Below are positions 1 to 64,000 of a DNA stretch of 64,000 bases, piece by piece. Each line of letters begins with the position of its first letter. Position 1 is the stretch's first letter. The notes under the pieces were generated by a model. The model worked only from the letters and a program-made list of their open reading frames with translations. It had not been told where the DNA came from and searched no databases. The position numbers and the translations under genes are program-made. The stretch comes from Chloroflexus aurantiacus J-10-fl. Lineage in GTDB: Bacteria > Chloroflexota > Chloroflexia > Chloroflexales > Chloroflexaceae. The stretch is from positions 1,054,001 to 1,118,000 of the forward strand of contig NC_010175.1 of NCBI RefSeq assembly GCF_000018865.1. Direction: 5' to 3'.

Positions 1-1131
1 CAGTTTCGCACCGAGCTGCTCTAAGCTGACCAGATTGTGTACCGGCAGAAAATCATCGACAAACGGCAAGGCAGCCTGCATCCCCACCGTTAACGGCTCG
101 TAGCCAGGGGTGCCGAGCAGCGGATTCAACCAGATCAGGCGGTGACACGAACGTTGCAGCCGATCCATTTCGCGGGCCAGCAATTCCGGATCACCGCGAT
201 CCCAGCCATCGCTGATCAACAACACCACCGGACTCCGTCCCAATACGCGCCGCCCCCAGCGAAAATTAAACTCTTTGATCGCCTCACCAATGCGAGTACC
301 GCCGCTCCAATCCACCACATGCTTGCTCACCGCATCAATCGCATCATCAATATCTTTGTGGCGCAACTGCCGGGTAATCCGGGTCAGGCGCGTACCGAAG
401 ACAAAGGTCTCTACATCACCCAACCCCGCCGAGATAGCATGGGCAAACTGGAGCAGAATGCGCGAATAGCGCTCCATACTACCCGAAATATCGCAGATGA
501 GCACCAGCGGACGCGGCTCGGTACGGATATGACGCCACGACAACTCAACCGGTTCACCGCCGAAACGCCAGCTCCGCCGCAGGGTACGCCGCATATCCAA
601 CAGCCGACCGGCCCGATCAGGACGCCTGCGTCGGGTACGCCGCGGTTGAATCCGCCATTCCATCCGCCGGATCAGCTCCTTGCACGCCTGGACCTCTTCC
701 CAGGTACACTGGGCAAAATCCTTGGTGCGCAATGCCTCGTCACGGCTAAAGGTAAGTTGAATGTCAATCTCTTCCCGTTCCTGACCTTCAGCGGCATCGG
801 CATCATCGGCAGTAGGCTGGCGGCGCGGTAGACGCAACTGACGGCGCGGAATTTTAACCTGCGGGAGCAGCATCTGCATCATCTCGCGTTCCAGGTCAAT
901 ACCGAGCGCCTTCTTCCAGAAAAACTCAAAGGCCACATCAAACAACGGCAGGTCTTCGCGGCGCAACACCAGCATACAGCGCATCGTCGCCCGCAAGTCC
1001 TCGCGGCGCAGCAGACCAACGTGCTCAATCGCCTCGATCAGTTCGACAATTTGACCGGGGCTGACGGCGATTCCCATCTCTCGCAAGAGATAGCCAAAAC
1101 TGACAATGTGGGTCAGAATATTTCCGCTCAT
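1..1131 (-). CDS. VWA domain protein, CoxE-like (3' end outside window)
   Basis: Reads from an ATG at 1131 to the left edge, where it is cut: 377 residues without a stop. A basic stretch (about residues 163-185) precedes a von Willebrand A fold. The metal-binding signature DISGSM (about residue 213) is followed by DWSGGTRIGEAI and LISDGWDRGDP, the order expected for the MIDAS serines, the Thr loop and the next strand. The closing IWLNPLLGTPGYEP is typical of the CoxE-like group. Known relatives work with MoxR-type AAA ATPases and are thought to help metalloenzyme maturation, including CO dehydrogenases. A partner would lie beyond the left edge (inference). I see no clear Shine-Dalgarno before the ATG, so the start is less certain than the gene. 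Confidence 0.9.
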   Translation of the reverse strand, partial: MSGNILTHIVSFGYLLREMGIAVSPGQIVELIEAIEHVGLLRREDLRATMRCMLVLRREDLPLFDVAFEFFWKKALGIDLEREMMQMLLPQVKIPRRQLRLPRRQPTADDADAAEGQEREEIDIQLTFSRDEALRTKDFAQCTWEEVQACKELIRRMEWRIQPRRTRRRRPDRAGRLLDMRRTLRRSWRFGGEPVELSWRHIRTEPRPLVLICDISGSMERYSRILLQFAHAISAGLGDVETFVFGTRLTRITRQLRHKDIDDAIDAVSKHVVDWSGGTRIGEAIKEFNFRWGRRVLGRSPVVLLISDGWDRGDPELLAREMDRLQRSCHRLIWLNPLLGTPGYEPLTVGMQAALPFVDDFLPVHNLVSLEQLGAKL

Positions 1132-1256
1132 GGAAGGTTTCAGGTTGGCACAGGTAGTGTTATCATCAGTCTACATTCTACCATCACCGCAGGTATGTGT
1201 ACAGGTTGACAGCCATTCGCCGCCTGTTGCCTGCACCATCATTGCTGTCTGGCGGA

Positions 1257-2138
1257 TTATTCCTGCCGACGCTGCTCGCCCCACAGATTGGTGGCAATAC
1301 CGGACAGGATCAGGATCGATCCCAACGCCAGCGACCAGGTGACCGTTTCACCGTAGAACAGCGCACCGATCAGGGCAATGAGCGGTAGCCGCAGAAAATC
1401 GAGCGGTACAACCACAGTCGCATCGGCCAGCCGCAGCGCTCGCGCCATACAGTAGTGCGCCGTCAACGCCGACACGCCAACCACAATCACCCACGGCCAG
1501 CGGGCAGGTGACGGAAGCGTCCAATCGGTCAGTGCCGGGATTAACCCAAGGGGCAACTGGATGAGCGTCATATAGAACAAAATAGCCAGCGGCGTCTCGG
1601 TACTGACCAGCTTCCTGGTCAGCGTATGGGCAGTGGCATAGCCAAATGCCGCCAGCAGCACGGCCAACGCAGCCGGATGAATCATACCGCTACCGGGGCG
1701 CAAGATAATAAACGTACCCGCGATACCAAGGATAACGGCCAGCAGGCGAATGGGCGTCAACCGCTCACCCAACACGACCACTGCCAGCAGCGCCGTCCAC
1801 AACGGAACCGTAAACTCAATCGCGAAGACCTCGGCCAGCGAGATGAAGGCCAGACCGTAAAACCAGCCGTACTGCCCACCAAAATGGGCCAGGTTACGCA
1901 GCAGGTGCAGTGGCAACCGCCGGGTGCGCAATTGTTGTGGGCCACCGTAGCGCATCACCACCAGCCCGACCAGCGGCAACCCGATCAGGCTACGAAAGAA
2001 GAGAATCTGAAACGTCGATAACTCAGCCGCGAGTTCGCGACCACCAACCGCCATTGCACTAAACGAGAGCAGTGCGCCGGCCATCCACAACGCTGCCCGC
2101 CAGGCGGGGTGAACATGCTGAATTGAGGTAATGTTCAT
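1257..2138 (-). CDS. EamA/DMT-superfamily transporter
   Basis: Integral inner-membrane protein of about 293 residues with roughly ten hydrophobic segments in two similar halves, as in the drug/metabolite transporter superfamily. The first half contains FQILFFRSLIGLPLV and FIILRPGSG, and the second half ends VVPLDFLRLPLIALIGALFYGE, all EamA-like. Length fits the family (about 290-310). I chose the ATG at 2138, because the open frame upstream to 2204 adds a Cys-rich hydrophilic stretch that does not belong to the first membrane helix. The substrate cannot be told from sequence. It stands alone between the CoxE-like gene, which is read the same way, and a repeat-rich gap. Confidence 0.88.
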   Translation of the reverse strand: MNITSIQHVHPAWRAALWMAGALLSFSAMAVGGRELAAELSTFQILFFRSLIGLPLVGLVVMRYGGPQQLRTRRLPLHLLRNLAHFGGQYGWFYGLAFISLAEVFAIEFTVPLWTALLAVVVLGERLTPIRLLAVILGIAGTFIILRPGSGMIHPAALAVLLAAFGYATAHTLTRKLVSTETPLAILFYMTLIQLPLGLIPALTDWTLPSPARWPWVIVVGVSALTAHYCMARALRLADATVVVPLDFLRLPLIALIGALFYGETVTWSLALGSILILSGIATNLWGEQRRQE

Positions 2139-2204
2139 AGCAATGTCTGCGTTTCTACCTGACGAGCAGTGCAAACAGACGCAACGGTCGCCGGTGATAA
2201 CCAA

Positions 2205-3507
2205 ACGAGCACTCTCATATCGAATCTGGTTTTGGAGAAATCACAGCCCATGATCTACCATCCCCACCCCTGGGAGCGCACGCCTCCGGCGCACATCCTG
2301 CGGCCTCACCATAACTGAGCATCCTCCCGCCCCCAGCGGGGGCGGGCTGGGGTGGGGCGTATCGCATACCCATGTCATTAGCTGGAACAGAGTACCACAC
2401 CTGTCAGTCCGCCATTGTGGTACGAACGCACTGGCCTCCCCTGGGAGCGCGCGCCTCCGGCGCACATCCTGCGGCTTCACCCTAACTGAGCATCCTCCCG
2501 CCCCCAGCGGGGGCGGGCTGGGGTGGGAGCATCCCCCCGCCCCCAGCCTATGCATTACCCACATGTCACGCTGCGTCATGCCGGACTGCAAGCGCTCCCC
2601 GTGGCGTGGGTGGCGTGGCGCAGGCTTCCAGCCTGCGTGGAGGCATCCTCTCCACTGCCGTCAGGTGCTGGCCGTGGCCGCTGGTGTGCAGGCACGAACC
2701 TGGTACAACGAAACGTCTACGCGCAGGTATCGCATACCTGCCTGACTGACTCGATGATCGGCACGATCCCATCCAGCACCGCCGTGACCAGGATGGGGAA
2801 CGGTGTGCCACGCGCCGGATCGTGAGCGCGGCTGGTGCGGCAGCATGGCTGCCGCACTCCAAACTGCGCGACACGCGCATGACGAGCGGGTACGGCAATC
2901 CATCAAGCACGTGATAGCACGGCTGGAGCGGCGCCCTGTCACCGGCCCAGTCGCTCACAACAGCACCTATGGCGATCATACCCGCTGATGCGCACTTGGT
3001 TGACACCAGTTGTGGGCAATGCATAGCCCCCGTTAGGGGCGGGCCGGGATGGGGCGTGTCACCCCACCCTATCGCTGCACTTGAAACACCCTGAACCAAC
3101 CAGCACACCTTCAGCCCACCAGCAGCGCTCCGGCACGAGTCTGCCAACCTGCACGAGGCACCGTGGCGGCCAACATAAGATAACCCAATTTGCCACCTGC
3201 GTTATGAGCAGACCACGAAAGACTACCTGCTATGATGAACAGCACGACGCTGCGCACAACATCGTGCAGCGTACCTGAACGGTATGCATCGCTTGGGTCG
3301 CAGCCTGTTCCGTAGACGCACTACGTCACGCACATCGGTTATGCCCATCCTCCGTGTCTCTGTGGTGATACAAGGTAGCACCTTGGGTGACGATCTATCC
3401 GCGTTCATCCGCCTCACCCGCGTCCATCCGTGTTCCACCCCTCCCCCCGTCGCGCTCAACGACCCGCACCGCTGTGGTGACGTAAGGTAGCAACTTGGGT
3501 TAAGATA
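2205..3507. repeat. Gene-free, repeat-rich intergenic region
   Basis: I see no convincing gene in this 1.3 kb. It holds a roughly 88-bp direct repeat (2268-2355 and 2439-2526) whose 3' half forms a GC palindrome around CCCGCCCCCAGCGGGGGCGGG. It also holds a copy (about 2750-3060) of a long dispersed repeat found again at 24,127-24,420 and partly at 28,430-28,560 and 38,800-38,990. Near 3,350-3,440 lie inverted copies of two short dispersed motifs, one complementary to CACCACAGAGACACAGAG and one of the type CATCCGCGTCCATCCG. Open frames here are short, overlap on both strands and follow the repeats. Confidence 0.75.
2835..2857. repeat. Dispersed hairpin, arms GTGCGGCAGC
   Basis: Perfect 10-bp arms with a 3-nt ATG loop. 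The same or nearly the same hairpin recurs at 17,501-17,523, 24,206-24,228, about 38,896-38,918 and 51,635-51,657, always between genes, so it is a family and not a single terminator. Confidence 0.8.
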
Positions 3508-4533
3508 CTACCCGCCATTGCTACCGCGATCCTCAACCGACTCGGACAGTTCCCGGTACAGTTTCACCACCGGATCATCGCGCTTGCGACGCGGATTGAT
3601 CCCGGTCGCTGACAGGTAGCGCTGGTAGGCACGCTGTATTTCTGCCGGTAACCCAAGTCGGTGACCGGCCCGCAACAACAGGCTCAGGACACCTACCGCA
3701 CGCGGCTCGTGGGCCAACACACGCTGGCAGTACTGCAAACACTGCTCCACCTGACCATTGTGCAAAGCCGTAGAGGCCAGGCGTTCGCCTGCCAGCACCA
3801 CGTGGCTCAACAACCGTGCCCCACGTTCGGCTGCCCACTCCTGCGCCCCCACAACCCCTTCCATATACGGCCCATCGTACAGATCAAGCACGTATTGATA
3901 GAAGGAAAGGGCTGCCTCTACACCCTGGGTATTGGCCGTCCTGGTGGCCAGATCGAACGTGCGCTCAAGCAAATCGGCATCACTTTGATACAGATCAGGG
4001 TTGAGCGCACAACGCTGCCGGTCAGTGTAGAGCAAACTGGCAGCCAGCTCCTCGCCACCGCACTGCTGAAGCACCTGCCGTAATGCCGTAAGCGTCCTGG
4101 CAAAACTGCTGGCCGAGGCCGTACCACCCCAGACCGCCTCGGCAATCTCGCTCCGCGTCGCCCCTTCAACCCCACAATGCACAAGGTAGGCAAACATACC
4201 CTGCACTTTACGACCGCCGGCCTTGCCCCCTTCACTCTGCCCCCATTCGTCTGGTTTGATCATCCGGCTATCAATGAAGACCTGAAAATCACCCAGACAA
4301 CGCACATACACGCCGCGAAATGGGCGCAGCTCAACCCGCAGACCGCTGATCTCGCCGATATTTTTCAACGCCAGCCGGGCCTGGTCAGCGAGTTCAGGAT
4401 CGTCCAGCAAACGGCGCAAGTAGGTCAGTGCCCGATTACCGTAATGGGTCAGCAGAATAGTCGTCGCCTGTCGCTGTACTGCAACATCACTGTGGACGAG
4501 CAATGGCAGATAGAGAATAACCGGATTAGACAT
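3508..4533 (-). CDS. HEAT-repeat and BTAD-domain transcriptional regulator (SARP-like)
   Basis: Cytoplasmic protein of about 341 residues. The first 60 residues form HEAT-like helices (LHSDVAVQRQATTILLTHYG, then LLDDPELADQARLALKNIG). A winged-helix part follows (VRCLGDFQVFID ... ATRSEIAEAVWGG ... ALRQVLQQ). The rest is a bacterial transcriptional activation domain (DADLLERTFDLATR ... SFYQYVLDLYDGPYMEGV) of TPR-like helices. This order is known from SARP-type regulators of filamentous bacteria. A GTG at 4545 overlaps the upstream stop, but the ATG at 4533 has a better-spaced GGGAG. It is translationally linked to the pseudo-helicase gene, whose TAG ends at 4538, so the two proteins probably act together. 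Target genes are unknown. Confidence 0.88.
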   Translation of the reverse strand: MSNPVILYLPLLVHSDVAVQRQATTILLTHYGNRALTYLRRLLDDPELADQARLALKNIGEISGLRVELRPFRGVYVRCLGDFQVFIDSRMIKPDEWGQSEGGKAGGRKVQGMFAYLVHCGVEGATRSEIAEAVWGGTASASSFARTLTALRQVLQQCGGEELAASLLYTDRQRCALNPDLYQSDADLLERTFDLATRTANTQGVEAALSFYQYVLDLYDGPYMEGVVGAQEWAAERGARLLSHVVLAGERLASTALHNGQVEQCLQYCQRVLAHEPRAVGVLSLLLRAGHRLGLPAEIQRAYQRYLSATGINPRRKRDDPVVKLYRELSESVEDRGSNGG

Positions 4534-4537
4534 CGCA

Positions 4538-7500
4538 CTACTCACTCCCTTCGTCCTCTACCGGCGGCAAGCGCCGCACAATGTTGACCGAGGGATCAAT
4601 CCGCAATTCGCCGTGCTCATCAAACTCAACCAACAGCAGCTCCCGCCCTTCACTCACAATACTGGCGCGCACCCGTCCGGCCCCGTAGGGCATACAGATA
4701 ATTCGATCACCCGGCTGAAAACGCGGCTCCAGCGGCTGCTGACCTTCAGGACGCCTCTCGCGGCTCGTCGGCGCCGGGCCATTACGCTCACGCCGCTGGC
4801 GGAGCCGGGCCAGAATCGCCTCGGCGTCGGGAACACTCGCCGCCGGCGAATCGTCAGTCGGTGGCTCCGGCACCGCCGGTGCTTCGGGTGGCTCAGGCTG
4901 ATCAGGAACCCGTCGTCCACTATGCCGCCCACCGGGACGATTGTAGCGGCCACGCTGCGCATCGGCACTGCGCTCAGACCGCACCGGCGGCTCTCGCGCC
5001 GGCGGTTCAGACCGTACCGATGGCTCACGCGCTGGCGGCTCTCGCACTGGCGGTTCCGCCGACCGCGCCGGTGGCTCACGCGCTGGCGGCTCACGCACTG
5101 ATGGCTCAGACCGCACCGGCGGCTCACGCACTGGCGGCTCACGCACCGGCGGCTCTCGCGCCGGCGGTTCAGACCGTATCGATGGCTCACGCGCTGGCGG
5201 TTCCGACCGCGCTGGCGGTTCACGCACTGGTGGCTCTCGCACCGGTGGTTCAGACCGTACCGATGGCTCACGCGCTGGCGGCTCTCGCACTGGCGGTTCC
5301 GCCGACCGCGCCGGTGGCTCACGCGCTGGCGGCTCACGCACTGGTGGCTCAGACCGCACCGGCGGCTCACGCACTGGCGGCTCACGCACCGGCGGTTCAC
5401 GCGCCGGTGGTTCAGACCGCGCCGGCGGCTCTCGCGCTGGTGGTTCCGGCTCTCGCACCGGCGGTTCAGGTGTGCGCGCCGGCCTGTTCTCCCCCGGCGT
5501 GCGGCCCGGTGACAACGCCGGCATCGCGATTGCCACCTCGGTTTCGCCGCTCAACACGGCCAGCAGCCAGTCCATATCGGTGCGCGCCAACGGCTCAAAG
5601 AGCGGATCGGTGCGCTGTTCGAGGGCAATGTCGTAGGCCAGCGGCAGGATCGTCTCGATCTGATCGTATAACCACTCAGCCAGCCCATTACCGCTATTCT
5701 GGGCATCGATCAGATACAGATGATTAGTCGCCGGATCGTAAGCCGGCACACAATCCTCTACACGGGCCAGTGTGATCAACGCCGCCGCCGCGACGACCGA
5801 CCACCCCACCTGTTGACCCGACGGATGGATCGGCTGACCGAGACGCACCCACACTGCCGGACTCTGCCAGCGATAGGTCAGCGGTGTAGCCAGCTTTCGC
5901 TCCTGAGCCGGTTCGCGACCAATCTGCTCGCGGTAGGCGTAGACCTGCTCTTCAACCACGACCCGTCCCCAGCTCAGGAGCGGCCCGCGCCCCCCGCGCG
6001 AACGGCGCAACTCGCGCTGTGCCCACTCTTCACGAATCTGCACCTGACACTGCCGCAGTGGGAGAGTACGCCGGCCATCCCGTCGTGCCAGCGTGATCGT
6101 GCCCTGATCCTCGTCGCGAGCAATGACCTGTTGCCCGCCGCGTAACGGCGGCAATCCCGCCGCCGGATGCATCCAGCGGTGGAACAGTGACGAGTCGGTA
6201 GTCGCAAATTGCCGCCCCTGCTCATCAAGCAGGTAGATCGGTTCCGTACCGGCAGCGTGCAGATCGAGCGGAATATAGGGATCGCTCTGGTCACCGGGCA
6301 ACCAGACGGGGGGCATATCGGGGAGCCGGCTCAGATAGCCTTTTGCTGTCAGTTGTTCAACCATGCTCTCAACCTGCCACTGCCGAATCTCTTCTGCGCG
6401 TAGTGGCTGCTCACTGGCGGCACACACCAGATGCAACGTAGACACAAACGAATTGTTCAACACCGGCGGCCACACCGGCGGGCGCAAGAGCGGCCACGTC
6501 GCCAGATCGGTCACTGCCAGCCGCTGCAAAGCCGGTTCGGTCATCCCCCGACCGAGGATCAGCACGACCAGCACCGCCCCACTCGCCAGCGCAGCCTGCA
6601 CCGTGGCCGCACCAACATCAGCACCGGTAATGATCTGCACATGGGCCGGCATCGGCTGCGTCCCAACACTAAACGCCTCGTGGTCAACCAGCGTCCGCAA
6701 ATCGGCCAACTCCCACGGCGTCGCCACCAGCCGCACCGCAGCACCGGCAGCCAGAAAAGCCTCGGCCAGGCGGGCAATCTCGCGCCGCCGTTCGCCATCA
6801 CTCTGCCAGAGCGCCAGCGTTGTGGCCGGACGCGGCAGATCATCAACCGCCGTGATCCGCCATTCACGACCGGTCAACATCGTCAGCGCAGTCTCGGCGC
6901 CACTAACCGCTGCCAGCGACCCACCCAGCAGCAGCGGTTGACTCGTCAACCGCGCCGCCCGCAACAGCGTCATCGCCAGATGAGCGGCGGCAACCCCGTG
7001 AAACACGTGCAGATCGGCGATCACAATCAACCGCAGACGCTGCCAGAAAAAACGCCAGGCCCGGTCGTGAAACCTGAGCAGATGGTTATGCAGTTCGGGT
7101 AACGTCGTAATTACCAGCCGCGCCGTCGGCGCCACCCGCCGCTGCATGCCACCGGTCGCGGCAATCGGCAACGCCGGACGACAATAACGGGCCAGCAACA
7201 TCGCCTCGCGCTCGTGGAGCAGGGCCAGATCGGGATCGGGCGCGATCAACAATGCAGTGGCCGACGGTTCATTCCGCAGCAGATCGAGGGTGACGAGGTG
7301 CAGACTGGCCCGACTGACCATACTGCTGCCGGTAATGGCAAAAGGCATTCCCCGGCGCAGGGCTGCCAGCGCAATCGATTGAGCCTGAAAGAACGGCGTA
7401 CCAACCACCTGAACCCAGGCTTCCTGCAACCCCTGATCGACCGCCAGATGGCTGATGCGGGTGCCGGTTCCCGGCGGAAACGAACGCAACGTAATCAACG

Positions 7501-7561
7501 GCGACGAGGATCGTCCGCTCCGGGCTGCCAGCGTCTGCAAGATGTCGATCAGGTCGCTCAT
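4538..7561 (-). CDS. YprA/MrfA-like degenerate helicase with EPPVR repeats and Tudor-like tail
   Basis: Protein of about 1,007 residues. Residues 45-300 follow the layout of YprA/MrfA-type superfamily 2 helicases: FFQAQSIALAALRRGMPFAI at the Q-motif/motif I site, ARLVITTLPELH, then RLIVIADLHVFHGVAAAHLA at motif II and LLLGGSLAAV at motif III. The catalytic residues are gone: motif I has no GKS/T, motif II reads ADLH instead of DEVH, and no motif VI arginine finger is seen. Residues 390-690 resemble the region after the helicase core (PLRGGQQVIARD, VVVEEQVYAYREQ). About residues 690-865 are tandem EPPVR/EPPAR/RSEPP repeats. The last 60 residues (GDRIICMPYGAGRVRA...) look like the Tudor-like tail of PcrA or a CarD-type fold. 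It probably binds nucleic acid without ATPase activity (inference). The ATG at 7561 is preferred over a GTG at 7573. Confidence 0.85.
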   Translation of the reverse strand: MSDLIDILQTLAARSGRSSSPLITLRSFPPGTGTRISHLAVDQGLQEAWVQVVGTPFFQAQSIALAALRRGMPFAITGSSMVSRASLHLVTLDLLRNEPSATALLIAPDPDLALLHEREAMLLARYCRPALPIAATGGMQRRVAPTARLVITTLPELHNHLLRFHDRAWRFFWQRLRLIVIADLHVFHGVAAAHLAMTLLRAARLTSQPLLLGGSLAAVSGAETALTMLTGREWRITAVDDLPRPATTLALWQSDGERRREIARLAEAFLAAGAAVRLVATPWELADLRTLVDHEAFSVGTQPMPAHVQIITGADVGAATVQAALASGAVLVVLILGRGMTEPALQRLAVTDLATWPLLRPPVWPPVLNNSFVSTLHLVCAASEQPLRAEEIRQWQVESMVEQLTAKGYLSRLPDMPPVWLPGDQSDPYIPLDLHAAGTEPIYLLDEQGRQFATTDSSLFHRWMHPAAGLPPLRGGQQVIARDEDQGTITLARRDGRRTLPLRQCQVQIREEWAQRELRRSRGGRGPLLSWGRVVVEEQVYAYREQIGREPAQERKLATPLTYRWQSPAVWVRLGQPIHPSGQQVGWSVVAAAALITLARVEDCVPAYDPATNHLYLIDAQNSGNGLAEWLYDQIETILPLAYDIALEQRTDPLFEPLARTDMDWLLAVLSGETEVAIAMPALSPGRTPGENRPARTPEPPVREPEPPAREPPARSEPPAREPPVREPPVREPPVRSEPPVREPPAREPPARSAEPPVREPPAREPSVRSEPPVREPPVREPPARSEPPAREPSIRSEPPAREPPVREPPVREPPVRSEPSVREPPAREPPARSAEPPVREPPAREPSVRSEPPAREPPVRSERSADAQRGRYNRPGGRHSGRRVPDQPEPPEAPAVPEPPTDDSPAASVPDAEAILARLRQRRERNGPAPTSRERRPEGQQPLEPRFQPGDRIICMPYGAGRVRASIVSEGRELLLVEFDEHGELRIDPSVNIVRRLPPVEDEGSE
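4970..5485. repeat. In-gene minisatellite encoding EPPxR repeats
   Basis: About 500 bp of imperfect short tandem repeats (units built from CGGCGGCTCACGCACTGG-like blocks) inside the pseudo-helicase gene. They give a proline-arginine-glutamate linker. Because units are multiples of three, copy-number change keeps the frame. The other frames are also open here, so they should not be called genes. Confidence 0.85.
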
Positions 7562-7612
7562 AATCGTCCGCACGAGGAACAGCCATCTGTGCGCCTGTCC
7601 TCAATGTTTGCA

Positions 7613-7627
7613 TATACTCAGAGTATA
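7613..7627. promoter_or_regulatory. Perfect palindrome, possible operator
   Basis: TATACTC-A-GAGTATA, a 7-1-7 inverted repeat in the 181-bp gap between the divergent pseudo-helicase (start 7561) and hydrolase (start 7743) genes. Size and place suit a dimeric repressor site. No regulator gene is adjacent. Confidence 0.45.
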
Positions 7628-7742
7628 CATGTACATTCAATGGCCGGCAATGAGCAGAAACGCCCTTTTTGCGCTTCATCACTGTCAACCACTCGCCTAC
7701 CCGTGGTATACTCACTATGGCCTGTGTCTACGAGGAAAAGCG

Positions 7743-8585
7743 ATGCGTTCACGCTGGTTACGGATCAACGGCTATCAACTCCACTGGATCGAAGCCGGAC
7801 AGGGGCCGGCTGTAATCCTCTTACACGGTTTCGCCGGCTCGTGTGCCGACTGGGAACCAACTGTAGACTGGCTGGCTCGACAGGGGTATCGCGCCTTAGC
7901 CGTCGACGCCCTCGGCTTTGGACGCTCAGAAAAGCCGGTCAACGCCCCCTATGGACTGCACTTGCAGAGCGATCTCTACGCCGGTCTCCTGACCGCACTC
8001 GGTATCGAGCGTGCCGTCTTCGTAGCGCATTCGATGGGAGGCAAATACGCGCTGGCGACCGCCCTCCGCCATCCCCAACGGATCGCCCGCCTGGTACTGA
8101 TCGCCACCGACGGCTTCATCAAGCCATCGCCACTCACCATCATCGGCGGCTGGCCTGTCCTGGGCGAGACCATCCTCTGGCTCTCGGCCCACCCCGCAGT
8201 CGTGCGCGCCTTTCTCGCCGCCGCCTTCCACAACCCCGAACCCTACCTCACCGCCGACCTGATCGAGCGCGGTCGGGCCGCCATCAGCGGTACCGCCAAT
8301 CGCCGTGCCCTCACCGCCCTCAGCCGGCGCTACGCCGCCACCGATCTCACCCTCACCGGCCTGCGCGCACGCCTCGGCGAGCTTCGCGTGCCCACACTGC
8401 TCGTCTGGGGCGAACACGACCGCGTCTTCTCGTTCGACTACGCCCGCATTGCCAACCGCGAAATCCCCGGCTCGCAGCTCGTCGTCATCCCACACTGCGG
8501 CCACTTCCCGCACATCGAAGCCGTGCGCCCGTTTCGTGGCCTGCTAAATGGCTTCCTGGCCCCGGTACACTCGAACCCATCGTAA
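7743..8585 (+). CDS. Alpha/beta-fold hydrolase
   Basis: Soluble hydrolase of 280 residues. The oxyanion-hole strand LLHGFAG (about residues 26-32), the nucleophile elbow AHSMGG with Ser97, an acid in WGEHDRV and the catalytic His in HCGHFPHIE appear in the order of the family. A helical lid (LTIIGGWPVLGETILWLSAHP) lies between strands 6 and 7. The ATG at 7743 has GAGGAAA at a good distance; the open frame further upstream is out of keeping with the fold and overlaps the divergent promoter region. The overall pattern is that of the MhpC-like group, but the substrate cannot be read from the sequence. It is convergent with the endonuclease III gene, leaving an 11-bp gap. Confidence 0.92.
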   Translation: MRSRWLRINGYQLHWIEAGQGPAVILLHGFAGSCADWEPTVDWLARQGYRALAVDALGFGRSEKPVNAPYGLHLQSDLYAGLLTALGIERAVFVAHSMGGKYALATALRHPQRIARLVLIATDGFIKPSPLTIIGGWPVLGETILWLSAHPAVVRAFLAAAFHNPEPYLTADLIERGRAAISGTANRRALTALSRRYAATDLTLTGLRARLGELRVPTLLVWGEHDRVFSFDYARIANREIPGSQLVVIPHCGHFPHIEAVRPFRGLLNGFLAPVHSNPS

Positions 8586-8596
8586 ACGCCCCACCA

Positions 8597-9259
8597 TCAC
8601 CGACTGCGCGTCACCCCAATCCGCGGACAGACCTCACGGATCGGGCAGATACTACACCGCGGCGACGTAGGGTGACAGATATTCTGCCCCAGCGTCACCA
8701 GCAAGCGATTAATCGGTATCCAATAGCGTTGCGGCAACCTCGCCCGCAACGCCATCTCCGTCTCTTCCGGCGTGCGCGTCTGCACATAACCCCAGCGGTT
8801 GCAAATGCGATGGACGTGAATATCAACACAAATCCCCGGCAGCCCAAAGCCCGCCGTCACCACCAGATTAGCCGTCTTACGCCCGACACCGGGCAGCTTC
8901 AGCAACTCGTCCAGATCGGCGGGCACCTCACCGTTATACCGTTCGAGCAATATCTGACAGATATGCACAATCTGCTGCGCCTTCACCCGATAAAACCCAA
9001 CCGGATAGATCAACTCAGCAATCCGTTCCGCCCCCAACGCCACCATCGCCGCCGGCGTATCGGCCACCGCAAACAGCCGCGGCGCAACCACCGCCGTCAA
9101 CGTATCTTTCGTTCGCAAACTGAGGATCGTCGCAATCAGAATCCGAAACGGCGTCTGACTCACCTCTCCCATCTGGTCAATCAGCGGCGGCGTATACACC
9201 GCCAGCTCACGCTCCAGCGTATCGAGCACCTGTTCAATCGGAAACGACGACGTACTCAA
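8597..9259 (-). CDS. nth: Endonuclease III (DNA glycosylase/AP lyase)
   Basis: Base-excision repair enzyme that removes oxidised pyrimidines and nicks the abasic site. The helix-hairpin-helix LPGVGRKTANLVV carries the catalytic Lys, and the catalytic Asp follows in ICVDIHVHRICNRWG. The C-terminus has the 4Fe-4S pattern C-X6-C-X2-C-X5-C (CHPTSPRCSICPIREVC). A TTG at 9259 preceded by GAGGAGG at ideal spacing gives 220 residues, matching the usual 210-220. The ATG at 9337 would add 26 residues with no counterpart in the family. It diverges from the lipoprotein gene that starts at 9422. Confidence 0.96.
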   Translation of the reverse strand: MSTSSFPIEQVLDTLERELAVYTPPLIDQMGEVSQTPFRILIATILSLRTKDTLTAVVAPRLFAVADTPAAMVALGAERIAELIYPVGFYRVKAQQIVHICQILLERYNGEVPADLDELLKLPGVGRKTANLVVTAGFGLPGICVDIHVHRICNRWGYVQTRTPEETEMALRARLPQRYWIPINRLLVTLGQNICHPTSPRCSICPIREVCPRIGVTRSR

Positions 9260-9421
9260 GCAACCTCCTCTGCCAGAGACCGGCCAGCCCTGTTCAAGCA
9301 GCCCTGCATACGGTATGATGATACGCGAAGTCGGCAATTATGACCACTACTGCCGGGCCACCTCGACCGATGCACACCCGGCCACACCAGGATGTTCTCG
9401 CCTACCAACAGGAGCCGTCTT

Positions 9422-10876
9422 GTGAAAAACGTCTGGTATTTTGGGTGGTTAATCATATTCCTCCTCACGTCCTGCATCTCTGCCCCATCCCAGCCCACAC
9501 CACCCCCCACGGCCACGCCATCGGGAGAGGTTGCAACCGCTACCCCAATTGTGCAACCGATCACCACACCAACCGCATCACCGACGGCGCCACCCACTGT
9601 TATCGCCGCCGCCACCATCCCGGCCCCGGTCTACCTGATCGAAAACGATCAGGTGATGCGCCTGGAGCCGGATGGTCAGCGTTTGACCCAAATCACCTAC
9701 GAGCCACAACCGGTACGCGACATGAGCGTTGCCGCCAACGGCACCCTGGTCTACCTGACCGGCAACGACCTGGTCGCCCTCGACGGCAACGGACGACGGG
9801 TGATCTTCAGCGAACAGGCAATCACCAACCCCCGCATCTCCCCCGACGGTCAGCGGATTGTGTACCATCTCGCCAACCCTGCGCCTGGGCTAATCAACGG
9901 ACGCGCCGACTCACCGGCTGGCGTCTACCTCAGCCAGATCACCGGCGGACGACCGGAGCTGGTCATCGCCGACGACCCCGTCCCAGAAACGCCGGACATG
10001 GAAAATCCGGCCTGGCGCTACATCCCGGTCGCGTGGTCGCCAACCGGTGACCGGCTGCTACTCTACGCAGTGATGCAACCGGAAATCGGCATTCCCGGCG
10101 GCGAAGCGGTCATTATCGGGCCGGACGGCCAGATCGTGCGTGCCTTCAGTTGCTGCGAAGAGGAGCTGTGGAGCGTTGACGGTCGTGACCTGGCGGTGGC
10201 GGGTGGCGGCCCCGGCCCCGACATCCGCTTCGGCCTCTACCTGATCAACGCCGACGACGGCAGCGAAACCGCCCTCCTCTCCGCCGACGAAACCACCATT
10301 CCGCTGGTGCGTGCCCCGCAACGCCTGGCCGACGGCTTCGTCTACGCCTTCGTCGAAATGGTACCGACCACTGTCTACTCGTGGGAATACCCTTTCCGCC
10401 CGTTCATGTCGCGCATAAGCGATAACGGCCAGATCACACCACTACGCCCGGAACCGCTCACCGAACCGATAGCCGTCCTCTGGGATGCGCAGGCCCGTGG
10501 TGCCTTAATCCGCTTCGCCACCACCGATCCGCTCATCTGGCTACCCACCGATCCGACCCTACCACCGCAACCTACCATTGCCACCGGCTTTGCCTTCACC
10601 TGGGTACCGGATGCCGACCCGGTAGCCCGCGACTGCGCATCATTCAGCCCGTTAAGCCCCCAAACCGACGCAGCACGTCGCTACGATCCGGCGGTGGCCG
10701 ACATCCAGGCCCGACTGGCAATACTCGGCTTCGATCCCGGCCCGGCAGATGGTCTCTTCGGCCCAACCACAGCCCGCGCCGTCCACACCTTTCGCGCCGC
10801 AGCCGGACTACCCGAAGGCGAGACCATTGACTGCGCAGCGTGGCAAGAACTCTTCAGACGGAGCACGACGCCATGA
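9422..10876 (+). CDS. Lipoprotein with TolB-like propeller and peptidoglycan-binding domain
   Basis: About 484 residues. The N-terminus VKNVWYFGWLIIFLLTSC is a lipoprotein signal with Cys at the lipobox, followed by a Pro/Thr-rich spacer. The body has PD40/TolB-like strands (ITNPRISPDGQRIVYHL, YIPVAWSPTGDRLLLYAV), suggesting a beta-propeller. The last 65 residues (VADIQARLAILGFDPGPADGLFGPTTARAVHTF) are a PG_binding_1 domain. It probably sits on the outside of the cell and touches the cell wall (inference). The GTG at 9422 is preceded by CAGGAG at 7-8 nt and begins exactly at the charged end of the signal; an in-frame ATG at 9392 is less suitable. It ends with ATGA shared with the CinA-like gene. 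Confidence 0.88.
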   Translation: MKNVWYFGWLIIFLLTSCISAPSQPTPPPTATPSGEVATATPIVQPITTPTASPTAPPTVIAAATIPAPVYLIENDQVMRLEPDGQRLTQITYEPQPVRDMSVAANGTLVYLTGNDLVALDGNGRRVIFSEQAITNPRISPDGQRIVYHLANPAPGLINGRADSPAGVYLSQITGGRPELVIADDPVPETPDMENPAWRYIPVAWSPTGDRLLLYAVMQPEIGIPGGEAVIIGPDGQIVRAFSCCEEELWSVDGRDLAVAGGGPGPDIRFGLYLINADDGSETALLSADETTIPLVRAPQRLADGFVYAFVEMVPTTVYSWEYPFRPFMSRISDNGQITPLRPEPLTEPIAVLWDAQARGALIRFATTDPLIWLPTDPTLPPQPTIATGFAFTWVPDADPVARDCASFSPLSPQTDAARRYDPAVADIQARLAILGFDPGPADGLFGPTTARAVHTFRAAAGLPEGETIDCAAWQELFRRSTTP

Positions 10877-11358
10877 TCCCACCCGACATTGCCGAACAGA
10901 TCAGCGCCATTCACGCCGCACCAACCCGCCTGGTCCTCGTCTTTGCCGGAGCCGGCAGCCTGGGGTTAGCCTGGCTCCACGCCATTGCCGGCTCATCGCG
11001 TACCGTCCTGGAAGCCATCGACGCCTACTCACCGCGCTCACTGGCGACCATCACCGGCAACCTCAACGCACCGGCGGTCAGCGCCGCAACTGCACAAGCC
11101 ATGGCCACCTGGGCCTACCACCGCGCCCAAACCCTCAGCGACGGCGACTGGCCATTGATTGGGGTTGGCCTCACCGCCGCCATCCTGACCGACCGCCAGC
11201 GACGTGGTGCCGATCACGCCTTCCTCGCCATCCACAGCGCAACCGACACCCTCCTCGAACACCTCAACCTACCCCGCACCGACCAGCACCGTCTCGATCA
11301 GGAGATCATAGTCAGTCGCTGGTTAATCGCACACATTGCGCGGGTGGTGCTGGGGTAG
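10873..11358 (+). CDS. CinA-like C-terminal domain protein
   Basis: Stand-alone domain of 161 residues resembling the CinA C-terminal (nicotinamide-nucleotide amidohydrolase type) fold. LVFAGAGSLGLAWLHAIAGSS matches the glycine-rich first strand, YSPRSLATITG the following conserved loop, and LIGVGLTAAILTDRQRRGADHAFLAIHS the typical GVGLTA...RRG...H block. Such free-standing relatives are often fused to a cytidylyltransferase-like domain elsewhere, and their activity is not settled. Its ATG overlaps the stop of the upstream lipoprotein (ATGA at 10,873-10,876), so translation is coupled. A link between a cell-wall lipoprotein and nucleotide repair is not obvious. Confidence 0.8.
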   Translation: MIPPDIAEQISAIHAAPTRLVLVFAGAGSLGLAWLHAIAGSSRTVLEAIDAYSPRSLATITGNLNAPAVSAATAQAMATWAYHRAQTLSDGDWPLIGVGLTAAILTDRQRRGADHAFLAIHSATDTLLEHLNLPRTDQHRLDQEIIVSRWLIAHIARVVLG

Positions 11359-12253
11359 AATCACATCAGGCGTCATAAAAATCATGCCCTGCCATTCAAC
11401 AGCGCCTGAACTGGTATCCATATCACCACAGAGACACAGAGAGCGCAGAGGGGTACTGTATCGGGCATAGCACGCGCTCCGCTCCGCACACTCCCGCCGC
11501 CTCTACATCCAACCGTACTGTCAGGGGAGTTCACCAACGCCTACGACCGATCCGCGCCCATCCGCCCAACCCGCGTTCATCCGCGTCCTGTTCATAATGA
11601 CCACGGATACTCGCGGATGTGGCGGATGTTCGCGGATTACCTTATCTGATACCCAGTATCGCCCAAAAACATCGTCGGGTTTGCTGCCATTGCGATGACA
11701 GGTATGGAGCTGTATCTACCAGGGAGTCTGATACAGTAGTTCAGCTATGCACAGTCAGGGGTGTATCACCAACCCTCACGCCCGATCCGCGCCCATCCGC
11801 CCAACCCGCGTTCATCCGCGTCCTGTTCATAATGACCACGGATACTCGCGGATGTGGCGGATGTTCGCGGATTACCTTATCTGATACCCAGTATCGCCCA
11901 AAAACATCGTCGGGTTTGCTGCCATTGCGATGACAGGTATGGAGCTGTATCTACCAGGGAGTCTGATACAGTAGTTCAGCTATGCACAGTCAGGGGTGTA
12001 TCACCAACCCTCACGCCCGATCCGCGCCCATCCGCCCAACCCGCATTTATCCGCGTCCTACCCACAACCATCCTGTCAGGGGAGTTCACCAACGCCTACG
12101 CCCGATCCGCGCCCATCCGCCCAATCCGCGTCCATCCGTGTCCCGCACATAATGACCACGGATACTCGCGGATGCGGCGCACGATCCGCACCGGCGAGGT
12201 AGTCACGAAGAGCGTCGGCTGCTGATTGCGTCACCGCGATAGTCATCTGCCTG
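11359..12253. repeat. Gene-free repeat region
   Basis: No gene is supported. The region carries a CACCACAGAGACACAGAG motif at about 11,427, many copies of the degenerate word CCGCGCCCATCCGCCCAACC, and the perfect 235-bp duplication listed separately. Open frames starting MADVRGLPYL appear twice only because the DNA is duplicated. Confidence 0.75.
11547..12016. repeat. Perfect tandem duplication, 2 x 235 bp
   Basis: Bases 11,547-11,781 and 11,782-12,016 appear identical, followed by about 27 bp of a third copy before it diverges (CGCGTTCATCC becomes CGCATTTATCC). Each unit contains the dispersed ATCCGCGCCCATCCGCCCAA motif plus about 190 bp of single-copy-looking sequence. Identity suggests a recent slip or unequal exchange between the dispersed motifs. 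Confidence 0.9.
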
Positions 12254-12703
12254 TTAGCCCCACAACACGATCAGAAACAACCCGGCAAAAGCCACACTCC
12301 CCGTCCCGAATGCCGCCAGCGCCACCCGCAACCCGATCAGCTTGCGCTGCATCAAGCGGCGAAACGCCTGTTCGCGTTGCGTCTGACTGGCCGCCGCGTA
12401 GCGGTAGGCACCGGGGACAACCACCAGCAGGGCGGCCAGCAATGCAACCATATACGAGAGCACCACAACCGCGCCCAATACCCGTACCGGCAACCAGGTC
12501 AAATACGCCGGCAACGGTGTATCTGCCAGAGCCAGAATCCCGAAAATGACACTGTAGAGGGCACTGACCAGCCCAATGATCTGCCTGGCCCCCTCTTCCA
12601 GCGGCCTGGGTGGGTCTTTCGCCTGCTCTTCAAACCAGCGGTGCAACGCCTCTTCTTCAGCCGTCGGTGCCCGCTGGCGCACAGCGCGAATCTCATCAGG
12701 CAT
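12254..12703 (-). CDS. Small membrane protein with three predicted helices
   Basis: About 149 residues, not recognised. A charged N-terminal segment (VRQRAPTAEEEALHRWFEEQAKD) is followed by three hydrophobic stretches: IIGLVSALYSVIFGILAL, VLGAVVVLSYMVALLAALLVVV and LRVALAAFGTGSVAFAGLFL. A short basic loop (QREQAFRRLMQRK) lies between the last two. The ATG at 12,703 overlaps the zinc-ribbon gene's stop by 8 bp and is preceded by GAGGAGGGG. It is the last gene of the CHAT operon. In defence-type operons small membrane proteins often act as the cell-damaging effector, but nothing in this sequence proves that here. Confidence 0.85.
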   Translation of the reverse strand: MPDEIRAVRQRAPTAEEEALHRWFEEQAKDPPRPLEEGARQIIGLVSALYSVIFGILALADTPLPAYLTWLPVRVLGAVVVLSYMVALLAALLVVVPGAYRYAAASQTQREQAFRRLMQRKLIGLRVALAAFGTGSVAFAGLFLIVLWG

Positions 12704-12899
12704 CGCGCCCCTCCTCAAAGGTCACTTCCAGCATCTCAACGTTGCCGCAGAACGGGCACACCAGGCGGAAGACCTCCAGCCGCAGCCGCTCGTGACCGCG
12801 ATAGAGAACCTGCTCCGGCTTGCCCAACCGTGCCAGATCAACCGTCCAGTACTGCTGACACCGCCTGCATCGTATGGGCTTGGCGAGGGATGGCTTCAT
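12696..12899 (-). CDS. Small zinc-ribbon protein
   Basis: 67 residues with two CxxC knuckles, CRRC near the start and CPFC (LVCPFCGN) near residue 50, the pattern of a zinc ribbon. No other domain fits in. Its ATG lies in an ATGA overlap with the stop of the CHAT gene, and its own end overlaps the membrane-protein gene. Such small ribbons can be adaptors for nucleic acids or protein partners; the partner here is probably the CHAT protein (inference from translation coupling). Conserved length and tight packing argue that it is a real gene. Confidence 0.82.
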   Translation of the reverse strand: MKPSLAKPIRCRRCQQYWTVDLARLGKPEQVLYRGHERLRLEVFRLVCPFCGNVEMLEVTFEEGRDA

Positions 12900-15800
12900 A
12901 CCGGTGATCCTCCTTCTTCAGGTGCCGATACCAGATGGCGGAAACGTTCAGGTACTGGCGGTAACGGCTCGCCGCGTAACCAGGCACAACAGTAGCGCAG
13001 GAGATCAGCCAGTTGCATATACAACGAGTCGGGCGCTTCGCCGTCGGCGTAATGGTCGGCAGCCGCCTGCACCTGATCGGCCAGCGTCATCCGCACCTGT
13101 GGATCACCTGTGTTCAGCGCCTGCCGGGTGGCAGTCACCGTCTGTTCGGCCACCAGCGCCACCTGCTGCTCAGGTGGCAGACTCTGCACATGGGCGGCAA
13201 GCTGCGCGTTCAACACGTGCAGCACCTGCTCGCGTACCTCTGGTGGGAGCTGGGGCAAGACCGCTGCCAGCGCTGTCGGATCGCCGGACGCCACCGCTAC
13301 CCGATAGGCTGCCCAGGCCGCGATCAGCGCCGCATCGGTCGCGTTCAGACCATCGGTCACCACCGTACCATCGCGCACCAGCGTCGCACATGCCCGCAGG
13401 AAGGCAGCCAGTTCCAGCCAGGGCGATCCGGGCAGCTCATCTGCCGCCGCCTGCGCCGCTACCTGTTCGAGCTGCTGCACGAACTGCGCACGACGGTGCT
13501 CGTCGGTGTCGGCCAGCGCCAGGGGCATGGCAGCCATCACCTGCTGGCGCAGCCCGGCAATCTGCTGATCCCGTGCCGCAGTGCGCAGCTCCGCCTCGTC
13601 TGCCCTACACAACCGCTCTACCTCAGCCAACGCTGCAGCCAGCCCCTCATCAAGCCCGGCACGCAGGCGGGTCAGTTGCTGCTCCTCACCCCGGAGCAGG
13701 GCCTGCAAACAACCGAAGAACGTGTTGAACGGTGGTAACGCCTGCGCTGCCGGCCACCGGAGCAGCGACAGCCGCAGCGGAATCAGCGTCTCTGCCACCT
13801 GCTCAGCCGCCTGCCGATCAGCCTGCCGCACCGTCTGCACCACCTCGTTGACAATCCGATTGAGCAACGCGACCAGATGTTGCAGGCGGGTCTGATCATC
13901 GCCGGGATCATTGATCCAGGCCGCAATCGCCTCGGCAAGTGACGGCGTGGTCTGGTCAAGTGCGGCGATGAGTGCCCGTACCTGCTGGATTTCACGGGGC
14001 ATACGCAGCCGTTCAAAGATTGCCAGCCCCTGCTGATAACGCGCCAGGGCCGTCGCCTGATCACCCCGTCCCTGTGCCACCTGGCCCAGCTTCACCGTGC
14101 AGAACGCGATCTGCTGCTGATCAGACAGGCGTTCGGCCAGCAGCAGCGCTTCACGTAGACAGGCTTCCGCCTGCAACCATTGCCGGCGCAGTAGATAGAT
14201 ATCGGCAATACCGGTAAGCGTGGCGCTCTTGCCGCGCACATCCTTCAGCGCCTCGTCAATAGCCAGGCTCTCCTCGTACAGCGCCTTGGCCCGCTCCAGC
14301 TCCCCCTGCACCCGATAAATATACGCCAACGCGTGCAGCGTGGCGCTCTTGCCGCGCACATCCTTCAGCGCCTCTGTGATCGCCAGGCTCTCCTCGTACA
14401 GCGCCTTGGCCCGCTCCAGCTCCCCCTGCACCCGATAAATATACGCCAACGCGTGCAGCGTGGCGCTCTTGCCTTGCACATCCTTCAGCGCCTCTGTGAT
14501 CGCCAGGCTCTCCTCGTACAGCGCCTTGGCCCGCTCCAGCTCCCCCTGCACCCGATAAATATACGCCAACGCGTGCAGCGTGGCGCTCTTGCCTTGCACA
14601 TCCTTCAGCGCCTCTGTGATCGCCAGGCTCTCCTCGTACAGCGCCTTGGCCCGCTCCAGCTCCCCCTGCACCACAGAGATATCGGCTAATCCATGCAGCA
14701 ATCTGCTGCGAACAGCCGTACCGTCACCGACATCTGCCAGGGCCTGTTCCAGTTCGGTACGCGCCGTCGTGAGATCGCCGAAGTGCCGGCGAACGGTGGC
14801 GACCCGCCAGATGTGCCAGGCGCGGGTATCACCGCTCAGGGCAGTGGTCGCTGCGCTCAGCAGCGGCAGGCTCTGCCAGACGACCTCAACCAGCGCCGGT
14901 GAACGGTTCAGTTGACCATACGCCAGCTTCGCCAGCCAGACACCGTAGGCAACGAGACCACCAGGTGGTGATGGATGTTCACTCCTGCGTTGTATCTCCT
15001 GCCGGATCACGGGCTGGAAACGGTACGTGGCCGGTTGATCGGTCGGTATACCTGTGTCATCTGTCACATACTCTGCTACCCGTAGCAGGCTTCGCCGCAC
15101 CAACATGCCCAGGGTCTGCCGGGCGTCGGCAAGGGCAGCGTCGGTTGGTTGTCCATCGTCATCGGTTGGTAAGCCCCACAGAAACACCGCAGCAGCGGCA
15201 AAAAAGGGCATCTCCAGACTGCTCAGTTGCTCCAGGTGCCGGCGCTCGGTTGCGGCCAGCGGTGCCAGACTCACCTCCAGCGCACTTGCCAGCCGGGCGT
15301 GGCGTGGATCGAGTCCCTGACGGTGCGCCTGGGCCAGATATTCTGACCAGCGCTCAAGGAAGTGGTGCGGTTCACCCTCGTACTCGTCATAGGCCGCAGC
15401 CAGAAGCTGTATCGCCAGCGGGTAGCCCTCGGTGTACGTTGCCACCTGGCGGGCAATCTGCCTGTGAGTCTCGACCGGTTGCCCATTGCAGGCCCGGCTC
15501 GACATGCGCATAAACAGCTCAACCGCGGCCTCTTGGTTCAGACCAACGATACCGTCCCGCTCAGGCACCAGCCGCTCATCGGGCAGACCGGTTGGGTGCG
15601 CCCGACTGGTGAAGAGCAGATAACATCCCCTACTCAGCAACAGATGGGTCAGGCGTTGCACTGCCGCTGCCGCAGCCTCAGCCCCCGCATCTGGTTGCAA
15701 AATGCTCTCGTAGTTGTCAAACAGCAGCAGGTCGTCCGGCTCAATCAGATCGCACAGCTCCTGGCGCAAACGCTCCGTCAGATCGGTGCTCTGGTCACCG

Positions 15801-17071
15801 GCGGATATGATCGTCTGCAATGCCTGCGGGCCGACCAGCCGCTCGATCAGCTCGCGACAGACCCGCCCTTCGTCAATCGGCGCATTGGCGAAGCTCACAC
15901 CGGCAACCCGTCCGAAGCGCCACCCAAAACGGCGGATGAAGGTAGCCGCCAGCGCAGTTTTGCCCATACCGCCGGCACCGACAATCGTCGCCACTCGCCC
16001 TTGCTGCAACGCCGTAGCCAGCGCGACCAGCTCGGCGTTCCGGCCTAACAGACCGGTTGTCGGCACGGTCACCTGATCTGGCAGCCTGACGGGCGTCGAC
16101 CAATCGAGGTGAATTGTGGGCTGACCTGGGGGCAGGTTCAGCGCAGCCCAGCCATTGTCACAGGTGTAGCCTACCAGCATCCCGGCAGCCGCCGGATGTT
16201 CGTCAGCCAGCCTGATCCGGGCCTGGCGCAGCGCCTCCGACGGCTGACGACCGGCACTGAGATAACGGTAGAAGGCAGCCACCAGATCGTCACTCAACGG
16301 ATCGGGAAAATTGTGTTGCATACCCAGGGCCAGCGGCACCCCCTGGCGCACAAAGGCCCGTGCCAGTGGTGCGCTCTGACAGGCGCTGAGCACGACCAGG
16401 CGCAGACCACCACGCGGTGCGTAACGTATCAGGTCGCGCCCCAACAAGACCTGGCGATTGCCACAGTCGTCCTCAAACGCAAGTACCACGTCAACGCCAT
16501 CGGCAACCGTTGTCAACGCACCGTGGCAGGAGATGTGAACAATAGCCGGGCCATCGGCCAGCGCCTCGCGCAACGCATACCGGGTCGGCGGAACGCGTTG
16601 GGCTACCAGCGCCCGTTGACTCTTCGCCAGCGCCTGCTTCAGCGCCCGTATCTCGCGATCAAAATCGAGATGGTAGGCAGGGATGCTGCCATCGGGGTAC
16701 AGCAGCGGATCGGCGCAGACAACCAGCAGCCGTGGCGGATCGGACGCAAACGGTGGGGCCGGGAGTGGTTCGAGGCGCAGGATACTACACTGAAAGAACA
16801 GAAACCGTCGGTCGGGAGTCACCGCGTATTCCCAGGGTATCCGGTCTGCCCGCTCATCACACGCCAGCAGCAGCAGATCATCGGCGGCGCTCTCCAGCAT
16901 ACGCAGGAGGCGGGTACCACCCAACGCCGCAAACAACCGCTCACCGGCTGCGTATGGATCACCGACGCGACGATTGGGTTTGCCTGGTGGATCACCGACA
17001 ATCGCCGTCATATCGGGGATGTCTTGCAACGGGGTCTCGGCCAGCACCTGCCCGGAATCGGCAACCGCCAC
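12896..17071 (-). CDS. CHAT protease - STAND NTPase - TPR protein
   Basis: Large cytoplasmic protein, 1,391 residues from a GTG at 17,071. Residues 75-310 form a caspase-like CHAT domain with the dyad His183 (VHISCHG) and Cys231 (LSACQS). Residues 340-640 are an NB-ARC/STAND-type NTPase with Walker A GAGGMGKT (364-371) and a Walker B-like LLLFDNYESIL. Residues 790-950 hold TPRs, including four almost identical 40-residue units (LERAKALYEESLAI). The last 400 residues are helical without a recognised domain. STAND proteins normally oligomerise when their repeats sense a ligand; here that would switch on the protease (inference). The gene leads an operon with the zinc-ribbon and membrane genes through 4- and 8-bp overlaps. 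The first strand of the CHAT region seems to be missing from the annotated start (see finding). Confidence 0.9.
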   Translation of the reverse strand: MAVADSGQVLAETPLQDIPDMTAIVGDPPGKPNRRVGDPYAAGERLFAALGGTRLLRMLESAADDLLLLACDERADRIPWEYAVTPDRRFLFFQCSILRLEPLPAPPFASDPPRLLVVCADPLLYPDGSIPAYHLDFDREIRALKQALAKSQRALVAQRVPPTRYALREALADGPAIVHISCHGALTTVADGVDVVLAFEDDCGNRQVLLGRDLIRYAPRGGLRLVVLSACQSAPLARAFVRQGVPLALGMQHNFPDPLSDDLVAAFYRYLSAGRQPSEALRQARIRLADEHPAAAGMLVGYTCDNGWAALNLPPGQPTIHLDWSTPVRLPDQVTVPTTGLLGRNAELVALATALQQGRVATIVGAGGMGKTALAATFIRRFGWRFGRVAGVSFANAPIDEGRVCRELIERLVGPQALQTIISAGDQSTDLTERLRQELCDLIEPDDLLLFDNYESILQPDAGAEAAAAAVQRLTHLLLSRGCYLLFTSRAHPTGLPDERLVPERDGIVGLNQEAAVELFMRMSSRACNGQPVETHRQIARQVATYTEGYPLAIQLLAAAYDEYEGEPHHFLERWSEYLAQAHRQGLDPRHARLASALEVSLAPLAATERRHLEQLSSLEMPFFAAAAVFLWGLPTDDDGQPTDAALADARQTLGMLVRRSLLRVAEYVTDDTGIPTDQPATYRFQPVIRQEIQRRSEHPSPPGGLVAYGVWLAKLAYGQLNRSPALVEVVWQSLPLLSAATTALSGDTRAWHIWRVATVRRHFGDLTTARTELEQALADVGDGTAVRSRLLHGLADISVVQGELERAKALYEESLAITEALKDVQGKSATLHALAYIYRVQGELERAKALYEESLAITEALKDVQGKSATLHALAYIYRVQGELERAKALYEESLAITEALKDVRGKSATLHALAYIYRVQGELERAKALYEESLAIDEALKDVRGKSATLTGIADIYLLRRQWLQAEACLREALLLAERLSDQQQIAFCTVKLGQVAQGRGDQATALARYQQGLAIFERLRMPREIQQVRALIAALDQTTPSLAEAIAAWINDPGDDQTRLQHLVALLNRIVNEVVQTVRQADRQAAEQVAETLIPLRLSLLRWPAAQALPPFNTFFGCLQALLRGEEQQLTRLRAGLDEGLAAALAEVERLCRADEAELRTAARDQQIAGLRQQVMAAMPLALADTDEHRRAQFVQQLEQVAAQAAADELPGSPWLELAAFLRACATLVRDGTVVTDGLNATDAALIAAWAAYRVAVASGDPTALAAVLPQLPPEVREQVLHVLNAQLAAHVQSLPPEQQVALVAEQTVTATRQALNTGDPQVRMTLADQVQAAADHYADGEAPDSLYMQLADLLRYCCAWLRGEPLPPVPERFRHLVSAPEEGGSPV
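14220..14699. repeat. Four 120-bp tandem repeats inside the CHAT gene
   Basis: Four consecutive 120-bp units, nearly identical at DNA level, each encode one 40-residue TPR. The first three units share their 3' half exactly. Synonymous positions are hardly diverged, so the copies are young. Confidence 0.92.
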
Positions 17072-18006
17072 CTGACAGGTCTGTTGATCGCAGGTTAAGC
17101 GCGCAGGATAAGTGGCATAGGTGTTTCAACGACACTGCATCTGCTGTGAAATCTGATATAGTGACATCATAGCACAGTTCAGTGGCGCGTGGGAATATGA
17201 GACTGTCACCACAGAGACACAGAGGGGTAGGGCACACTTCTACCGCGCCTGCCGCCAACCGTCCCGTCAGGGGCAGTTCACCAACGCCTACCTATCCGCG
17301 CCCATCCGCCCAACCCGCGTCCATCCGCGTCCTGTCCATATATCACCACAGAGACACAGAGAGCACAGAGGGATACTTTATCAAATCGGGCGTCTCATCA
17401 CCTGCGCTTGACAATGCCCCACCTCCGACACACCTAACCAGCACCCCATCCCGCACACCGGCAAGGATACCACTTCCAGCCCGGATTGCCCTCGTTTGGA
17501 GTGCGGCAGCCATGCTGCCGCGCCAACCGTGCTTACGATCCGGCACGTGGTGGAGCGGAACCTCTAATAATGATACGGTAGTTCAGCAGCACATCAGAAT
17601 AATTACTACAGTGGCACAGAGGGATATTGAAAGGTTATCTAGTCACAGATGCACCGGTCATTCTTGACAACTTGCCTACCCTGTGGTACTGTTCAAGACA
17701 CTCTGCACCTCAGTGAAAGTGGCGATCAAGGGCGATGGAGTTGCGCAACACACAGTTGTGCCTGGCAGCGCAAAGCGGTTACGATCACCGTCTGATCAAC
17801 CGCTCTTTTGCTATACCCGCGTTCGGGGTTGGCGACGCGCCGTGAGGGCGTGCATAACGGTGGATGAGACGTTGGCCCAGTCCGACAGTCGATCAACAGA
17901 TGTTCAGCGGCAGTGCCGGATCAACGGCAGTGCCTGTGGAATGTGACGGCTGCGGCCAGCGTTGTTCATCAAATACAGGTGTTCGTTTTAGAGTGAGGAG
18001 GTTCCT
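17072..18006. repeat. Gene-free region between CHAT operon and ABC transporter
   Basis: No gene supported. Two CACCACAGAGACACAGAG copies (about 17,203 and 17,344), a CCGCGCCCATCCGCCCAACC-type block (about 17,300) and a GTGCGGCAGC hairpin (17,501-17,523) fill the first half. The second half is unique sequence ending in a strong Shine-Dalgarno (GAGGAGG) for the solute-binding protein. A short open frame at 17,683-17,946 has no recognisable content. Confidence 0.7.
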
Positions 18007-19847
18007 GTGTCGCACAAACGACTTTGGGTATGGATGACCCTCGTAGCAGTGGCGGCAATGGTCCTGGCAGCGTGTGGTACGCAACAACCGCAGGCACAAC
18101 CGACCACAGCACCGGCAGCGCAGGCAACTGCTACCCCGCAGCCGACTGCTGCCCCACAGCCAACTGCTGCACCGGCAGCTACAACTGCACCGGCCCCAAC
18201 CGAGGCCCCAACCGCCGCGCCGCAGCAGGGTGGTAAGCTGACGATCCTGTACTGGCAGGCAGTTACGACGCTTAATCCGCACCTGGCAACCGGTACCAAG
18301 GACTTCGACGGTGCAACGGTGATTCTCGAACCGCTGGCCCGCTACAACGAGAAAGACGAGTTGGTGCCGTTCCTGGCCGCTGAAATCCCAACGCTGGAGA
18401 ATGGCGGGGTTGCCGCTGATGGTAGCAGCGTGACCTGGAAGATCAAGCCGGGTCTGAAGTGGTCGGACGGGAGTGACTTCACGATTGACGATATTATCTT
18501 CACCTGGCAGTACTGCGCCGATGAAGCCACGGCCTGTACGACCAAGGCGGCCTTCGATCCAATTGCGAACATCGAGAAGATTGACGACACGACCTTCCGG
18601 ATCATCTGGAAAGAGCCGAACGCCAACCCCTACATCTCGTTCGTTGGCCCGCTCGGTATGATCTTGCAGAAGAAGCAGTTCGAGAACTGTATCGGTGCTG
18701 CGGCCAGCACCAGTGCTGAATGCCAGGCGGCTAATCTGGCACCGATTGGCACCAATGCCTGGAAGCTGAAGGAATTCCGCCCCGGTGACACGGTAATCTA
18801 CGAGCGGAACCCCTTCTACCGTGATGCTGCCAATGTCTTCTTCGATGAGGTCGAGATTAAGGGTGGTGGTGATGCCACGTCGGCAGCACGGGCAGTCTGT
18901 GAAACGGCTGAGGTCGACTTTGCCTGGAACTTGCAGATTCCGAAGGCCGTGCTCGAACCAATTCTGGCTGCCGGTAATTGTGATGCTATCGCCGGTGGTT
19001 CGTTCGGTGTCGAGCGGATTGTGGTCAACTTCGCTAACCCTGACCCGGCCCTGGGTGACAAGCGCAGCGAACCCGATCAGCCGCACCCCTTCCTGACCGA
19101 CCTCGCCGTGCGCCGTGCCATCGCGCTGGCGATTGACCGCAAGGCTATTGCCGAGCAGCTTTACGGACCGACCGGTGAACCGACCTGCAATATCCTGGTC
19201 GTGCCGGCCAGCGTCAACTCGCCCAACACGAGCTGCGAACGGAATGTCGAAGAGGCGAAGCGGATTCTGGAAGAGGCGGGTTGGGTGCTGAATGGCTCAG
19301 TACGCGAGAAGAATGGGATCAGGCTGATCGTCTCGTTCCAGACCAGCATTAACACGCTGCGCCAGGGCGAACAGGCGATTATCAAGTCGAACCTGGCCGA
19401 AATCGGCATTCAGGTTAACGTGAAGGCTATTGACGCCGCCGTCTTCTTTGGTGGCGATCCGGGCAACCCCGATACACTGAACAAGTTCTACGCCGACCTG
19501 CAAATGTACACCAACGGCCCATCGTCGACCGACCCGCAGCAGTATTTGCAGGGCTGGATCTGCGCCGAAGTAGCCTCTTCGGCTAACCAGTGGAACGGCA
19601 ACAACGATGGCCGCTACTGCAACCCCGAATACGATGCGCTCTTCGAGGAGTTGAAGGGTGAACTCGACTTGCAGCGCCGGGCAGAGCTGGCCATTCAGAT
19701 GAACGATCTGCTGGTCAATGATGTTGCGGTTATTCCGCTGATTAACCGCCGCACGCCCAACGCCAAGCTGAAGAATCTGGAAGGCCCGACTTCAATACCT
19801 TCGATAGCAGCCTCTGGAATATCGCAAGCTGGCGGCGCGTGCCGTAA
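18007..19847 (+). CDS. ABC transporter solute-binding protein, family 5 (3' frameshift)
   Basis: Extracellular lipoprotein binding peptides or similar solutes for the permeases downstream. The signal MTLVAVAAMVLAACG has a lipobox Cys and is followed by a Pro/Thr/Ala linker, then SBP_bac_5 sequence: LTILYWQAVTTLNPHLATG, VTWKIKPGLKWSDGSDFTIDD, FLTDLAVRRAIALAIDRKAIAEQLYG. GTG start with GAGGAGG. Near 19,790 one C appears lost compared with the paralogue at 26,495-28,333 (CGACTTC here, CGACCTTC there). Restoring it gives the normal end, with FNTFDSSLWNIASWRRVP and a TAA at 19,845-19,847. As written, the frame runs to 19,944 with about 50 unrelated residues. The end coordinate given is that of the restored frame. 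Confidence 0.88.
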
Positions 19848-20239
19848 ACGGTGCCTGCGCGAGGGGTGGCAGGAGCGATCTTGCCGCCTCTCGCACTTCC
19901 ACGATAGCGAGTTCATCTATCTGCGACATGCTGTACAATGTTGAACGCATCTCGATCGCCGGCACATGTTGACAATGCACGTTCGAGTGTGGGCTTTCCC
20001 CAATGCTTCGGCAGGTTGGGCGCAGATGGAGGCGACAGATAGACCGCTCTATCACGCACGCCAGTGTTTATAAGCCGGGTTAGTACGGAAACATATCTTT
20101 CGCACTCTGCAAAGATGCAGTCTGGACATCATTACTTGAGAAATATGTCGAAATTATCACGCCGGTGAACCGGCACAGGATATGGGTGAAGCATAACACG
20201 GATTTATAGCCGTGCTACATTCGACAGGGGCAATGGCGT
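19848..20239. other. Gap between solute-binding protein and permease
   Basis: About 390 bp without a gene. It contains a short hairpin (CACGG...CCGTG, about 20,197-20,215) just before the permease gene. The spacing is typical of operons in which the binding protein is made in excess, but no clear terminator with a T-run is seen. Confidence 0.5.
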
Positions 20240-21199
20240 ATGTTGCAGTATATTATTCGGCGTATTTTAATTGCTATTCCGACGCTCCTGATTATCAGTT
20301 TTGTGATTTTTGCCGTGCTTGCACTTGCCCCTGGTGATCCACTGGCCCAGTTCGCCCTCAATCCGGCCATTCCCGAATCGACCCGTGAACTGATTCGGAT
20401 TCAGTTTGGCCTGGATCAACCCTGGCCAATTCGCTATGTGCGCTGGTTGACCTCGCTTATGCGGGGGGATTGGGGCTTCTCGTTTGGTACCCGTGGCCCG
20501 GTCATTGATCTGATCTGGCAGCGCCTCCCGCAAACATTAACGGTTGTGGGAACAGCGTACCTGATCGCAGTGTTGCTGGCAATCCCGATTGGCATTATTT
20601 CAGCCGTAAAGCAGTACTCAATTTTTGATAACGTTGCTACCTTTTTTGCATTTATTGGTTTTTCAGTGCCTTCGTTCTTCACCGGTCTGGTGTTGATGCT
20701 GATCTTTGCAATTAATCTGAAATGGTTTCCAATTGTGTACAACACAACATTGCAGGTCGTTGACTGGGAGACCTTCACCCAACAGGTGCGCCAGATGACC
20801 TTACCGGTGCTGGTGCTGGTTGTGCAACAGACCGCTGCCCTCACCCGCTTCATGCGCTCATCAATGCTTGATAACCTCTCGCTCGATTATGTGCGCACAG
20901 CGCGTGCCAAAGGGTTGAGCGACCGCATGGTTGTGTTACGCCACGTTTTAGTGAACAGCCTGATCCCCGTGGTCACGTTGATTGCCCTCGGTATTCCCAC
21001 CATCTTCACCGGCGCAATTATTACCGAAAATCTCTTCCGGGTGAATGGTTTGGGTGCGCTGTTGATTACGTCGATCAATAATTCTGATACCCCGGTCGTG
21101 ATGGCGTTGATGTTCATCTTTGCCATTTTGACGGTGGTGTTTAATTTGATTGCCGATATTCTCTACGGTGTGCTCGATCCACGAGTACGCTATTCGTAA
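20240..21199 (+). CDS. ABC transporter permease, DppB/OppB type
   Basis: Inner-membrane subunit of 319 residues with six hydrophobic segments. The N-terminus MLQYIIRRILIAIPTLLIISF is the standard first helix of DppB/OppB proteins, GDWGFSFGTRGPVIDLI follows it, and the EAA loop that contacts the ATPase reads DYVRTARAKGLSDRMVVLRHVLVNSLIPVV. The C-terminus ILYGVLDPRVRYS is characteristic. It pairs with the next gene (28-bp gap). No ATPase gene follows, so ATPases must be shared or encoded elsewhere. Confidence 0.96.
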   Translation: MLQYIIRRILIAIPTLLIISFVIFAVLALAPGDPLAQFALNPAIPESTRELIRIQFGLDQPWPIRYVRWLTSLMRGDWGFSFGTRGPVIDLIWQRLPQTLTVVGTAYLIAVLLAIPIGIISAVKQYSIFDNVATFFAFIGFSVPSFFTGLVLMLIFAINLKWFPIVYNTTLQVVDWETFTQQVRQMTLPVLVLVVQQTAALTRFMRSSMLDNLSLDYVRTARAKGLSDRMVVLRHVLVNSLIPVVTLIALGIPTIFTGAIITENLFRVNGLGALLITSINNSDTPVVMALMFIFAILTVVFNLIADILYGVLDPRVRYS

Positions 21200-21227
21200 A
21201 CGAGAGGCAACCGGAAGGGGTTAGCGT

Positions 21228-22256
21228 ATGTCTGAAATAGAAATGAACGGCGCCATAGGGATTTCGGCCAGTGCCCGTGCCCAGCAGATGACCACGCGGA
21301 TGGCGGCGAAACCACGTTCGCTGCTTAGCGATGCCTGGCGGCGCTTTCGCAAGCATCGCATGGCAATGCTGGGGGTCGTTATACTGTTCACACTGGCCCT
21401 GTTCTCATTTGTTGGGCCATATTTCTATGTACCGCGTCTGGCCGCAGAACTAGAGGCAATTGGCTCACCATTTTTGCAGGATCGGGTTGACCTGCAAACG
21501 GCAATTGACCATCTCGATTTTCTTAATATTCTCTCGGCGCCGAGTGCCATTCATCCCTTCGGAACCGATGATCTCGGTCGTGATTTGCTGGCACGCACTT
21601 TGTACGGTGGCCGGGTTTCTCTGCTGGTCGGTCTGACCGCGATGGCAATTGCGATTTCGCTCGGTACCATCATTGGTGCCACCGCCGGTTTCCTGGGAGG
21701 GGTTGTTGATCAGATTTTGATGCGGATTACCGATCTGTTTCTCTCGCTACCGGCCATTCCCCTTACGTTGCTGGTGGTCTATCTGTTCCGCGATCCGGTC
21801 ATTCAACTCATGGGGTCGCCGGAAGCCGGTATCTTCACGATTGTGGTCACGGTGATCGGGAGTCTGGCCTGGATGAGTACGGCCCGGATTGTGCGCGCCA
21901 CCTTCCTGTCGCTTAAGGAGAAGGAGTTTGTTGAGGCCGCCATTGCGCTGGGTATCAGCCGTCCGGCAATTATGTTTCGCCACATTCTACCCAACGCCAT
22001 CGGTCCGATTATCGTCGCTGCAACGCTGGAAGTGGGGAGTGCGATTATCACCGAGTCAACCCTGTCGTTCCTGGGTGTCGGTTTCCCACCTGATACACCG
22101 ACCTGGGGCCGGCTGGTGACCGACGGCAGCCAGTATTTGCAGGCAGCCCCCTGGCTGGCCCTCTTCCCCGGTATGTTGATCTTTCTGACGGTGCTTAGCA
22201 TTAATTTCGTCGGTGATGGTCTGCGCGATGCACTCGATCCACGTTCACGGCTGTAA
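21228..22256 (+). CDS. ABC transporter permease, DppC/OppC type
   Basis: 342 residues, second permease of the peptide-type transporter. A cytoplasmic tail of about 35 residues precedes LSDAWRRFRKHRMAMLGVVIL, the usual OppC_N entry. HPFGTDDLGRDLLARTLYGGRVSLLVG is the family hallmark, and the EAA loop is FVEAAIALGISRPAIMFRHILPNAIGPIIV. It ends LRDALDPRSRL. The region between the first and second helices (about 30 residues, VDLQTAIDHLDFLNILSAP) is longer than in classic DppC, a variant seen in some Chloroflexota-type transporters. 15 bp separate it from the next gene. Confidence 0.95.
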   Translation: MSEIEMNGAIGISASARAQQMTTRMAAKPRSLLSDAWRRFRKHRMAMLGVVILFTLALFSFVGPYFYVPRLAAELEAIGSPFLQDRVDLQTAIDHLDFLNILSAPSAIHPFGTDDLGRDLLARTLYGGRVSLLVGLTAMAIAISLGTIIGATAGFLGGVVDQILMRITDLFLSLPAIPLTLLVVYLFRDPVIQLMGSPEAGIFTIVVTVIGSLAWMSTARIVRATFLSLKEKEFVEAAIALGISRPAIMFRHILPNAIGPIIVAATLEVGSAIITESTLSFLGVGFPPDTPTWGRLVTDGSQYLQAAPWLALFPGMLIFLTVLSINFVGDGLRDALDPRSRL

Positions 22257-22271
22257 GATTGGGTTGAGCCG

Positions 22272-22742
22272 ATGAGCCGCAATCTCACACCGCTGCAACA
22301 ACTGGTCGTTGAAGCGCTGCAAGAAGACGAGCGTCTGACCGCCGGCTTATCCGATGATCAGGCGACACAGTTGCTGCGCTGGGCAACAACCCGTGCTGTT
22401 GCATTGACGGTGACGACGGCTGATGAGGCTACTGCCGAGACGATTGCGCAGGCGCTGCGACAGGCGGTGCGGGCCGCTGCGCGGGCAGATGGCACGGTGG
22501 CGACGGCGGAACGGGCGCTTACAACTCTGCTGCCGACACTACCAGAGACAAGCGAAACCGCCCCGGATCAGCGTGTTGATCCGGCAGCGGATGTTGTGCT
22601 GGGAAGCGCGACTGATCGTGATCCGGTTCCTGCTCCCCCTGACACTATCAGTTCACCCCCTTCCCCGCCGGTACCGGCGTATCCGAAGCGGTGGCTGCAT
22701 GCGGTACCATTCAGCCTGCTGGCCCATCTGGGCCGTCGCTAG
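22272..22742 (+). CDS. Hypothetical protein in ABC transporter operon
   Basis: 156 residues, not recognised. The N-terminal 90 residues are Ala/Glu/Thr-rich helices (LVVEALQEDERLTAGLSDDQATQLLRW ... AQALRQAVRAAARADG). A low-complexity Pro/Asp linker follows, and the tail is short and basic (YPKRWLHAVPFSLLAHLGRR). No signal peptide. It lies 15 bp after the permease and 12 bp before the phospholipase D-like gene, so it is cotranscribed. Codon use looks like that of its neighbours. Confidence 0.8.
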   Translation: MSRNLTPLQQLVVEALQEDERLTAGLSDDQATQLLRWATTRAVALTVTTADEATAETIAQALRQAVRAAARADGTVATAERALTTLLPTLPETSETAPDQRVDPAADVVLGSATDRDPVPAPPDTISSPPSPPVPAYPKRWLHAVPFSLLAHLGRR

Positions 22743-22754
22743 ACTGGGGAATCT

Positions 22755-23912
22755 ATGGCGCGCAAGCCCTCTTCGTCACGACCGTATCGCCCCAACCGCA
22801 CGCAGATCATATTGCTGTTTCTCATCCTGGCCCTCGGTTATCTGATTAACGCCGGGATTATTGATCTACGCCGCTTCGGTCTCGATCCGGCGCTGTTCGG
22901 GATTGAAACCCAACCTAAACCTGATGTCAGTGGCGACATCGCCGTCTATTTCACAACCCCATCACTGGTCTATCCCGATGTGCCACGCGACCGGGTCACG
23001 CCACCGTTTCTGCGCGATATGCTGACCGATATTGCCAATGCTCGCCAGAGTATCGATCTGGCGACATTTGAATACACCCTGCAACCACTGGCGGAAGCGC
23101 TGGTTGCTGCCCACCAGCGCGGGGTACAGGTGCGGCTGGCGCTTGACCGTGAAAGCCTGGAGGACCCGGTAGATGCCAAATTCGCCGGGATTATTGAAGA
23201 AGGTGGTATTCCAATAAGCTGGGAAGAGACAACGGCGTTTCTCCACAGCAAATTCGTTATCATTGACAACCGGATCGTCTGGACGGGATCGTGGAATGTG
23301 ACGATCAACGACACCTACCGCAACAACAACAACCTGTTGCGGATTACCATTCCGGCCATCGTCGAAAATTATCGCGTCGAGTTTGCGGAAATGGCCGCCG
23401 GTCGGTTCGGCAACAGCAAACAGGCAACAACCCCTCACACCCGCATCACCACCGGTCAGGCAACTATCGAAAATTACTTTACGCCACGCGAACGGCCAGC
23501 CGCACGGATTGTTGAGGTCATCACCAATGCCCGCCGGTCGGTCGTGTTTATGGCCTTTTCGTTTACCAGTGACGAGATTGCCGGGGCGATGGTTAATCGG
23601 CAGCAGGCCGGTATTCCGGTACGGGGGGTGTTCGAGCAGCGCAACGCTGAAGGGATTGGTTCCGAGTTTGGGCCGTTGCGCGAAGCAGGCGTAGAAGTTC
23701 TAGCCGATGGGAATTGCTATACCATGCACCACAAGGTGATCGTGGTTGATGAACGGATTGTGATCACCGGTTCGTATAACTTCACCAGCCGCGCCGAGCG
23801 CACCAACGACGAAAACCTGCTCATCATTGAAGACCCGGTGCTGGCCGCAGCCTATCTCGGTGAGTTCGAGCGCGTCTTTACCCAGGCTCAAAATCCAACG
23901 CGCTGCCAGTAG
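22755..23912 (+). CDS. Membrane-anchored phospholipase D-like protein
   Basis: 385 residues. One N-terminal membrane anchor (IILLFLILALGYLINAGIID) leaves the enzyme outside the membrane. Two HKD motifs are intact: HSKFVIIDNRIVWTGSWN and HHKVIVVDERIVITGSYN, each with the downstream GSxN, so a two-lobed PLD fold with a complete active site can form. Substrates of this superfamily include phospholipids and nucleic acids, and the sequence does not choose between them. The second motif is followed by FTSRAERTNDENLLI, common in PLD nucleases (an Nuc-like clue, not proof). It is last in the dppBC-like operon. Confidence 0.92.
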   Translation: MARKPSSSRPYRPNRTQIILLFLILALGYLINAGIIDLRRFGLDPALFGIETQPKPDVSGDIAVYFTTPSLVYPDVPRDRVTPPFLRDMLTDIANARQSIDLATFEYTLQPLAEALVAAHQRGVQVRLALDRESLEDPVDAKFAGIIEEGGIPISWEETTAFLHSKFVIIDNRIVWTGSWNVTINDTYRNNNNLLRITIPAIVENYRVEFAEMAAGRFGNSKQATTPHTRITTGQATIENYFTPRERPAARIVEVITNARRSVVFMAFSFTSDEIAGAMVNRQQAGIPVRGVFEQRNAEGIGSEFGPLREAGVEVLADGNCYTMHHKVIVVDERIVITGSYNFTSRAERTNDENLLIIEDPVLAAAYLGEFERVFTQAQNPTRCQ

Positions 23913-25223
23913 GGAGTGGGAAATGGACGTTCTCAGGATTACGCCCCCCTCCCAATCTACCCCTGCTGGGGGGATGCCATTGGAGCATGATCCTGCCCTA
24001 CGCATTACCTTCATGTCACCCGGCAGCCGGTATGAAACCCCATGGCACATTGTGCGGCAAGCACACCATGTGGTCACACACTCCACAGTATCCTGATGCG
24101 TTTGGCTATGTTGCAAACGCTTCCCGGATCGTCACGAGTACATCCAGTATCTCCGTGACCAGGATGGAGAACGGTATGCCACGCACCGGATCGTAAGTAC
24201 GGCTGGTGCGGCAGCATGGATGCCGCACGCCACACTGCGCGACACGCGCATGACGAGCGGCTACGGCAATCCATCCAGCACGTGCCGGCACGGCTGGAGC
24301 AGCGCGCTGCCACCGGGCCAGTTGCTCACAACAGCACCCATAGCGATCATCCCCGCTGATACGCACGTGGTTGACACCAGGTATGGGTAATGCATAGCCC
24401 CTGGGGGTGGGAGAGGGGAGGGCAGACGTTTGATCGAGGGCTTCCTGATAGGGTAGACGTTGGGTTCGATCATCTGTTCTGGCCATCCGTGAATGCCGCC
24501 AGGGGCGGGAGCTTGCGCCTGGCTCCTCTCTTCAGCACTGGTACCGGCACCATGCGCACCGGAGGCGTGCGCTCCCAGCTCCCGGCTGGGGAGCACGCCC
24601 GTCATCACGCCCCCGACCCGCTCCGGCACGCGGGCAATGCAGTATTCGAGGTATGGGTAATGCATAGGACTACTACGGTGAGGCGTGAGATAGCACGTCT
24701 ATGAGAACTGGCTGCCCCCCCCACATCGTGCATGCGATTACGCCATCCGGTAATAAAGGCAATCTCGTGCGGTGCATCCTGACCGTCAGCGCCTCTGGCC
24801 TGCTCACCGTATCGGTGGCAACGTGAGTGACCTATAACGGTATCGTTGCCATCTGCGTTGCTCATCAGGGCGTATCGTAGCCTGCGCTCCTCTGCTCATC
24901 ACCGCACGGCACCAGCGCGGTCATGATGCCGGATGAGCGCGTAGGGGCACGGCCCTACGGGCGGATCACGCCCGGCACCAGCGCTGGCGTGATGCCGGAG
25001 GTGTCCAGTTCATTCGCCCATCACACCAGCGCGCACCAACGGAACCTGGATGGTGACCGCAGTGGCGGACGGTGGCGTCGGGCCGAGCCGAACAGGGCCG
25101 GACGTTTTCCCGCTGGGTGCGCATCCCCGTCGTGGTTACTGCTGCCTGCTGCGCGGACATCCCAGGTGCCAACCGGCAACAATTGTTTTCCTATAGGTGA
25201 CGGCAGCATCCCGCACCGGCAGT

Positions 25224-25253
25224 GGTAGGGGCGCACGGCCGTGCGCCCCTACC
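25224..25253. repeat. Perfect 30-bp palindrome
   Basis: Arms GGTAGGGGCGCACGG and its exact complement with no loop. Same core (GTAGGGGCG) as the palindromes at 26,019 and 26,379. Confidence 0.85.
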
Positions 25254-25439
25254 GGGCACGGCCAGGACATCTCTGGTAGCCCGTGACACGACCGATACAT
25301 CATACCGGCCACTGTGTGACATGTGGGTAATGCATAGCGCTGGGGGCGGGAGTCATCGGCGCAGGCAGGTGGTGAGCGAGCCGGAGGCGCACGCTCCCAG
25401 CGTGTGCAGACACACCCCCACCCCAGCCCGCCCCCGCTG

Positions 25440-25760
25440 GGGGCGGGAGTTTGTCTCCTCCCAGTGGGGGGATCACCCTCCAATTCCTCCCCCAGCGGGG
25501 GAATCACCCTACAATTCCTCCCCCCAGCGGGGGAATCACCCTACAATTCCTCCCCCCAGCGGGGGAATCACCCTACAATTCCTCCCCCCAGCGGGGGAAT
25601 CACCCTACAATTCCTCCCCCAGCGGGGGAATTGCCTTTCCATTTCTCCCCCCACCGGGGGAATCACCCTACAATTCCTCCCCCAGCGGGGGAATTGCCTT
25701 TCCATTTCTCCCCCCACCGGGGGAATCACCCTACAATTCCTCCCCCCACCGGGGGGAGGT
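25440..25760. repeat. Palindromic minisatellite, about 10 units of 32-33 bp
   Basis: Each unit has a core such as CCCCCAGCGGGGG followed by AATCACCCTACAATTCCT. Units 6-9 alternate with a variant (AATTGCCTTTCCATTTCT, core CCCCCACCGGGGG), forming a doubled unit of about 65 bp that is repeated. No spacers and no repeat-spacer alternation, so it is not a CRISPR array. Confidence 0.9.
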
Positions 25761-26018
25761 TAGGAGGGGGGCCGGGATTGCAGTGCCCGGCAACCCTTGC
25801 GGAGCACGCCCCTTCCCCACTCCCCATTCCCCTGATGAACGAGGGCTGGGAGGTGTGGTGAGGGAGAACACCCCCACCCCGGCCCCTCTCCTGCGCCCGA
25901 CGCGGACGAGGGGCGTTTCGATGGATTGGGGCGTCGTGATAGGACATCTGGCAGCATAGGACATAACAGTCACCTATTTCCCCGCTGCTGCACCTGAACG
26001 ATGCATCGCTGGACGCCG

Positions 26019-26046
26019 GTAGGGGCGACGCATGCGTCGCCCCTAC
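26019..26046. repeat. Perfect 28-bp palindrome
   Basis: Arms GTAGGGGCGACGCA and exact complement, no loop; relative of 25,224-25,253. Confidence 0.85.
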
Positions 26047-26378
26047 TGATGACAAGCCACGAGCGACTCGCCAATGGTATGCCCGGTAACGCTTCTGCAC
26101 GAGGAGTGCCCCCGAACAATGCACCTTGTTGAGTAAGATTCGGTATGAGACGGTAGTCATTCCTGTGGCTCATCCATTTCGTCTGTCTTTGCCAGGCATG
26201 GGGGAAACATCCCCACCCCGGCCCGCCCCCGCTGGGAGCGGAGGAACGCCCTCACCCCCGATCCCTTGCCCGCGTTGCGGTAAAGGGGAGAACGGCGAGC
26301 TGCGCTGGGGCATCCTGATACGGTAGAAATCGCGTTGGTTTTTATGTCAACCCATGAATGGCCATAGGGGCGGGTTCG

Positions 26379-26407
26379 GTAGGGGCGGGTTGGGAACCCG
26401 CCCCTAC
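26379..26407. repeat. Hairpin with 13-bp arms GTAGGGGCGGGTT
   Basis: Perfect arms around a GGG loop, about 90 bp downstream of the orphan solute-binding protein's stop. No T-run, so a dispersed repeat is more likely than a terminator. Confidence 0.75.
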
Positions 26408-26494
26408 CTGGTGTCTCCGGTTGATATTCGCACCCTGTGTCGCCTTGCGTTGCGGGACGCGCACCAGTGTCCGTTATTGCCCGTTCGCCAAACC

Positions 26495-28333
26495 TTACGG
26501 CACGCGCCGCCAGCTAGCAATATTCCAGAGATTGTTGTCAAAGGTATTGAAGGTCGGCCCGTCCAGATTCTTGAGCTTGACTACCGGTGTGTAACGGTTG
26601 ATCAGCGGTATCTCGACCACGTCGTTGACCAACAGATCGTTCATCTGAATTGCCAACTGCGCCCGCTGCGCCGGATCAAAGGTGGTCTTCAACTGTGCAA
26701 ACAGCGCATCGTAGGTCGGGTTGCAGTAGCGGCTCACGTTGTTGCCGTTCCAGCGGTTCGCCGCCGACGTTACCTCGGCGCAGATCCAGCCTTCCAGATA
26801 TGACTGTGGATCGGGGGAGCTGGGACCGAAGGTGTACATTTGCAGGTCGGCGTAGAACTTGTTCAGCGTATCGGGGTTGCCCGGATCGCCGCTGTAGAAG
26901 ACAGCCGGATCAATCGCCTTGAGGTAGGTCTGAATGCCGATCTCGGCCAGGTTGGCTTTGATGATGGCCTGCGTGCTCTGGCGCAGGTTATTCACGCTGG
27001 TCTGTAGGGTAACGACCAGCTTTACGCCATCTTTCTCTCGCACTCCATCCTTCAGCACCCAACCGGCTTCGTCCAGCAGCCGCTTTGCCTCGGCCACATT
27101 ACGCTCGCAGGTTGTATTGGGTGAATTCATCTGGGCCGGTACCACCAGCAGATTGCAGGTCGGCGCACCCGTCGGCCCGTAGAGCTGGTCGGCAATTGCC
27201 TTGCGATCAATTGCCAGCGCAATTGCCCGGCGTACTGCCGGATCGGTCAGGAAGGGATGCGGCTGATCAGGCTCGCTGCGCCGGTCGCCGAGGGCCGGAT
27301 CGGGGTTGGTGAAGTTGATCACGATACGCTCAACACCGCCGGTTGAACCACCGGCCACCACATCACAGGCGCCACCGGCAATAATCGGCTCCAGTACCGC
27401 TTTGGGAACCTGCATATTCAAGGCAAAATCGGCTTCCCCTGTTGTGCAGACGGCACGCGCCGCCGAGGCGGCATCACCACCACCCTTGATCTCAACCTCG
27501 TCGAAGAAGACGTTGTCGGCATCGCGGTAGAAGGGGTTGCGTTCGTAGATGACGGTGTCGCCTGGACGGAACTCTTTCACTTTCCAGGCATTGGTACCAA
27601 TCGGAGCCAGGTTGGCGGCCTGGCACTCGGCACTTGTGTTTGCCGCAGCCCCGATACAATTTGCAAATTGCTTTTGTTGCAGGATCATGCCTGCCGATCC
27701 GACAAAGGCGATGTAGGGGTTGGGGTTCGGTTCCTTCCAGGTGATGGTGAACGTTGTATCATCGATTGGCGTGATGTCGGCAATCGGATCGAATGAGGTC
27801 TTATTCGTACAGCCGGTCGCTTCGTCAACACAATAGCGCCAGGTGAAGATAATATCGTCAATCGTGAAATCGCTCCCGTCTGACCATTTCAACCCCGGTT
27901 TGATCTTCCAGGTGATGCTGGTACCGTCGGCAGCAATGCCACCGTTGGCAAGGGTTGGGATTTCGGCGGCCAGGAACGGCACCAGTTCGTCACGCTCGTT
28001 GTAGCGTGCCAGTGGTTCAAGAATCACGGTGGCGCCGTTGAAATCTTTGACGCCGGTAGCCAGATGCGGGTTCAACGTCGTTATTGCCTGCCAGGAGAGA
28101 ATGGTGAGCTTCCCTCCCGATGGCGGGATCGCTGTCGGCACGGCGGTAGATGCCGGTACCGCCGTTGCCTCTGGCACCGCCGTTGGTTGCGGCGCTACAG
28201 TTGGCCCTGCTGTTACTGTTTCCTGTGCCGACGGTAGAGTTGGCGGCTGCGATTGTGACGTTTGCTGACCACATGCCGCCAGGAGCAAAACGATCATGAT
28301 CAGGAAAAGCCGAGAAACCATGTGGGACAACAC
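26495..28333 (-). CDS. ABC transporter solute-binding protein, family 5 (orphan paralogue)
   Basis: 612 residues, lipoprotein signal MVSRLFLIMIVLLLAACG with lipobox Cys and a Pro/Thr/Ala linker. The body is very close to the protein at 18,007 along its whole length (WQAITTLNPHLATGVKDFNG, LKWSDGSDFTIDDIIFTW, DPAVRRAIALAIDRKAIADQLYG) and ends normally with NTFDNNLWNIASWRRVP. GTG start at 28,333 with GGGAGG spaced like that of the paralogue. It has no permease or ATPase next to it, so it may use the permeases at 20-22 kb (inference). Likely product of a duplication of the operon's first gene. Confidence 0.95.
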   Translation of the reverse strand: MLSHMVSRLFLIMIVLLLAACGQQTSQSQPPTLPSAQETVTAGPTVAPQPTAVPEATAVPASTAVPTAIPPSGGKLTILSWQAITTLNPHLATGVKDFNGATVILEPLARYNERDELVPFLAAEIPTLANGGIAADGTSITWKIKPGLKWSDGSDFTIDDIIFTWRYCVDEATGCTNKTSFDPIADITPIDDTTFTITWKEPNPNPYIAFVGSAGMILQQKQFANCIGAAANTSAECQAANLAPIGTNAWKVKEFRPGDTVIYERNPFYRDADNVFFDEVEIKGGGDAASAARAVCTTGEADFALNMQVPKAVLEPIIAGGACDVVAGGSTGGVERIVINFTNPDPALGDRRSEPDQPHPFLTDPAVRRAIALAIDRKAIADQLYGPTGAPTCNLLVVPAQMNSPNTTCERNVAEAKRLLDEAGWVLKDGVREKDGVKLVVTLQTSVNNLRQSTQAIIKANLAEIGIQTYLKAIDPAVFYSGDPGNPDTLNKFYADLQMYTFGPSSPDPQSYLEGWICAEVTSAANRWNGNNVSRYCNPTYDALFAQLKTTFDPAQRAQLAIQMNDLLVNDVVEIPLINRYTPVVKLKNLDGPTFNTFDNNLWNIASWRRVP

Positions 28334-28746
28334 AGAAACCTCCCTCTACACCTCACCACGATTCGGGTAAGGTGTCATAAAACTGATAGTTAGCAGTCAC
28401 CTTCATCAATCATCGACAGACCAGATGATCGAAACAAGAACGCACGCCATACCCGTGAGCAGATTGACCGTTGACATCGATCACGGTGGGAGCGGAAACA
28501 TGGGTTCCGCACGCCAAACGACGCCACACGCGCATCACGGAGCGTAGCAGGAAGCCAATCGAGCGCACGGATAGACGACACGTCTCGCTTCCGTGCGGTC
28601 GTGCCAACACGTTGTGAACGTTCATGAGTCTGTGCCACCGTAACATCACGATGGCACAGCGTTGTGATATGAAACCCCTCGAATGTTAACCCGCATCCCG
28701 GTTGAAACACTCTCGCATCAACCGCCGTACTACATACCACATCTTT
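28334..28746. repeat. Gap with partial dispersed repeat
   Basis: About 410 bp, no gene supported. 28,430-28,560 is a diverged copy of the long dispersed repeat (hairpin arms around GGGAGCGGAAACATGGGTTC, then CGACGCCACACGCGCATCACG). The part next to 28,333 is the leader of the orphan solute-binding protein. Confidence 0.6.
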
Positions 28747-29412
28747 TCAAAGGCGCAACCAGAACAGGAACCCGGCTGCCATAACCGTCATCCCAATAGC
28801 AAGCCAATCGCGAAGACGCCAGTGATATGTGAGGAATTGACTGCGACCGGCTCGACTGAAACCGCGCGCTTCCATCGCTGCGGCCAGATGTCCGGCGGAG
28901 ACCAGCGCTTGCACGAGCAGTGGAATCAGCAGCGCCGGATAATACCGCAGTGCCCGCCATCCCGGCTCAAGTGGAATACCCCGCGCCCGCTGCGCAGCAA
29001 TGATGTGTTGGATGCGCTGCTCCATCACCTGGACGTACTGGAGGGAGGCGGTGAGCAGAAAGATGAGCGGGAATGGTGCTCCCGTCTGCTGCCACGCGCC
29101 ACCCAGGTCTTCCGGTGTGGTGGTGCGGAGAAATACGAAAAAGATGCTCGATAGAGCCAGAATCCGTAGACCAACGGTCAAGGCGGTTTGCCAGTCGAGG
29201 GTCAGCAGGGCAATGATCATCCAGCCAGTGATCATCAGGGCAATCAGGCGTAACCAGCGGAGGAAGGCAGGCTGTTGACCACTACACCATACGATCAGCA
29301 ACACCGGCATCATCCCGATCACGAGAACGGGAATGCTCGCGGCTGTGCTCAGAACCACCGTCCACAGCAGAGCCATCAGCGTTTTTGCGCGTGGATCAAG
29401 GTGGAACGCCAT
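28747..29412 (-). CDS. ecfT: ECF transporter transmembrane component EcfT
   Basis: 221 residues with several membrane helices. FHLDPRAKTLMALLWTVVLS is the common EcfT/CbiQ N-terminus. The cytoplasmic coupling region has the paired short motifs expected in the family: ARGIPLEPG and AMEARGFSRAGRS, both with the Ala-Arg-Gly core that contacts the ATPases. Its ATG shares a base with the stop of the upstream fusion gene (TAATG), so the proteins are made together. Together they would form a dedicated ECF importer, probably for a thiamin precursor, because the operon is preceded by a TPP riboswitch. Confidence 0.94.
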   Translation of the reverse strand: MAFHLDPRAKTLMALLWTVVLSTAASIPVLVIGMMPVLLIVWCSGQQPAFLRWLRLIALMITGWMIIALLTLDWQTALTVGLRILALSSIFFVFLRTTTPEDLGGAWQQTGAPFPLIFLLTASLQYVQVMEQRIQHIIAAQRARGIPLEPGWRALRYYPALLIPLLVQALVSAGHLAAAMEARGFSRAGRSQFLTYHWRLRDWLAIGMTVMAAGFLFWLRL

Positions 29413-31568
29413 TACACCTCTCCCTCGTTCTGACGACCGCCCGCGTCGGCAGCCACGTGTTGTAACGCCAGCGCCAGCCGGTAGCGATCAGGAAGCAGGA
29501 GGTCAGCCGCCTGTACCACGGCGGGTTGCATACATATCGCGTGAGGTACCCCTTCGGCCAGCAGGCATCCATCGGCCAGGACGAACCAGTGTGAGGTGAG
29601 TGCGCCGGCAAACTCCAGATCGTGCGTCACCACGACTACGGTGCGACCATGCTGCACCTGTTCGCGGAGATGCCGGGCCAGCGCCTGCCGTGCCGGCCAG
29701 TCGAGACCGGTTGTTGGCTCGTCGAGCACCAGGATTGCCGGATTGGTCACCAGCGCTGCCGCCAGTGTCAGCCGTCGTTTTTCGCCGGCACTCAAGGTAA
29801 AGGGCGAGCGCTCAACAAGGTGTTCAAGCTGAAATGTGCGTAATACAGCCGCTACCTGATCCGGATCATAGACACCCATGACGCGAGCACCAACCGCCAC
29901 CTCATCGCGGACACGGGTCGTAAACAACTGGTCATCAGGGTTCTGAAATACCATCCCCACGTGACGGGCCAGCACCGATACCGGTGTTGTACGGGTGTCT
30001 TTCCCGATAACCCGTACCTGTCCCTGTTGGGGACGGTGAAGACCGTTGAAGTGTTTGATCAACGAGGTTTTGCCGGCGCCATTAGCCCCGACAATTGCCA
30101 CCCCCTCACCTGCGTACAGATCGAGATGAACACTGTTCAGCACCCGCCGTTGGCCGGCGGAGAACGAGAGATCGCGCACGCTGAGCAGTGGCGATCCGTT
30201 TGCAGAGCGCGGCAAGGCGGGTGGAAGTGGATACATGGTCGCAAGCTGCTGATGATCGACCTGCGCCAGCACAGCCTCTACCGTCAACGGCAATGGCTTC
30301 AGGTTGAGAGCACGGCCAATCTGTACCGGCAATGGTGGTTCGAGATGAAATTGCTGAATATCGGCGGCCAGAACCTGAACCGGCGGCCCATCCAGCACAA
30401 CCTGACCATTGTGCAACACGATCATACGGGTCGCATCGGCGGCCACCAGCCCAAGCCGATGCTCGGCAACGATGATCGTCACTCCTTGCTGATGAAGCCT
30501 GCGCAGGATAGCCTGCACCTGCGTCACATGCCTGCCATCGAGATTGGCAAACGGTTCATCGAGGACAACGATCCGCGACCCCATGGCCAGAATACTCGCC
30601 AGCGCTACCAAAAGCTGCTCACCGGTGGAGAGCTGTTGCGGATGTCGCGCAAGCAAATGCTCGATGCCGAGCCAACCGGCGACTTCGTCGATACGTTGCC
30701 GGATTTCTGCCGGTGCATACCCCAGACTTTCCAGGCCAAAGGCAATCTCACGGGTAACTGTACTGTTGAAGAGTTGCCACTGCGGATGTTGAAAGACCAG
30801 ACCGATCCGGGTGCATACATCGGCGGGTGACTGTTCACGGGTGTCAACCCCGTCAACCAGAACTGTCCCCTCAATGCTTCCTTCGTACACGTGCGGAATC
30901 AACCCGGTAAGTATCCGGCACAGGGTTGATTTGCCGCTGCCGCTGGCACCGCAGAGCAGCACGTATTCACCGGCGTCAATCGACAGGTTCAGGCGACGCA
31001 ATGTCCACTGCGTCGCCTGTGGATAGCGATAGCTGAGATCACGAACGACGATCTGCCTCAAGGTATGTAACCCCTCTTTGCCGGGTAATCTCACAACACC
31101 GGCACGCTCAAGAGCCTTCAACACCACCAGGGCAATCGCCGAACCAAGTGCCGTGCTGCTGAGGAACGAGGCAATCAACAGGTGAAGGGCCATTGAGGTT
31201 TGCATGAACACCGGTGCCACCCACAGACCACTCACCAGCGCGGCAATGATCCCGGTACCGATCACCTCACCCAGCGCAGCCAGATACATGTTGCGCGTGG
31301 CCCGAAAGATCAAACCGGCAAGCAGCGCACCAATCATTCCACCCGGAAAGGCCAGAATCGTCCCCACCCCCAGCGAGATACGCAGGATGGCGATCACACC
31401 GGCAATGCCGGTCGCCCACCACGGCCCTAGCAGTACGGCGGCTATCACATTGATGAAGTGCTGGGTCGGATTCACTCTGGCGATGCCGATGGGAAACGAG
31501 GTAAATGGAGCCAGCGCCACACCGAGGGCAATGAGCACCACTGCCTGAGCAATCAGTCGAGTCTTCAC
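29412..31568 (-). CDS. ThiW-like ECF S-component fused to two ABC ATPase domains
   Basis: 718 residues that join parts normally made as separate proteins. Residues 1-165 are a membrane S-component resembling ThiW (VNPTQHFINVIAAVLLGPWWA, FPGGMIGALLAGLIFR), thought to bind the thiazole part of thiamin. ATPase 1 begins near residue 175 (Walker A CGASGSGKST, signature LSTGEQ, Walker B IVVLDEPFANLDG). ATPase 2 begins near residue 465 (Walker A GANGAGKTS, signature LSAGEK, Walker B ILVLDEPTTGLDW). Both signatures depart from LSGGQ, as often in EcfA. The operon order is cytX, this gene, ecfT, under a TPP riboswitch. Specificity for thiazole or another precursor is inferred. Confidence 0.93.
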   Translation of the reverse strand: MKTRLIAQAVVLIALGVALAPFTSFPIGIARVNPTQHFINVIAAVLLGPWWATGIAGVIAILRISLGVGTILAFPGGMIGALLAGLIFRATRNMYLAALGEVIGTGIIAALVSGLWVAPVFMQTSMALHLLIASFLSSTALGSAIALVVLKALERAGVVRLPGKEGLHTLRQIVVRDLSYRYPQATQWTLRRLNLSIDAGEYVLLCGASGSGKSTLCRILTGLIPHVYEGSIEGTVLVDGVDTREQSPADVCTRIGLVFQHPQWQLFNSTVTREIAFGLESLGYAPAEIRQRIDEVAGWLGIEHLLARHPQQLSTGEQLLVALASILAMGSRIVVLDEPFANLDGRHVTQVQAILRRLHQQGVTIIVAEHRLGLVAADATRMIVLHNGQVVLDGPPVQVLAADIQQFHLEPPLPVQIGRALNLKPLPLTVEAVLAQVDHQQLATMYPLPPALPRSANGSPLLSVRDLSFSAGQRRVLNSVHLDLYAGEGVAIVGANGAGKTSLIKHFNGLHRPQQGQVRVIGKDTRTTPVSVLARHVGMVFQNPDDQLFTTRVRDEVAVGARVMGVYDPDQVAAVLRTFQLEHLVERSPFTLSAGEKRRLTLAAALVTNPAILVLDEPTTGLDWPARQALARHLREQVQHGRTVVVVTHDLEFAGALTSHWFVLADGCLLAEGVPHAICMQPAVVQAADLLLPDRYRLALALQHVAADAGGRQNEGEV

Positions 31569-31595
31569 CGGTCACTCCTTTCTCGTGATTCATCA

Positions 31596-32936
31596 TTAAC
31601 TGGCGGTACGGAGCAGACGTTGCCGTTGTACCAACCGTAAAGCCGTGTACATCACAAACGTGATGAGGAACGCCGGTATGCTGGCGCCGATCTGGGGAGC
31701 CAGTTGGGTGATGGTCTGATAGATCACCACACCGGCCAGCCACGAAACCATTCCGCTCCACTGCCAGCCCGGAGGTTGGTCGACCAATGTAGCGCTGTGT
31801 AGCCCCAGCAGGCGCCGCACCACGAAATAATCGGCCAGCACAACCCCAAAAAGCGGCACGAAGAGCGACCCGATCAACAGCAAAAAGGTGAAATACTCAC
31901 TCATCGTCAGCAATGTGGCGAGGAGAAACCCGACAACTCCAACCAGAACAATCACCAGGCGCTGATTGAGCTGCGGAAAGATATTCTGCACCGACACCGC
32001 CGTTGAGTAGATGTCGGCGAAAGCATTGTCCGTTTCATCGACCAGAATCACCGCCAGCGCCACCACCCCTCCCGTCATCGCCATAATTGCTGTGATGAGG
32101 TTTTCCGGTGTGGGTTGAGCCACATTCGCCGTCAGCAGGAAGAGAGCACCAAGCGCGTAAAACCAGACATTGGTGAGCGCAAAACCTGCATACGTTCCCC
32201 AGAAGCCGCCGCGTGAACGCCGCACGAAGCGGTTGTAGTCGGCCACCAGCGGAATCCAGGAGATTGGCATGGCCGCTACCAGATCGACTCCCAACCAGAA
32301 CGGCAGATCACCTGTTCCCGGACGGTTCAAGAGCGCGATGAGATCGTAGCGGGTAAACAGATAGATCGTCATCCAGATGGTCACGCCAAAAACGATCCAG
32401 ACCCCAAACTTTTCTAGCCACTCGCGCACCACTACCAGTGGCCCACCCAACGCCAGCAAGACACACCAGACCGTGAACACCGCTACCCAGGCGTAATAGT
32501 TGCTCACGCCAAAAAGCGCCTGCCCCACGTGATGGGCAGCTAACCCGATCACCCACAGCTCGAAGGCCGTCCAACCGATCAGTTGCACGATATTGAAGAT
32601 TGAGGCCAGATACGACCCATGGCGACCGAGCACGGGACGCAAGAGCACCATTGTCGGCACGCCGTACACGCTCCCCAATACGCCAACCAGCGCCAGCAAC
32701 AACGACCCGATGGCAGTACCGATGAGAATGGCGATCAATGCCTGCGCCAGACTTAAGCCAGGAACTAACAACGCCCCCGCCTCTAACACCAACAGGCCAA
32801 CGCCGAGACTTGACCATAAGACGAAGATGTCGAACCAGCGCAACCGCCGATGTTCAACCGGAACCGGATCGATCCCCCACGTGGGCGGAGCCTGCAAGCG
32901 GGGGAACCACGTGCGCAGCCGTGCCTTCAGCGTCAT
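31596..32936 (-). CDS. cytX: NCS1-family transporter, CytX type (hydroxymethylpyrimidine)
   Basis: About 446 residues, twelve-helix nucleobase:cation symporter. WGIDPVPVEHRRLRWFDIFVLW is the usual CytX entry, YGVPTMVLLRPVLGRHGSYL and MPISWIPLVADYNRFVRR are family landmarks. CytX proteins are predicted to import the pyrimidine part of thiamin. Placement directly behind a TPP riboswitch and before an ECF transporter for a presumed thiazole supports this. The ATG at 32,936 has GGAGG at 6 nt; a TTG at 32,948 is unlikely. Confidence 0.93.
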   Translation of the reverse strand: MTLKARLRTWFPRLQAPPTWGIDPVPVEHRRLRWFDIFVLWSSLGVGLLVLEAGALLVPGLSLAQALIAILIGTAIGSLLLALVGVLGSVYGVPTMVLLRPVLGRHGSYLASIFNIVQLIGWTAFELWVIGLAAHHVGQALFGVSNYYAWVAVFTVWCVLLALGGPLVVVREWLEKFGVWIVFGVTIWMTIYLFTRYDLIALLNRPGTGDLPFWLGVDLVAAMPISWIPLVADYNRFVRRSRGGFWGTYAGFALTNVWFYALGALFLLTANVAQPTPENLITAIMAMTGGVVALAVILVDETDNAFADIYSTAVSVQNIFPQLNQRLVIVLVGVVGFLLATLLTMSEYFTFLLLIGSLFVPLFGVVLADYFVVRRLLGLHSATLVDQPPGWQWSGMVSWLAGVVIYQTITQLAPQIGASIPAFLITFVMYTALRLVQRQRLLRTAS

Positions 32937-32952
32937 ACCAACCTCCAACGAT

Positions 32953-32980
32953 AAACGCCACCCGCGAAGGGGTGGCGTTT
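32953..32980 (-). terminator. Hairpin between TPP riboswitch and cytX
   Basis: 11-bp perfect stem (AAACGCCACCC and complement) with a 6-nt loop, located after the aptamer and just before the cytX Shine-Dalgarno (GGAGG at about 32,942-32,946). On the minus strand it is followed only by a short T-run, so it could terminate weakly or compete with another stem to control elongation. Confidence 0.65.
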
Positions 32981-32997
32981 AATGCATAAACCACCGT

Positions 32998-33085
32998 GTA
33001 TTCCCTTCGCTGGCATTACCCAGAGCAGGTTCACGAGGTCGATGGTGGATAGCGACCATCCTCTCAGCCCGGCTCCCCGATCTCC
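32998..33085 (-). ncRNA. TPP riboswitch (THI element)
   Basis: On the minus strand the conserved blocks appear in order: GGGGAGCC (33,071-33,078), GGCTGAGA (33,062-33,069), then GAACCTGCTCTGGGTAATGC and GCGAAGGGAA near 33,003-33,030. These are the pyrimidine-sensing and pyrophosphate-sensing helices of the THI element. It controls cytX and the fused ECF genes by thiamin pyrophosphate. Confidence 0.96.
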
Positions 33086-33137
33086 CTCATACACGCTGTG
33101 TGATCAACTTGTTTCCACCAGACGGTGGTTGCCCGCC

Positions 33138-33167
33138 ATTATAAAGTGTTGGCCGAAGAGCTGTCAA
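33138..33167 (-). promoter_or_regulatory. Sigma70-type promoter for TPP-regulated operon
   Basis: Minus strand: TTGACA (33,162-33,167), 18-nt spacer, TATAAT (33,138-33,143), upstream of the riboswitch. Confidence 0.75.
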
Positions 33168-33185
33168 GGCGATTTTGCGGAGCGG

Positions 33186-33773
33186 TCAGAAATCGCCTTC
33201 CCTGGTATAGGGATAACTCCACAACGTCACCTGTAACACAATAGACTTAAACCACGCCTGATGCATCCGATCCACCTCCGCCGCTGAATGCCCTTTGCGG
33301 GCAAGAAACTCTCTGATGGTAGCGGTGATCGGGTAGATGAAGGCTATCATGTAGCGCAACGGAATCATCGGGACGGATTGTACGCCATCAGTCTGATTCT
33401 TCTTCGTGCGGTAATGGCGGAGGGCAATCTCCATCTGGTAGTTGAGCCAGTCCTGGTCGTAGGGTCGCCGACAGGTATCGAGTATCCATTGACCGAAGCG
33501 CTGGCGTACTCGACTCAGGTAATCGGCAATTGGCTGGCCGTCAGAGCCGGTGAAGTAGTACACCAGATGAGCGTGCGACGCGACGAATCCGTACCAGAGA
33601 TCAAGGATTGCATCGACCTGATCGCCGAGCACCTCGCCGGCCATACGCAGATACTGCTCGTCTTCGGCTGTCCACAGCACTGTCTGCTTCAGCAGTTCCC
33701 ATTCTTCCAGGCTCACCGGCGATTGTGCCACCTGCGCTGTACCATAGGTGTAACCGGGAATCGCTTCGCTCAT
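33186..33773 (-). CDS. Protoglobin
   Basis: Soluble haem protein of 195 residues, exactly the length of Methanosarcina acetivorans protoglobin and, from memory of that sequence, alike over the whole chain: IPGYTYG, FTGSDGQP, RRPYDQDWLNYQMEIALRHY, RTKKNQTD, IYPITATIREFLARKGH and LQVTLWSYPYTREGDF. The proximal haem ligand would be His120 (ALRHY). Protoglobins bind O2, CO and NO; the physiological role is open. The ATG at 33,773 is preceded by GGAGGTGGG; an upstream in-frame extension to 33,869 crosses the promoter region and is rejected. A LysR regulator diverges 115 bp away. Confidence 0.96.
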   Translation of the reverse strand: MSEAIPGYTYGTAQVAQSPVSLEEWELLKQTVLWTAEDEQYLRMAGEVLGDQVDAILDLWYGFVASHAHLVYYFTGSDGQPIADYLSRVRQRFGQWILDTCRRPYDQDWLNYQMEIALRHYRTKKNQTDGVQSVPMIPLRYMIAFIYPITATIREFLARKGHSAAEVDRMHQAWFKSIVLQVTLWSYPYTREGDF

Positions 33774-33867
33774 AACCCACCTCCGGGAAGAGTAGCCCTT
33801 TTCTGGTTGCAAGCTCAGTCTAAGCGCGCTATGATAATAAGTGAAATACGTTATTCTTATCTCAAGC

Positions 33868-33882
33868 ATAAGTTAGACTTAT
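33868..33882. promoter_or_regulatory. LysR-type box between protoglobin and regulator
   Basis: ATAAGT-TAG-ACTTAT, a perfect 6-3-6 inverted repeat just before the LysR start and within the shared 115-bp gap. A second, weaker dyad (AATAA...TTATT) lies at about 33,835-33,854. Typical spot for autoregulation and control of the divergent gene. Confidence 0.6.
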
Positions 33883-33888
33883 CAAACA

Positions 33889-34803
33889 ATGGAACTTCGG
33901 CAATTACGCTACTTTCTGGCGGTAGCCGAGGAAGGACACATTACCCGTGCTGCCGAGAAGCTCTACATTTCTCAGCCGGCCCTCTCGCAACAGATCAAAC
34001 TGCTTGAAGAAGAGATTGGGACGGTTTTGTTCGACCGTATCGGTCGGCGCATCAGGCTGACAGCGGCGGGTGAGATTCTGGTTGCACACGCCCGGCGGGC
34101 ATTGCAAGAGCTGAGCGAAGCCCAGGTTGCCATCGATGAACTCAATGGCCTGCAACGTGGGATGCTCCGGATCGGTGTTGTGCAAACGGTCAACGCCTAT
34201 CTTATGCCCGATCTGGTAGCCGCTTTTACCAATGCTTACCCGGCGATTAGCTTGCAGATTGAAGAACTGGCGACCCGCGACATTGAGCAACGACTCGCCG
34301 ACGGCGATCTTCAGATCGGGATCGGCTTTGTGCCACCAGAGACGGCAGGTGTTACTGGCGAGGAACTATTCAGCGAAGATCTGGTTGTCGTTGTGTCCAG
34401 GCAGCATCCCTGGGCTGATCTGCCCCAATTACCGGTACAATCACTTCATCAGCAGCCACTTATTTTGCTCTCAACCACGTTCTGCACCCGTCGGCTTTGG
34501 GATCGTTGTACGCATATTGCCGGCATTCAACCACGGGTTCAGATCGAGATGAATACTATCGGTAGTATTCTGGCGGCTGTACGGCAACTCACGCTAGCGA
34601 CAGTGCTACCGGCAATGGTCTTGAGCGGTCAGCCCGACCTGGTTGGCATTCCCCTGGTCGATCCAACGCCACGGCGCACGGTGGGATTGCTCTTCCGCCA
34701 CAATGCCTACCGCTGCGCAGCGACACGGGCGTTTGTAGCCATGACCCGCGCAAAACTGAGGGTGTGGGCCTCAAGGCAGGAGATAGCCCATAGCCCGGGG
34801 TGA
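33889..34803 (+). CDS. LysR-family transcriptional regulator
   Basis: 304 residues. The N-terminal helix-turn-helix MELRQLRYFLAVAEEGHITRAAEKLYISQPALSQQIKLLEEEIG is canonical, and the effector domain starts at MLRIGVVQTVNAYLMPDLVAAF. The closest subgroups by pattern are CynR/CysL-like regulators (inference). The gene diverges from protoglobin with a palindromic LysR box between them, so protoglobin is its probable target. The effector is unknown; a gas or redox-linked metabolite would fit the neighbour but is not shown by sequence. Confidence 0.95.
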   Translation: MELRQLRYFLAVAEEGHITRAAEKLYISQPALSQQIKLLEEEIGTVLFDRIGRRIRLTAAGEILVAHARRALQELSEAQVAIDELNGLQRGMLRIGVVQTVNAYLMPDLVAAFTNAYPAISLQIEELATRDIEQRLADGDLQIGIGFVPPETAGVTGEELFSEDLVVVVSRQHPWADLPQLPVQSLHQQPLILLSTTFCTRRLWDRCTHIAGIQPRVQIEMNTIGSILAAVRQLTLATVLPAMVLSGQPDLVGIPLVDPTPRRTVGLLFRHNAYRCAATRAFVAMTRAKLRVWASRQEIAHSPG

Positions 34804-35029
34804 CGTGCGGTAGTAGCAAATCTTGACTGACAATGAGCATCGTAGCGAGCCGGAGGCTCGCGCTCCCAGTTTCCAGGGAATGCCTGGGCAACACAACAAC
34901 GCCCAGTACGATGCCGGGTGAACATTGGGTTACGTCCATGAGGGCGAGGCGATCCAATGGCGTGAATGTTTGTGAGCATGTATGCACTATCACCCGCCCA
35001 GCTCGTTCCCCCTTCCCAGGCCAGAACAC

Positions 35030-35059
35030 TTGACACGCCTGCCCGTTCTCGACTATACT
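35030..35059 (+). promoter_or_regulatory. Sigma70-type promoter for tenA
   Basis: TTGACA (35,030-35,035), 18-nt spacer, TATACT (35,054-35,059), 11 bp before the TPP aptamer. Confidence 0.75.
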
Positions 35060-35069
35060 CGCACGTGTT

Positions 35070-35153
35070 CCGTAGGGGCGCTTTGCGACAAACGCGAGGC
35101 TGAGAGGAACCCTTGAACCTGATCCGGGTAATACCGGCGTAGGAAATCGGAAC
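35070..35153 (+). ncRNA. TPP riboswitch (THI element) before tenA
   Basis: Contains GTAGGGGCG, GAGGCTGAGAGGAACCC, TTGAACCTGATCCGGGTAAT and ACCGGCGTAGGAAAT in the conserved order of the THI element. It lies 105 bp upstream of the tenA start. No clear T-rich terminator follows, so control may be on translation. Confidence 0.96.
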
Positions 35154-35257
35154 CGGGCACGATGTTCGGCCAGTCTCCTGAGTTCGTTCTCGCTTCCCCT
35201 CTCAGTCGTCTGCTCTCTGCGGATACGGTATCCGGCTTTTGGACGCAGGGAGGATGT

Positions 35258-35914
35258 ATGACACGCTTTACCGACACCCTTTGGTCATCAATTACCGACA
35301 TCTATCAGGCCATTATCTATCACCCGTTCAACGAGGAGCTGGCGCGGGGAATTTTGCCGCGCGAGAAGTTCGCCTTCTACATGCAGCAGGATGCGCTGTA
35401 CCTGGCCGATTTTGCCCGCGCACTGGCGATAATGGCCGGACGGGCACCTGATGAAGCGGCGATTATTCAGTTTGTGCGCTTTGCTGAAGGGGTGGCGGTG
35501 GTTGAGCGCGCTCTCCATCACACCTATTTTCGTGAATTTGGGATTGAGACGCCAACGCGGCAGCCGGCTCCGGCCTGTTTTACCTACACCAACTTCTTGC
35601 TGGCAACCGCGGCCTGTCGCAGTTACGAAGAGGGGATGGCGGCGCTGTTGCCGTGCTTCTGGATTTATCGTGAGGTGGGACACGACATCTATCGGCGTGC
35701 AGCGCCCAACAATCCCTACCAGAAGTGGATTGACACCTACGCCGGCCAGGAGTTTGATGAGGTGGTGACGCAGGCAATTGCGCTGACCGACACCATCGCT
35801 GAACAGGCATCGGCGACGCAGCAACAACGTATGCGGGACGCCTTCATCTATTCGGCTCGCCTGGAGTGGATGTTCTGGGATAGTGCGTATCGGCTGGAGC
35901 AGTGGTTACCCTGA
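35258..35914 (+). CDS. tenA: Aminopyrimidine aminohydrolase / thiaminase II
   Basis: 218-residue TenA-family enzyme that salvages the pyrimidine half of degraded thiamin. FYMQQDALYLADFARALA, the Cys-bearing LLPCFWIYREVGHDIY and the C-terminal ARLEWMFWDSAYRLEQW are conserved; the nucleophile Cys and the catalytic Glu are present. ATG at 35,258 has GGGAGG at the right distance; an in-frame ATG at 35,162 falls in the riboswitch leader. TPP control and the presence of cytX in the same region suggest a salvage set. Confidence 0.96.
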   Translation: MTRFTDTLWSSITDIYQAIIYHPFNEELARGILPREKFAFYMQQDALYLADFARALAIMAGRAPDEAAIIQFVRFAEGVAVVERALHHTYFREFGIETPTRQPAPACFTYTNFLLATAACRSYEEGMAALLPCFWIYREVGHDIYRRAAPNNPYQKWIDTYAGQEFDEVVTQAIALTDTIAEQASATQQQRMRDAFIYSARLEWMFWDSAYRLEQWLP

Positions 35915-36018
35915 TGATGCTCTCATCATCCCGGCATCTCTTGGGATGTCAAGGCGGACAGAACCTGCGAGTGCGTTCGCGCGATATATCCTGGCGATGC
36001 GCTGAACGCCCTCACCCC

Positions 36019-36051
36019 CGCCCCTCTCCCGCGCAGCGCGGGAGAGGGGCG
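36019..36051. repeat. Hairpin with 16-bp arms (CGCCCCTCTCCCGCGC)
   Basis: Perfect arms with a 1-nt loop between the convergent tenA and lon genes. No T-run. A very similar hairpin is at 51,392-51,421, so it is a dispersed repeat that may also help end both transcripts. Confidence 0.75.
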
Positions 36052-36121
36052 TTCAGAGGCTTTGTTTATAGCTTCCTGATGCACTGAAAGATGCATTCAA
36101 ATAGTCTGTCCATCCCTAAAC

Positions 36122-38605
36122 TCAGGATGCCGGGGTGAGCACATCACTCCGCTGCGCCACAGTGAGCGTATCTGTGGTCGTCGCCGGCGGCAGAAGGGCG
36201 ATGCTCAATACCTCATCAAGGGTGTCTACCGGAATGAAGGTCATTTCGGCGCTAACCGCCGGCGGCAGGTCGTCGAGATCGATCAGATTCCGCCTGGGCA
36301 GGATCACAGTGCGGATACCGGCCCGGTGAGCGCCGAGTGCCTTCTCTTTGATGCCGCCAATCGGCAACACCCGCCCACGCAGTGAGATTTCGCCGGTCAT
36401 GGCAATATCGTCACGCACCAGCCGACCGGTTGCCGCCGACGCCAGGGCGGTTGCCATCGTAATACCGGCTGAGGGGCCATCTTTGGGCACCGCACCAGCC
36501 GGCACGTGAATGTGAATGGCGTGGGTCTCGAAGAAATCCGGCTCGATGCCCAGCGAACGGGCGCGCGAACGGACGTAGGTCAGCGCCGCTTCGGCACTCT
36601 CGCGCATGACCTCACCCAGTTGGCCGGTGATTGTAAGTTCTTTCTTCCCTTCAACCGCACTGGCCTCCACAAAGATAATATCGCCGCCGACCGGTGTCCA
36701 TACCAGGCCAATCGCCACACCGGGCTGATCGATCCGTTCGCGGGTTTCATTGGTGAAGCGTGGCCGCCCCAGCGCGGCGCGCACAAACGCAGCATCGACC
36801 ACAAACGGCGTATTGGCCGGATCGATCTCGCCTTCGCTCAGGCGACGGGCCACCTTGCGCAGCACCGCACCAATCGAACGCTCCAGATTCCGGACACCGG
36901 CTTCGCGTGTGTACTCATTAATGATGCAGCGAATGGCGTCTTCGGTGACGACAGCCTCTTCCGGGCGCAAGCCGTTGGCCCGCAACTGGCGCGGCACCAG
37001 ATGAATCTGGGCAATCTGCACCTTCTCGTCTTCGATATACCCCGATAGCTCAATCACCTCCATCCGGTCACGTAACGCCGGCGGTACCGTATCCCACGTG
37101 TTGGCCGTTGCCAGGAAGAGGACACGTGAGAGATCGAACGGCAGATTGAGATAGTGATCGGTGAAGGTGTGATTTTGTTCGGGATCAAGCACCTCAAGCA
37201 GTGCGGCTGCCGGATCACCGCGATAATCGATCCCCAGCTTATCGATTTCATCCAGCAAGATCACCGGGTCGGCAGTACCGGCACGGCGCAGCTCCTGGAT
37301 GATCCGCCCCGGCTGCGAACCAATGTACGTTCGGCGGAAACCACGCAGCTCGGCCTCATCACGTACACCACCGAGGCTCATACGGACGAAGCTCCGGCCA
37401 AGCGCACGGGCAATACTCTGCCCCAGACTGGTCTTGCCCACGCCGGGTGGCCCAACAAAGGCGAGAATTGGCTCGCGATTGGCACGCAGGTTCTCTTCAC
37501 CCAACGCTGCCCGACGTTGCTTCACTGCCAGATATTCCAGAATCCGCTCTTTGACCTTCTGGAGGCCGTGATGATCTTCATCAAGCACCTGGCGGGCAAA
37601 GGCAATATCAATTGGCTGGCCGGTATACTTATTCCACGGCAGCTCAGCCAGCCACTCCAGGTAGGTACGTACCATCTGATATTCCGGTGAGCTGGCATTG
37701 ATCCGGGCCAGACGACTCAGCTCACGGTCGGCCTCTTTACGGGCAACTTCAGGCAGATCGGCAGCGGCCAGCTTCTGCCGGAGATCGTCAAGTTCCGCGG
37801 CTTCACTCGTATCTTCGCCAAGCTCTTTCTGAATAGCGCGCAATTGCTGGCGCAGGTAGAATTCGCGTTGCTGCCGGGCCGCACTCTCCTGCACCTCTTG
37901 CCGCAGTTTGGCCTGAACTTCGAGTAGGGCGAACTGTTTGCGGTAAAACATCAGCACCTTGCGCAACCGCTCGCTTACGTCGAAGGTTTCGAGCAATTCC
38001 TGGCGCTCGGCGAAGGTGTAATCGGGCGAATAGCCGGTGTTGTCGGCCAGATGACCGGGATCGTCGATGGAGCGGACAAAATTGCGAATCTCTTGCGTCA
38101 CGCCGGGGCGCAATTCGAGCACCGCGTCAATCGCGGCGTGAACCTCGACCATTAACTGCTCAAGCTCCGGAGTGCGCTCGAAGACATCGGGTCGGCGGGT
38201 AAAGCGAAAACGCAGATACGGCGTGGTTTGGACGGCTTCACCCAGCACAGCACGCACCAGCCCCCGCACGACCACCCCGCTGGCACCATTCGGCAAGGTA
38301 CCGAGCTGCTCGATCCGGGCCACTACCCCTACATTGAAGAGCTGGTCGGTAATCGGCGCATCGGCAGGCGCATCGGGCCGCCGGGCAGCCAGCAACACCT
38401 GACGCCCCTCGCGCGCTGCGGCTTCGGCTGACGCCGACCCCAACTCATCGAGCGTCAGGCTGACCACAATATAAGGAAAAACGACCGCTCCCTCTAACGG
38501 AATGAGGGGCAGCGTCTCAACCACCTCTGGTTCGGGTGAAGGTGTCGTTGGTGATGTCTCTTCAGACTCCGCAGTCGTCTGTTCCCGCAATGTTTCATCA
38601 TTCAT
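36122..38605 (-). CDS. lon: ATP-dependent Lon protease
   Basis: About 827 residues, full-length LonA. The N-terminal substrate domain starts at [23 protein letters not shown], the AAA+ module has Walker [10 protein letters not shown] and Walker [11 protein letters not shown], and the protease domain has the Ser-Lys dyad in [11 protein letters not shown] and [14 protein letters not shown]. It degrades damaged and regulatory proteins in the cytosol. The first 30 residues are Glu/Thr/Pro-rich and unstructured. ATG at 38,605 with GGAG at about 8 nt is chosen; an in-frame start at 38,635 lies nearer the promoter. A 7-bp inverted repeat at 38,644-38,671 overlies the promoter. Confidence 0.97.
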
Positions 38606-38643
38606 AGCACGTCTCCACATTGATCCGCGGAACAAGACTTCCG

Positions 38644-38671
38644 CACTATGTATATTTTGAAACTCATAGTG
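38644..38671. promoter_or_regulatory. Inverted repeat CACTATG-N14-CATAGTG over lon promoter
   Basis: 7-bp perfect arms. On the minus strand TTGACA (about 38,678-38,683) stands just upstream and a CAAAAT/TATACA region falls between the arms, so a protein bound here would block lon transcription. Confidence 0.5.
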
Positions 38672-39101
38672 GAGCGTGTCAATGATGGGACAAAAGTTCT
38701 AGTGTAATTCTAACAATTGCCGGTCTGCCGCAAGGTAGGCGACCGGTAGAGTAGGCTAGAACCTGTTTCAAAAAACATCTTATAAAGTTACCTGATTCAT
38801 CGCCGACCGATTCCATGATCGTAGCGAGCACACCCGGCATCCGCGTGACCAGCCGGGTCAACGACGTGACACGTGCCGGATCGTGAGCACGGGCGGCGTG
38901 GCAGCATGGCTGCCGCACTCCAAACGACGCACCACGCGGATGATGAGCGAGCAAGGCAATCAATTCAGCGCGTGATGGCACCGGAGATGGTTATCAGAGC
39001 GCACCAGTACAGCTTTTTATGAAATAAGTTCTAACGAGACGCGCCGATGATCGTCGATCCCTACCGGTGTAGGTCACTCCCCTTCGGCATGGACAGGCGC
39101 T
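38672..39101. repeat. Gap with partial dispersed repeat
   Basis: About 430 bp, no gene. 38,800-38,990 is a diverged copy of the long dispersed repeat of 2,750-3,060, including the GGCAGC-ATG-GCTGCC hairpin (about 38,896-38,918). Confidence 0.65.
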
Positions 39102-39899
39102 TCACACCAGCACAACGCGCACGCCGGCCATCTCTAACCGACGTAGCTCGGTTTCCGGCAGATCGGTATCGGTGATAATCGTCTCAATTGCTTCTAAAGG
39201 CAGCACCTTGATAAATCCACGCCGCTGCCACTTACTCGAATCGGCGAGCAGGATAATCCTCCGCGCAGCCCGTGCCAATGCGCGCTTGGTATGGGCAATC
39301 TCGCTGGTCGAATCGGTCACACCATACGTCGAGTCGACCGACTCGGCGGCCAAAAAGAGCTTCTCGACGACCAGATCACCCAGGCTTTGTTCAACCAGCG
39401 GGCCGAGAGTACCGAACGTGGCGTAGTTGACCGTACCTCCCAGCATCCAGACCTGTACATCGTTGAGATGACGTAACTCGATGACCACATTCAAAGCGTT
39501 GGTCACCACCGTCAGCGGCGTCCGCTGCCGCAGATGCTTCACCATCTCAACCACCGTCGTTCCGGCATCGAGCAGAATGGTATCACCGGGTTGCACAAAT
39601 TGCGCCGCCGCCGCCCCGATGCGTGCCTTTGCCTCAAGCCGAATACTGGCCCGTTGCTCGAACGCAATCAACGCACTGGTCGCCGGCAAAGCGACGGCAC
39701 CGCCGTGATCGCGCACCAGCACTCCCTCACGTTCGAGTGCAGCCAGATCGTTACGAATCGTGACCGGTGTCACACCGAAAATATCGGCCAGCTCATTGAC
39801 CCGCACTGAACCACGCTGCCGCACGAGTTCGGCAATGCGGGTTCGCCGGTCGAGCATTAGGGGGCTGCGTTCTCCAATCGTGCTCTCGTCGGGCTGCAT
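39102..39899 (-). CDS. DeoR/GlpR-family regulator, probable fructose repressor
   Basis: 265 residues. The winged helix-turn-helix RRTRIAELVRQRGSVRVNELADIFGVTPVTIRNDLAALE is followed by the sugar-phosphate-sensing DeoRC domain (DTILLDAGTTVVEMVKHLR ... VTDSTSEIAHTKRALARAARRIILLADSSKW). DeoR proteins next to fructose PTS genes commonly answer to fructose 1-phosphate. Here the fructose operon lies 2.3 kb away on the other strand, and AAACGAAA motifs occur in both promoters. ATG at 39,899 with GGAG is chosen; an ATG at 39,856 is an alternative. The frame further upstream overlaps the promoter. Confidence 0.93.
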   Translation of the reverse strand: MQPDESTIGERSPLMLDRRTRIAELVRQRGSVRVNELADIFGVTPVTIRNDLAALEREGVLVRDHGGAVALPATSALIAFEQRASIRLEAKARIGAAAAQFVQPGDTILLDAGTTVVEMVKHLRQRTPLTVVTNALNVVIELRHLNDVQVWMLGGTVNYATFGTLGPLVEQSLGDLVVEKLFLAAESVDSTYGVTDSTSEIAHTKRALARAARRIILLADSSKWQRRGFIKVLPLEAIETIITDTDLPETELRRLEMAGVRVVLV

Positions 39900-39923
39900 G
39901 CATGTATCTCCAGTTGCATAAAG

Positions 39924-39973
39924 TTTCGTTTGTTTACGTTGGTATTGTACGTTGCCGGCATGAGGCCCGTCAA
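39924..39973 (-). promoter_or_regulatory. deoR-type promoter with AAACGAAA operator
   Basis: Minus strand: TTGACG (39,968-39,973), 18-nt spacer, TACAAT (39,944-39,949), then CAAACGAAA (39,924-39,932) just after the -10, with a related AACGTAAA (39,933-39,940). The same word occurs twice in the fructose PTS promoter region. Confidence 0.65.
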
Positions 39974-40061
39974 GGGTGTTCGCCGGCGCGTGAACACACA
40001 ACCCGCTGCAGATGGGCAACAGGAAGGGCAACCATAACCTGATCACCAGCGCACGCCGCCA

Positions 40062-41519
40062 TCACCGCCTGGCCAGCCGGCGTGCGCGCAGGGTGTGTGC
40101 CGTCAGCAAGGCCAGATCACGGAAGAGACTCTCGGCCCCGGCTTCTTTCTCTTCCTGGGGAAGTGCGAGATGGGCCTCGATCCGATGCTGCATGTCGGTT
40201 AAAGCCTGCGTTGGGGCATCAGCAGCCAGATAGTGCAAGAGCATCCGATGCGCCCCTTTGCGCTCCATCACTTCCAGGCCGTCCAGAATCTGGCGGTGTG
40301 GCGTTCCCTCCCAGATCGGCAGAATCATTGCATCGCGCAACCAGCGCTCGGCATTGTACTCGGCGAGCGTCCCAATCCCGCCGTGAACCTCCATCCCCCA
40401 CTTTGCCGTCTGCACCGCAAACTCAGCCGTCCAGTACTTGGCGAGATGCGCAAGCAAACGAAAGAGATGGTACTGTTCTGGATAGGGTGGTGTCACATGC
40501 CAGACTTGTTCGAGCAGGCAAACCGCTTCCCAGGCCAGCGCAAAGGCAGCTTCCAGTTCGACAATGCGTTCCTCAATCTGACGTTTGAGCAAGGGGTGGG
40601 CAGCTATCGGCTTACCGAAAGCCCGACGCTGGTGCGCAAAACTCACTGCTTCGGCCAGCGCACGCTGGGCCAGCGCGACACTACCCACACTGTTTGCCAC
40701 CCGCGAGAGGTTCAGGGTCTCCAGAATGAGGTAGATACCCCATTCCGCCCGCCCCAACAAATAGGCTTCGCTGCGACGCAATTCTACTTCACCGGTGGGT
40801 ACCGCGCGCGTACCGATCTTGTCTTTCAGGCGGCGAATGGTGTAGTTGAGACTGCCATCGGCGCGGTAGCGGGGGACGAGAAACAGGCCCAGACCACGAA
40901 TATCTGCCGGGCCGGTGGCGAAGCGGGCAGCAACTACTGCCAGTTCGGCACCGACATTACTGGCAAAATACTTATCACCACTCAGATACCAGCGGCCATC
41001 CTCAGCAACCGCGATGGTCGCTACGGTCGTCCCCAGATCAGAGCCGCCACCGATCTCGGTCATCCAGGTTGCCCCCTGCCAGACCGTTGCGTCCTGGCGC
41101 AGCAGCAACGGCAAAAACTGGGCTTTCACTGCTTCCGTCCCATACTTAGCCAGCGGCACCGCGGTTGAAAGTGACACGGTATACGGGCAGTAGAGACCGG
41201 CATCGTAGAAAGCGGTAAGATAGCCCAACAGGTAGTGCGGCACGAGTGAGGTTTCGGTAAAGACCCGCCAGATCACACCGCTTTGGTAGCCCTGCCGCAC
41301 CATACGCCAGTATTCAGCGGGGTAGAGAATCTCATCAACCCGTTGCCCCTGGCGATCAAACATTCGCAGCCAGGGTGTCCCGGCCCGATCAATTGCCGCC
41401 GAGACCGGCTTCCCCTCGTGTTCCCACCATGCCTGATACGCTTCCAGATAGTCTGGTTGAGCGAGATCGGCCAACTGGTGGCGCAAAAACGCCAGCGGCG
41501 AAAAGATATGCTGTTCCAT
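40062..41519 (-). CDS. Acyl-CoA dehydrogenase family protein (AidB-like)
   Basis: 485 residues with the three-part ACAD fold: middle-domain MTEIGGGSDLGTTVA and GDKYFASNVG, FAD-binding C-terminal part SRVANSVGSVALAQRALAEAVSFAHQRRAFGKP, and WGMEVHGGIGTLAEYNAERWLRDAMILPIWEGT. The long N-terminal segment and the GTL...E...R...WEGT pattern resemble the AidB/isovaleryl-CoA-like branch more than short-chain enzymes. Substrate is not evident. ATG at 41,519 is preceded by AGAGG at 8 nt. The frame stays open to 41,933 only because a tandem repeat (AKPAVG-type) continues it; that part is not protein. Confidence 0.92.
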   Translation of the reverse strand: MEQHIFSPLAFLRHQLADLAQPDYLEAYQAWWEHEGKPVSAAIDRAGTPWLRMFDRQGQRVDEILYPAEYWRMVRQGYQSGVIWRVFTETSLVPHYLLGYLTAFYDAGLYCPYTVSLSTAVPLAKYGTEAVKAQFLPLLLRQDATVWQGATWMTEIGGGSDLGTTVATIAVAEDGRWYLSGDKYFASNVGAELAVVAARFATGPADIRGLGLFLVPRYRADGSLNYTIRRLKDKIGTRAVPTGEVELRRSEAYLLGRAEWGIYLILETLNLSRVANSVGSVALAQRALAEAVSFAHQRRAFGKPIAAHPLLKRQIEERIVELEAAFALAWEAVCLLEQVWHVTPPYPEQYHLFRLLAHLAKYWTAEFAVQTAKWGMEVHGGIGTLAEYNAERWLRDAMILPIWEGTPHRQILDGLEVMERKGAHRMLLHYLAADAPTQALTDMQHRIEAHLALPQEEKEAGAESLFRDLALLTAHTLRARRLARR

Positions 41520-42158
41520 AGTCATCACCTCTGCTGGGATTATAGCAAATCTGGCAGTGCGATGGGTGATGCACCACAGAGACACCGAGGGCACAGAGTG
41601 ATGATGTGATTGTCTGCGCTCTATGTCATACCAAATCTGATAAAATATAATGTACAGCACGCGATCCAACACAAACCCTTTCGCCACCTCCGCTTTCTCC
41701 ATCGCGACGACATCATCAATCATCCATCGCGATGTAGGGGCGGGTTTAGCACCCAGGGCGGGTTTAGCACCCACGGCGGGTTTAGCACCCAGGGCGGGTT
41801 TAGCACCCACGGCGGGTTTAGCACCCAGGGCGGGTTTAGCACCCACGGCGGGTTTAGCACCCAGGGCGGGTTTAGCACCCACGGCGGGTTTAGCACCCGC
41901 CCCTACCACGACACACCAAACGTCACGGGTCATATCACATCTGGTGTCGTAGCGACGACATCATCAATCATCCATCGCGAAGGCAATCTGATCGGGTACC
42001 GGCAACGTCCGTAGGGGCGGGTTTCAGGCGGGAACATCAATATTCGGCGCGTCCATCGCTCTCGCCTGACCCGGCAGTGCTACCAGGACATGCCGCCCGA
42101 CGAACGACCAACAAAGAAATCAAACGAAAACCAAATTACAGCAAAAACAAAAACATAT
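41520..42158. repeat. Intergenic region with 18-bp tandem repeat
   Basis: About 640 bp between the divergent acyl-CoA dehydrogenase and fructose genes. It holds a CACCACAGAGACACCGAG copy (about 41,570), the 18-bp array (41,738-41,899) with flanking 29-bp direct repeats (41,704-41,732 and 41,952-41,980), a second GTAGGGGCGGGTTT word at about 42,011, and finally an AT-rich promoter area. No gene. Confidence 0.75.
41738..41899. repeat. Nine 18-bp tandem repeats (GGGCGGGTTTAGCACCCA)
   Basis: Two forms, starting GGGC and CGGC, alternate for most of the array. Each unit can fold GGGT...ACCC. The array begins with GTAGGGGCG and ends CGCCCCTAC, the arms of the dispersed palindromes, so it looks like a palindrome whose middle has expanded. 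Confidence 0.9.
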
Positions 42159-42187
42159 ATTGACAAAACGAAAATATGTGATATGAT
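42121..42187 (+). promoter_or_regulatory. Fructose operon promoter with AAACGAAA operators
   Basis: TTGACA (42,160-42,165), 16-nt spacer, TATGAT (42,182-42,187) in an AT-rich stretch. CAAACGAAA at 42,121-42,129 and AAACGAAA at 42,166-42,173 (inside the promoter spacer) match the word in the deoR promoter, placing a repressor over RNA polymerase. Confidence 0.7.
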
Positions 42188-42358
42188 GGTGCCATCGAAC
42201 AACAACATCTAACTCGTCATCAACCCGATAGTCTGGTGAAATCGGCAACGGCACCCGCACCCTCTGCCCTCCTTGCGCGACAGGTTGTCGATTTACCGCA
42301 ACGAAGCGAAGAACAGGTTCGGGCAGCCAGGCAGGCTGCTGCACAGGGGAGTGCTCTT

Positions 42359-44817
<2,459 letters not shown>

Positions 44818-44821
<4 letters not shown>

Positions 44822-45786
44822 ACATCGCTACCATAACCCTCAATCCGGCCATTGATCAGACGGTCTTCGTCGATCATTTTCAATTGAACACCGTGAACCG
44901 GGCACGCGCTATGCAACGCGATGCCGGCGGCAAAGGGGTGAATGTCGCATCCTTCCTGGCCGATTATGGCCTTTCGGTCACCGCCACCGGCTTACTCGGT
45001 GCCGAAAATCCCCATATCTTTGAGCGCCATTTTGCGGCCAAAGGCATCACCGACCGGTTTGTCCGGGTGCCGGGTGCCACCCGGATCGGGGTAAAAATCG
45101 TTGATGAAGCGAACCAGCAGACGACCGATATTAATCTCCCTGGTTTGCCGCCACCACCCGCTGCCTTGAACACCCTGATCGACGTGATCGATGAGCTGGC
45201 CGTTAATCACGAATGGTTTGTGCTGGCCGGCAAGTTACCGCCCGGCGTACCGATTGAATTCATTCCCAACCTGGTTGCCCGTCTCCGCAGTTTTAACTGC
45301 AACGTTGCCCTTGATGTCAGCGGGCCGGCCCTGATTGCCGGTCTGCAAGCCCAACCTTCACTGGTGAAACCCAACCTTGATGAGCTACGCCAGATCGATC
45401 TGCTCGATGGTGAAGGGTTGGAAGCAGTGGGCAATGCGGCGCGTCGGATCAATCAGATGGGAGTAGGGCTGGCAATTGTATCTATGGGTGCGCAGGGTGC
45501 AATCTTTAGCGATGGAACGCAATTACTGCACGCCATCCCGCCATCGGTCACCGTGCGGAGTACAGTCGGTGCCGGGGATGCAATGGTCGCCGGCACCATT
45601 GCCGGCCTCGTTGAAGGACTATCGCTAACCGAGATCGCTCGTCGCGCAACAGCCTTTTCACTGGCAGCGCTCGGTTCAATTGGGGCACACCTGCCGCCAC
45701 GCGCTGAACTGATCGCGCTGGCAGCAAAAGTTACCGTTACCGTGGTTGATCCGGCTGTCACGACCGTGACGCCTGTTGATCAATAG
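44818..45786 (+). CDS. fruK: 1-phosphofructokinase
   Basis: 322-residue PfkB-family kinase that turns fructose 1-phosphate into fructose 1,6-bisphosphate. [18 protein letters not shown] and [18 protein letters not shown] are the N-terminal sugar-binding signature, and [22 protein letters not shown] is the anion-hole motif with the catalytic Asp. ATG overlaps the stop of the PTS fusion, 29 bp separate it from fruA. Confidence 0.97.
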
Positions 45787-45815
45787 AAGTTGTAAGGAGC
45801 AAAGGGAGGAGAACC

Positions 45816-47258
45816 ATGGCGGTCATTGTCGCAATTACGTCATGTCCCACCGGTATCGCGCATACCTTTATGGCAGCGGAGGGGCTACAACGGGGAGCAG
45901 AGAGTCTCGGCCACACGATCAAGGTCGAGACACAGGGGTCGGTTGGCGCCGAAAACACGCTGACGGCGGCTGATATTGCCGCTGCCGAGGTGGTGATCAT
46001 TGCCGCCGACACCAAAGTCGATCTGAGTCGGTTTGCCGGCAAGCGGATTTACGAAACCAGCACGAAAGCGGCAATTCACGACGGGGCAGGCGTGGTGAAG
46101 GCAGCACTTGCCCAGGCCACCACCAAAGCAGTATCGGCGGGGGCACGATCCGATCTGGTTGATCAGGTCGCAGCGGCAAAGGCGGCCCGCGCATCAGGCG
46201 TAGCCGGCCCGTACAAGCATCTGATGACCGGCGTCAGCTATATGCTCCCCTTCGTGGTAGCCGGTGGTCTGCTCATTGCCCTGGCATTTGCCTTCGGCGG
46301 TATCTACGTCTACGAAGATGCAAACCGTGGCACGCTGGGCTGGGCATTGTTCCAGATCGGTGCCCCATCGGCCTTCGCGCTGATGGTACCCATCCTCGCC
46401 GGCTTCATCGCCTTCTCTATCGCAGATCGGCCCGGTCTGGCCCCCGGTATGATCGGTGGCATGCTGGCCTCTTCCACCGGTTCCGGCTTCCTCGGCGGTA
46501 TCCTGGCCGGGTTCATCGCCGGTTACGCGACGCAATGGCTCAACCAGAACCTCAACCTGCCCAAGACACTGGCCGGCCTGAAGCCGGTACTGATCCTGCC
46601 GCTGCTCAGCTCGCTATTCGTCGGTCTGCTGATGGTCTACGTGATCGGCCAGCCGGTGAGTTCAGCCCTCAATGCCTTAACGGCCTGGCTGCAAAGCATG
46701 GAGCAGAGCAGTGCGCTAATCCTCGGCCTGATCCTGGGTGCGATGATGGCCTTCGATATGGGTGGCCCGGTCAACAAAGCTGCCTACACCTTCGCCACCG
46801 GACTGCTGGCCTCGCAAGTCACGACGCCGATGGCAGCCGTGATGGCCGCCGGTATGACCCCACCGCTCGGCCTGGCACTGGCGACCCTGCTGTTCAAAGA
46901 TCGCTTCTCTGACGAAGAGCGTGAGGCGGGCAAGGCCGCTGCCGTACTCGGCATCTCCTTCATCACCGAAGGTGCCATTCCCTTCGCGGCCAAAGACCCC
47001 TTCCGCGTCATTCCTTCGATTATGGTTGGGTCGGCAGTAGCCGGTGCGCTCTCGATGCTCTTCGGGGCAACGCTGGCTGTGCCACACGGTGGTATCTTCG
47101 TGCTGCCTATTCCGAATGCTGTCGGCAACCTGCCGATGTACATCGTCGCCATCCTGGCCGGTACCCTGGTAACCGCAGCGATGCTCTATGTGCTCAAGCG
47201 ACCACTGAATACCGCCGAAGCACCGACAACGGCAGCAGTGCGGGGGACGGCTGATTAG
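45816..47258 (+). CDS. fruA: Fructose PTS EIIBC permease
   Basis: 480 residues. EIIB (1-100) with phosphorylated Cys in [21 protein letters not shown] from about 130 with eight or more helices ([58 protein letters not shown]). It imports fructose as fructose 1-phosphate, which fruK then uses. AAGGAGCAAAGGAGG precedes the ATG. No duplicated EIIB' domain. Last gene of the operon; a hairpin with GGGGTGCGGAAGC arms (47,305-47,333) follows. Confidence 0.97.
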
Positions 47259-47304
47259 TCATCGCAACCAGCGTTACACACGCAACTCAATCGTTGCAGC
47301 AACC

Positions 47305-47333
47305 GGGGTGCGGAAGCCAGGCTTCCGCACCCC
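47305..47333. repeat. Hairpin GGGGTGCGGAAGC after fruA
   Basis: 13-bp perfect arms, short loop, between the convergent fruA and histidine kinase genes. It belongs to the same dispersed hairpin type (GTGCGG...CCGCAC), without T-run; it may still limit read-through. Confidence 0.7.
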
Positions 47334-47406
47334 AAGTGTGACTACTGAATTCATCCTCAATAGATTACCCATCACACCGGAGCGCATCTGTGTCAGCGAC
47401 ACATCC

Positions 47407-49206
47407 TTAGCCATCCTCTTGTGAAACTTCACATGGTGCAGATGGCACACCTGTGATCGGCAAACGCACACTAAAGGTCGAACCACGGCCCGGTTCACTC
47501 GTGACCAGGATCGCGCCTCCCATCACCTGACACAAGCGCTGACAGATAGCCAGTCCCAGCCCGGTGCCACCGTAGCGTCTGGTTGGACCATTATCTACCT
47601 GCACAAATGGCTTGAACAGGTGCTGAAGCTGATCGGCAGCAATACCGATCCCCGTATCGCTCACATCAATCTGAATCTCAGCAGTGGTTGAACGGTAGCA
47701 GTGAACACGAATCTCACCCTGCCCGGTAAACTTACAGGCATTGCCAACCAGGTTCAACAACACCTGACGTAAACGTACCGGATCGGCCAACACCGGTGGC
47801 AGGTCTGGTTCCACAGTAACGGTGATAGTATTTTGCCCCTGCTTCGCCAGTCCCTGCAACGTCATCACAACCTCATTGATCAGCGTAGACATGTGAACTG
47901 GCTCTGGGTGAATCGTCACGGCATTCGCTTCCAGGCGCGCGTAATCAAGAATATCGTTAATCAGCGTCAACAAATGCCGTCCAGCCGTAATGATCCGGTC
48001 AAGGTCGGATGTCAGTGAATGCAGATCCCGATTCAACAAATCCTCGCGTAGAAACTCACTGTAGCCCAAAATAGCCGTCAGTGGTGTCCGCAATTCGTGA
48101 CTCATCATTGATAGGAAGGCACTTTTCGCTTGACTGGCCGCTTCAGCCGCCTCCTTCGCTTCTTGCAAAGCCTGTGCTGCCTGCTTGAAGAGGGTAATGT
48201 CGCGCAGCACAAAGATCCGCCCCGCCGGACTGCCATCGCGATCGCGCAACGTGGTACAACGTAAATCGTAGGTCGTCGTCCCCGTTTCACCGGTCTGTTG
48301 CACCTCAAACTGGCCTTCGTACCGATCACGGACCTGCTCAATCAGCCAGGGCGGTGCAACACGTGCCAACGACTTACCAAGAACATCTGTCGTTGCCGAC
48401 AAAATCGCCTGTGCTGCCGGATTCAGGTCAATGATCCGATCATGCATATCAAGCACGATAATCGCATCAGGCATCTGATCAACGATTCGCTCACGCGCCG
48501 CCGGCAAGAGGTCAAGTGCGCGGTAGCGCTGCATCGCAACGGTGAAAGCCAGCCCACCGAGCGCGAAAGCGACCGGCGTTGGGTCAACAAAGGGGATCGG
48601 ACTGAGTCCGGTTACGAAGAGCATACTCGCTGCCCAAGGGAGGAGTGCTCCAACCACCAGACTGATCGCCTGGGCGCGGTAGAGTGATTGACTGCGGATC
48701 GCCTGATTGATCATCAACACCGTACCGGCAAACACCATCGCATAGGCGCTCAGAACACTGGCGTACCACAGCGGCCCATGCGGCCCGGTCAGCACCCAAA
48801 GGCCACCGGCAGTATAGGTCAATTCCACCCGCGGCCACATCAACCGATGCCAGCCATTTGTCCAGGCACCGATCAAAAATCCGCTTTGGAGCAGGATCAA
48901 ACTGTACAGCACACTACGCGGCAACAGATGAGCGCGATCTGTGTAACACAGTGCAAACAATAGCCACAATAATGGCACGCTCACCACACTGATGTATTGA
49001 ATATTGCTCAGCAGCACCTTACCGGCAATAGTCGCATTCGACAATTCCAGGGCATGACACATCGACCACCAGATCGTGCTAAACATCAGGCCAAGAAAGA
49101 CCTTTGCCACCGGTAGTCGCCGATATGGCCAGGCCAGACGCATTGCCCCTAACGCCAGGAGCACCGCAGCAAGTGGCAAGAGGATGTAGGGTGTGAAATA
49201 CCACAT
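47407..49206 (-). CDS. 7TM-type sensor histidine kinase with PAS domain
   Basis: About 599 residues. Seven hydrophobic segments in the first 230 residues (histidine kinase N-terminal 7TM region), a PAS domain (RIVDQMPDAIIVLDMHDRIIDLNPAAQAIL), a short coiled coil, the HisKA H-box FLSMMSHELRTPLTAILGYSEFL, and HATPase motifs GNACKFT, DTGIGI and RRYGGTGLGLAICQRL. Phosphoryl transfer from this His would go to a regulator not encoded nearby, so it is an orphan kinase. ATG at 49,206 is used; a GTG two codons earlier is possible. The input is unknown; the 7TM class often senses small membrane-near ligands. Confidence 0.94.
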   Translation of the reverse strand: MWYFTPYILLPLAAVLLALGAMRLAWPYRRLPVAKVFLGLMFSTIWWSMCHALELSNATIAGKVLLSNIQYISVVSVPLLWLLFALCYTDRAHLLPRSVLYSLILLQSGFLIGAWTNGWHRLMWPRVELTYTAGGLWVLTGPHGPLWYASVLSAYAMVFAGTVLMINQAIRSQSLYRAQAISLVVGALLPWAASMLFVTGLSPIPFVDPTPVAFALGGLAFTVAMQRYRALDLLPAARERIVDQMPDAIIVLDMHDRIIDLNPAAQAILSATTDVLGKSLARVAPPWLIEQVRDRYEGQFEVQQTGETGTTTYDLRCTTLRDRDGSPAGRIFVLRDITLFKQAAQALQEAKEAAEAASQAKSAFLSMMSHELRTPLTAILGYSEFLREDLLNRDLHSLTSDLDRIITAGRHLLTLINDILDYARLEANAVTIHPEPVHMSTLINEVVMTLQGLAKQGQNTITVTVEPDLPPVLADPVRLRQVLLNLVGNACKFTGQGEIRVHCYRSTTAEIQIDVSDTGIGIAADQLQHLFKPFVQVDNGPTRRYGGTGLGLAICQRLCQVMGGAILVTSEPGRGSTFSVRLPITGVPSAPCEVSQEDG

Positions 49207-49274
49207 AAGCACAGGTGTTATCGCTGCGATTATTCGCGATCATAAACGCAATATACAGCATAGCATACCATGAC

Positions 49275-49324
49275 TTGCCAACCAATCAGAAACCCTGTAT
49301 AATAGACACCACTGATAAGTGGTG
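49275..49324 (+). promoter_or_regulatory. Promoter and operator of trmB-like gene
   Basis: TTGCCA (49,275-49,280), 17-nt spacer, TATAAT (49,298-49,303), then a perfect inverted repeat CACCACT-GATA-AGTGGTG (49,307-49,324) at the expected transcription start. Position suits negative autoregulation. Confidence 0.7.
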
Positions 49325-49342
49325 ACAATAAGATACAGATCA

Positions 49343-50155
49343 ATGGTTGATCGCATCCAGGAACAACTGATGGCGTTAGGTCTCAACCGCTACGAAGCGG
49401 CCACCTACCTGGCGCTCCTCGAACGCCGGAGCTACACCCCGGCGCAGGTAGCGGTGCGTGCCGGCATTCCTCGCCAGCGCATCTACGACGTACTGGCCGC
49501 ACTTTGTGCGCGTGGCCTCGCCATCGAACGTCACAGCGACGGTCAACGCCACTACGTCGCCATCGATCCGGCCATCGCCCTACCGGCCCTGATCGAGCAG
49601 CGTCGTCGGCAATTCGAGCACGAACAGGCTACACTGACCGAACACGTCCACACGCTCCTCACCACCCTGACACCTGCTTTTACGGCTGGTCATGAACAGA
49701 TCGATCCCCTCGATTATGTTGATGTCCTGCTCGACCGCCGGCTCGTTGTCGAGCGCGCCCTGGCCCTGGCGCAGAGTGCTGAACGCGAGATCAGCGTCTG
49801 TTTCAAGCTCCCGTTACTGGGTGACCGGGAAAGCAATTTCGCCGAGGTAGCCGAACCACTCCGTCGCGGTGTGCGCTATCGCGCACTCTACGAACGGTCA
49901 GCCCTGGCAAACCCTGACCTGCGAGCCTGGGTGACGCAGTTCGTTGAATGGGGGCAACAGGCGCGCATGGTCGAGACCCTGCCGCTCAAGGTGAATCTCT
50001 ACGACCGTCGCATCGCCTTACTCTCGCTCCAGGACCCCGTTACCGGTGCGCTGAGTCTCACCGCACTCTGCGTCACCCATCCCAACTTCAGCGTATTCCT
50101 GCAGGGTGCGTTCGAGCAACTCTGGAGTGATGCCGAACCGTTCCAGCCCACCTAG
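49343..50155 (+). CDS. TrmB-family transcriptional regulator
   Basis: 270 residues. The N-terminal winged helix (IQEQLMALGLNRYEAATYLALLERRSYTPAQVAVRAGIPRQRIYDVLAAL) is TrmB-like, followed by a coiled coil (LIEQRRRQFEHEQATLTEHVHTLL) and a C-terminal ligand-binding region with the PLD-like fold used in this family (DYVDVLLDRRLVVERALALAQSAEREISVCF). TrmB proteins are best known from archaea. It lies 100 bp before hppD in the same direction, so aromatic amino-acid breakdown may be its target (inference). ATG at 49,343 is used, because earlier in-frame starts fall inside the operator. Confidence 0.92.
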   Translation: MVDRIQEQLMALGLNRYEAATYLALLERRSYTPAQVAVRAGIPRQRIYDVLAALCARGLAIERHSDGQRHYVAIDPAIALPALIEQRRRQFEHEQATLTEHVHTLLTTLTPAFTAGHEQIDPLDYVDVLLDRRLVVERALALAQSAEREISVCFKLPLLGDRESNFAEVAEPLRRGVRYRALYERSALANPDLRAWVTQFVEWGQQARMVETLPLKVNLYDRRIALLSLQDPVTGALSLTALCVTHPNFSVFLQGAFEQLWSDAEPFQPT

Positions 50156-50174
50156 TGTTACACGCCACTGAGTG

Positions 50175-50241
50175 TGATGCGTCCACATTCAGGGCGTGTC
50201 GGGTAACCAAACTAATCCCAGGGTGGACGCATCACCCTGAA
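50175..50241 (+). promoter_or_regulatory. Interlocked inverted repeats in hppD leader
   Basis: A = TGATGCGTCCAC (50,175-50,186), B = TTCAGGG (50,188-50,194), A' = complement of A (50,223-50,234), B' = complement of B (50,235-50,241). B' ends just before the Shine-Dalgarno GGAGGT (50,245-50,250). Both pairs are perfect, in the order A-B-A'-B'. Confidence 0.6.
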
Positions 50242-50255
50242 CGTGGAGGTGCCGT

Positions 50256-51353
50256 ATGTGCTCCGCCGATCCGCTTGAGTTACTTGGCATTGATTATGTT
50301 GAGTTTTACGTCAGCAATGCCCGTCAGGCTGCCCATTTCTACCGCACCACACTCGGCCTGCGTCCGGTTGCCTACGCCGGTCTCGAAACCGGGGTGCGCG
50401 ACCGGGCCAGTTATGTGCTCGAACGCCGCAATGTCCGCTTCGTCCTGACCGCTCCCCTCCTGCCCGATCACCCGATTGCGCAGCACATTGCCCACCACGG
50501 CGATGGGGTGAAAGACATTGCCCTGCGCGTCCGTGATGCGGTGACTGCGTATGAAACAGCGGTTGCCCGTGGCGGGATTCCGGTGCAGGCGCCGACCGAA
50601 TATGTGGACGAACATGGCCGGATTATCAAGGCGACGATTGCCACCTATGGCGACACCGTCCACTCATTTATCGAGCGTGAAAACTACCAGGGAACATTCA
50701 TGCCCGGCTTCCAGCCGATCACTACACCACTACCGGTACCGGAAACCGGGATTGCCGCCATTGACCACATCGTCGGCAACGTGGAACTGGGGGCAATGAA
50801 TCGTTGGGTCAACTACTACCGTGATGTGCTCGGCTTCAGCCAGTTGGTACACTTCGACGATCACGACATCAGCACCGAGTACAGTGCCCTCATGTCGAAG
50901 GTGATGCAAAACGGTACCGGTCGGATCAAGTTCCCCATCAACGAACCGGCTGAGGGGCGCCGCAAGAGCCAGATCGAAGAGTTTCTTGAGTACTACGGCG
51001 GCCCCGGTGTTCAGCACATTGCCCTGGCAACCGGCGACATCTGTGCGACCGTTGATGCACTGCGCGCTGCCGGTATTCCGTTTATCCACGTACCCGACGC
51101 CTACTACGATGATCTCGAAGAGCGGGTTGGCAAAATCGACGAGAGCCGGCAGGCCCTCCAGGAGCGGGGGATTCTGGTTGACCGTGATGAAGAGGGGTAC
51201 CTGCTCCAAATCTTCAGTCAGCCACTCCAGGATCGGCCAACCCTCTTCATCGAGATTATCCAGCGCAAAGGCAGCCGGGGCTTCGGCAAGGGTAATTTCA
51301 AGGCGCTCTTCGAGGCCATTGAACGCGAACAGGCCCGGCGTGGCAATTTGTAG
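50256..51353 (+). CDS. hppD: 4-hydroxyphenylpyruvate dioxygenase
   Basis: 365-residue Fe(II) enzyme making homogentisate in tyrosine breakdown or toward plastoquinol/tocopherol-type quinones. Two vicinal-oxygen-chelate halves: the N-terminal one begins GIDYVEFYVSNARQAAHFYRTTLG, the C-terminal one carries the iron ligands His (AIDHIVGNVE), His (VQHIALATGD) and Glu (LFIEIIQR). The conserved tail GFGKGNFKALFEAIEREQ is intact. ATG with GGAGGT. No homogentisate dioxygenase is adjacent. It follows the TrmB regulator with interlocked repeats between. Confidence 0.96.
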   Translation: MCSADPLELLGIDYVEFYVSNARQAAHFYRTTLGLRPVAYAGLETGVRDRASYVLERRNVRFVLTAPLLPDHPIAQHIAHHGDGVKDIALRVRDAVTAYETAVARGGIPVQAPTEYVDEHGRIIKATIATYGDTVHSFIERENYQGTFMPGFQPITTPLPVPETGIAAIDHIVGNVELGAMNRWVNYYRDVLGFSQLVHFDDHDISTEYSALMSKVMQNGTGRIKFPINEPAEGRRKSQIEEFLEYYGGPGVQHIALATGDICATVDALRAAGIPFIHVPDAYYDDLEERVGKIDESRQALQERGILVDRDEEGYLLQIFSQPLQDRPTLFIEIIQRKGSRGFGKGNFKALFEAIEREQARRGNL

Positions 51354-51861
51354 TGAATGATGAAGGGGGGAGGGCACGACCTCACCCCTGGCCCCTCTCC
51401 CGCGGTGTCGCGGGAGAGGGGAGAGCAGTGAGCTGCGCTGCGACTTCCTGACGCAATAGACGGTGTGTTAGCTCCTGTGTTCTGTCCATCCCTAAACTCG
51501 CTGGGGGCAGATGTATTGCTGAGAGCGACCTGCGCTGCTCCCTGGCGGGAGAAAAGCGAGGACCGGGGAGGCCCCGCGCCCCACCGACCGATAGACCGGC
51601 GCTGCCAGGTGGCTGGGAACAGTGATCACATCTGACGCGGCAGCATGGCTGCCGCACTTCATATGGCGGGGAAGGGGTATGGGGTGAGCGAAACACACCT
51701 CACATTACTCTCAACAGGAGCGGGAGTCACACCTCCTCAACCCCTCTCCACCATACCGTCTCCCTCTCTGCTATTTCCTCGCTCCTCTTTCCTATCTCCT
51801 ATTTTCTATTTTCTCTCTCCTCGCTCCTCTTTCCTATCTCCTATTTTCTACTTCCTACCCC
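51354..51861. repeat. Intergenic repeats and pyrimidine-rich tract
   Basis: About 500 bp without gene support. A hairpin with CCCCTCTCCCGCG arms and GTGT loop (51,392-51,421) follows hppD, a GCGGCAGC-ATG-GCTGCCGC hairpin lies at 51,635-51,657, and 51,765-51,870 is a C/T-rich tract with a 42-bp direct repeat (CGCTCCTCTTTCCTATCTCC...). Confidence 0.7.
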
Positions 51862-52104
51862 CTACCCAGCCTCTTCCTCAACATGCGCATCACGCCGACT
51901 GATCTTCGTCCCGCGTGGCACATTGACGATAACCGCTTCCTCTTCTTCAACGGCATGATCGGGGGTCGGCGTCGCCGATGCATGGGCATGGTGATGATCG
52001 TCAGCCGGCTTAAACTCACCCAGCAGACTGGCCCGTCGAATCCGCCGCTCATACTCTCGTTCAACCGCTGCCACCAGACGTTGCCACCACGATTGTTCAG
52101 CCAT
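51862..52104 (-). CDS. Small hypothetical acidic protein
   Basis: 80 residues. A short amphipathic start (SWWQRLVAAVEREYERRIRRASLL) is followed by a His/Asp-rich and Glu-rich part (DDHHHAHA, EEEEAVIVNVPRGTKISRR). No known domain. It has its own ATG and its end is free of overlaps. The helical start and the conserved-looking RASLLGEF phrase suggest a real small gene, but this rests on composition only. Confidence 0.55.
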   Translation of the reverse strand: MAEQSWWQRLVAAVEREYERRIRRASLLGEFKPADDHHHAHASATPTPDHAVEEEEAVIVNVPRGTKISRRDAHVEEEAG

Positions 52105-52269
52105 AGCTACACCTCACCGCAAGAAGAGGGATTTTTCCTCTTACCAAAATGACAGAATATCAGCAAAGATTCAGCAGATTGTTAATTTCGTTTGCTATTC
52201 CATGGTAGCACCAATCAGGTACAATAATTTACGGGTAGGCAAATCGTCGAGGTCACCTCGTTGCAGGAT

Positions 52270-52605
52270 ATGATGATGATAACAGTTATTCGCTTCTTAC
52301 GCTTCAATCCGACCGTGCGCCGTGTGCTCGGTATTACATTTCTGGTGCTGGGCCTGATCGGTTCACTCTTCCCGATCATTCCCGGCTGGCCCGGTTATGT
52401 GTTGGCGATTATCTTGTTGGGACGGCGTGATCGCCTCCTGCGCCGGCTCCATCTTGTTGCCCGTTTTGGGCTACGCTGGCTCCGCAAGGCGCCGCTGCCG
52501 CATATTCGCGGTATCGGGCATTGGTTGTCGCAGCAGTACGTCGAAATTCGCCGCGCTGTCGTGCCGCGACTGATCGCCTTTGAGCGCACGATTGATGGTG
52601 TTTAG
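52270..52605 (+). CDS. PGPGW-family membrane protein
   Basis: About 111 residues. Hydrophobic core VRRVLGITFLVLGLIGSLFPIIPGWPGYVLAIILLG resembles the PGPGW family (putative transmembrane protein, function unknown), with the Pro-Gly-Trp-Pro-Gly turn between two helices. A basic cytoplasmic tail (RRDRLLRRLHLVARFGLRWLRK) follows. It is convergent with the small membrane protein gene; their ends overlap by 4 bp. Confidence 0.82.
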   Translation: MMMITVIRFLRFNPTVRRVLGITFLVLGLIGSLFPIIPGWPGYVLAIILLGRRDRLLRRLHLVARFGLRWLRKAPLPHIRGIGHWLSQQYVEIRRAVVPRLIAFERTIDGV

Positions 52606-52820
52606 TCACCCTTCAGCCGTTTGCCCAGTGCCCACCCCAACACCAGACCGGCACCCAGAATCAGTAAAACAGCCACTCCTACCCCAATCAGGAAATGGTA
52701 CCAGCTTAACGGCCCCCCGGTGATAAGCCAGGCCAGCAGTGCCGGCACACCGATCAGTGCAGCCAGCACCGCCAGCAATGGCCCTACTCCCCGCACAACG
52801 AGCCAGATGCGCCGTTTCAA
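52602..52820 (-). CDS. Small two-helix membrane protein
   Basis: 72 residues with two hydrophobic helices (VVRGVGPLLAVLAALIGVPALLAWL and FLIGVGVAVLLILGAGLVLGWAL) and basic ends. No named family. It follows the glycerophosphodiesterase gene by only 4 bp, so it is its operon partner. Confidence 0.75.
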   Translation of the reverse strand: MKRRIWLVVRGVGPLLAVLAALIGVPALLAWLITGGPLSWYHFLIGVGVAVLLILGAGLVLGWALGKRLKGD

Positions 52821-52824
52821 GCGA

Positions 52825-53544
52825 TTATCCTTTACTGAGCGCAGCCCGCGCCGCAGCCGGCCTGTTTGTAATCAGACCACTCGCACCAAGCGCGGCCAGA
52901 TCACGGAGACGCACCGGATCATCTACCGTCCACACATTCACCTTATACCCGGCGCGTCGGACTTTCGGCAAGATCCAATCGAGACCGGGCAAGCCGTGGT
53001 ACGGATGCCACGCCGTAGCCTCGACCCGCCGCAGCGCCAGAAATGGCCAGAACTCGCGCAGCCGTATATCGGGCCGATACGTGCGAATCCCCATGAGATA
53101 GCCGCGGGCAATCACCGGATCGGTCGCACGTAATTCGTGCAGTGCCTGTTCATAAAATGACGAAACGATCACCTGATCAACCATGCCAAATTCACGCACA
53201 AGTTGCACACAGCGCGCTGCCATACCGGGCCGCTTTAGCTCAAGATTGAGCGGCATCGCCGCACTCCGTGCCCAATCCAACGTCTCGGCTAGCGTCGGCA
53301 CCCGCTCGCCGCCAATGTCGAGGTGCCGCAGCTCGGCCAGCGTCAGTCGGGCCACCGGCTCATCCCGACCGTTCCAACGCGCCGTCGTATCGTCGTGAAA
53401 GACCACAATCTCCCCATCCGCCGTTAGTTGCAAATCCAGCTCGATCATATCAGCCTGTTGGTGGCGGGCCAGTTCAAAGGCCGCCAGCGTGTTCTCCGGA
53501 GCATCAGCCGATGCCCCACGATGCGCAATGATCAATGGCGTCAT
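52825..53544 (-). CDS. Glycerophosphodiester phosphodiesterase
   Basis: 239-residue GDPD TIM barrel, cleaving glycerophosphodiesters to glycerol 3-phosphate and an alcohol. IIAHRGASADAPENTLAAFELA carries the catalytic His-Arg and Glu, DMIELDLQLTADGEIVVFHDDTTARW the metal Glu/Asp and second catalytic His, and LNLELKR the next Glu. No signal peptide, so it is likely cytoplasmic. ATG at 53,544 with GAGG at 5 nt; an alternative start six codons earlier is weaker. Confidence 0.95.
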   Translation of the reverse strand: MTPLIIAHRGASADAPENTLAAFELARHQQADMIELDLQLTADGEIVVFHDDTTARWNGRDEPVARLTLAELRHLDIGGERVPTLAETLDWARSAAMPLNLELKRPGMAARCVQLVREFGMVDQVIVSSFYEQALHELRATDPVIARGYLMGIRTYRPDIRLREFWPFLALRRVEATAWHPYHGLPGLDWILPKVRRAGYKVNVWTVDDPVRLRDLAALGASGLITNRPAAARAALSKG

Positions 53545-53652
53545 AGAACCTCGTCGTAACAATGCCGATAGCGGGGCGCCACTCGCCCCGCTATCAGTAT
53601 CACCGCGCCACCTTTAGGCGTCAATCTCACTGTGAAGATGCGTCGTCCATGA

Positions 53653-53931
53653 TCAGGCATTCAGATCTGGCTGCGCAATCGCCAGATCGGCTTGCCGGGC
53701 TTCTTCGGTTAGCATCGGATGGAGAATACGCTGCATTGCCATGACGTGAGCACAGGTGCCCCACATGCGGAAGAACGAGCAATTGCACGACCATTGCCCA
53801 TCGTGAAGCGAGATTTCGTGATCGCTGTTGCCACCGTGAAATGTTGCCCGCAGGTCACTGAACTTGATTCGCTCTGGTTCGGCGGCATAACGCCGGGCCT
53901 TTTCGATCTTACCGATTAAGTCCGAGTGCAT
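53653..53931 (-). CDS. SWIM zinc-finger protein
   Basis: 92 residues ending in a SWIM motif, CNC-SFFRMWGTCAH (CxC...CxH), which binds zinc and usually nucleic acid or protein. The N-terminus (MHSDLIGKIEKARRYAAEPERIKFSDLRATFHGGNSDHEISL) is the standard front part of stand-alone SWIM proteins. ATG at 53,931 has AGGAGG at 7 nt; a longer open frame up to 54,054 crosses the leader hairpin. A TACAGGC stem-loop (53,970-54,000) lies in the 5' leader. Confidence 0.85.
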   Translation of the reverse strand: MHSDLIGKIEKARRYAAEPERIKFSDLRATFHGGNSDHEISLHDGQWSCNCSFFRMWGTCAHVMAMQRILHPMLTEEARQADLAIAQPDLNA

Positions 53932-53969
53932 AGGGAGACCTCCTTCGTCTCGTGCCCGGAAAACATAAA

Positions 53970-54000
53970 GGGCGGCTACAGGCATCGGCCTGTACCGCCC
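53970..54000 (-). promoter_or_regulatory. Leader hairpin of SWIM gene
   Basis: GGGCGG and TACAGGC arms with exact complements around an ATCG loop, one bulged C. It lies 39 bp before the SWIM start codon. Without a T-run it could be an attenuator or stability element. Confidence 0.5.
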
Positions 54001-54200
54001 TATACACCCCTCAACCACGTTGTCACACATGTTTTCATAGCCGGCCTCCTTCACGGGAGTTTTGCCGTTCTTAACACAGCCTTATTATACGACCCGCGTA
54101 ACCCTCACGTCAAGGGATGCGTCAACATTTGCTAAAATCGGGTAGTACGGCGCTCTAACGCGCTAAAGGGGCGATCTGTCTACACACGGCGAGTTATGAT

Positions 54201-54917
54201 TCAATAACCTTCACTCCGCATCCGCTCGGCCAGAGCCAGGATGCGCTGACCGTATTCTGTACCCGGCACTGCCCATCGTCCGTTCAGATCGGTGATCGTT
54301 ACCGCCACACCGCGTAGATGGTCAGGGAGCGGACGCCGCCAGAGGGCATAGTCGATCAGTTGCTGCTGATAGGGTGTACCGGCACCCGGCGGAAGGGCAT
54401 AGGCCAGCAACCGCCCCAAATGCGCCGGGATCGACTCGCCGACCCACGACGCGAAACTCAACCCGGCTCGCCAGCGTTGAATACTCTCGTCCCACGCCCA
54501 ATCGGGGCCTGGTGGCTGATCGGGCGGCGCTTCGCGGATTTCTCCGGTCACGCCAATGCCGGCGGGATTACGGCGTGGTCGTTGACACCACCACGAGGTT
54601 AGATGACCGGTTTCATGCGCGCATTGCGCAATGGCCAGAAACCAGTCAATTTCAGCCGCCTGACCAATCTCGGCGTAGCCATTGACGATGACACCAACAT
54701 CGTAGGGGACGTAGGCTGTGCTGCGTGGAGACAGCCAGGCAATCGCCGCTTCTGCGGTACCGCTGGGAGGGCCGAGTAACGTGCCCGGCAGTGGCGAACG
54801 CATAACCATTGGCAGATAAATCGGTTGCGTTTCCGGCGTTTGCGCACGGACAACCGTCTGACTGAGAGCAACAACACCTAATGTCAGCAGTGAACGGCGG
54901 CTTAAACGATAGTTCAT
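54201..54917 (-). CDS. Secreted glucosaminidase-like protein
   Basis: 238 residues. The N-terminus LSRRSLLTLGVVALSQTVVRAQ is a signal peptide with twin Arg. The core FLAIAQCAHETGHLTSWWCQRPRRNPAGIGVTG is like the glucosaminidase/lysozyme-type fold, with the catalytic Glu in AHETG. A role in cutting cell-wall glycan is likely. Its start overlaps the stop of the Sco gene by ATGA. Confidence 0.8.
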   Translation of the reverse strand: MNYRLSRRSLLTLGVVALSQTVVRAQTPETQPIYLPMVMRSPLPGTLLGPPSGTAEAAIAWLSPRSTAYVPYDVGVIVNGYAEIGQAAEIDWFLAIAQCAHETGHLTSWWCQRPRRNPAGIGVTGEIREAPPDQPPGPDWAWDESIQRWRAGLSFASWVGESIPAHLGRLLAYALPPGAGTPYQQQLIDYALWRRPLPDHLRGVAVTITDLNGRWAVPGTEYGQRILALAERMRSEGY

Positions 54918-55507
54918 TGAGCTTCTTTGAGCAGATCGCGAATGTCTTGCACATACACATTCGCAGCGGTTCCATATTGATAAACGATCCGTAGCCGGCC
55001 ATTCTGATCGATTAAATAACTCGCCGTACTGTGTTCGACACCGGCGTCGCCATGCTGTTGATGGCCCCCTCCATGGCGATACGTCAGACCGTACTCTTTA
55101 CTGATACGGCGCAGCGTCGCATCATCACCCTGCAAGCCGATAAAACCCTCACCAAAACCACGTAGATACGCAGCAAGGACCTCTGGCGTATCGTGCGCCG
55201 GATCAACGCTGATCAACACGAAATGCACCTTTTCACCATCAGCACCGAGTTGTTCGCGTGTGCGCCGAAATTCACTGAGCGTAATCGGACAATAGTCAGG
55301 ACAACGGGTATACCCGAAATAGAGCAACACCGGCTGACCACGTAAATCACTCAACCGTAGATCATGACCGGTACTGGCCGGCAACTGAAAATCACTCAAC
55401 ACAGTTGGGGGATCGATGATGGTTGCGGTTGTCGTGCCCGGTGGACTGACAGCCGAGCAGGCCGTGCATATCATCACTATCCAGCAGATGAACAGGAACC
55501 GCCGCAT
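54914..55507 (-). CDS. SCO1/SenC-family protein
   Basis: 197-residue membrane-attached lipoprotein (signal ending MICTACS) with a thioredoxin-like fold. The copper-binding CxxxC is in YFGYTRCPDYCPITLSEF and the third ligand His in GGGHQQHGDAGVEHS. Sco proteins deliver copper to the CuA site of cytochrome oxidase. No oxidase gene is next to it here. It is transcribed with the glucosaminidase-like gene (ATGA overlap). Confidence 0.94.
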   Translation of the reverse strand: MRRFLFICWIVMICTACSAVSPPGTTTATIIDPPTVLSDFQLPASTGHDLRLSDLRGQPVLLYFGYTRCPDYCPITLSEFRRTREQLGADGEKVHFVLISVDPAHDTPEVLAAYLRGFGEGFIGLQGDDATLRRISKEYGLTYRHGGGHQQHGDAGVEHSTASYLIDQNGRLRIVYQYGTAANVYVQDIRDLLKEAQ

Positions 55508-55511
55508 GATA

Positions 55512-57272
55512 TTACCTCACAATAAGTGGCGTATAGACTGAAAACAGTTGATCGACAACCATCAGATTAACCGGCACCGTCAGCCGAAAGGTTGTACCGG
55601 GCGCCGCAAATGTGATGCTGCCCTGGTGGATACCGGTGGGCAGTCCACTCGGATCGACCCACAAACGCAGTGCCCCCTGCTCAGCACTGCTACCCAACCA
55701 CGGATCAGCCTGCACAACCTGCCAGGATGGCTGGGCGCATGGCGTTGAGAGAACGACCGGAGGGGGAGGCGGGCTATCGCGCTGCACCATTAACACCCGT
55801 GGCGAAATGGTGATCGGCTGGGCCGGTAGCACAGGGGCTTCACTCCACCCGGTAAATGCCTGCCCATCGGTATAGCGTACCCACACACTCTGACCACGGT
55901 AGTTGTTGCCGGGAACAGTAAATGTGAGCGGCGACACCAATGGCTGCGGCGCGGTAAAGATTGTCACTGCATCAACGAAGACTTCAGTATTAGTATTACC
56001 ACTGCGCCAGAACTGGAAGATGAGAAAGTCGCTACCGGTATAGCGAAAGGGGAGCGCGAATTCCTGATACTGACCGGCAGCGGTAAAATCTATTCCGCGC
56101 AGCGTAAGTGGGCCATACTGCTGGTCGCCATCTCCCACTGCGAAGCGCGCTATTTCGGCGGGTGAGGTGTTGTCACTAACTTTCAGGCGTACATACGCTA
56201 CCAGAGATCTATCCTTGAACAGGAGTGGCCGGTAATCCCAAACCCACGCCGAACTTTCGCCGGATGCCGGTGCAAGGCGAAAGGCACCACCGCCCCAGGC
56301 TGCCGGATCGGCGACTCGCTCACCTGCCCCCCAGAGCAGTTGAAACGTAGAGTATGTTTCATCAACCAGCCAGCCCAAACTGAACTGTACCTGGGTGAAG
56401 GAGGGATGACTCAAACCGGCGAGCGTCACCGTCTCTTGTCGATCACTCATGGTATTGGCCAGATCAGCAACCGGCAGGTTCGCCCCAAGATAGATCGTAT
56501 CGCTCACCGTCTGCGTATAGCCGACATCATCGCGGGTTCGCACATAAACCGTTCGCCAGCCTTCACCGGCGGGTAGCACATGGCGAAATTCATTGGTGAA
56601 GGGTTACCATTGCGCATCGACGAAGCACGGTTCGTTGGCCACCATCAATGCATTTGCTGGTCTGAGACCGGCGAACCCGGATTGAGCCTGTCGCTGATGG
56701 AGATACAACGATACTGAAGGGTTCAGCGTTTGCGGGGCTTCGTGCTCGATAATAACCGGGGCATACGTTGAGTCATTCCCAAACATTTGCGCAATGTAGC
56801 CTCTCCCATCACTGGCACGACGGTAATAGCCCAACCCAATCTCTCGATGACCGGCGCTCAGCAAGTTAGCCCGATGACCGGGGCTATTCAACCAGCCATT
56901 GATCGCATCCTGCGGCCTCATGTAGCCACAATACGCATTTTCAGCACCACTACTACCCAGATAACCAAACAGTGGTGCCCGATCACTCGGCCATTGGCCG
57001 TTGGTATCCTGATGTCCACAATATGGAGTAGGCCGATTCTCTACCGAATCCCAGGCAAACCAGCGCGACGCATAGGTCAGTTGTCGGTTCCAGCGGAGTG
57101 GCGGCTGCCCGACCTCACGGCGGGCCAGGTTGCCGTAGTATACCGTCAACGCTTCGTCCAATAGCAATGATGGGGTTTGCACGGTGGGATCGAAGGCGAG
57201 GGCAGTGAAAGTAACACATACCGGTAGCAACAGCAGCATACACCAGTGACGTACCATCTTCTGATAGGTCAT
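55512..57272 (-). pseudogene. Secreted CAP-domain protein interrupted by in-frame TAA
   Basis: One reading frame of 587 codons from an ATG at 57,272 to a stop at 55,512, broken only by TAA at 56,604-56,606. The first part (222 residues) has a signal peptide (MLLLLPVCVTFTALAF) and an SCP/PR-1 CAP domain (YYGNLARREVGQPPLRWNRQLTYASRWFAWDS; AINGWLNSPGHRANLLSAGHREIGLGYY). The break falls inside an Ig/fibronectin-like sequence: CFVDAQW, stop, then PFTNEFRHVLPAGEGWRTVY in the same frame. One C-to-T change (CAA to TAA) explains it. The second part has beta-rich sections and ends in a Pro-rich segment and LTVPVNLMVVDQLFSVYTPLIVR. It could be a true pseudogene, natural read-through, or a sequence error. 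Confidence 0.85.
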
Positions 57273-57542
57273 TCGCTTCCTCCTTCACCGTGCCGCCTTT
57301 CCCGAAGTGAAGTGTAGCATACGGAAAAGTTCGTCTCAAGCAAACCATCGCGTTGGGGGGGCAGAAGCTAACCGTACCCGGTACAGAAGGCGGTTGGTGC
57401 AGAAACATGGCTCCCGCATGCCACGAGGATCATGGGTCGCCGAAGATGCTGTCCGGCAGAGCATGATGAACAGGCCAACTGCGGATCACGGTCAAGTTAC
57501 AGATTCATAACGGGTTCTACACCACACCCCGCACGTCTATCC
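57273..57542. other. Gap before ribX leader
   Basis: 270 bp without a gene, between the divergent CAP gene and the rib operon. A degenerate GTGCAGAAACATGG...CTCCCGCATG word (about 57,398) recalls the dispersed hairpin. Confidence 0.5.
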
Positions 57543-57572
57543 TTGACATCAATCCCCGATTAATGCTATCAT
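57543..57572 (+). promoter_or_regulatory. Sigma70-type promoter of ribXY
   Basis: TTGACA (57,543-57,548), 18-nt spacer, TATCAT (57,567-57,572), about 15 bp before the FMN aptamer. Confidence 0.75.
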
Positions 57573-57587
57573 CAACAGCGACAAACG

Positions 57588-57710
57588 ATCTTCGGGGCAG
57601 GGTGAAATTCCCGATCGGTGGTATAGCCCACGAGCGTGTTGAGAGGCACGCAGGATCCGGTGTAACTCCGGGGCCGACGGTTACAGTCCGGATGTAAAGA
57701 AGATCCAGAT
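57588..57710 (+). ncRNA. FMN riboswitch (RFN element)
   Basis: The conserved blocks are complete: TCTTCGGGGCAGGGTGAAAT, TCCCGATCGGTGGT, the variable hairpin GAGCGTGTTGAGAGGCACGC, AGGATCCGGTGTAACTCCGG, GCCGACGGTTACAGTCCGGATG and AAAGAAGA. It controls ribX-ribY by FMN. Confidence 0.97.
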
Positions 57711-57803
57711 ATGGGCAAGGATGCAGGTAACGCACACGGTGCGCGCCTTCGTATCGTTGCCATTGCTGGCGGGATCATTTCCCGTCATGCTTCCGTATCT
57801 GTA

Positions 57804-57834
57804 CCCCGAAGAGCGTTCGCTCGGCGGGGTTTTT
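57804..57834 (+). terminator. Intrinsic terminator, riboswitch expression platform
   Basis: Stem CCCCG...CGGGG with inner GAGCG/CGCTC and a T5 run, 94 bp after the aptamer and 30 bp before ribX. FMN binding would favour this stem and stop transcription. Confidence 0.8.
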
Positions 57835-57863
57835 CTATGCCCGCCGCGAAAGGAGTTGGAACG

Positions 57864-58670
57864 ATGCAGCAAACATTGCCTGTAACAAGGGTCTCGCCGC
57901 GGGTCAGATCACTACAACGCTTCGAGTGGCCGGCTCTCGGTTTACCAGTCACCCTGATGCTCCTGCTCGTATTCTGGCAGGCAGGAGTGACTCTGAGCGG
58001 CTACCCGGCCTTTATTCTGCCTTCGCCGGCCCTGGTTGCCGGACGTTTCTGGCAGGCACTGAGTAGTGGTTTGCTCTGGCAGCACACTCTCGCCACCCTG
58101 AGCGCGGCTCTGGGCGGGTTCACGCTGGCACTGATCATCGCGCTTATCCTGGGTTACACGCTAGCACACATCCGCTGGCTCGAACAGGCCCTGGCCCCGG
58201 TGCTGGCCGCCAGTCAGGCGATCCCGGTGGTGGCAGTCGCTCCCCTCATTATCCTGTGGTTTGGCGCCGGCCTGACCTCGAAAGTTCTGGTGGCTGCACT
58301 GATCACCTTTCTGCCGATTCTTATCAATACGGTGGTCGCGATTCGCAGCATTCCCCGCGAACTGATCGAGATGGCATACATCAGTGGCGCCAATCGCTGG
58401 CAACTGCTGCGCTACGTCGAAGCTCCGCTGGCGCTGCCGGTACTGTTCGGCGGTGTCCGCACCGGGCTGGCGCTCGCCACAACCGGTGCCGTAGTCGGCG
58501 AGTTTGTCGCCGGACGGGTTGGCCTGGGCGCGTTGATCAATATTGCTCGTGGTCTGTTCGATACGCCATTGATCTTTGTTGCCCTGGCAACACTGGCCCT
58601 GATCACGTTAACCCTCTACGTGCTGGCCGGTTTGCTGGAACGACTACTGGTTCGCTGGGAAGCATCATAG
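57864..58670 (+). CDS. ribX: Riboflavin-type ABC permease RibX
   Basis: 268-residue membrane protein of the NitT/TauT permease class with six helices. FILPSPALVAGRFWQAL follows the first helix, and the EAA loop is ELIEMAYISGANRWQLLRYVEAPLALPVLFGG. RibX/RibY pairs were predicted from FMN riboswitches, in particular in Chloroflexota. The ATG at 57,864 has AAAGGAG at about 9 nt; a longer frame from 57,711 runs back through the terminator. No ATPase gene follows in this window. Confidence 0.93.
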   Translation: MQQTLPVTRVSPRVRSLQRFEWPALGLPVTLMLLLVFWQAGVTLSGYPAFILPSPALVAGRFWQALSSGLLWQHTLATLSAALGGFTLALIIALILGYTLAHIRWLEQALAPVLAASQAIPVVAVAPLIILWFGAGLTSKVLVAALITFLPILINTVVAIRSIPRELIEMAYISGANRWQLLRYVEAPLALPVLFGGVRTGLALATTGAVVGEFVAGRVGLGALINIARGLFDTPLIFVALATLALITLTLYVLAGLLERLLVRWEAS

Positions 58671-58701
58671 CAATGACACACGTCAATTCAGGAGCATGAC
58701 A

Positions 58702-59757
58702 ATGATGAAACTCCGTGTGCTTACTCTGGGTATCCTGATCATCCTGCTCATCACCGCGTGCAGTGCGCCAACACCGACCACGCCTGCTGCGGCACCGACG
58801 GCTGCGCCGGCACCTAACGCTCAACCAACCTTACAACAAGTCACGCTGGCGATGTCGTATATTCCGAACATTCAGTTTGCCCCCTACTATGTCGCGGCTG
58901 CCAAAGGCTATTACGCTGCCGAAGGGATTGAGGTCGTCTTCGATTACAACTTCGAGAATGATGTCTTGCAGCGAGCTGCAACCTGGCCGACCAGTGGGGT
59001 TGCGTTCGCCACCACCAGCGGCACCTCGGTACTGCTGGCTCGCCAGCAAGGATTGCCGGTCAAGACGGTCATGACGCTCTATCAGCGCTTCCCGATTGCC
59101 TTCTTCGCCAAGAGCAATGTGCCGTTGGCAAGTGTGAATGACCTGCGCGGGCAGACGATTGGTATTCCTGGCCGTTTCGGCGAGAGCTTTTATGCGCTTC
59201 TGGCTGCGCTCTACGCCGGCGGTATGAGCGAAGCCGATGTGACCGTGCAGGAGATCGGCTTCACCCAAACCGCTGCGGTGATGGAAGATAAGGTGCCGGT
59301 CGCGATTGGCTACGCGATGAACGAACCGGTTCAGTTGCGCGGTCAGGGTGTCGAAGTGAATGTTCTGCTGGCAGCCGATGTCTTTAACCTGGCCGCCAAT
59401 GGTATCGCCGTAAGTGAGGCCCTGATCGCTCAGAATCCTGAGCTGGTACGGAAATTTGTGCGGGCCAGTCTGCGCGGGCTGGCCGATACGCTGGCCAATC
59501 CTGATGAGGCGTTTGATCTGAGCCTGCAATTCATTCCCGAAGCCCAACTGGGCGATCTCTCATTACAACGCCAGGTATTGCAAGAGAGTCTTCCCTTCTG
59601 GCAAAATGAATTAACTGCGCAATACGGTTTGGGCTACACCGACGGCCAGCTCTGGACGCGCACCGAGGAGTTTATGCGCGCAGCGGGATTGCTGTCTGCG
59701 CCGGTTGATGTGCAGCAGGCGTTCACGAATGAGTTTGTACCGGGCGGATCGTACTGA
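58702..59757 (+). CDS. ribY: Riboflavin-type ABC solute-binding protein RibY
   Basis: 351-residue lipoprotein (ILIILLITACS lipobox) of the NMT1/THI5-like class. VTLAMSYIPNIQFAPYYVAAAKGYYAAEGIEVVFDYN is the defining start, and GQTIGIPGRFGESFYALLAALYAGGM and DLRGQTIGIPG follow. FMN riboswitch control points to riboflavin. The ATG at 58,702 has AGGAG at 7 nt; one two codons earlier is too close. Confidence 0.94.
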   Translation: MMKLRVLTLGILIILLITACSAPTPTTPAAAPTAAPAPNAQPTLQQVTLAMSYIPNIQFAPYYVAAAKGYYAAEGIEVVFDYNFENDVLQRAATWPTSGVAFATTSGTSVLLARQQGLPVKTVMTLYQRFPIAFFAKSNVPLASVNDLRGQTIGIPGRFGESFYALLAALYAGGMSEADVTVQEIGFTQTAAVMEDKVPVAIGYAMNEPVQLRGQGVEVNVLLAADVFNLAANGIAVSEALIAQNPELVRKFVRASLRGLADTLANPDEAFDLSLQFIPEAQLGDLSLQRQVLQESLPFWQNELTAQYGLGYTDGQLWTRTEEFMRAAGLLSAPVDVQQAFTNEFVPGGSY

Positions 59758-59777
59758 TCACGTCGCACAACCTGCGA

Positions 59778-59820
59778 CGGGTAGGTGAAGGGAATGCCTT
59801 CGCCTACCCGTTGTGCTTTT
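59778..59820 (+). terminator. Intrinsic terminator of ribXY
   Basis: Stem CGGGTAGG...CCTACCCG extended by GAAGG/CCTTC with a 5-nt loop (59,778-59,810), followed by TTGTGCTTTTT. Confidence 0.85.
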
Positions 59821-59980
59821 TGCGGGTAGGTGCTGAGTGAGGGGTGGCGGTAGGTAGAACACTCGCCAGACACCAACACACAGGCCGACGTGCGCCTGCA
59901 ACCCAGATGTACGCGCCAAAGAAGTTGTCTGGTGGTACAATTTGACACAAGCGCCAAAAGGAGCACGGAGTCTATCAGCC

Positions 59981-61233
59981 ATGGTTCTGCATACATTGGA
60001 GGCTCTGAACTATAAATGCCTCCGCTACATCCGGCAAGAGCTACACACCTTCCAGATTCTGTAGGACCGAATGCCAGTGGGAAGAGTACGTTCCTGGATG
60101 TGCTGGTGTTCTTGAAAGACATCCTCGAAGAGGGGTTACAAAAAGCGGTGCAGAAACGTGCGCGCTCGGTACGCGATCTTGTCTGGCAGATGGAGCCACA
60201 TCCTGTTGAACTCGCTGTAGAACTCCACATTCCTGAACACCTCCGTCATAAAAAAGATGACAGCCGGATACGCTACGAAGTTCGGATCGGAACCGACGAA
60301 GAAGGAATGCTCACATTTCTGGTAGAAAACCTCTGGCTGGTTCGGGAAGCTCTGCATACCAACCATTCCACCCAAGATGTATCCAAAACGGTCTTTCCGG
60401 CAGAAATGAAACCACCGCCATCGATTGTGAAGATGCCAGGCAAAAGAGCGCCGGCTGGCTACCGAAAGGTGATGTCGCGTACTGCTGATGGTCGCGTGTA
60501 CGTGCGCTCAGAAACTTCCGATTGGAATTTTCCCTTGCATGTAGGGAAAGACCGGGCAGGTCTCTTACTCATTCCCGAAGAAGCCCGTTTTCCTGTAAGC
60601 CAATGGCTGCGCAAGATGCTCACAGAGCAACTTCACTTTGTAATGCTCAGCAGCCAGCATATGCGCTGGCCTTGCCACCCGGAAGCGCCCAAAACATTTC
60701 AGCCCGATGGAGCCAATCTGGCAATTGTCGTGGAACGTCTTCAGCATCAACCTTTACAGTTAGAGCTTTGGGTAGACCATCTACGAACAGTTTTACCTGA
60801 CATCAAAACAATTACCGTGAAGGAGCGGGAAGAGGATCGTTATCGGTATCTTGTTGTCATTACTAAAGACGGTAAGCTACTTCCCTCCTGGCTCCTGTCA
60901 GATGGAACGCTGCGGCTGTTTGCATTGACACTCCTGGCATATCTCCCGGAAAAGAAGGGAGTCTACATTATTGAGGAACCGGAAAATGGCATCCATCCTC
61001 GTGCGCTGGAAGCCGTATACCAGTCACTCTCATCGGTTTACGAAGGGCAGATTTTCTGTACAACACACTCACCAATCTTACTCAACCTTGCCAGACCACG
61101 TGAACTACTCTGTTTTGCGTTAACGCAACACGGTGCAACAGACATCGTACCCGGAGATCAACATCCGCACCTTAAGGAGTGGCGATCTGAAATTGCACTC
61201 GGTGACCTGCTTGCCAGTGGGATGCCAGGATGA
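59981..61233 (+). CDS. AAA ATPase (AAA_15/21, OLD-like) with 5' frameshift
   Basis: ABC-type ATPase of about 415 residues after correction. Walker A GPNASGKST, signature LSDGTLRLFALT, Walker B VYIIEEPENGIHP and switch His TTHSPILLN are complete, as in the AAA_15/AAA_21 group that drives OLD, PARIS and similar systems. The frame open from 60,016 lacks the normal first strands. They are present from an ATG at 59,981 in another frame (MVLHTLEALNYKCLRYIRQE ... HTFQIL) and join on if one G is added near 60,060 (CTGTAGGACC to CTGGTAGGACC). So either a real frameshift or a sequence error. The gene overlaps its partner by ATGA. Base composition is visibly AT-richer than in neighbouring genes. Confidence 0.85.
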
Positions 61234-61922
61234 ATAGACAGCGAAAGGACATTGTTTTTCTGGTCGCTGACTTAGACATGGAGTACGCTATACGCGGCCT
61301 TATGGCTCGTCCTGAAGCGTTAGGCACGCGATCAAACATCACTTTCGATGTGTTCAGGCATCCGCAACGCGATCCCGGTGTATTTCGTCACGCCGATGCA
61401 TGGCTGCGAACTCGTTACAGGAACTATCAGTACGCACTCGTTATGTTTGACCGTGAAGGCTGTGGCAGAGAAGATGTAGACGCACCAGGTTTAGAAGCAG
61501 CGATTGAAGAACGGTTGTATCGTACAGGATGGGAAAACCGTTGCATTGCGGTCGTCTTAGATCCCGAACTGGAAATGTGGGTATTTGCGAATTCTCGTCA
61601 GGTCATCAACATCATCGCAAAAGGCGACGAACATCTGTATAGTGAAACGTTAAAAATCGCCGACCGCTTTCCCAACGGAAAACCTCGTAATCCCAAACAG
61701 GTGATGGAAAAGCTACTGCGGCAAAAACAGATTCCGCGATCATCTTCTCTCTTCCAGAAGCTCGCCCAACAAGTGAGCCTTACCGGATGCCAGGATAGAG
61801 CCTTTCAGCGATTTCGACAGGCGCTATGCGAGTGGTTTCTGGCCGGCACGAACAGACCGCTCGTACTGTGTAACTTTCAGCGATTTCGACAGGCGCTATG
61901 CGAGTGGTTTCCCCGCCCGTAG
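61230..61922 (+). CDS. Acidic-motif partner of AAA ATPase (Toprim/DUF4276-like)
   Basis: 230 residues. Spaced acidic motifs VFLVADLDMEYAIRGL, ALVMFDREGCGRED and AVVLDPELEMWVF resemble the metal-binding strands of Toprim-like DUF4276/DUF4435-type nucleases that accompany AAA_15/21 ATPases; the exact family is not certain. The C-terminus holds the phrase FQRFRQALCEWF twice, from a 72-bp tandem duplication (see repeat). ATGA overlap with the ATPase shows that both are made together. A nuclease or effector role is inferred. Base composition is AT-richer, as for the ATPase. Confidence 0.8.
   Translation: MNRQRKDIVFLVADLDMEYAIRGLMARPEALGTRSNITFDVFRHPQRDPGVFRHADAWLRTRYRNYQYALVMFDREGCGREDVDAPGLEAAIEERLYRTGWENRCIAVVLDPELEMWVFANSRQVINIIAKGDEHLYSETLKIADRFPNGKPRNPKQVMEKLLRQKQIPRSSSLFQKLAQQVSLTGCQDRAFQRFRQALCEWFLAGTNRPLVLCNFQRFRQALCEWFPRP
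61802..61910. repeat. 37-bp direct repeat in partner gene
   Basis: Copies at 61,802-61,838 and 61,874-61,910, 72 bp apart, look identical (start CTTTCAGCGATTTCGACAGG). The 24-codon offset keeps the frame and repeats FQRFRQALCEWF, placing a second end on the protein. Confidence 0.9.
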
Positions 61923-62155
61923 CATATCCTGACTTGACATCTGGATCGACGGATACCAGCTTTTATCCAGAGATGTACATCACTCATATCAAATCCTGAC
62001 TGACGCATCATTCAGGTTGTCAGAACCGTGTTACTGCCAGACGTACAACCGGCGCGTCATTAACCTGGTCAGCGTCAGATCAGGATAAACACACCCTCTC
62101 CACACTCAGATAACACCTTCAACCGCACAGTAGAACATCCGCGAAAACGCGCTGT

Positions 62156-62788
62156 TCAGGAAGAGGGGTTCTGATTCGCTTCCGGTTGCATTGCCCGCAA
62201 GAAGAGATCAACTGCTTCGGTTACCATTGCGTGTGGTGAGATGGCATGCGCTTCAGGCTGGTTGAGTACATATCGCGATAAGAAATAGGCGTAGAGGGGG
62301 CCTATCAGGAGACGGACGGCGATTTGGGGATCGGTACGACGTAATCTGCCCAGCGCCATTTGCCGCTCAAGGTAGGCTGCCAGTAAGTTCATTGCCCGCC
62401 CTGGCCCGATCTCGTTGATCACCTGCGCAAGCTGGGGATGGCGTAGCACCTCGCCGATAATGATCTTCCCAATCGCGACGGTCAGCGGTTGATTGATAAG
62501 GTGGGCCAGACGACCGGCAAGCTGCGGTAACACCACCTCCGGCGGGGTGTCATCTAACTCCTTCATTGAGTCAATGAGCTGGATCAAGGGCATGCGCTCG
62601 CGCACCACCTGGTAGAGCAGGTCGGTCTTGTCTTTGAAGTAGTGGTAGATCAGACCGGGTGATCCAATCCCGGCTGCACGGGCAATATCACGATTGGTGG
62701 CACGCTCAAAGCCCAACTGGGAGAAAGCTCTGAGCGCACCATCAATAATCTGCTGCCGCCGAAGTTCGGCTTCATCACGCGGGGCCAT
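62156..62788 (-). CDS. TetR/AcrR-family regulator
   Basis: 210 residues. Helix-turn-helix QQIIDGALRAFSQLGFERATNRDIARAAGIGSPGLIYHYFKDKTDLLYQVV at the N-terminus, a ligand-binding domain of the TetR_C type after it. Its ATG at 62,788 has GGAGAG at 6 nt. It lies 29 bp after the HlyD-like gene, in the same direction, and is therefore likely its regulator. Confidence 0.94.
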   Translation of the reverse strand: MAPRDEAELRRQQIIDGALRAFSQLGFERATNRDIARAAGIGSPGLIYHYFKDKTDLLYQVVRERMPLIQLIDSMKELDDTPPEVVLPQLAGRLAHLINQPLTVAIGKIIIGEVLRHPQLAQVINEIGPGRAMNLLAAYLERQMALGRLRRTDPQIAVRLLIGPLYAYFLSRYVLNQPEAHAISPHAMVTEAVDLFLRAMQPEANQNPSS

Positions 62789-62817
62789 GGTGTCTCTCCG
62801 GGCACAGCCATGCAACC

Positions 62818-64000
62818 TTAGCGATTTGTGTCGGTCAAGGTTACGATTGCTGTCATATTCCAGCGTAAACGCTGATCATACGCCTGTAAATCAACAAGAG
62901 CAGTATACACAATTTCACCCAGACGCTCGACACCGTAGGGCTGGATGGTGCGTACCCGTCCCGGCAACGTCACACCGGGTAAGGCATCAAAGGTGATGGT
63001 TACTTCCGCCCCCGGCGTGATCCGGGCTGCATCAATTTCGCTGAGATCGGTGGTTTCGATATGCCATGTGCGCAGATCGCCCAGCAGAAGAGCCGGTGTG
63101 GCAGGTGATGCCAGCTCGCCGGGATGCAGTTCAATGCGCGAGACGACACCTGCAAACGGTGCCCGCAATACCATGTTGGCGAGTTCGAGCCTGGCCTGGG
63201 CCAATGCAGCTTCGGCAGCGGCAATCTCGGCCTGGGCGATAGCCAGTTCTTCCTCCCGCGGTACGGCATTGATTTGGGCGACCTGAGCCTGGGCCTGGGC
63301 AACCTGGGCCTGGGCGACAGCCAGTTGCGCCTGCCGCGGATCGCCCCGTAGTCGGGCCAGGCTGGCTTCGGCAGCCGCAATTCGGGCATCAATCGCCGCC
63401 AGTTGATCGGCATCGGGTGGGCTGAGGAGCGCAGCCAGTCGCGCCTCTGCTTCACGTAGACGGGCTTCGGCTGCGGCAAGCCCCTCTTTCTCGGCCTGCA
63501 CTGCCTGTTCGGCGGCCACTCTGGCCTGGGCCAGCGCTACCTCGGCGTTCTGTACGGCACGTAATGCTGCCGCTTCTGCATCGATTCTGGCCTGGGGAAG
63601 TTCATCCTCACCCAGCTTTTGGCGTAGTTCTTCGTTTTCCCAGTAGATTCGGCTGTAGTCGGCCTGGCGGTCGCGGAGCACATTCGCCGCCTGCTCAACT
63701 GCCAGTTGCGCATTCACCTTCGCCGCCGCCAGCGCACTCTGCTGGGCAGCCAGATTCGCCGCTGCCTGATCACGTACTGCCTGCGCCTGCGCAATCAGAT
63801 CGGGATCGGCCCCGGCCAGCAACCTGGTTCGTGCGGCCTGGGCTTCGGCGAGTTGGGCTGCAATCGCCTGCTCATCGGCAGGGACAACCGCCAGCGCCAC
63901 CTGCGTCGCCTGCGCGACGGCTACCTGCAGAGCGGCTTCCGCAGCCGCTCGTGCTTCGGCAGATGCCCCGGCCAGCAACAATGCATAGCGGGCCTGGGCG
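62818..64000 (-). CDS. HlyD-like membrane-fusion protein (5' end outside window)
   Basis: At least 394 codons in the window, N-terminus cut by the right edge. An extraordinarily long Ala/Gln/Glu-rich coiled coil (residues like AEARAAAEAALQVAVAQATQ; LAAIDARIAAAEASLARLRG) is followed by the lipoyl-type part LRAPFAGVVSRIELHPGELA and a beta-barrel region VTITFDALPGVTLPGRVRTIQP. That is the periplasmic adaptor of ABC-type exporters (MacA/HlyD). The transporter itself would lie beyond the right edge. TetR gene follows. Confidence 0.92.
   Translation of the reverse strand, partial: AQARYALLLAGASAEARAAAEAALQVAVAQATQVALAVVPADEQAIAAQLAEAQAARTRLLAGADPDLIAQAQAVRDQAAANLAAQQSALAAAKVNAQLAVEQAANVLRDRQADYSRIYWENEELRQKLGEDELPQARIDAEAAALRAVQNAEVALAQARVAAEQAVQAEKEGLAAAEARLREAEARLAALLSPPDADQLAAIDARIAAAEASLARLRGDPRQAQLAVAQAQVAQAQAQVAQINAVPREEELAIAQAEIAAAEAALAQARLELANMVLRAPFAGVVSRIELHPGELASPATPALLLGDLRTWHIETTDLSEIDAARITPGAEVTITFDALPGVTLPGRVRTIQPYGVERLGEIVYTALVDLQAYDQRLRWNMTAIVTLTDTNR

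Follow-up and report, generated by a model that had tools for sequence, protein, structure and literature searches.

ColE1 RNAI/RNAII-type kissing complexes are formed by complementary 7-nt hairpin loops that pair between two separate RNAs. REP/BIME elements are inverted pairs of palindromic units that lie between genes and occur in many copies per genome. The guanidine-II (mini-ykkC) riboswitch, in the part of the published account drawn on here, is composed of two hairpins with a flexible linker between them, 7-40 nt long, and with loops that are proposed to kiss; these loops are tetraloops that bind guanidinium, and the riboswitch acts on the translation of the downstream gene (PMC7544219).

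The leader analysed here, which separates a trmB-like gene from hppD, can be compared with each of these systems. Its two hairpins likewise have complementary 7-nt loops, as in the ColE1 complexes, but both hairpins are found in one strand. It has the inverted pair of the REP/BIME elements, but it is a single copy and the stem of its first hairpin diverges between species. With the guanidine-II riboswitch, as far as it is described in that part of the account, the leader shares the two-hairpin layout, the linker, the loops proposed to kiss and the position before a gene. We propose, with a probability of about 0.6, that the trmB-hppD intercistronic region contains a structured kissing-hairpin RNA which acts post-transcriptionally on hppD in cis.

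Two hairpins between trmB and hppD

The window, which is the whole 64-kb stretch of DNA that was analysed, belongs to a genome of 5,258,541 bases in a single contig. A trmB-like regulator gene (49319..50155, + strand; PF01978 TrmB, 58 bits against a cut-off of 25.6) is followed on the same strand, after a gap of 100 nt, by hppD, the gene of 4-hydroxyphenylpyruvate dioxygenase (50256..51353, + strand; TIGR01263, 455 bits against a cut-off of 277). The hppD Shine-Dalgarno sequence is GGAGGTG (50245..50251, + strand), and the start codon lies at 50256. The genome carries hppD, but a search for the C-terminal family of homogentisate dioxygenase (PF04209) found nothing in it. The listed start of trmB is GTG 49319, and an alternative in-frame ATG is present at 49343; the latter is the likelier start because a palindrome, described below, overlaps the GTG. 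A search of positions 49200-50300 identified a sole promoter-like site on the + strand, TTGCCA-17-TATAAT (49275..49303, + strand; 11/12 consensus matches), which is that of trmB and is possibly shared with hppD, and none on this strand in the leader between the two genes. Since the only + strand promoter-like site precedes trmB, a single trmB-hppD message is likely.

The preliminary description had drawn the leader as two interlocked inverted repeats, A-B-A'-B', with arms of 12 and 7 bp. The sequence confirmed that the arms are present and perfect, including the 7-nt arms B (TTCAGGG, 50188-50194) and B' (CCCTGAA, 50235-50241), and that B' ends 3 nt ahead of GGAGG (50245-50249). The A arms also match perfectly, over 13 nt rather than the 12 that had been counted (A, GTGATGCGTCCAC, 50174-50186; A', GTGGACGCATCAC, 50223-50235). 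In the predicted fold, each A arm is the tip of a separate and longer local hairpin, H1 or H2, and the pairing that had been drawn from the repeats, with A-A' and B-B' stems, is probably wrong.

Hairpin H1 (50160..50199, + strand) starts 4 nt past the trmB stop codon and consists of 16 pairs and one bulged A (50167), distributed over an outer stem (50160-50166/50193-50199) and an inner stem (50168-50176/50184-50192). It was defined from the minimum free energy (MFE) fold, the pairing of the inner stem over three carrier genomes (G000, G006 and G004) and flank shuffles. Hairpin H2 (50219..50239, + strand) has a stem of 7 pairs (50219-50225/50233-50239) and was defined from the MFE fold of G000, pairing and flank shuffles; one MFE drew it with a 5-nt loop, and the modelled loop has 7 nt. 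A 19-nt linker, placed by alignment of the carriers (50200..50218, + strand), joins the two. Loop 1 (ATGCGTC, or AUGCGUC as RNA; 7 nt, 50177..50183, + strand) and loop 2 (GACGCAT, or GACGCAU as RNA; 7 nt, 50226..50232, + strand) are perfect complements of each other. At the tip of H1, the A arm has the sequence GTG-ATGCGTC-CAC, and the A' arm, at that of H2, is GTG-GACGCAT-CAC; the 13-nt match arises because GTG opens and CAC closes both tips, and because the 7-nt loops are complementary. In the fold models, this arrangement suggests that the loops of H1 and H2 form a kissing-loop fold, and H2, with the predicted compact stack, ends 5 nt upstream of GGAGG.

A nine-codon open reading frame, from ATG 50177 to TAA 50206, begins in loop 1 and is of equal length in G006 but not in G004. 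It was rejected as an upstream reading frame, as G004 is without an in-frame stop there and no good Shine-Dalgarno sequence was seen ahead of it.

A flank-shuffle control was performed in which the 9-nt loop core was kept and the 20 nt to either side of it were shuffled (mononucleotide, 2000 shuffles). Hairpins as stable as H1, which reaches -25.6 kcal/mol in G000 with the loop open, were obtained in 0/2000 shuffles for G000, 14/2000 for G006 and 52/2000 for G004. The corresponding values for H2 were 0/2000, 3/2000 and 45/2000, so that the stems of G004 are only moderately better than shuffled flanks. The fold of the 120-nt leader had a z of -3.13, with 2/200 shuffles equally good. When both strands of the window were scanned for neighbouring hairpins with a 7-nt loop-loop match, one other place was found, in G+C-rich repeats with loops at 25433 and 25490. 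The stretch 25393-25498 contains several G+C-rich hairpins close together, with loops (CCCGCTGGG and CCCCAGCG, for example) that match each other, and is probably a short repeat array. Twenty dinucleotide-shuffled windows, scanned on one strand, gave no 7-nt loop-loop matches and six of 6 nt.

Distribution and conservation among relatives

A HppD match was found in 42/61 genomes, including 8/8 of the genus, with some matches weak or partial, and the leaders of 30 hppD loci were compared. The loop-pair core pattern was present in 3/41 family genomes, namely G000, G004 and G006, all of which belong to the genus (3/8), and in 0/33 family genomes outside it. In each of the three carriers, the loop pair sits between trmB and hppD. 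Loop 2 starts at -30 from the hppD start codon in all three, and loop 1 at -79, -79 and -78 (G000, G006 and G004, the last value being corrected because the G004 start codon lies 9 nt ahead of the match). The GTGGAGGTG sequence at the hppD Shine-Dalgarno is invariant in 3/3 carriers of the alignment.

The remaining 5/8 genus members are without the loop pattern, and the element is therefore dispensable. The leader of G003 is short, that of G002 has no visible resemblance to the element, and in those of G001, G005 and G007 a distinct hairpin stands ahead of the Shine-Dalgarno sequence. This hairpin (TTGGCRCAGCGYTGYGCCAA; loci L013, L015 and L016 in G005, G007 and G001) itself displays paired changes. 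The hppD DNA tree did not separate the branching of G000, G004, G006, G003 and G002.

The search for further copies was extended beyond the genus. Within the source genome, the core pattern occurs at one place, and a separate search gave 10 other matches, all with E of 4 or more. A covariance model built from the three copies was run on 158 genomes of the class with stricter filters, which lose weak matches; 43/158 genomes gave a row at E up to 1, and scores above 90 bits were obtained only at the three known loci. Next in score came the G000 element read on its antisense strand (32.5 bits) and then G141 (28.1 bits, E 0.006), in which the loops are not complementary. Eight weaker loci were inspected residue by residue and taken as chance. 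A genome pattern scan for the two loop cores returned at least 119 stretches; among the matches listed, nine had at least 3 stem pairs beside each loop, two of which were the known genus loci L159 and L160, and the other seven were read as chance on account of their short stems (the largest 4 and 4, or 3 and 5). A kissing-loop finder applied to the 30 hppD leaders recovered the three carriers. Its other matches, of 7 nt at L012 (A/T-rich and located within the end of trmB), 5 nt at L013 and 6 nt at L030, were read as chance. As far as searched, the element appears to be restricted to part of one genus.

The hppD DNA identity among the three carriers is 79.0-80.7%, and 24/159 fourfold hppD sites are identical in all three, which indicates near-saturation of neutral sites. 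Of the aligned columns, those unchanged in all three carriers make up 14/14 of the loops (7/7 each), 11/14 of the H2 stem, 10/29 of the aligned linker and 5/18 of the H1 stem. The linker core CCAAA (50207-50211) is the same in all three carriers and could serve in docking or binding. In the inner stem of H1, 24/27 cells are paired over G000, G006 and G004, the three unpaired cells falling in G006 and G004 together, and 5/9 pairs are changed on both sides; with so few invariant columns, the pairing was mostly kept while the letters changed. H2 is paired in 21/21 cells. Both partners differ in 1/7 of its pairs, where G004 has C-G in place of A-T, and in one pair the change of a single partner gives U-G.

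For H1, H2 and the loop-loop helix together, 95.7% of cells are paired and six pairs have two-sided changes. None of 500 shuffles reached the cells paired, the two-sided changes or the covariation score of the whole structure and 21/500 reached its further pair types, in a control that ignores relatedness and that used a structure taken from one of the three rows. Slid registers paired 23-52% of cells. The loops are complementary over 7/7 nt in 3/3 carriers, and since these 7/7 loop-loop pairs never vary among the three sequences, they neither gain nor lose covariation support. Their invariance may reflect selection on more than pairing, which could be recognition by a protein or another RNA. 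From the sequence comparison, selection for the stems and loops of the hairpins is more certain than any function they would have.

The same comparison was applied to the stems of the preliminary description. The B-B' stem is not conserved across the carriers, with 66.7% of cells pairing and no two-sided changes. The A-A' stem showed no compensating two-sided changes in the leaders of relatives, and G004 breaks one of its pairs. An RNA with selected pairing is supported by the six two-sided pairs of the hairpin structure, and the proposal of A-A' and B-B' as two alternative stems is not.

Alternative readings of the leader

The A-A' duplex bears on the best surviving alternative, a conformational switch in which the kissing hairpins would interconvert with an extended A-A' duplex under a ligand, a protein or temperature. 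We consider this switch unlikely. Over 154-155 nt, folds with the loops held open gave -54.6, -61.2 and -51.7 kcal/mol (G000, G006 and G004), and folds with A-A' forced gave -46.9, -59.4 and -48.6 kcal/mol. The local hairpins are therefore favoured by 7.7, 1.8 and 3.1 kcal/mol, with the loop-loop energy not included; the 7-bp loop duplex alone amounts to -9.0 kcal/mol as free strands, which is an upper addition to the hairpin fold. Over ~130 nt, the values for hairpins versus A-A' were -50.7 vs -45.7 kcal/mol (G000), -52.1 vs -54.1 (G006) and -43.5 vs -39.7 (G004), so that in G000 the duplex is the weaker state in the shorter context also, by 5.0 kcal/mol. A switch is favoured by G006, the unconstrained folds of which prefer A-A' in 2/3 contexts: at 140 nt (MFE) and, by 2.0 kcal/mol, at ~130 nt, where the closing-pair probability of H1 is 0.06; at 154 nt, it is the local hairpins that are preferred. 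For G004, the MFE of unconstrained folding contains H1 without H2, and the probability of the H2 closing pair rises from 0.59 at 37 C to 0.89 at 55 C. Chloroflexus grows near 55 C, and models at this temperature kept H1 and H2 in G000 and mostly in G004, with G006 mainly in A-A'.

The 9-bp core of A-A' is conserved, which fits a switch, but necessarily so along with the loops, and the A-A' pairs beyond this core do not covary. In the fold models, no Shine-Dalgarno sequestration is conserved across the carriers, in either the kissing or the A-A' state, and there is thus no classical sequestration switch to point to. Temperature as the trigger was rejected as well, as the exposure of the Shine-Dalgarno in unconstrained folds hardly moves from 37 to 55 C (0.16 to 0.17 in G000, 0.41 to 0.42 in G006 and 0.38 to 0.45 in G004). 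No binding pocket for a ligand was recognised in the element.

The repeats can also be read as DNA, that is, as an operator made of two inverted copies of GATGCGTCC, ~49 bp apart from centre to centre, for TrmB or another regulator. Both copies are located upstream of hppD, and 9/9 bases per copy are conserved in the three carriers at near-constant spacing. However, the flanking H1 stem varies in sequence yet stays mostly paired, which argues against this reading as a DNA site needs no pairing, and no + strand promoter-like site was found in the leader. In common with operators of the TrmB family, a trmB-like gene lies directly upstream, but TrmB has a better candidate at its own promoter. This is the palindrome CACCACTGATAAGTGGTG (49307..49324, no strand assigned), located directly after the trmB -10 box and kept in relatives.

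The palindrome, either intact or as a variant in which one end base or the central bases differ, was present at 10/30 hppD loci, some of which are incomplete, and these include G001, G003, G005 and G007, all without the leader element. A genus scan located the exact palindrome once each in five genomes, upstream of hppD. With one mismatch, it was found in 7/8 genus genomes, G004 and G001 then showing a site at the trmB-hppD locus, at a level that also yields chance hits (rows elsewhere; 0 to 3 per genome in reversed-pattern controls). The leader core, present in only 3/8 genus genomes, is neither kept wherever trmB precedes hppD nor common to the trmB promoter. The promoter palindrome is, on this comparison, likely to be the TrmB site in preference to the leader, and the earlier suggestion that the leader repeats are TrmB operators found no support. 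The open-licence literature searched returned nothing on a TrmB operator in Chloroflexus. We consider a DNA operator in the leader, for TrmB or any other regulator, improbable.

A passive barrier or protector, with a part in mRNA decay, stabilisation of the trmB 3' end or insulation, would give the loop match no regulatory part. The placement of H1 immediately after the trmB stop codon and its strength in G000 are consistent with such a role, as are the different hairpins of G001, G005 and G007 and the short leader of G003. It leaves unexplained, however, why all loop columns are invariant when neutral sites are near saturation, and we consider it improbable. A chance coincidence or a dispersed repeat is very improbable, for although the inverted palindromic units have the layout of a REP/BIME-like pair, the element occurs at a single place in its own genome and is conserved at one locus in three lineages.

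Proposed role and comparison with known RNA elements

The kissing-hairpin RNA acting on hppD in cis is the reading we retain. Comparison of the three carriers supports the stems of the two hairpins, loops that are both complementary and invariant, and the constant placement of these parts. H1 and H2 would fold locally during transcription, and the complementary 7-nt loops would then pair as a kissing loop, giving a compact stack 5 nt before GGAGG. We infer that this loop pairing takes place in the cell, that both genes are carried on one message and that hppD is affected. The element would set the translation and/or the stability of the hppD part of the trmB-hppD message, and this control would not depend on TrmB, whose own site of action would be the trmB promoter.

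A further-reaching proposal is a new class of cis regulator, in which kissing hairpins with invariant 7-nt loops respond to a cell signal. A metabolite from the tyrosine/4-hydroxyphenylpyruvate route would serve as this signal, or else a protein or an sRNA reading the loop sequence. The element would form a second layer above TrmB and switch the translation of hppD by moving from the kissing fold to the extended A-A' duplex and back. We regard this as improbable, to the same degree as an operator in the leader.

An Rfam scan of the leader and its surroundings gave no family that reaches threshold. The sub-threshold rows (mir-639, IRES_mnt, sR43 and MH_s7; E 3.9 to 9.6) belong to unrelated families and are far from gathering scores, and RF01068, the guanidine-II riboswitch, was not among the rows at E up to 10. 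CsrA binding to the GGA motifs was discarded, as PF02599 has no match in the genome, and so was a T-box, to which AGGGTGG bears a resemblance, since there was no Rfam match and, in our judgement, no room for stem I. In the open-licence literature searched (mostly titles and the starts of abstracts, with partial coverage), no description of the leader element was found; by title, the papers on Chloroflexus hydroxyphenylpyruvate dioxygenase held nothing on this leader, and nothing relevant appeared for Chloroflexus aurantiacus transcription start sites. With no Rfam family and no further good copy in the 158 genomes of the class, the putative kissing-hairpin leader appears new as far as searched.

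The comparison with the raw repeats shows that an inverted repeat can be misread as a long-range stem. If the proposed reading is true, a compact kissing-hairpin leader from a thermophilic group would be added to the RNA elements with a proposed architecture of this kind. It would stand apart from the guanidine-II riboswitch: the Rfam match is absent, the modelled loops have 7 nt and complement each other throughout, and the gene concerned is hppD, whereas the loops of the riboswitch are tetraloops in the part of the account drawn on here. Compared with the guanidine-II riboswitch, the leader has a loop match of greater length and simplicity, which can therefore be easily tested by loop swapping.
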